A DNA stretch of 23,269 bases from a virus. The notes beneath the pieces were generated by a model. The model saw only the letters and a list, made by a program, of their open reading frames with translations, was not told the origin of the DNA and searched no databases. Shown here in pieces: positions 1 through 23,269 of the stretch (within the stretch, counting starts at the first letter, position 1; each line of letters begins with the position of its first letter). The stretch is from positions 1 through 23,269 of the IMG/VR virus record IMGVR_UViG_3300029798_000037; one strand, 5' to 3'. Position numbers and translations under genes: made by a program.

Positions 1-273
1 ACCTTTGCCGACGCCCTGGTGGACCACCTCGACAGCGGCTACGTTTTCAGCACGCCCGACGTGTTCATGCTGGGGAAGCCGGTGAATGACGGATGGTTCG
101 TCCACACGCTCTGCGGGGACATGCAAAAGGCCATTGAGCTGATGCCGTACTTCCTTCCGTGGATCGCCTTCGTCCGCTACCACAACGGCAAGCGCAGGCT
201 TGCAATGTATCGGACTGTCCGCCTAAAAGCCCTGTGTGAACCAGCGAAACCAGCCCTGACGTTTACCGACTGA
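1..273 (+). CDS. Small conserved phage protein, 5'-truncated by the window edge
   Basis: The reading frame is open from the first base, so the gene begins upstream. A GTG at 19 is in frame but is probably internal, because the residues before it (TFADAL) read on smoothly. The 90 visible residues contain a run of aromatic and hydrophobic residues: GYVFSTPDVFMLGKPV, then a Trp-Phe-Val-His segment, then MPYFLPWIAFVRYHNGKRR. This pattern resembles short conserved proteins of unknown function encoded just ahead of the portal gene in many podoviruses. No catalytic motif or membrane helix is evident. The stop at 271-273 lies three bases before the next start, so it is probably co-transcribed with the portal operon. 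The gene is very likely real; its function is unknown. Confidence 0.75.
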   Translation, partial: TFADALVDHLDSGYVFSTPDVFMLGKPVNDGWFVHTLCGDMQKAIELMPYFLPWIAFVRYHNGKRRLAMYRTVRLKALCEPAKPALTFTD

Positions 274-276
274 CCC

Positions 277-540
277 ATGTTTGGCGGCGGATCACCACAG
301 CAGAGCATCCCGGCGATTCCACCGCCGACCCCGCCGGTATCGCCTAATTCGGCTGCGGTTCTGGACGTGGCTCAGGCGCAGAAGCGGCAGGCGTTGAAGC
401 GCAAGACGATTGCCTCGACGACGATGGCTGGTGCTGGTCCGATGTCGGGCGGGAGTGGTGCGGCGCCGAGCCCTGCCCTTGGACCGGGTGCAATGGGAGC
501 TGCGCCCAGCGTGTCGAGCGGGGGGACCAAAACCGGGTAA
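277..540 (+). CDS. Small Pro/Gly/Ala-rich phage protein preceding the portal
   Basis: This encodes 87 residues of low complexity. There is a glycine-rich start (MFGGGSP), a proline-rich stretch at about residues 11-22, a short basic and probably helical segment at about 31-45 (QAQKRQALKRKTIAS), and a Gly/Ser/Ala-rich tail. Small proteins of this composition are common directly before portal genes in podoviruses, where they are annotated as hypothetical or virion-associated. The start is three bases after the previous stop, and the stop overlaps the portal start as TAATG at 538-542. That argues for a real, translationally coupled gene. Other frames across this stretch give less convincing peptides. 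The function is unknown, and no domain can be assigned. Confidence 0.65.
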   Translation: MFGGGSPQQSIPAIPPPTPPVSPNSAAVLDVAQAQKRQALKRKTIASTTMAGAGPMSGGSGAAPSPALGPGAMGAAPSVSSGGTKTG

Positions 541-2333
541 TGGTCAAGAACCGCGACAGTTCAGCGAAGGAGCAGGCCCTCTGGAAGCGGTGGGACAAGC
601 TGAACGCGGCCCGAAACGCCGTATTTGACTCCGATTATCAGACCATCAGCCAATACTTTTACCCCTCGGTCTCGGACATCAACACCGAGAAAACCGAGAG
701 CATCACAGGCTGGTACGACCGCATCTACGACACAGCCCCGATCCGGGCGGCCACGACCTGTTCCGTTGGCGTCCGCAATTGGGTGACGCCATCGACCGAG
801 CCTTGGCTGGATCTATCACCTCCGTCGAACCTCCTGAAACAGCCGGCGGTCAGTTCCAGGGTGAAGCGGCTCCAGCCGAACTCGGACGACAACGCGGCTG
901 GTGTGGATGACGCGCAGCGGTGGTGCGCCGACACGAGTTCGACCTGCCTGCAAGAGCTGGCCTCGTCCTCCTTTTACTCGGTCGTGCAGCCGTTCAACAA
1001 GTCCGCCTGCGTCTTTGGGACGGCGCTGATGTTCTGTGAGGAAGGGAAAGCCGCATCGCTTCGCTTCGAGCAGTTCAAAGTCGGGACCTTCGTCATTGCG
1101 GAAAACGACCAGAAGATCGTCGATACGGTTATCCGGCGCTTCAAGCTGACGGTGCGCCAAGCGGTGCAGAAGTTCTGTCCCAAGCTGGAGGACGGGAGCT
1201 ACGACACATCCCAGATGCCCGAGAAGCTGGCGAAGGCGTATGCCTCGGAGAAGTTCGACGAAACGTTCTACTTCCTGCACCACGTCATGCCCAATGAGGA
1301 CTACCAGCGGGGCAAGATGGGGGCTGATGGCATGGCCTTCGCTTCGATCTATCAGGCCGAGCTTGGGCGGAAGATCGTGAAGGAGGGGGGCTATGAGGAG
1401 ATGCCCTACTTCTGCCTGCGCTGGAAACCATGGGGGTCGGATGACCAGCCCTACGGGACTTCGCCCGGGTACGAGGTTTTGCCCGAGGCCCGCCAGTTGA
1501 ACATGGTGACGCAGTTCTCGGATGCCCTGGCCGAGTTGAAGGCTTTCCCGCGCTTCCTTTACCCTGACAACCTCGATGGCGACATCCAACTCGCCGCCGG
1601 GGGCGTCACGACCTACGAGGCGGACAAGCCCAATGCTATCCCGAAGGAATGGCAGACAGTGGGGGAACAGCAGGAGGTTCTGGCGATGCTGGAGCGGAAG
1701 GAGCAGGCCATCAACAAGGCGTTCTTCGTGGACATCTTCACGATGCTGGCGCAGATGCAGGACAAGCGCATGACGGCGACCGAGGTTGCATTACGCAACG
1801 GCGAGAAGCTGGACCAGTTCACGGGCACGTTCGACCAGTACCGGACAGACTTCATCACCCCGTTGGTCAAGCGCATCATCGGGATTCTGTTCCGGGCTGG
1901 AAAGTTGAAGGACGCCCCGCCATCGCTCATGGTGCAGCCCGGGGATGACCCGAAGGCCGATCCCGAACTGGCGATGCCGAAGATCAACATCAAGAGCCGG
2001 GTCACGCTGGCCTTGAACGAGGTGCGAAACGTGGGTGTCCAAAAGACGGTTGAGATGCTGCTGCCCTTGGGTGAGCAGAAACCGGAGATCATGGACAACT
2101 TCAATTGGGACGAGGTGGCCCGCGGGACGGCCCGGAACAACGGGATGCCCGAGGCGATGCTCCTGCCCATCAAGCAGATGCTGGAAGTCCGCCAGCAGCG
2201 GACCAAGATGCTGATGGAGCAGCGGGCGCTCGACCAGGCCAAGACGGCCAGCGAGGCCGGCAAGAACTTGGGCAAGGCCCCGCAGCAGCTCCAGGATCAG
2301 GTGACGGGACAACTAACGGGACAGGCGGCCTAA
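540..2333 (+). CDS. Portal (head-to-tail connector) protein, T7 gp8-like
   Basis: This 597-aa protein matches the podovirus head-tail connector family (Pfam Head-tail_con type; T7 gp8 is 536 aa). Family-typical features include an N-terminal helical region (ALWKRWDKLNAARNAVFDSD), the following YFYP segment, and the stretch from ITGWYDRIYDTAPIRAATT to NWVTPSTEPWLDL. Mid-protein there is a TPGYEVLPEARQLN-like stretch (here SPGYEVLPEARQLNM), and later MTATEVALRN, the usual clip/wing-to-crown transition of these portals. The C-terminus is Gln-rich and helical. Portals form the dodecameric ring at one capsid vertex that nucleates assembly and passes DNA. The gene starts in a TAATG overlap with the upstream small gene. 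No frameshift or truncation is seen. The family call is by recognition of the sequence pattern; the role follows from the family. Confidence 0.95.
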   Translation: MVKNRDSSAKEQALWKRWDKLNAARNAVFDSDYQTISQYFYPSVSDINTEKTESITGWYDRIYDTAPIRAATTCSVGVRNWVTPSTEPWLDLSPPSNLLKQPAVSSRVKRLQPNSDDNAAGVDDAQRWCADTSSTCLQELASSSFYSVVQPFNKSACVFGTALMFCEEGKAASLRFEQFKVGTFVIAENDQKIVDTVIRRFKLTVRQAVQKFCPKLEDGSYDTSQMPEKLAKAYASEKFDETFYFLHHVMPNEDYQRGKMGADGMAFASIYQAELGRKIVKEGGYEEMPYFCLRWKPWGSDDQPYGTSPGYEVLPEARQLNMVTQFSDALAELKAFPRFLYPDNLDGDIQLAAGGVTTYEADKPNAIPKEWQTVGEQQEVLAMLERKEQAINKAFFVDIFTMLAQMQDKRMTATEVALRNGEKLDQFTGTFDQYRTDFITPLVKRIIGILFRAGKLKDAPPSLMVQPGDDPKADPELAMPKINIKSRVTLALNEVRNVGVQKTVEMLLPLGEQKPEIMDNFNWDEVARGTARNNGMPEAMLLPIKQMLEVRQQRTKMLMEQRALDQAKTASEAGKNLGKAPQQLQDQVTGQLTGQAA

Positions 2334-2337
2334 AGGC

Positions 2338-2640
2338 ATGGCGGATGAACCTCCAATCACTTCTGGGCGACGTCTCGCTCTCGCCTACCTCAAAGTCCTT
2401 GGCGCTGGCGACTCTCGGGACGCCGACCAAAGGCTTGTTTGGGCTGATCTTGAAAGCTTCTGCCACGCCTACCGCCCGACCCCGGAGAAAACTACCGCCT
2501 TTGCCATAGATGAGAAAGTGACGCTGGTGAACGAGGGCAAGCGGCTGGTCTGGATGAGGGCGAGGGGCCAGATCATCCGGGGGCTGATGGCACCGAAAAC
2601 GCCGAAGATTCTGAAAGAGAAACCGCAATCCAACAAATAA
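2338..2640 (+). CDS. Small phage protein, possibly Bbp19-like
   Basis: This 100-aa protein lies four bases after the portal stop. Its pattern is a basic N-terminal helix (GRRLALAYLKVLG), a VWADLESFCHAY core, a negatively charged middle and an EGKRLVWMRARGQIIRGL segment, ending in a Lys-rich tail. The order of a DL-x3-FCHAY core followed by an EGKR helix resembles the Bbp19-like small phage protein family, which usually sits beside the portal gene. That match is from memory of the family pattern and is tentative. The function of the family is not established. The gene is very likely real because it is tightly spaced on both sides, with six bases to the next gene. Confidence 0.75.
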   Translation: MADEPPITSGRRLALAYLKVLGAGDSRDADQRLVWADLESFCHAYRPTPEKTTAFAIDEKVTLVNEGKRLVWMRARGQIIRGLMAPKTPKILKEKPQSNK

Positions 2641-2646
2641 TCCGAC

Positions 2647-3330
2647 ATGGCTACACCGAACTTGGTACTTGAAATCGAGGACGAGAAGATCGTCCGCACC
2701 CGTGGTAATCGCAAGACGACCATCGCCCGCTTCGACACGGAGGCCAAAACCATCTACTGGAAGGACGAGGACACGCGGGATGGCTACCACAAGAGCGTGA
2801 CCGCCTTCCTTTCGGTCGAGAAGATCCCCATTGATCACACGCTGATCGAGGGCCAGAAGCCGGACGTGGTTCCCAAGAGCGCCCCGCCGGCGCCCGCGCA
2901 GCACCCGATGCAGGGCGACCTTACGCCCGAGTTCCTGGATTGGGAGATGAAGTACATGCCGATCGCCTTCCAGAACCGGATGGGGGTGAAGTTGAAGAAG
3001 GTGCCCGATGGCGGGAAGGCGTCGGACATTCCTTCGGAGAATTGGGTGCGGGCCGATGTGGTCCGAACCTACGTCCAGCCGGTCGAGGAGACGAAGGGCG
3101 GGGAATACTCGTCCATCAAGTTCAAGCAGGAGGCGCAGATCATCGCCCGCCGCAAGAGCCACATCACCTTCGAGGAAAAGGAAATCTTCAAGGGCGACAA
3201 GGCGACCGATCAGGTGGTCCCGTTCAGCGAGCCCTACTCCATCGCCAAGCTGGAGAAGGCGGACAAGCTGGGCCAGATCGAGATCGTGTCTCGCAAGCAT
3301 GGGGCGGGCTCGGCGGGCGCCAGCTTCTAG
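2647..3330 (+). CDS. Hypothetical phage protein, 227 aa
   Basis: I do not recognise this protein. It is rich in Lys, Glu and Asp with alternating beta-like stretches: an N-terminal MATPNLVLEIEDEKIVRTRG, then TIARFDTEAKTIYWKDED, then a Pro/Ala-rich linker around residues 78-90 (SAPPAPAQHP), and a second folded half with EFLDWEMKYMPIAFQNRMG. There is no signal peptide, membrane helix or catalytic motif. It sits six bases after the previous stop and three bases before the tailspike start, so it is part of the same operon. Its place between portal and tailspike suggests a structural or assembly role, but that is inference only. Two small folded halves joined by the Pro/Ala linker is one reading. 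Confidence 0.8.
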   Translation: MATPNLVLEIEDEKIVRTRGNRKTTIARFDTEAKTIYWKDEDTRDGYHKSVTAFLSVEKIPIDHTLIEGQKPDVVPKSAPPAPAQHPMQGDLTPEFLDWEMKYMPIAFQNRMGVKLKKVPDGGKASDIPSENWVRADVVRTYVQPVEETKGGEYSSIKFKQEAQIIARRKSHITFEEKEIFKGDKATDQVVPFSEPYSIAKLEKADKLGQIEIVSRKHGAGSAGASF

Positions 3331-3333
3331 GCC

Positions 3334-5151
3334 GTGGCCCTGCCGGTTCCATCGCCGTCGTACGCGCCGGCCTCCACGGTAACCAATAAGTCCATCACCA
3401 CCTCTTCCGGTCCTGCTCAAGGCGGTGGAGGAGGCGGTGGCGGAGGCGGCGCTGTCACCTCGGTCAACGGGCAGACGGGCAGCGTTGTCTTGGGGGCCAG
3501 CGATGTAGGGGCCGATCCGGCAGGGTCAGCGGCTACCGCACAGGCCATAGCCGAGCAGTACACCCGAACGGCGGGCATCCAGTACGCCACGGGTGGCAAC
3601 GTGCAAGTGCAGTTCGGGTTGGGCGTTATCGGCGTCATCCAGCTTTCGACCAACATCGTGTTCTCTCCGGCTGGATCGGCGGGCATCCTCCCGGGCTGCT
3701 GGCAGTCCATCATCCTGGCCAATAACACCGCTGGTGCATTCACCATCACGAAGAACCCCAATTGGGTGGGGGTGGTGCCGACGTCCATTGCACCGGGTCA
3801 GACGATGGCCATTTTCCTGCAGGGATCGACGACCCCGCCGGCCTCTACTGATGCCAACATAGAGGTGGACGTGGTGGTTACCACTCAGGCGACGACTTCA
3901 GGTGTAACGCAGATAGTCGCTGGTACGGGCATAACGGTTTCCCCTGGTGGCGGGACTGGCGTTGTAACTGTCAACGCAACCGGAACCACGGCGGGCCGAA
4001 CGGTATTCAACATCGAAACGTATGGGGCCATTGCTAACAGCTCTGGCGCAGCTGCGGGTAATGTAACCGCGATAAACGCAGCGGTAGCGGCAGCGGTGGC
4101 CTTTGGTGGAGGAACGGTCTATTTCCCGGACGGGTTTTACTACACCAACGCTGTTCTAAGCTACACCCCGAACGCCAACATCGCTTTTATCGGTAATGGC
4201 TTGATGGTCTCGGGCATCATTCAAGTGACCGCCGGAGCTGACGGTCTAAAGGTGGATCAGTCAGCTTTTGGGAGTGTCGGCGTCGAGGTCCGCGACCTGA
4301 GTTTCATATGCGCCAGCGGAACCGCCTGTGGCAACGGATGCACCCTTATTGGCGGAGGCAATCAAGATCAGCGTTCGGTGTGGGCCCGAAATCTCCTGTT
4401 CATCGGCGGCAACGGCTGGATTAACGGTCTCGTGCTCCCCGCGGGCCCGGCGCCCATCGGGGGATTGATCGAAAACATCTATGGCCGAGGACAGAATGTT
4501 TTCGGTAACTCCCTGAGCACCGGTTCGCTTATTTACATCGAGAACCCGGTTAATACCACGATTTCAAAGTGGTATTCGTGGGGCTTCAAAAGCGGACTGC
4601 ACATAAAGTCGGTTGCGGGTGTAGGCGACGGTACTTTTCAGGGAGTAAATATATCGGACTTCTTGGTGAACGGCGTTAGCGTCGGGATTGACCTAGACGG
4701 CACCTCCGTATCCGGCGGAGTAGCTGGAGCCATCCAGATCAACAACGGGGTGATCGACCTCGGGGGCACCGCCGGTGGCGTAACCGGAAGCTTCGCCATC
4801 CGGGCTGACACGGTGGATGAGATCAAGATTCACCAAGTTAATTGCACCATCAATGGTGCGAGCCCGACCGGCATCTCGATCCTGAACAAAGGTAAGGCCT
4901 CGATCTCACATTGCGACATACTCACTAGCGGCAGCGGTGGATCCATGCAGGGAATCGTCTTCAGCAACGGCGCCAACAACATCGTTCACGACAACACCTT
5001 TTTGGGCTGGACGGTGGACGTGGATATGTCCCAGACCGGCGTTACCAACAGCGTCTGCCACCACAACACCGACCTGCTGACTTCAGGCGGCCTAATCACA
5101 ACTGCCACCCACGCCGGGTCTGGCAACCAGATCGGCACCTCGATCGCGTGA
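3334..5151 (+). CDS. Tailspike protein with pectate-lyase-like beta-helix
   Basis: This 605-aa protein uses a GTG start three bases after the previous stop. Domain order: a short Pro/Ser/Thr-rich N-terminus (1-29); ten consecutive glycines (30-39); a VTSVNGQTGSVVLGASDVGA segment (41-60) typical of phage tail fibre and spike linkers; a beta-rich region to about 190; a VAGTGITVSPGGGTGVVTV linker (195-213); and from about 224 a pectate-lyase-superfamily beta-helix opening with VFNIETYGAIANSSG and TAINAAVAAAVAFGGGTVYFPDG. The repeated N-x-I and G-I-x-L turns continue to the end. Such proteins form trimeric receptor-binding spikes that often cleave surface polysaccharide. The catalytic residues cannot be fixed by eye. 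It sits between the portal and scaffold genes, not at the end of the tail module, and the second half uses more AT-rich codons (ATA, GTA). Confidence 0.88.
   Translation: MALPVPSPSYAPASTVTNKSITTSSGPAQGGGGGGGGGGAVTSVNGQTGSVVLGASDVGADPAGSAATAQAIAEQYTRTAGIQYATGGNVQVQFGLGVIGVIQLSTNIVFSPAGSAGILPGCWQSIILANNTAGAFTITKNPNWVGVVPTSIAPGQTMAIFLQGSTTPPASTDANIEVDVVVTTQATTSGVTQIVAGTGITVSPGGGTGVVTVNATGTTAGRTVFNIETYGAIANSSGAAAGNVTAINAAVAAAVAFGGGTVYFPDGFYYTNAVLSYTPNANIAFIGNGLMVSGIIQVTAGADGLKVDQSAFGSVGVEVRDLSFICASGTACGNGCTLIGGGNQDQRSVWARNLLFIGGNGWINGLVLPAGPAPIGGLIENIYGRGQNVFGNSLSTGSLIYIENPVNTTISKWYSWGFKSGLHIKSVAGVGDGTFQGVNISDFLVNGVSVGIDLDGTSVSGGVAGAIQINNGVIDLGGTAGGVTGSFAIRADTVDEIKIHQVNCTINGASPTGISILNKGKASISHCDILTSGSGGSMQGIVFSNGANNIVHDNTFLGWTVDVDMSQTGVTNSVCHHNTDLLTSGGLITTATHAGSGNQIGTSIA
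3421..3450 (+). repeat. Poly-glycine codon run in the tailspike
   Basis: Ten glycine codons in a row (GGC, GGT and GGA mixed) encode residues 30-39 of the tailspike. The mixed codons suggest that the peptide, not simple DNA slippage, is what is kept. It probably forms a flexible linker between a short virion-anchoring N-terminus and the rest of the spike. Confidence 0.9.
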
Positions 5152-5375
5152 AACCGAAGGCTCGCCTCCTTACCAAAACCACGGCCTATTCTGACGGTAG
5201 GGTGGTCAAAGAGATTTTCAGTCAACCCAATCCAACATGCCAGACTCCATCATCACAGACCCTAACGTCGCGGCCCCGGTCGCGGACGCACCCGATCCCG
5301 GCACAGCCGCTCCCGCCTCATCTGTCGTTTCTGAACCCTGGAGCAAGGGGTTCTTCGGAGACGACGGCTCCATAA
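5148..5375 (+). CDS. Doubtful small ORF overlapping spike end and scaffold start
   Basis: A GTG at 5148 overlaps the spike stop as GTGA, the same junction seen between several true gene pairs here. The first 28 or so residues (MKPKARLLTKTTAYSDG and on) look like ordinary protein and cover the otherwise empty 5152-5236 gap. After 5237 the frame becomes a Pro/Ser/Thr/Arg-rich string typical of an out-of-frame reading of the scaffold gene, which it overlaps by 139 bases. It may be a short coupled peptide, a decayed gene whose end was replaced, or a chance frame. No ATG start, Shine-Dalgarno or family match supports it. Confidence 0.25.
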   Translation: MKPKARLLTKTTAYSDGRVVKEIFSQPNPTCQTPSSQTLTSRPRSRTHPIPAQPLPPHLSFLNPGARGSSETTAP

Positions 5376-6178
5376 ACGCCAAGGTATTCGATAAGGCGCC
5401 GGAGGACCTGCGACCGCTGGCGAAGGACATCGAGCGGTTCAAGACCGCCGACGACTTCTTCAAGGCTTACAACGAGCAAAAGAGCCTGCTGGGGAAGAAG
5501 GGCTTCATCGAGCCCCCCGGCGAGAAGGCGACGGAGGTGGAGCGCAAAGCCTACGCCGATCAGGTGAGGAAGATCAACGGTGCCCCGGAAAAACCGGAGG
5601 GCTACGCGCTCGCCAAGCCCGAGGGCCTGCCGGATACGATGTGGAACGCGGACCTTGCCTCACAGGTGGCAAAGATCGCCCACGAGGAAGGGGCCAGCCC
5701 CAAACTGATCCAGAAGATCGCCGCCGCCCAGATACAGGCATTCCAGAAGGACGCTGAGGCGGTCAAGGTGGCTGAGGCGCAATGGTTCGAGGGTCAGGAC
5801 AAGTTGATCCGGGAAGCCGCGGGCAAGGACGGTCTGGAGTACGGGAAGGCTAAGGACCTGGCGGAACGGGCCGGGCGACGACTCGGGATTGACCCCAGCA
5901 ACCCCGTGATGAAGAACGCCTCGGTCTTTGGAGCCCTGATGCGGGCGGCCAAGATGATGAGCGAGGACACGCTGATTTCAGGCGACACGACCGGCACCGG
6001 CCTGTCGGGCAACGTGACCGCCGAGTCGGCCAAGAAGTCTTACGACGCCATTATGACCGACAAGAACAACCCGGATTACAAGGTGTACTGGAACCGGGAC
6101 AAGAAGGAGAAGCCGGCGGACGTGGATGCGATTCGCGCCAAGGTCCGCAAGTTGCAGGAAATCGCCCACAAGGGGTAA
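5237..6178 (+). CDS. Capsid assembly scaffolding protein, T7 gp9-like
   Basis: This 313-aa protein is acidic and Pro/Ala-rich at the N-terminus (about 1-40), then charged and mostly helical. Recognisable family elements are FKTADDFFKAYNEQKSLLGK at about 70-90 and GAPEKPEGYALAKPEGLPDT, which is the usual motif of phage capsid scaffold proteins. A long helical stretch follows (KIAHEEGASPKLIQKIAAAQ and on) and a basic C-terminus (about 283-313, YWNRDKKEKPADVDAIRAKV). In T7-like phages the C-terminal helices touch the major capsid protein, and the scaffold leaves the prohead on maturation. The length matches T7 gp9 (307 aa). No Shine-Dalgarno is visible before ATG 5237. Five genes now separate it from the major capsid gene apart from the small 6183 ORF, whereas in T7 they are adjacent. 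Confidence 0.88.
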   Translation: MPDSIITDPNVAAPVADAPDPGTAAPASSVVSEPWSKGFFGDDGSINAKVFDKAPEDLRPLAKDIERFKTADDFFKAYNEQKSLLGKKGFIEPPGEKATEVERKAYADQVRKINGAPEKPEGYALAKPEGLPDTMWNADLASQVAKIAHEEGASPKLIQKIAAAQIQAFQKDAEAVKVAEAQWFEGQDKLIREAAGKDGLEYGKAKDLAERAGRRLGIDPSNPVMKNASVFGALMRAAKMMSEDTLISGDTTGTGLSGNVTAESAKKSYDAIMTDKNNPDYKVYWNRDKKEKPADVDAIRAKVRKLQEIAHKG

Positions 6179-6182
6179 CGCC

Positions 6183-6653
6183 ATGGCAACCAACGAGGAC
6201 CTGTATCGGGAAATGGTGGATCAGGAGCGCCGCGACGACAAGGTGTACGGTCAGGACTACACCATGAAGGCGGCAAAGATCACGCCCAAGGGGCCTGATC
6301 CCGACAAGGGCAGGGAGAGGTTCAAGAAGGAGATTGCGCCCGTCCTGGAGGCCCGCAGACGCCTTTCTGCTGGTTTGCCAGCCACGACCAATCCCCTGGT
6401 GAACCTGTACCTCAAGGTCATGGGCAAGGACAAGCTGGAGGAGCTGCCCGAGACGGAAATTGTGGACAGGGCAAAATCGTTCGGCTTGATTGGCCCCTCC
6501 GTGGAGGACATCCAGAAAATGATCGCCCAGGACCCGGACAAGTTCCGCGACCTTTCCCGCTCGGCGCCCGAGGTGCGTCCGGTTCAGGTCCGGCGCAAGA
6601 CGACTGAGGATGTCATCGGAGAAGCGGAGGCCCGCCATGAAGGCACCGTTTAA
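6183..6653 (+). CDS. Hypothetical phage protein, 156 aa
   Basis: I chose the ATG at 6183, four bases after the scaffold stop and preceded by a purine-rich AAGGGG, over an earlier in-frame ATG at 6126 that would overlap the scaffold and add a Ser/Arg-rich tail. The protein is highly charged and probably helical: MATNEDLYREMVDQERRDDK at the start, a Lys-rich stretch, TTNPLVNLYLKVMGKDKLEE in the middle, and IDKFRDLSR-like charged segments after it. No family is recognised. It contains no membrane helix or catalytic motif. The end overlaps the GroES gene by 17 bases. Its position between scaffold and GroES suggests an assembly role or a scaffold companion, which is inference. Confidence 0.75.
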   Translation: MATNEDLYREMVDQERRDDKVYGQDYTMKAAKITPKGPDPDKGRERFKKEIAPVLEARRRLSAGLPATTNPLVNLYLKVMGKDKLEELPETEIVDRAKSFGLIGPSVEDIQKMIAQDPDKFRDLSRSAPEVRPVQVRRKTTEDVIGEAEARHEGTV

Positions 6654-6930
6654 GCCCCTCGGTTCGCGCATCCTTGTCGAAAAGGAGCCCTACCAGCCGA
6701 CCATGGAGGGCGGCATCCTCATCCCGCAGAGCGCCGACAACACCCCGCGTTTCAGCCCCACGGTCCGCGCCAAGGTTCTGGCGGTCGGCAGTAAGGTGCA
6801 GGACATCAAGCCGGGAGACACGATTGCCCTGAAACGGGTGGCCGGGGACGACATGGAAATTGACGGTCGCCTGCTCACCCTTGCTCGAGTACCCATCGAA
6901 ATCGTCGGACTCATCGAATCCAACCCATGA
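6637..6930 (+). CDS. groES: Phage-encoded co-chaperonin GroES (Cpn10 family)
   Basis: The product is 97 aa, the same length as E. coli GroES. It starts FKPLGSRILVEKE, matching the Cpn10 opening of PLxDRxxV type. A mobile-loop region follows at about 17-40 with the GroEL-binding GGI tripeptide at 25-27 (MEGGILIP). Then come the beta-barrel motifs AKVLAVGSKV (45-54), IKPGDTIALKR (58-67) and a final VPIEIVGLIE strand. I start it at ATG 6637, behind a purine-rich AGCGGAGG at 6623-6630. An upstream in-frame ATG at 6610 would add nine residues inside the preceding gene. GroES caps the GroEL folding chamber. T4 gp31 shows that phages can supply their own cap for folding the capsid protein. It sits between scaffold and capsid genes and overlaps the next gene as ATGA. 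Confidence 0.9.
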   Translation: MKAPFKPLGSRILVEKEPYQPTMEGGILIPQSADNTPRFSPTVRAKVLAVGSKVQDIKPGDTIALKRVAGDDMEIDGRLLTLARVPIEIVGLIESNP

Positions 6931-7646
6931 GTGATAAAATAAAGATCGTCATCGCCACTCCCTTGAAGGACGCGAGGACGCTAAACCAACCGCACCCGTT
7001 CTTTCAAAAGACGGCTGAGCAGATCGCCCAGATCCAGGACAGCCCCTACGAGTTCTATTTTGCCACGATGGAGGGAGGAATCTGCCACGCCCGCAACAAG
7101 ATGGTGCAGGCGGCAAAGAAGTTGGGCGCCCAGCAGATCGTCTGGTGGGACTACGACATCGAGGCCACGGTGGACGACATGATGAAGCTGGTCACGAACA
7201 AGCTGCCCATCGTCGGGGCGCTCTACACCACCCGAGAGGACCGGGGCCATTGGGTCGCCAACTTCATGCACGAGGTGGAATTGCAGGAAGGCGGGATGCT
7301 GCAAGTCATCGAGTCGGGCTGCGGGCTCAAGAAGTACCACATGGAGGTGTTCTACATCCTCGACAAGGTTTACGAGGGGATCGCCTACACCGACCGGGAC
7401 ACGGGCGAGCGCCTGCACGGCTACTTCCAGCAGATCGTCATGCAGACGGACTTGAAGCCGGACGGAGACTGGATCACGGAAGATTTCTTCTTGGACCACC
7501 TGTGCCGCCACAGCCGGACGAAGGGCATGGGCATCTTCGTGGACACGACGATCAAGGTGAAGCACCGCGGGCCGGATGGCACCCTGTACCCGACTGGAGA
7601 CTGGCCGCCGGTCCCGATTGACGAAAAAGTCACCGGGATCGCGTGA
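6927..7646 (+). CDS. GT-A glycosyltransferase-like protein 1
   Basis: The 239-aa product opens with a beta strand, KIKIVIATPLKDARTLN. It has the ICHARNKMVQAAKKLGAQ helix of nucleotide-sugar-binding GT-A folds and a metal-binding DxD motif, WWDYDIEA, with DYD at 75-77. PIVGALYTTRED (94-105) follows, then an acidic TEDFFLDHLCR (184-194) and a terminal VKHRG (211-215), a common metal or donor-binding histidine position. These features fit family-2-like glycosyltransferases found in phages. Donor and acceptor are unknown. It begins in an ATGA overlap with GroES and ends in a GTGA overlap with the next glycosyltransferase, so translation is probably coupled. It could modify virion proteins, host surface glycans or DNA. 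The fold call is fairly sure; the substrate is not. Confidence 0.82.
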   Translation: MSDKIKIVIATPLKDARTLNQPHPFFQKTAEQIAQIQDSPYEFYFATMEGGICHARNKMVQAAKKLGAQQIVWWDYDIEATVDDMMKLVTNKLPIVGALYTTREDRGHWVANFMHEVELQEGGMLQVIESGCGLKKYHMEVFYILDKVYEGIAYTDRDTGERLHGYFQQIVMQTDLKPDGDWITEDFFLDHLCRHSRTKGMGIFVDTTIKVKHRGPDGTLYPTGDWPPVPIDEKVTGIA

Positions 7647-8278
7647 AGATCACCGCCCTCACCTGCACCTTCCAGCGCCCGCAGGCGTTTGAGTTGTGCA
7701 AGATGTACGTCGCCCGGCAGACGCGCCAGCCCGACCAATGGCTCATTCTGGACGGCCCCGAACCCATGACGGAGAAGGTCCTCAAGGCTTTCCGGGAAAA
7801 CCTCATCACCGGGGATGCCGTAATTTTCGCCGAAGATGACGACTGGTTTGACCCCAAGTGGTTCGCGTGGTGCGCCGAACGGTTGGAGAAGTACGACATC
7901 GTGGGCCAAGGCTTCGCTCTCTACTACAACGTGGCGCAACGGTGGTGGTCCGACTGCTGGAACCGGAGGCACGCGAGCCTCTGCCAGACGGCCATCCGTT
8001 CCGAAATGTTCGACCGCCTCTGCAACGTGATCGAGGCATTCGACAACCAGTGGTTTGACACCCGGCTGTGGCGCTTGGAATGCCGCCGTTTCCTCGACCT
8101 GCCCCGCGAGAATAAGCTCGTGATCGGGATCAAGGGGATGCCCGGCATCCGGGGCTACTCCCGCGAGCACCGCAAAGCCGCCCTGCATGAAGTCCACCCA
8201 GACCCAAGCATGGCGAAACTCTGGCAACTGATCGGCCAGGATGCCGAAGCCTACCTGCCTCACTACCAACGAAAATGA
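7643..8278 (+). CDS. GT-A glycosyltransferase-like protein 2
   Basis: The product has 211 residues from a GTG start that overlaps the preceding stop (GTGA). The N-terminus, MKITALTCTFQRPQAFELC, is a classic family-2 glycosyltransferase first strand and helix. The second strand reads QWLILDGPEP, and the DxD region is AVIFAEDDDWFDPKWF with EDDDW at 64-68. The C-terminal half has NQWFDTRLWR and GIKGMPGIRGYS (162-173) followed by an EH pair, a pattern I know from phage glycosyltransferase-like proteins. There is no membrane segment. It differs from its neighbours at 6927 and 8847 beyond the fold, so these are three separate enzymes and not recent duplicates. Substrate unknown. Confidence 0.82.
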   Translation: MKITALTCTFQRPQAFELCKMYVARQTRQPDQWLILDGPEPMTEKVLKAFRENLITGDAVIFAEDDDWFDPKWFAWCAERLEKYDIVGQGFALYYNVAQRWWSDCWNRRHASLCQTAIRSEMFDRLCNVIEAFDNQWFDTRLWRLECRRFLDLPRENKLVIGIKGMPGIRGYSREHRKAALHEVHPDPSMAKLWQLIGQDAEAYLPHYQRK

Positions 8279-8850
8279 TTACCACCGACTTCAACGAGCA
8301 CACCGCCGCCCACGGCAAGAACTGGACAAAGTGGCTCGGCCACCTGATCGGAAAGACGCACGTTTCCGGCCTTGAGCTTGGAACATGGAAAGGCGACTCC
8401 GCGGAATGGATGCTGACCCACATCTTTACCGGGTTCGCCAACAACTACGAATGCGTGGACACGTTCGAGGGTTCCGAGGAACACGCGCTGGCCGGGATAG
8501 ACTGTTCCGCCTTGGAGCAGGAGACGCGGGAGAAGCTGAGAAAGTTCTCGCCCTTCGTGAAGATCCACAAAACGACCTCGGACGCCTTTCTCCGTTCATG
8601 CCCGCGCATGTTCGACTTCATCTACGTGGACGCGGCCCATGACTCGATGAACGTGCTGCGGGATGCCGTGCTGGCCTTCGACCTCCTGAAACCCAATGGC
8701 ACGATGATCTTTGACGACTACCAGTGGACGGTCATGCCGAACCCGCTGGATTGCCCGAAGATCGGGGTGGACGCCTTCGTCTCGGCCTACGCCAAGCAGA
8801 TCGAGGTGATCGGGATGGGCTGGCAACTCGCCGTCAGGAAGGTCGCATGA
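8275..8850 (+). CDS. Class I SAM-dependent methyltransferase-like protein
   Basis: The 191-aa product has SAM-binding motif I as GLELGTWKGDSAEW (32-45), an acidic strand-2 end at VDTFEGSEE (61-69), the motif FDFIYVDAAHDSMNVLRD (113-130), and a strand-5 region LLKPNGTMIFDDYQW (137-151). The YVDAAH and FDDY pair is typical of the Methyltransf_24 / cephalosporin-hydroxylase-like group, which acts on small molecules or sugars. No DNA-methylase motif (DPPY or PCQ) is seen. The ATGA overlaps on both sides place it inside the glycosyltransferase cassette, so sugar O-methylation, for instance of a glycan built by its neighbours, is the natural guess. That guess is inference from context. Confidence 0.85.
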   Translation: MITTDFNEHTAAHGKNWTKWLGHLIGKTHVSGLELGTWKGDSAEWMLTHIFTGFANNYECVDTFEGSEEHALAGIDCSALEQETREKLRKFSPFVKIHKTTSDAFLRSCPRMFDFIYVDAAHDSMNVLRDAVLAFDLLKPNGTMIFDDYQWTVMPNPLDCPKIGVDAFVSAYAKQIEVIGMGWQLAVRKVA

Positions 8851-9590
8851 AACTGGAAATCCATATCTTGGCCCACGACCACGAGGACAAGCTCCCTTGG
8901 GCGGTCGGTCACTACCTGTCCCTCGGTGCCAAGGTGATCGTCCACGACGGCGGCCCTAGCTTCACCCTCGAAGTGATGGGAGCGGAAACGAGGAAGTGGG
9001 ACACGGGCGGACAGCTCAATGACGAGCTGGCGATGAACCTCAAGAATGAGTGCTGGAAGGGAACGGAAGCCGATTGGTTGGCGGTGATGGACTGCGACGA
9101 ATTGCTCTACTTCCCGAAGGGTGTCGAGGAAACCCTGTCCACGTACTCCCGCCTCGGGGCCGCCGTCATCAAGCCCCATGGCTACGAAATGTTCTCCGAC
9201 GAGATGCCGAACATCACCCGCCCATTGATCGAACAGGTGAAGCACGGAGCCCCGGACAACAAGTGGTACGGCAAGCCCGTCCTGTTCAGCCCGAAAAAGG
9301 TGGCAGAGTCCGGTTTCGGCATGGGAGCCCACGAGAGCAGGCCGATCCTCCACAGCGGACGGGAACTGTACGTCGGCTCCGGCTGGCCCCAGGCCAACCC
9401 CCCGACCTACCTCCTGCACTACCACCAGATCGGGCCGATCGAGTACGTGGCGCGGCGGTACGACGAGACGCGGACCCGCCTAGCGGCCATCAACGAGAAG
9501 CACGGGTGGGGTAATTTCAAAAAAGGTCTGGAGCACGCTCAGGAGAAGCGGGATTACATCCTCCCGTTGCTGCGGCAGGTGGTGGGGTAA
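8847..9590 (+). CDS. GT-A glycosyltransferase-like protein 3 (Glyco_tranf_2_4 type)
   Basis: I start this at ATG 8847, which overlaps the methyltransferase stop as ATGA. An upstream in-frame ATG at 8724 would add 41 residues that lie wholly within the methyltransferase gene in another frame. The 247-aa product has the pattern of the family-2 subgroup Glyco_tranf_2_4: an opening strand LEIHILAHDHEDKLPWAVGH, a second strand AKVIVHDGG, the metal-binding DWLAVMDCDELLYFP with DCDE at 82-85, GAHESRP (160-166) and LLHYHQIGPIEY (189-200). This is the last gene before the 177-base gap. Its acceptor is unknown; capsid, spike, host glycan or DNA are all possible. Confidence 0.85.
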   Translation: MKLEIHILAHDHEDKLPWAVGHYLSLGAKVIVHDGGPSFTLEVMGAETRKWDTGGQLNDELAMNLKNECWKGTEADWLAVMDCDELLYFPKGVEETLSTYSRLGAAVIKPHGYEMFSDEMPNITRPLIEQVKHGAPDNKWYGKPVLFSPKKVAESGFGMGAHESRPILHSGRELYVGSGWPQANPPTYLLHYHQIGPIEYVARRYDETRTRLAAINEKHGWGNFKKGLEHAQEKRDYILPLLRQVVG

Positions 9591-9767
9591 ATAGCTACTT
9601 GACAGTCCGAATCGGACAGTCCAACTAAGGGCAGAGGGTTCAATTGGCACTCGCGCTTAGCGCGATCAGGCGGCTCTCGGATTTAACTCGTCCGAGAAGC
9701 GGATCGGCCTAACAGCCGGCACTCCGGGGGGAGGACGGAACACAACGTTAGCGACCTTTCAAAAACT
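9591..9767 (+). promoter_or_regulatory. Non-coding leader upstream of the major capsid gene
   Basis: This is the longest gap in the window (177 bases) and holds no credible ORF. From left to right: a TTGACA at 9599-9604 identical to a sigma70 -35 box, but without a convincing -10 box 16-18 bases on; an inverted repeat GTCCGA-A-TCGGAC at 9605-9617; a hairpin TCGCGC-TTA-GCGCGA at 9651-9665; a hairpin TCTCGGA/TCCGAGA at 9675-9697 with a 9-base loop; a small CGGC/GCCG stem at 9705-9718; and a GGGGGGAGGA purine tract near 9725-9734. That tract lies about 33 bases before ATG 9768, too far for a standard Shine-Dalgarno. The region may carry a capsid promoter and a structured 5' leader. Both are inference. 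Confidence 0.6.
9599..9622 (+). repeat. Direct and inverted repeat cluster in the capsid leader
   Basis: GACAGTCC occurs at 9601-9608 and again at 9615-9622, 14 bases apart. The bases between form the inverted repeat GTCCGA-A-TCGGAC (9605-9617). The second copy is itself centred on GGAC-A-GTCC. The same GGACAGTCC is found at 22992-23000 ahead of the tail fibre gene. The arrangement could bind a protein dimer or serve as part of a phage promoter. Confidence 0.5.
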
Positions 9768-10676
9768 ATGCCTTCAGGCGTAACAACCCTTCCTCCGAAC
9801 TACCAGCCGGCGTTTGACAACATCTGGCGGGAGATCATGGCGCAGCAAATCGACCATCGCTTGGCCGGTTACTACATCATGGACACGGTGGCGGGCAACA
9901 TGAAGCGGTATAACGAGATGGGTTCGCAGTCCTACGCGATGTCCCAGAAAACGGCCCGTGCGGCCGTCACTGAGCCGTCCGATGTTCCGACCGCGATCCG
10001 TTGGGTTATCCCGACTGGATACCAGAAAGCCTCGTGGATTGATGAGGACGATGCCGTCCTCCTCGGTACACTTCCCGACCCGGAAAACCAGATCGCCGTC
10101 AATCACGGCATCGCGGTCAACCGGCTCAAGGACCAACTGATTATCAACGCCGCGCTCGGCGTGAACTATACGGGCGCCCAGGCCAACGTCCAGACTCCGC
10201 TTCCCTCTGCCCAGCAGATCGGCGTGCAGTTTGGCGGGTCTGTGAACACCGGCATGACACTCGCCAAGGTTCTTGAGGCCAACTACCTTCTGGACTCGAA
10301 CGATGTGCCCGAGCCGGATCGGGTCATGGTGTACGCGGCGAAGCAGCTCTATGACCTGCTTCTCAACGTGGACCAGGTTGACTCGGTTCTCTACGTCGAT
10401 GTCCGCGCTCTCATGCAGGGTCGCTTCACCGAGTTCAGTGGCTTCCACTGGATTCGCACGCAGCTCCTCCCGACCGTGGGTACGCCGGCCATCCGCTCGT
10501 GCATCGCCTACCAGAAGAAGTTCATCATTCTGGGTGAGACGAAGGGCATGATGACGAAGATCGACATCCTCCCGCAGCAGAGCCACGCGATTCAGGTGCG
10601 TACCACCTACTTCGCCGGGGCGACGCGGCTTGAGGAAGCCGGTGTGGTTCAGATCGCGTGCGACGAAACACAGTGA
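9768..10676 (+). CDS. Major capsid protein, podovirus type
   Basis: This 302-aa protein fits the podovirus major capsid family (Phage_capsid_2-like, HK97 fold). Supporting features are the opening NYQPAFDNIWREIMAQQIDH, which corresponds to the N-arm, RWVIPTGYQKASWIDEDDAV in the E-loop region, LINAALGVNYTG-like stretches in the spine helix and beyond, and the C-terminal P-domain/A-domain run KQLYDLLLNVDQVDSVLYVD, then FIILGETKGMMTKIDILPQQ. T7 gp10A is 345 aa, so the length is in range. No Shine-Dalgarno lies close to ATG 9768; the bases just before it are CTTTCAAAAACT. No alternative start is in frame upstream. No frameshift extension like T7 gp10B is visible; a separate gene follows instead. 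Confidence 0.93.
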   Translation: MPSGVTTLPPNYQPAFDNIWREIMAQQIDHRLAGYYIMDTVAGNMKRYNEMGSQSYAMSQKTARAAVTEPSDVPTAIRWVIPTGYQKASWIDEDDAVLLGTLPDPENQIAVNHGIAVNRLKDQLIINAALGVNYTGAQANVQTPLPSAQQIGVQFGGSVNTGMTLAKVLEANYLLDSNDVPEPDRVMVYAAKQLYDLLLNVDQVDSVLYVDVRALMQGRFTEFSGFHWIRTQLLPTVGTPAIRSCIAYQKKFIILGETKGMMTKIDILPQQSHAIQVRTTYFAGATRLEEAGVVQIACDETQ

Positions 10677-10696
10677 GCAACAAGGAGTAACACAAC

Positions 10697-11308
10697 ATGG
10701 CTTCTACAATTCGTTACACGCAGAACGTCGGACAGGAACAGATCCCGTTCGGCAATTATCCCGGGGGTGGTCCCATCTCCGGTCCTGGTGGTCAGTTCAA
10801 CGATCCTGGCGTCGAAATCGGGTCCGTCCGCGAGGTCATCGCGGTGTACCAGATGTACGGCAACGAGGTTGCGAACGACATCATCAACATCTACATGGCC
10901 CAGCCGGGCACGTTGGTTGACCCGCTTGGTTCGGGCGTCGCTTGCAGCGGCGTTGCGGGCACGGCGACCCTCAACATCGGTGACGATGACTCGAACGGCT
11001 ACGGCCTTGTCAGCTCGGGTGTGGCCTTTGGGGCCAACCCGCTGACGGTCACGCCGCAGGGTCAGGACCCGTCGCGTTATGCGTCGGGCATCAACGTCGC
11101 CACCGGCCAGACCAGCCCCGTGCTGTTCACGGGTGGTTCCTCGATCAACGACCCGCATTACATCGGGACGCTGGCCTTGGAGCCGCAGGGTTACGCCCAG
11201 CCGGGCGCGGGTGTGCAGGGGTCCTGGATTCAGGCGACCTTTGCCACGCTGGTCACTCCGGTTGCGGGCAAGGTCCTGATCTTCAAGCTCAAGCTGATTA
11301 AGCCCTGA
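10697..11308 (+). CDS. Putative virion protein paired with the capsid protein
   Basis: This 203-aa protein is Gly-, Val- and Pro-rich and mostly beta by appearance: NYPGGGPISGPGGQFNDPG at the start, IGSVREVIAVYQMYGNEVAN in the middle and a final hydrophobic strand KVLIFKLKLIKP. Its ATG is preceded by AAGGAG at 10683-10688 with an eight-base spacer, one of the best Shine-Dalgarno sites in the window. It shares the segment between the leader and the terminator with only the capsid gene, so it is probably made in similar amounts. A head decoration or capsid-stabilising protein is likely, but no family is recognised. There are few charged residues in the first half and no membrane segment. Confidence 0.8.
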   Translation: MASTIRYTQNVGQEQIPFGNYPGGGPISGPGGQFNDPGVEIGSVREVIAVYQMYGNEVANDIINIYMAQPGTLVDPLGSGVACSGVAGTATLNIGDDDSNGYGLVSSGVAFGANPLTVTPQGQDPSRYASGINVATGQTSPVLFTGGSSINDPHYIGTLALEPQGYAQPGAGVQGSWIQATFATLVTPVAGKVLIFKLKLIKP

Positions 11309-11330
11309 GCCTGAGGAACGTTTAGATATG

Positions 11331-11376
11331 GCCCCGTCAATCTGTGTTGGATCAGGTTGGCGGGGCTTCATTTTTT
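11331..11376 (+). terminator. Intrinsic terminator after the capsid gene pair
   Basis: GCCCCGTCAA at 11331-11340 pairs with TTGGCGGGGC at 11357-11366, giving a ten-base stem with one G-T wobble around a 16-base loop. It is followed by TTCATTTTTT, with T6 at 11371-11376. It points in the direction of the genes. The next start codon lies only four bases beyond it. T7 also has a terminator (T-phi) after its capsid gene. Confidence 0.85.
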
Positions 11377-11380
11377 CACC

Positions 11381-12250
11381 ATGAGTTCGACCCAAAGCCA
11401 GACGGACATCTGCAACTTGGCGCTGATGCGCCTTGGGCAGAACAAGATTCAGTCGATCACGAATCTGGGGGACCCGAACGCGATTGCCTGCAACGTGGCA
11501 TGGCAGCAGGCGTTGTCCGAGGTTTCGCGGGAGGGGCCATGGAACTGCCTCAAGACTCGGGCGTTTCTGGCCCAGCTTCCGCCGGCCCCAGGATCACAGG
11601 CGTCGAATACGAACAACGACTTGGCGGGTGCGACCGTTTGGGCGCCGGGGACCAATTACGCGGTAAACCAGTTCGTGACCTATGCGAGCTACCTGTACCA
11701 ATGCCTGATAGCGAACACGTCCGGGCCATCCTTCACGGTGGATTTGACCAAGGGGTATTGGTTCCAGACGAACTACTTTGACCCGAACTATCTGGGGCCG
11801 CAGCCCGGCAACGCGGGGCCGCTGTACGAGTGGAACTTTGCCTATCAGCTTCCGCGGGACTTCATCCTCTTGACGGAACTCAATGGCAATTCCTGCTGGG
11901 GATGGAACGGCCAGGGAGCGGGCAACACGACCGGCAGCCTGTACGAGGTGTATCAGGAGCAGCTTTTGACCAACGCGCAGTCGGCCAACATCAAGTACAA
12001 CCGATACGAGACGGACACGACCAAGTTCGATTCCCTGTTCACCGGGGCGCTCGTGCTCAATCTGGCGGCCACGATTGCAACGCAGTTGCGGAAGGACGAT
12101 GCGGAACTGTCGGTCAAGATGCTCCAGCTCTACAAGCAGTACGTGGGGCGGGCGATGACGAAGAATGCGGGCGAGTCGAACCCGCGCCGGTACAACATCG
12201 TTTCCCAGAGTCGGTTCGTGGCCTCGCGTCGGTGGAGCACGAATGGTTGA
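11381..12250 (+). CDS. Tail tubular protein A-like (T7 gp11-like) with inserted module
   Basis: I start this at ATG 11381. A longer in-frame start (TTG 11357) lies inside the terminator stem. The 289-aa product begins SQTDICNLALMRLGQNKI, the hallmark of podovirus tail tubular protein A, followed by WQQALSEVSREGPWNCLKTR. The second conserved part includes YQLPRDFILLTELNG (155-169), then KYNRYETDTTKFDSLFTGAL (205-224) and AATIATQLRKDDA. T7 gp11 is 196 aa. The extra length comes largely from an aromatic insertion at about 84-130 (VWAPGTNYAVNQFVTY and on) that resembles two segments of the downstream gp12-like protein. The protein should form the ring between portal and tail tube. Stop and next start overlap as TGATG. 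Confidence 0.9.
   Translation: MSSTQSQTDICNLALMRLGQNKIQSITNLGDPNAIACNVAWQQALSEVSREGPWNCLKTRAFLAQLPPAPGSQASNTNNDLAGATVWAPGTNYAVNQFVTYASYLYQCLIANTSGPSFTVDLTKGYWFQTNYFDPNYLGPQPGNAGPLYEWNFAYQLPRDFILLTELNGNSCWGWNGQGAGNTTGSLYEVYQEQLLTNAQSANIKYNRYETDTTKFDSLFTGALVLNLAATIATQLRKDDAELSVKMLQLYKQYVGRAMTKNAGESNPRRYNIVSQSRFVASRRWSTNG
11630..11761 (+). repeat. Aromatic sugar-binding-like module in the gp11-like protein
   Basis: Residues 84-127 read VWAPGTNYAVNQFVTYASYL, then YQC, a Ser/Thr-Gly-Pro linker, a DLTKGYW end. The spacing of W-x2-G-x2-Y, a valine strand, Y-x-C and a closing Gly-Tyr-Trp matches residues 255-295 of the gp12-like protein and, more loosely, 110-152. The pattern resembles small chitin-binding/fibronectin-like CBM5/12 modules. 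Sugar binding is inference. Confidence 0.6.
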
Positions 12251-14994
12251 TGCACTCGCTTAACCCACTGGTCAGCTTCAATTCCGGGGAATGGGCTCCG
12301 ACCTTGGACGCCCGGACGGACCTACCGAACTACCGGAAGGCGTGCCGGAAGCTGAGGAACATGCTGGTGATGAAGCAGGGCGGGGTTGAGCGCCGGCCGG
12401 GCACGGCGTTCGTGGCGACGGGGATGACCTCGAACGACGGGACGGGTACGGTCCAGTTCTACTCCCGGATGGAGAAATTCCAGTATGCGCCGGGGGTTTC
12501 GTACATGCTGGAGTTCGGTTCCAAGGGCATCCGGTTTTACCTGAATGGGCTTCAGCTCCAAGCCTCGGGGGTGGCGGCGTGGGTCAGCGGGACCAGCTAC
12601 CCGAACGGGGCCTTTGTGACGTACGGGGGTTTTACGTGGTACAACGATTTCGGGGCCGCGATCATCAACTCGACGGTGGTGCCGGGCGCAGATCCACGCT
12701 GGGTGGTGCAGACGACCTATCAGGTGCCGACGCCGTACTCCGCCTATGTGGACACGCCGAATCCTGGGACGCCGTGGAGCGGGGCCAAGAATCAGGTGTG
12801 GCAACTGGAGTTTGAGCAGACGAATGACGTGATCTACATCACGCATCCCCTGTTCCCGGTTTACAAGCTGACCCGCTATGCGGACACGAATTGGGTGATG
12901 CAGGAGGTCCAATTTCTGACTCCGGCTTTGCTGGATCAGAACGCAACCGATATGACGCTAACGGCTGGGGCGGTGAGCGGTTCGGGAGTATCGCTGACCG
13001 CCTCAGCTACCGCGTGGGCCACGTCCACGTTCTACGCTCCGGGCAACGCGGTTAAGCAGTCGGGTGAAATCTACCAGTGTGTGACCATCCACACCTCGGG
13101 GACGTTCACGACCGACCTTGCTAACGGGTACTGGAAGCTGTTCACGACCTTCACCAGCCAGAACATCGGGAGCTATTGGCAACTGGCGTACAACCGGCCG
13201 AGTTCTCTGGTTTCGACGAACATCACGGGCAACGGGACTGGCAACTCGCTTTACCTGATCGGCACTTGGGAAATCCAGACCTATGGGACGTGGAATGCCA
13301 CGCTCACCATTCAGGCGAGCTACGACAACGGCGTCACCTGGCAGACAATCACCAGCCTGACCAGTGCTGCCGACGCCAATTACAACATCACCGGCCAGGA
13401 GATTGCCGGCGGTCTCTACCGGGTGATCATTTCAGGCTGGGTGACGGAGACGAGCGCCACGACGCCGCGGGTGGTCCTGACCGCTGACAACCAGTTTGTT
13501 TATGGGCTGGTCCTGATTACGGCGGTGGCGGACGACCAGCACGCCACCTGCACGGTCATCAACCCGGCGGCCCTTTACTCGACCAGCGCAACGATCTACT
13601 GGTCTGAGGGGGCATGGAGCGACCGGCGCGGCTACCCGCAGGCGATCACGATCTTCCAAGAGCGGGTCTGGTATGGTGCGACCACCTTCCAGCCGCAGAG
13701 GCTTTGGGCAACACAGATTAACGACATCGAGAACTTCGCCCTGATTGACCAGTCGCAGGCGACCTACGGGCTGGCGTTCGACTTGAACGCTCCGGGGCGC
13801 GGCCCGATCCAGTGGCTCACGGCGCAGACGGAACTTTGCGCGGGCCTCGCAGGTGCGGAATGGTTCATCACGTCCGGGCAGCCCAACGTCGCCATCAGCC
13901 CCACGGCGGTCATAGCCTTGGAGCACTCGGCCAACGGATCGGCCCCCAACCTGCCGGGCCTCGTCATCGGAAACGCGACCTTCTATGTCCAGCGCCGGGG
14001 GTCGAACTTTGAGCAGATGCTTTTCTCGGTGTTCACGAACAAGTACATGAGTCAGGACATGCAGGTCTTGGCTCAACACCTGACCGCGGCTGGCATCAAG
14101 CAGTTCGACTACCAGCAGCAGTTTGAGAACCAGAGCCTCATCTGGGCGGTTTGCGGGGATGGCTCGCTGATCTCGATGAACTACGCCATGGACCAGGAGG
14201 TGTTTGGCTGGTCGAAGCACACGACGGGCGAAGACCAGGGCGACAGCTTTATTTCGGTTCAGGTGATCTACGGGCAGGCGGGTCAGGACGATGAGGTATG
14301 GGTTTCGGTCAACCGCGAGCCCGTCATCCCGAGCGGTATTACCCGATGTTCCATTGAACGGATCAACCCGGTGGACTGGCAGACGTACAACGTGGGCCAG
14401 CCGGACATCAGGCAGGCGGTTTACTCCGATTGCTCGCTCACGGTCACGAGCCCCGGCAGCAACACGATTTCAGGGCTTTCCACGGACCTAGACGCCCGGC
14501 TGGTGGACGCCATGATTGTGCCGGTGGGGACCAATAGCGCCTTGGTTTCCCGCAATCTCACGGTGTCGGCGGGGGCGGTGACGATCCCGTATTACGTCCC
14601 CCAGACCGGCGACGTGGTTACGATTGGGCTTCCGATCAACTGGCAGGTCCAGCCGATGCGTTTGGACGTGGACCCCCGGCTGGGTCAGGTTCCCACGCTC
14701 AAGAAGGCAATCAGCCGAATCTACCCGCGGACGGTGAACTCCCTTGGGGGCATGTACCAGATGGGGGAGAACAACCCCATGCCTTTCACGGGCGACCTGC
14801 CGACCTACCTCATTACCCAGAACTCGGGGGCACCGCTTCCGGTGGTCTGGAACCAGACGTATGAAATCGAACTCCCGGTGGGCGGGGTGACGCAGTACGA
14901 TCGGGACCCGCAGTTCTCCATCCTCGGGAGCGACCCGCTTCCCTTCACACTACTCGCCTTGTCGGTCGAGTACGACCTGGGGGCCAAGGCATGA
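12250..14994 (+). CDS. Tail tubular protein B-like (T7 gp12-like)
   Basis: The start is ATG 12250, sharing its A with the previous stop (TGATG). Reading further upstream in this frame would run through the gp11-like gene. The 914-aa product opens with NPLVSFNSGEWAPTLDARTD, then YRKACRKLRNMLVMKQGGVE and RRPGTAFVA, the signature of podovirus tail tubular B / stabilisation proteins. Later family features include WSDRRGYPQAITIFQERVWY and a VSPTAV/NVAISPTAVIALEHSA stretch, and SNFEQMLFSVFTNKY. T7 gp12 is 794 aa. Two inserted aromatic modules are visible at about 110-152 and 255-295, and a beta-sandwich-like QASYDNGVTWQTITSL segment follows. The protein forms the lower tail tube. The stop overlaps the next start as ATGA. 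Confidence 0.93.
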   Translation: MHSLNPLVSFNSGEWAPTLDARTDLPNYRKACRKLRNMLVMKQGGVERRPGTAFVATGMTSNDGTGTVQFYSRMEKFQYAPGVSYMLEFGSKGIRFYLNGLQLQASGVAAWVSGTSYPNGAFVTYGGFTWYNDFGAAIINSTVVPGADPRWVVQTTYQVPTPYSAYVDTPNPGTPWSGAKNQVWQLEFEQTNDVIYITHPLFPVYKLTRYADTNWVMQEVQFLTPALLDQNATDMTLTAGAVSGSGVSLTASATAWATSTFYAPGNAVKQSGEIYQCVTIHTSGTFTTDLANGYWKLFTTFTSQNIGSYWQLAYNRPSSLVSTNITGNGTGNSLYLIGTWEIQTYGTWNATLTIQASYDNGVTWQTITSLTSAADANYNITGQEIAGGLYRVIISGWVTETSATTPRVVLTADNQFVYGLVLITAVADDQHATCTVINPAALYSTSATIYWSEGAWSDRRGYPQAITIFQERVWYGATTFQPQRLWATQINDIENFALIDQSQATYGLAFDLNAPGRGPIQWLTAQTELCAGLAGAEWFITSGQPNVAISPTAVIALEHSANGSAPNLPGLVIGNATFYVQRRGSNFEQMLFSVFTNKYMSQDMQVLAQHLTAAGIKQFDYQQQFENQSLIWAVCGDGSLISMNYAMDQEVFGWSKHTTGEDQGDSFISVQVIYGQAGQDDEVWVSVNREPVIPSGITRCSIERINPVDWQTYNVGQPDIRQAVYSDCSLTVTSPGSNTISGLSTDLDARLVDAMIVPVGTNSALVSRNLTVSAGAVTIPYYVPQTGDVVTIGLPINWQVQPMRLDVDPRLGQVPTLKKAISRIYPRTVNSLGGMYQMGENNPMPFTGDLPTYLITQNSGAPLPVVWNQTYEIELPVGGVTQYDRDPQFSILGSDPLPFTLLALSVEYDLGAKA
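12577..12705 (+). repeat. Aromatic module A in the gp12-like protein
   Basis: Residues 110-152 (AWVSGTSYPNGAFVTYGGFT, then a linker ending PRWVV) share the W-x2-G-x2-Y-x2-G-x-x-V-x-Y framework with the gp11-like insertion, though the Y-x-C position is not kept. A carbohydrate-binding-like small beta domain is one reading; it is a looser match than module B. Confidence 0.5.
13012..13134 (+). repeat. Aromatic module B in the gp12-like protein
   Basis: Residues 255-295 read AWATSTFYAPGNAVKQSGEI, then YQC, a Thr/Ser/Gly linker and DLANGYW. The match to the gp11-like insertion includes W at the start, Tyr, the YQC triplet, and the closing D-L-x3-GYW. Shared content suggests a common small module carried by two neighbouring tail proteins. 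Confidence 0.6.
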
Positions 14995-15410
14995 TTATCC
15001 GGGCATTCGAGATGGAGAAGGACTACGACATGGTGTGCGGCTGGTGGGCCAAGCGCGGCCTGCCGCCGGTCCCCAAGTTCCTTTTGGGCATTGCCCGGGG
15101 GGTGATCGTCTCGGCTGGCAAGCAGGACGTGGCGGCGGGGTGGATGTATTTCGACGAGACGCTGACCATCGGTGTCGTGGACTGGATCACGACCAATCCG
15201 ACCATGGCCCTTTCACCGACCCTGACGGACGGGATCAACCGAATCCTGGCCTTCTTCGAGTACGCGGCCAAAGAGAAGTCGGTCCACAACCTGTTTTCCT
15301 TTGTAGCGAAGGACACGGGCCTGCATAGACAGATGGTGAAAACCGGGTGGCAGGACCCGCAATCAGAGCCCCACGTTTACCTTTTCAAGTCATGGCCATT
15401 GCCGCACTAG
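14991..15410 (+). CDS. gp13-like / GNAT-like small virion protein
   Basis: The 139-aa product begins in an ATGA overlap with the gp12-like gene. It starts IIRAFEMEKDYDMVCGWWAK, then GLPPVPKFLLGIARGVIVSA, VAAGWMYFDE, and later a helix EKSVHNLFSFVAKDTGLHRQ ending in MVKTGWQDP. The strand and helix order resembles a compact GNAT acetyltransferase, and T7 gp13 (138 aa, same map position) belongs to a family described as GNAT-like. An acetyl-CoA P-loop (Q/RxxGxG/A) is not obvious, so enzymatic activity is doubtful. By position and length it is probably the counterpart of T7 gp13, which is needed for assembly of the internal virion proteins. The gp13 match is mainly by position. Confidence 0.75.
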   Translation: MIIRAFEMEKDYDMVCGWWAKRGLPPVPKFLLGIARGVIVSAGKQDVAAGWMYFDETLTIGVVDWITTNPTMALSPTLTDGINRILAFFEYAAKEKSVHNLFSFVAKDTGLHRQMVKTGWQDPQSEPHVYLFKSWPLPH

Positions 15411-15919
15411 GACTGACCGCCTTCGAGACGGCGACGATTGCAACTTCAACGGTTGCGGCGGGGGCGGCTGTTGCTGGTACGGTGGCATCGGCCAAGGCGG
15501 CGAGCCAGCAGGCATCCACGGCTACGCAGGTGGCGAACTACAACGCCAATCTGGACATCGCGCAGGCGAACCAGAACGAGCTAAATGCGAACGCCAACAT
15601 CACGGCGCAGCGGCAGAAGGACAACGAACAGCTTTCTGTGGCCCGGGCCCAGTACGCGGCCTCTGGCATCATGTCCGACACAGGTTCCCCGATGGAAGTC
15701 CTTGCGACCTCGGCCAGCCGGGACGAGCAGAATATCCAGCAGTATTACGCGGGCGAGCAGGAGTCGGCGCAGACCGAATTTGAGGCGGCACAGTACGGGG
15801 TTTACACGGGGGCGGAACAGGCGTCGGCCTACCACCTTGAAGGGGCGGGCGACATATTCTCTGGCATCGGTTCCCTCGCCAACATCGGCGGCAGCTACGC
15901 CAAGGCGATGAACACCTAA
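15392..15919 (+). CDS. Internal virion (ejection) protein, T7 gp14-like
   Basis: I start this at ATG 15392, which overlaps the end of the previous gene by 19 bases; the earlier ATG at 15347 would lengthen the overlap. The 175-aa product has a hydrophobic Ala/Gly/Val-rich N-terminus (MAIAALGLTAFETATIATST to about residue 30), which could span a membrane, then a long Ala/Gln/Asn-rich helix (QVANYNANLDIAQANQNELN and on). A family-typical SGIMSDTGSPMEVLATSASR follows, and a Gly-rich C-terminus (GDIFSGIGSLANIGGSYAKA). This matches podovirus internal virion protein B, T7 gp14 (196 aa), which is ejected first and forms the outer-membrane pore. The role here is by family and order. Confidence 0.85.
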   Translation: MAIAALGLTAFETATIATSTVAAGAAVAGTVASAKAASQQASTATQVANYNANLDIAQANQNELNANANITAQRQKDNEQLSVARAQYAASGIMSDTGSPMEVLATSASRDEQNIQQYYAGEQESAQTEFEAAQYGVYTGAEQASAYHLEGAGDIFSGIGSLANIGGSYAKAMNT

Positions 15920-15920
15920 C

Positions 15921-17462
15921 ATGGGAAACATCCCCACCATTCCCGGTACAGCCTCCATCCAAGACCAGCAGGTCGGGGTGAAGCGCAACCTTGGCGCGGA
16001 GGAACGCCCGTTCGAGGCGGCCCGCGGTGCCATCCGTCAGGGAGTTCAGGCGATCACGCAGGCCACAGGGCAGATCGAGGACTACGAGATCAGGAAGCAG
16101 CAGGCGGAGGAGGCGTACCTCTACAACAAGAACGCGATCACGCTTTTGAAGGTGACGAGCGACTATCGGGAAAAGGTGAAGTCGATGCCGGACAAGCAGA
16201 TTGTGTCGAACTGGAAGGACGTGGCCAAGACGACGAAGGAAAACATCCTTTCCGACACGGAGATGCAGGACATGACGCCTGCCGCCAAGAAGCGCATGAC
16301 CATGGCGCTAGACAAGTGGCAGGGCCAGACCACCGGGGAGTTCCAGCTCGTCTCCGACAAGCTGGGCATCCGGCGCCGTCATGACACCGCTGTTTTCGGA
16401 GCGAAGGAGTTCATCAAGACGGGCGACCCAGCTTTGCTGCCGAATGCCCTAAACGCAATCGACTTGGCGGTTAAGGCTAAGGACATGACCCCGGAGCAAG
16501 GCAAGTTCTATACCGATCAGTTCCCCGAACGGCTGGCTACCGCTCAGGCGTCGAACCTCATCATCCACGACCCGATGGCCGCGTACAAGGCCCTGGGGGA
16601 CGACTCCAAGTTCCCGGACATCAAGAACCAAAACGAGCGTGAAACCCTTCGACGTGGAGCCCTGCAGGCGTGGAACCAATCCAAGGTCCAGAACTACAAC
16701 GATATTCGGAAGCAGCGGGACGCGGGCAAGGTTTTCACCAAGGAGGAGCTGGGCGACATGGTGGACCAAGGGAAGATCAACGGTTCCTCGGTGGACACGA
16801 TCCTTTCCCAGCAGGCCGGGGAGATCAAAAAGCGGGACGTTGAGGTCAACCGCAGCAAGGTCCACGACATGATTTTGGACATCAAGGAGACGGATGGGGC
16901 GGACAAGCGGCTGGAGGAAGTGACCAAGATCCACGCCTCGAATGAGTACCTTTCGCTCCCGGAGGCGGTGAAGAAAGACTTCGACGAGGCTTTGCGCGGC
17001 AAGACGGCCAAGCAGCCGGTCAAGGCCAACCCCGTTTTCACGCAAGAGCTAGAATCCATGAAGGAGGACTTCACGAACGGAATGGCCTTCATCCAGCCAT
17101 CGGAGGACAAGAGCACGGGGGGGGTGCGCCGGATCGAGACGATGCCGGACGACAAGTTCAAGGCGGCCTACCCGGGGAAAACCCGGAAAGAGGTGGTGGA
17201 GGATGCCCGGACGAACTACGCCAAGAAACAGCAGGCTTTCATTGACTGGTCGAAAGACCCCCGGAACAAGGACAAGCTGGGGGACCACGAGGCCGTGCAG
17301 GACGAACGCAACCGGCTGGAACAGCCCGAGCATGATGCAGCCGTCAAGAAAGCCCTTGGGCTGACTACGGGCGGGACGCAGTACACGAAGGGCCAGGTTT
17401 ACCGGGACGCCAAGGGCAACAAGGCCACTTGGAATGGCACGGGTTGGGATGAGGTGAAGTAA
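15921..17462 (+). CDS. Internal virion (ejection) protein, T7 gp15-like
   Basis: The 513-aa product starts one base after the previous stop. It is Lys-, Asp- and Gln-rich and mostly helical, with few hydrophobic runs. Notable segments are EERPFEAARGAIRQGVQAIT, then ITLLKVTSDYREKVKSMPDK, KFYTDQFPERLATAQASNLI, and a helix ELGDMVDQGKINGSSVDTIL. The C-terminus has a small Gly/Trp-rich piece, YTKGQVYRDAKGNKATWNGT, which resembles short modules often appended to phage virion proteins. Order and helical make-up identify it as the counterpart of T7 gp15 (747 aa), here clearly shorter. gp15 and gp16 build the periplasmic DNA-ejection tube. The family call rests on position as much as on sequence. Confidence 0.78.
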   Translation: MGNIPTIPGTASIQDQQVGVKRNLGAEERPFEAARGAIRQGVQAITQATGQIEDYEIRKQQAEEAYLYNKNAITLLKVTSDYREKVKSMPDKQIVSNWKDVAKTTKENILSDTEMQDMTPAAKKRMTMALDKWQGQTTGEFQLVSDKLGIRRRHDTAVFGAKEFIKTGDPALLPNALNAIDLAVKAKDMTPEQGKFYTDQFPERLATAQASNLIIHDPMAAYKALGDDSKFPDIKNQNERETLRRGALQAWNQSKVQNYNDIRKQRDAGKVFTKEELGDMVDQGKINGSSVDTILSQQAGEIKKRDVEVNRSKVHDMILDIKETDGADKRLEEVTKIHASNEYLSLPEAVKKDFDEALRGKTAKQPVKANPVFTQELESMKEDFTNGMAFIQPSEDKSTGGVRRIETMPDDKFKAAYPGKTRKEVVEDARTNYAKKQQAFIDWSKDPRNKDKLGDHEAVQDERNRLEQPEHDAAVKKALGLTTGGTQYTKGQVYRDAKGNKATWNGTGWDEVK

Positions 17463-17463
17463 C

Positions 17464-20400
17464 ATGGCCTTCGACCCTACGTCCGCCACGCTGGACGCAC
17501 CGGCCAAGGCACCGGCCCAAGTTCAGCCTGCATTTGACCCGCAGACAGCGATTCCAGACAATCCTAGGGCTTCCGTGGCCCCTACCCCTACCACGGCACC
17601 ACCCGGCCCAAATTGGGCCAATTACTACGGGGGATTGGACGGGATAGACAACCGCCTTTCACCGGAGAAGGCGCAGGCGCTTAAGTTGCTGGACACGGAC
17701 CCAAATCCGAAGGAAGCGCGGGCAAGGGCGATTAACCAGGCTTACGTTTCTACCCATCTTAAAGGGATGGACCCTGCCACCATCCGGGAAAACTGGCAGG
17801 CGGTTAAGGATTCCTACGCCAAGAATGCGCTCGGGATAGACTCCAAAGACATATCAGACACAACGCTTTACGGTAAGATAGCAGACAGGTTCAAGCCCGC
17901 CACGGATGGGAAACCGGCCGGCGGCGGTAGCTTCTGGGATGCCCTTAGAGCAGTCGGCCCCGGCCAGACCGTGAATCTGGCGTTTGCCGCTACCTCCATG
18001 AAGGAGCTTCCAGAGGCCCCGCACGACCTCCCTAACATCAACATTCCGGGAATTGGCAATCCGGCGGTCATCGGCGGGGTTTACAACGCCATGCGCCCCT
18101 TCATCGCCCAGATCGGTACGCCTGCCAGTATTCCGATGATGGGCGGATCCGAGCTTCTTAGCATGGCCCGAGAGTACCCGGCGGCGAAAGCCGCCTTGAT
18201 GGTCATGAGTGGCGGTTTCGCTGCCCTGATGGGTCCGGCGGCGGTCGAATCGGCCAAGAGAACTACGGGGGTGGTTTCCGACCCGAAAGCAAGCTTGCAG
18301 GACAGGGTTCAGGCCGGCGTGGACACATTCACCAAGGTGGCGATGACGGTGATTCCCGCCCTGCATGTGGCTGAGATCGCAGTCCCTGGGGTGCTGGGGG
18401 CTATGAAGGGAAAGCCGATTACGGAGGCCTCGGAAATCATCAAGGACGCCGTAGCCAAGGCAGATGACATTTCACCGGAAAAGGAACAGACGGCGCTTCA
18501 TGCCGCCCAGCAGATTGAAGCTGTGGCGAAGGCTGGGCACCCTGATGCCCCGCCCGCTCCAGCCGGTACGCCAACCTCTCCGCTTGAACCTGCTGAAGCG
18601 GCGATCACCCCAACCACCGCACCAAAGGCAGGCGCTCCCACGGACTACGGCATTGCCGAGCGGGTTTCGGATGTTCGAGGCAAGGCTGGTCAGATCGACG
18701 CCCCTGAGGCTGGAGAAGGCATCGCTCCGGCTACTTCGGTCGAGCGCGGTAGAACGCTGCTATCCCAAGGGGCCAACCCGGAAGAAATCCTTTCCGAGTT
18801 CAACAAGACAAACCGTTTTTCATCTGACGACCTGGCTGTACTCCGGGCGCGAGGCGAGGAATTAGCCCAAGCCGCCAGCGAGACGGCGGACAAGTTCGGC
18901 CCGGAATCTCCGGAATACAAATCGGCCGCCAAGGCGGATTCCGATTGGACGAAGGCAATCAAGCCCGTTCAGACCGAATGGGCCAAGGCTGGCGCAGCGC
19001 AACAGGGTTCAACCGACATTGACACGGGTGACTTCCACTCGCTTGCCACCGCGTTCAAGCAAATCTCTGGCCGTGACTTCACACCCGAGGAAGCCGGCAA
19101 GGCCGAGGAAATTGCCGCTGGAGTAAAGGACGCATCACACGATGCGGAGACAGCCAAGGCCCAAGTCATCGAGGAACTTAAGAAAAAGGCTCCAGCCCGA
19201 AAGGTGACGGCTGGCAGCAGTGTGGCCAAATTCATCTCCGAACAGGCCGATGCCGCCCGCGCTCGCGTCAAAGCCCGCATGGCGAAGGGCGCTCTGTTCT
19301 CAGGCGTGGACCCTGTTGACCTGACGGACCATGCCATCATCGGGGCGGACTACATCGCCAAGGGTGTTACCAAGTTTGGGGACTGGTCGGCTGAGATGGT
19401 GAAGGAGTTCGGGGAGAAAATTAAGCCGTACCTGCCCGACATTTTCAAACAGGCAAACGACCGGATTGATGATTCCATCGTGTCGGACCATCTGGCCTCC
19501 CGAAAAGCGTACTTGGAGGGAAGGATCAAGAAACTGTCCGAAAAGATTGATACGGGGGACTTGAGCCCGGAGCCCACCAAAGCCAATCGCCCGGAGGTTG
19601 CCGAGCTGGAAAAACTGGCCCTCCAACGAGACAACCTACAGTCGCAGCTACAGGAGCTGCGCGACACCGCCAAGAAGGTGGAGGATTTGGAGAAGGCTGT
19701 GGCCGAGAAAGAGCGGAAGATAAAAGAGGGCGACCTTACCACCAAAGGCACCGCCGTAAATCGGCCTTCCGTTGAAGCTCTGGAAAAGCTCAAGCAGGAG
19801 CGAGATGCCCTGAACCGCGAACTGACCAAGGCTAGGACGGAGGCGAAAAAGCCATCTGAGGCGGAGCAAATCGCCAAGAAGGTGGAGGCCATCAAGAAAA
19901 CAATCGCTGAAAAGAAAGAACAGCTCCAAACCGGGGACATTGAGGCCAAGGGCCAGAAGGTAAGCCGCCCAGAAGTCGGACCGATTGAGGAAGCAAAACA
20001 GGAGCTGGACAGAGTTAACAAGGAATTAGCCGACGCCCGTAAAGCCGCTAGGGATGCAGAAAATGCCCCAGAGAAAGGCTCTGTTGCCGATGTGTGGCAG
20101 CGAGCCAAGGATTACCTAGAAGCAGGAGAGGACGACTTTGACGACCTGCGCCACAAGATCGCCGCCGACACCGGCCTCCCCGTATCCGAGGTTACAAAGA
20201 AGCTGGCTGGGCCGAAGAAGGTCCGGGTGATGACGAACGAAATGTATTCGAAGATGTCGAAACGCCGCGACCTCATCCAGCAGGCTAATTACTGGCTCAA
20301 GCAAACGGCCCAGCCGGGCTGGCAGCGGTTGCTTAGCAAAGTCCCGCGAGCGTTCTTCACCGCCAAGGTTTTCGGTCACGGTACGGTGGGCATGATTACC

Positions 20401-21618
20401 CACGCCGGGATAAATATGTTCGACCCGACCGAATGGGGCATCTACTGGCCAGAGTTCGTCAAGCAGTACAAGATGATCGGCTGGCATGACCAAGCGTCTT
20501 TTCACGAGCGGGCGATGCAGGACCTTTCCAGAGATAGGAACTACGTTACCGCTCGCAGGGCGGGACTGGCCAACAGCGTGACGAAGGCGATGGACGACTA
20601 CGAGAAAGGCGTCATGTCCGGCAACACCATCATTGGAAAACTCGGCATGGCCGGAAACCGGGGGTTCGACACGCTCAAGATTTACCGTCAGGCCCGGTTC
20701 AACCAGACGTGGGACGCCCTCACGCCCGAGATGCGGACGCCGGAAATGGCCAAACTTCTGGCGGACGACGTGAACCACTCGACCGGATTCGTTAAGGCCA
20801 ATTTTCCGAAGGCGGTGAGCAATGCCCTATTTGCTCCGAAGCTGGAAGCTTCCCGGTGGGCGTTCTTGGCGGGTGATCCCATCCGGGACGCCAAGACATT
20901 CGCAGGCTGGAAAACGGCCACGCCCGAAGAAAGGCTGACGGCTATTTCAAACGTGAAGCGCCGCGCCATCATCGCCGGGACGTACCTCACTCTTTTGGCA
21001 GCGAATCAAGGCATGTTGCAGGCCACCGATAGTAAGCAGAAGATCAACTTCAGCGACCCGCGTAAGCCCGATTTCCTAGCCTTCAAGGGGTTTGGATACG
21101 AATTGGGGGTCGTCGGCCCTACCATCAGCCTTTTCCGGTATCTCTCGAACATGCTTCATGCCTCGATTATGACGCGGGCTGGATCGGAATTGAAGGACAG
21201 TCGTGCCGAGGAAATGGGAATCCTGACGATGAAGTACCTGCGGGGGAAACTCAGCCCATTCGGAAGCGTAGTTGCCGACGTGGCCACTCAGTCCGACTAT
21301 CAAGGCCGACCCCTTCCGTTCTCAGGCGACAAGGTGCCGACCTACCTCAAGAAAGAGGGGACCGGAGCTTACACGTATTCCGAGTACATCGGGGAACACG
21401 TTGAGCCGATCCCGTTTGAGGACGCCATCCACGAGGTCTGGGGCAATCAGGGCATGAGCGCCAAACGGATCAACGACTGGATGGCAGCGTTGGCCGTGTT
21501 CGCCATCGTCGGCGGAACGGGTGCCCGCGTCAGCAAGGACACGCAGCCCGAACAGGACGCAAAGGCAGCCGATAAAACCGGCCGCAACATCAACACCACG
21601 AAGCGAAAGAAGCCATGA
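17464..21618 (+). CDS. Giant internal virion protein, T7 gp16-like
   Basis: This 1384-aa protein is the largest in the window and starts one base after the previous stop. Layout: a Pro/Ala-rich N-terminus (1-60), a helical region LSPEKAQALKLLDTDPNPKE (about 66-85), hydrophobic runs such as AALMVMSGGFAALMGPAAV (about 240-258) and VAMTVIPALHVAEIAVPGVL, a Pro/Ala linker (about 360-390), three coiled-coil repeats (about 684-862), then a more conserved C-terminal half with FGHGTVGMITHAGINMFDPT, YLTLLAANQGML and AALAVFAIVGGTGA. It is helical and has membrane-active-looking segments. T7 gp16 is 1318 aa. No lysozyme or transglycosylase Glu motif (such as ES-x-N) is found, so cell-wall cleavage would have to come from elsewhere. 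Confidence 0.85.
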   Translation: MAFDPTSATLDAPAKAPAQVQPAFDPQTAIPDNPRASVAPTPTTAPPGPNWANYYGGLDGIDNRLSPEKAQALKLLDTDPNPKEARARAINQAYVSTHLKGMDPATIRENWQAVKDSYAKNALGIDSKDISDTTLYGKIADRFKPATDGKPAGGGSFWDALRAVGPGQTVNLAFAATSMKELPEAPHDLPNINIPGIGNPAVIGGVYNAMRPFIAQIGTPASIPMMGGSELLSMAREYPAAKAALMVMSGGFAALMGPAAVESAKRTTGVVSDPKASLQDRVQAGVDTFTKVAMTVIPALHVAEIAVPGVLGAMKGKPITEASEIIKDAVAKADDISPEKEQTALHAAQQIEAVAKAGHPDAPPAPAGTPTSPLEPAEAAITPTTAPKAGAPTDYGIAERVSDVRGKAGQIDAPEAGEGIAPATSVERGRTLLSQGANPEEILSEFNKTNRFSSDDLAVLRARGEELAQAASETADKFGPESPEYKSAAKADSDWTKAIKPVQTEWAKAGAAQQGSTDIDTGDFHSLATAFKQISGRDFTPEEAGKAEEIAAGVKDASHDAETAKAQVIEELKKKAPARKVTAGSSVAKFISEQADAARARVKARMAKGALFSGVDPVDLTDHAIIGADYIAKGVTKFGDWSAEMVKEFGEKIKPYLPDIFKQANDRIDDSIVSDHLASRKAYLEGRIKKLSEKIDTGDLSPEPTKANRPEVAELEKLALQRDNLQSQLQELRDTAKKVEDLEKAVAEKERKIKEGDLTTKGTAVNRPSVEALEKLKQERDALNRELTKARTEAKKPSEAEQIAKKVEAIKKTIAEKKEQLQTGDIEAKGQKVSRPEVGPIEEAKQELDRVNKELADARKAARDAENAPEKGSVADVWQRAKDYLEAGEDDFDDLRHKIAADTGLPVSEVTKKLAGPKKVRVMTNEMYSKMSKRRDLIQQANYWLKQTAQPGWQRLLSKVPRAFFTAKVFGHGTVGMITHAGINMFDPTEWGIYWPEFVKQYKMIGWHDQASFHERAMQDLSRDRNYVTARRAGLANSVTKAMDDYEKGVMSGNTIIGKLGMAGNRGFDTLKIYRQARFNQTWDALTPEMRTPEMAKLLADDVNHSTGFVKANFPKAVSNALFAPKLEASRWAFLAGDPIRDAKTFAGWKTATPEERLTAISNVKRRAIIAGTYLTLLAANQGMLQATDSKQKINFSDPRKPDFLAFKGFGYELGVVGPTISLFRYLSNMLHASIMTRAGSELKDSRAEEMGILTMKYLRGKLSPFGSVVADVATQSDYQGRPLPFSGDKVPTYLKKEGTGAYTYSEYIGEHVEPIPFEDAIHEVWGNQGMSAKRINDWMAALAVFAIVGGTGARVSKDTQPEQDAKAADKTGRNINTTKRKKP
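19513..20050 (+). repeat. Three tandem coiled-coil repeats in the gp16-like protein
   Basis: Three units of about 55 residues start at residues 684, 742 and 807. Each has a Lys/Glu helix, a GD(L/I) turn, a short Lys/Thr/Pro loop ending (N/S)RP-x-V, and a second helix rich in Leu, Glu, Gln and Arg (TGDLSPEPTKANRPEV, EGDLTTKGTAVNRPSV and TGDIEAKGQKVSRPEV). Each unit looks like a helical hairpin. DNA identity is limited, so the duplication is old or the peptide is selected. Confidence 0.8.
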
Positions 21619-21728
21619 GTGAATGCCCCGAAGAAGTCTTTGAAGAACAGGAAGAGGACGTGAGCCGACATGGATGCCTCGTGCCTACAGGCGAAGAGGC
21701 CGAAGGCGGGGAGGCTGACGATGAGTGA
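21615..21728 (+). CDS. Very acidic 37-aa peptide gene
   Basis: This short ORF begins in an ATGA overlap with the gp16-like stop and ends inside the start region of the ATP-grasp gene (21721). It encodes 37 residues, 15 of them Glu or Asp, with two Cys (positions 4 and 21) and very few basic residues: MSECPEEVFEEQEEDVSRHG, then CLVPTGEEAEGGEADDE. The overlaps on both sides match the coupled gene borders elsewhere in the window, which argues for translation. No family is recognised. It could be a small virion or regulatory peptide, a substrate of the ATP-grasp enzyme that follows (speculative), or a non-coding linker. Confidence 0.45.
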   Translation: MSECPEEVFEEQEEDVSRHGCLVPTGEEAEGGEADDE

Positions 21729-23013
21729 GAACCTAAAGACCCGCACTGCGCTCGTTTGCTGCGGCCCCTTGTTCGTTTCTCTCGCCGAACGCATGGCGCG
21801 GGATTTTGCCAAAGTTTATCTCCACGTACCGTTCTCCGGGTCGTTCCCCACCTGGGCGCAGCGCAACGTCGGCTACGGTCTGGAAAACGTGGAGCTGGTT
21901 CAGGACGTATGGGGGCCGCACTTGGGGGATGTGGACCTTTTCGTGTTCCCGGATTTGGCCCATGCCGAGCTGCAAATCCAATTGGAGACGATGGGCAAAC
22001 GGGTGTGGGGCTGCCGCAACGCGGAGGAACTGGAGAATTACCGGGAACTCTGCAAAGAGATCATGGAGGAAAATGGGCTGCCGGTCCAGCCATGGAAGAT
22101 CGTCAAGGGTGTCACGGCCCTGCGCGAACACCTCAAGACCCACCCGGACCAGCACGTCAAGATCGACCTATACCGGGGCGTAACCGAGACGTTCTTTTCT
22201 CCCGCCTACGAGATCGTCGAGCCCAAGATCGACGCCATCGCCCACACGCTCGGACCGGGCAAGGAGATGCTGGAATTTATCGTTGAGGACGACCTCCCCG
22301 ACCGGGTGGAAGTCGGGCTGGACACCTACTGCATCGACGGTGAGTTTCCCGAAAATACCTTGTTTGGGCTGGAAATCAAAGACCTGGGATATGTGGGTCA
22401 GATGGTGAAGTGGGGGAAGATCCCCGAGCCCCTGCGCCGCTGGAACGAGACCATGGCCCCGCTCCTCCGTGAATACGGCTGCCGGGGGTCCCTGTCGAAT
22501 GAGATACGGATCGGCAAGGACAAGGTGCCTTACATGGTGGACGCGACCATGCGGGCGCCGAGCCCTCCTTCCGAACTCTGGCAAGAGTTGTTCACCAACC
22601 TGTCGGAGATCATCTGGGAGGGGGCCAACGGGGTTTTGGTGGAACCCAAGCCCGCAGGCAAATGGGGGGTGGAGGTCATCCTGAAATCCCATTGGGCCGA
22701 GGAAAACTGGCAGACAGTCAGCTACCCCGACAAGTACGCGAACCAGATCAAGCTCTACAACTGTGTCGTTATCGACGGCCAACGGTCGGTCATATCCTTC
22801 CACGAGGAAATGATAGAGATCGGGGCCGTGGTGGGGTGGGGCGACACCTTGGAGGAGGCGATGGAGCACGCCCGCGAGGCGGGGGAATCCATCGAGGGTT
22901 ACGGCATCAAGTTCTCCATGGGAGCCATCGAACAGGCGCAGAAGCAGATCGAGGAACTGGCGGCCTTGGGCGTCTCACCTTTCAGCATTGCGGACAGTCC
23001 GAAAACCTCTTAA
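21721..23013 (+). CDS. ATP-grasp ligase-like protein, PurD-like architecture
   Basis: I start this at ATG 21721, behind a GGGGAGG about seven bases upstream. ATG 21670 is in frame and would add 17 residues. The 430-aa product has a pre-ATP-grasp N-domain (LVCCGPLFVSLAERMARDFA, and VDLFVFPDLAHAELQIQLE), the join GKRVWGCRNAEELENYRELC, where PurD and similar enzymes have their domain link, and an ATP-grasp core. The core includes VKIDLYRG (147-152 region), MLEFIVEDDLPDRVEVGLDT, NEIRIGKDKVPYMVDATMRA with D274 and R278 in the metal-binding position, and SPPSELWQELF. The C-domain IGAVVGWGDTLEEAMEHARE resembles the end of glycinamide ribonucleotide synthetase. ATP-grasp enzymes join a carboxylate to an amine or thiol through an acyl phosphate. 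The substrate is unknown. Its place between ejection proteins and tail fibre is odd for a purine enzyme. Confidence 0.8.
   Translation: MSENLKTRTALVCCGPLFVSLAERMARDFAKVYLHVPFSGSFPTWAQRNVGYGLENVELVQDVWGPHLGDVDLFVFPDLAHAELQIQLETMGKRVWGCRNAEELENYRELCKEIMEENGLPVQPWKIVKGVTALREHLKTHPDQHVKIDLYRGVTETFFSPAYEIVEPKIDAIAHTLGPGKEMLEFIVEDDLPDRVEVGLDTYCIDGEFPENTLFGLEIKDLGYVGQMVKWGKIPEPLRRWNETMAPLLREYGCRGSLSNEIRIGKDKVPYMVDATMRAPSPPSELWQELFTNLSEIIWEGANGVLVEPKPAGKWGVEVILKSHWAEENWQTVSYPDKYANQIKLYNCVVIDGQRSVISFHEEMIEIGAVVGWGDTLEEAMEHAREAGESIEGYGIKFSMGAIEQAQKQIEELAALGVSPFSIADSPKTS
22991..23003 (+). repeat. Second copy of the GGACAGTCC element
   Basis: CGGACAGTCCGAA near the end of the ATP-grasp gene shares CGGACAGTCC with 9613-9622 and GACAGTCCGAA with 9601-9611 in the capsid leader. 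It lies 23 bases before the tail fibre ATG. It is inside coding sequence, so codon use could also explain it. Confidence 0.35.
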
Positions 23014-23025
23014 TCACCCGAACCC

Positions 23026-23269
23026 ATGAGCGTCAGCAGCACTACCACTCGGATCGCCGTAACCGTGACGGCGCTTCCCCAGACTGTCGCCACCTTCGAG
23101 TTCAACGCCGCGGCGGACCTTCTGCTTTTGGACGGCGGCACCGGGAACACGGGCATAGACCCGCCCACCATCCTGACGCTGGGGTCGGACTACACGGTCA
23201 CAGGCGGCGGATACAACTCATCGAACCAGCTCCAGACGGGCAATGTTGTGCTGGCCTCTGGTGGCACCG
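23026..23269 (+). CDS. Tail fibre protein N-terminus, truncated by window edge
   Basis: The first 81 residues are visible, from ATG 23026, 12 bases after the ATP-grasp stop. They read as a beta-rich domain: TRIAVTVTALPQTVATFEFN, then ADLLLLDGG, and TILTLGSDYTVTGGGYNSSN. The order of an F-x-F-x-AAADL strand, a short loop, and a LTLGSDYTVTGGG strand is the usual pattern of the virion-anchoring N-terminal domain of T7 gp17-like fibres and podovirus tailspikes. The receptor-binding part lies outside the window. With the spike at 3334, the phage appears to carry two receptor-binding-type proteins. Confidence 0.75.
   Translation, partial: MSVSSTTTRIAVTVTALPQTVATFEFNAAADLLLLDGGTGNTGIDPPTILTLGSDYTVTGGGYNSSNQLQTGNVVLASGGT

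Follow-up and report, generated by a model that had tools for sequence, protein, structure and literature searches.

To our knowledge, glycosylation of the virion has been established experimentally in only a few tailed phages. The mycobacteriophages Che8 and Rita are reported to glycosylate their particles, in which capsid and tail-tube subunits were seen to carry glycans (Freeman et al. 2023, as cited in PMC11256854 and PMC12619734), and the related mycobacteriophage Maravista carries putative glycosyltransferases near the 3' end of its genome (PMC11256854). In the chlorovirus PBCV-1, virus-encoded glycosyltransferases and methyltransferases (A064R, A061L and A111/114R) make and O-methylate the N-glycan of the capsid (PMC9614988). 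As far as these accounts go, the locus described here comes closest in function to mycobacteriophage virion glycosylation and to the capsid glycans of chloroviruses. It shares with the mycobacteriophage systems the use of phage-encoded glycosyltransferases and, as reported there and proposed here, the modification of virion proteins; unlike those systems, in which glycans were observed, it lies in the head module of a podovirus, includes a methyltransferase and is known from its genes alone. A search of 50,697 phage records, among which Che8-type phages are assumed to be included, did not reveal homology to the described mycobacteriophage-type enzymes. With PBCV-1 the locus has in common the combination of viral glycosyltransferases and methyltransferases, but PBCV-1 is an algal virus with another gene order and with three domains fused in A064R.

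The DNA analysed (the window) is a virus contig of 23,269 bases. Its cassette of three putative glycosyltransferase genes (GT1 to GT3) and one methyltransferase gene (MT) is flanked by a portal gene (PF12236) upstream and the gene of the major capsid protein (MCP) downstream, and directly adjoins a GroES gene:

5237-6178: gene called scaffold by position only; it matches phrog_3742, a label that carries no function
6637-6930, plus strand: GroES/Cpn10 co-chaperonin (PF00166, E 1.1e-10; phrog_3188), directly preceding the cassette, its stop overlapping the start of GT1
6927-7646, plus strand: GT1, putative GT-A-type glycosyltransferase, 239 aa (Anp1 in relatives, DYD, E185-D186, fold comparison)
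7643-8278, plus strand: GT2, putative family-2-like glycosyltransferase, 211 aa, GTG start (PF00535, EDDDW)
8275-8850, plus strand: MT, class I SAM-dependent methyltransferase, 191 aa, probably a sugar O-methyltransferase (PF13578); homologue beside GT2/GT3 in many phages
8847-9590, plus strand: GT3, putative family-2-like glycosyltransferase, 247 aa (PF13704, DCDE)
9599-9604, plus strand: TTGACA box, candidate -35 element at the start of the capsid leader and outside the cassette (TTGAC 52-57 nt before hairpin P1 in 10 of 10 lineages)
9649-9734, plus strand: conserved structured RNA leader of the capsid gene (P1 at 9651-9665 plus further helices; covariance model, 75 bits); the cassette ends just upstream
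9768-10676, plus strand: MCP (PF19821, E 1.8e-51)

Successive genes from GroES to GT3 overlap by four bases at all four junctions (ATGA, GTGA, ATGA and ATGA), at the same coordinates as an initial annotation of this DNA had given. That annotation had placed the cassette between scaffold and capsid genes; its location in the head module is borne out by the portal, GroES and MCP matches, but the name scaffold is positional only. A further contig (3300022555_000208) is 99.89% identical to the window over 20.3 kb and is practically the same virus assembled a second time. Because of this re-assembly, and because several divergent lineages have the same layout, the gene arrangement is no assembly accident. 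No transmembrane-like segment occurs in any cassette protein tested (maximum 19-residue hydropathy 1.21), and all of them look soluble.

The metal-site motifs of the three putative transferases, D75-x-D77 (DYD) in GT1, E64-D-D-D67 (EDDDW) in GT2 and D82-x-D84-E85 (DCDE) in GT3, are invariant or nearly so among closer relatives. For GT1, the weakest case for GT-A membership of the three, D75, D77, E185 and D186 are invariant in 11 sequences. A Pfam search with the window GT1 itself gave no credible family match, and matches to VanX and YbjQ were set aside as chance; five of seven GT1 relatives match Anp1 (PF03452). The AlphaFold model of GT1, built from an alignment of six to seven sequences, is of low confidence (pLDDT 51). 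When this model was compared by Foldseek, it matched GT-A-type phage proteins in a viral library (E 2e-6); its best match in the PDB is weak and falls on domain 1 of PBCV-1 A064R (E about 1e-3); given the quality of the model, this match is no sign of shared ancestry. In GT2, E64, D66 and D67 are invariant in 24 sequences. The window protein scores under the cut-off of PF00535 (E 3.5e-4; 21.0 bits against 23.3), which its homologues in two other records (L058 and L177) exceed, and heparosan synthase B came up in a search with the GT2 profile (E 2e-4). The GT2 model, likewise from six to seven sequences, is poor (pLDDT 44), and the fold search with it gave nothing informative. The best fold matches of the poor GT1 model are GT-A proteins.

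GT3 has D82, D84 and E85 (DxDE) invariant in 26 sequences. In the window it falls just under the PF13704 cut-off (E 1.1e-5; 26.2 bits against 27.5), which homologues surpass with up to 48.2 bits (E 1.6e-12). Its profile matches GmaR, the flagellin glycosyltransferase of Listeria (E 1.1e-8), a second PDB glycosyltransferase, 7msk (E 2.5e-3), and, weakly, SunS-type peptide glycosyltransferases. The likeness to GmaR and SunS is limited to the nucleotide-sugar half, a region that does not determine the acceptor; in general, the profile matches of GT2 and GT3 lie mostly in this half and give no firm indication of what the acceptor is. On family, profile and motif evidence, which agrees with the proposal of three different GT-A-like proteins, GT1, GT2 and GT3 are supported as GT-A-type glycosyltransferases, each with a DxD-type metal site and a Rossmann-like nucleotide-sugar domain. 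MT, annotated before as a class I methyltransferase, matches Methyltransf_24 (PF13578) well over the cut-off (E 5.7e-16; 59.7 bits against 26.3) and is probably a sugar O-methyltransferase. It also matches phrog_2675, labelled DNA methyltransferase (E 1.2e-9); this label was dropped, since the Methyltransf_24 match is much stronger. The profile searches suggested by the initial annotation thus returned glycosyltransferase and methyltransferase families for the four proteins or, in the case of GT1, for its relatives, and no credible unrelated folds.

To survey gene neighbourhoods, we used the capsid protein and each of the enzymes as queries against viral contigs. Most contigs are incomplete, so that absences are weak evidence; those of L013 and L050 start or stop inside the cassette. 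In site-spanning contigs of carriers with 76-87% capsid identity, GT1, GT2 and GT3 lie between GroES and MCP. Identity to the window among site-spanning carriers is 41-46% for GT1, 54-57% for GT2 and 45-60% for GT3, at 62-87% for MCP. The most divergent of them (L015, 62% capsid identity) has, of the set, GT1 only (37%) in the same place, together with other glycosyltransferase-like genes. MT is the more variable member: it is located between GT1 and GT2 in L003, and other methyltransferases stand in its place in the L010, L011, L012, L014 and L018 types. The cassettes of these five types are enlarged to six to eight or nine genes, and extra genes in relatives encode FkbM (PF05050), a nucleotide-sugar dehydrogenase (PF00984), DUF3431 (PF11913) and more Methyltransf_24 proteins. 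A further extra gene has GG-LGN, R-x-GDY-like and STFSWW motifs, which we take to resemble those of GT11 alpha-1,2-fucosyltransferases; it had no Pfam or PDB match that would confirm a GT11 assignment. Of the four genes, GT1, GT2 and GT3 recur together beside the capsid gene, but MT is moved or replaced.

In eleven contigs whose capsid protein is 82-83% identical, the cassette is missing and the capsid leader comes straight after GroES. On the MCP tree, some inner forks of which are weak, these contigs nest within the carriers; the simplest reading is secondary loss, and hence a dispensable cassette. The genes might instead have been scattered in related phages, as the initial annotation had allowed when proposing a linked unit, but they stay together, and at the empty sites GroES directly precedes the capsid gene. 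Judged from gene content and order, the three putative transferases and MT are a real unit within the head module: a conserved, swappable and dispensable cassette.

The set also occurs elsewhere. G006 and G007 are two members of the wider group whose portal and capsid are of the same families. Both of them, G007 as far as its layout was read, have it upstream of terminase and portal; G006 has a double GroES immediately 5' of the capsid gene, and in G007 GroES is separated from the capsid gene by a small gene and by an HNH-like gene on the opposite strand. Phages with other capsids also carry GT2-MT-GT3. One of a different type, L058, has these three genes flanked by portal/MuF genes on one side and, on the other, by a virion structural gene (phrog_771), probably the capsid gene of that phage. 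In five further phages (L069, L080, L082, L109 and L110) the cassette is on the strand opposite to terminase and neighbouring large virion-type genes. L080 encodes a homologue of the large protein at 17464-21618 of the window (phmmer, E 2e-230), so these opposite-strand phages are not wholly unrelated to the window virus. A heptosyltransferase-type GT9 gene (PF01075) accompanies the set in L080, and similar-looking proteins occupy its position in the other four. A search for the PF05065 capsid family in other carriers gave no match. Downstream of a phage portal gene, Stenotrophomonas sp. 278 (L177) has a GT2 homologue (35%). L175, close to the L014 phage, is in an Armatimonadetes metagenome-assembled genome from a fen, a weak hint at the host because the binning may be wrong. 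Across the 50,697 GenBank phage records the cassette is essentially absent: tblastn with GT1 and GT2 gave no match, GT3 matched only two uncultured 735-kb records of equal length, and MT had a homologue in one spring-water phage, where it stands by itself amid early-type genes, as well as one match that was weak and partial.

The best explanation, and on balance a probable one, is a mobile modular cassette that assembles an O-methylated oligosaccharide on a candidate virion-protein acceptor. This reading draws on the place in the head module of more than one phage type, the three conserved active sites, the swapped finishing modules and the lack of membrane segments. Encoded between the GroES gene and the capsid leader, the soluble GT1 to GT3 would add sugars one after another from host nucleotide sugars in the cytoplasm late in infection, and MT would cap a sugar with an O-methyl group from host SAM. 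The likeliest acceptor would be a protein exposed on the virion, whether capsid, decoration protein or spike, yielding particles with a small methylated oligosaccharide; exchange of MT and addition of sugar genes, with the transferases kept, would diversify the outer glycan. The benefit could be shielding, adhesion or stability. We infer the common pathway, the sequential action, the late timing, the virion acceptor and the benefit. Two observations count against this reading: consistent differences between the MCPs of cassette-bearing and cassette-free phages are confined to 11 positions, at none of which a glycosylation site has obviously been gained, and in the five opposite-strand phages the cassette is not collinear with terminase and the large virion-type genes. 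More tentatively, the locus may be a combinatorial capsid-glycan locus that gives environmental podoviruses lineage-specific O-methylated capsid oligosaccharides, with a three-transferase core and exchangeable finishing modules, by analogy with the capsid glycans of chloroviruses, and that relocates as a whole from one head-gene site to another and from phage to phage. If the cassette does glycosylate virions, some uncultured podoviruses would commonly have capsid glycans of their own making, and these would be modular and evolvable. The natural pairs with and without the cassette, at 82-83% capsid identity, would make any benefit testable.

The families of GT2, MT and GT3 also act in ordinary surface-polysaccharide clusters, so the cassette might instead alter surface glycans of the infected cell (O-antigen, capsule or teichoic acid) and thereby exclude rival phages or keep progeny from sticking to debris. 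GT9 in L080 and its look-alikes in the other opposite-strand phages would fit such a role. However, no membrane segment was found in the tested proteins, no flippase was seen by eye in the cassettes read, and the position amid the head genes implies that expression is late, at a stage where exclusion would help little. Systems of the GtrABC seroconversion type have a GtrA flippase and membrane-anchored transferases, and GtrA (PF04138) was found in none of 16 records. We regard this surface-glycan role as unlikely. Less probable still is a cargo of unlinked accessory genes at a permissive site that share no pathway and benefit the host or change metabolites. In its favour are the loss of the set, its varying position and its exchanged methyltransferases, but GT1, GT2 and GT3 are kept together with intact active sites in all site-spanning carriers except the most divergent, and GT2, MT and GT3 move together into phages with different capsids.

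Glycosylation of DNA is a classical role of phage glycosyltransferases (PMC12619734), and the phrog_2675 match of MT could point the same way, towards enzymes that glycosylate hypermodified phage DNA in the manner of the T4-type DNA glucosyltransferases. Those enzymes are likewise phage-encoded, but here the genes lie in the head module and not with replication genes, MT fits Methyltransf_24 much better, and a thymidylate-synthase-type hydroxymethylase (PF00303) was found in none of 15 related records (20-73 kb, possibly incomplete). We consider this role very improbable. Among the substrates named by the initial annotation, DNA and the host envelope are thus without support from PF00303, GtrA or membrane segments, and a virion protein is left as the best candidate.

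The capsid gene is preceded by a conserved leader of its own. The start of the TTGACA-like box ranges from 8 nt upstream to 22 nt downstream of the point where the preceding gene ends (62 nt in L015), and that gene may be GroES, GT3, FkbM or DUF3431; no consensus -10 box was recognised in the leader. Compensatory changes occur at five of six pairs of hairpin P1. Helix P2 was counted on a hand alignment, as the MAFFT alignment (A7) misaligns it in some rows. For the whole leader structure the covariation score is 0.37, compared with 0.126 +/- 0.025 after shuffling (0 of 500); slid controls scored no higher than 0.105. Across 30 sources, the covariance model found the leader only upstream of capsid genes of this clade, and not in G006, G007 or other phages. 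The leader is a feature of the capsid gene and not of the cassette. Should the box be a promoter, the cassette would be expressed at least partly apart from the capsid gene, which weakens the strict coupling to virion production that had been proposed for the cassette; so do the sets upstream of terminase and portal in two relatives and on the opposite strand in several other phages. An Rfam scan of positions 9500-9900 gave no match, and this unexpected leader would be a second testable control element.

Six further features were noted, as follows.

Window 9599-9734, conserved and structured leader RNA preceding the capsid gene and carrying a TTGACA box
L173 2085-2807 and L174 3928-4473, apparently doubled GroES genes ahead of the capsid gene, seemingly composed of two Cpn10-like halves each
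Window 3334-5151, spike-like protein, 605 aa
Window 17464-21618, large protein, 1384 aa, phmmer match in phage L080
Window 21670-23013, protein whose similarity to purD/ATP-grasp falls below threshold (E 0.0017)
L177 7998-8675, GT2 homologue (35%) in the sequenced Stenotrophomonas sp. 278

The leader shows strong covariation, matches no Rfam family and is found in cassette-bearing and cassette-free phages alike. In L174, an HNH-like gene on the opposite strand lies between the apparently doubled GroES and the capsid gene.

The spike-like protein has no Pfam or PHROG match, and its conservation with L003, a carrier of a related capsid gene, is limited to one short stretch. The large protein is common to the window and phage L080 (E 2e-230), which carries the same glycosyltransferase set as the window; a search of L080 for a PF19821 capsid gene found none. 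Homologues of the 21670-23013 protein are encoded a short way downstream of the cassette in both L064 and L071, two phages with GT2/GT3 and a portal-like gene that differs from the window's. In L177, a phage portal gene lies upstream of the GT2 homologue, and this Stenotrophomonas locus possibly represents a cultivable relative.
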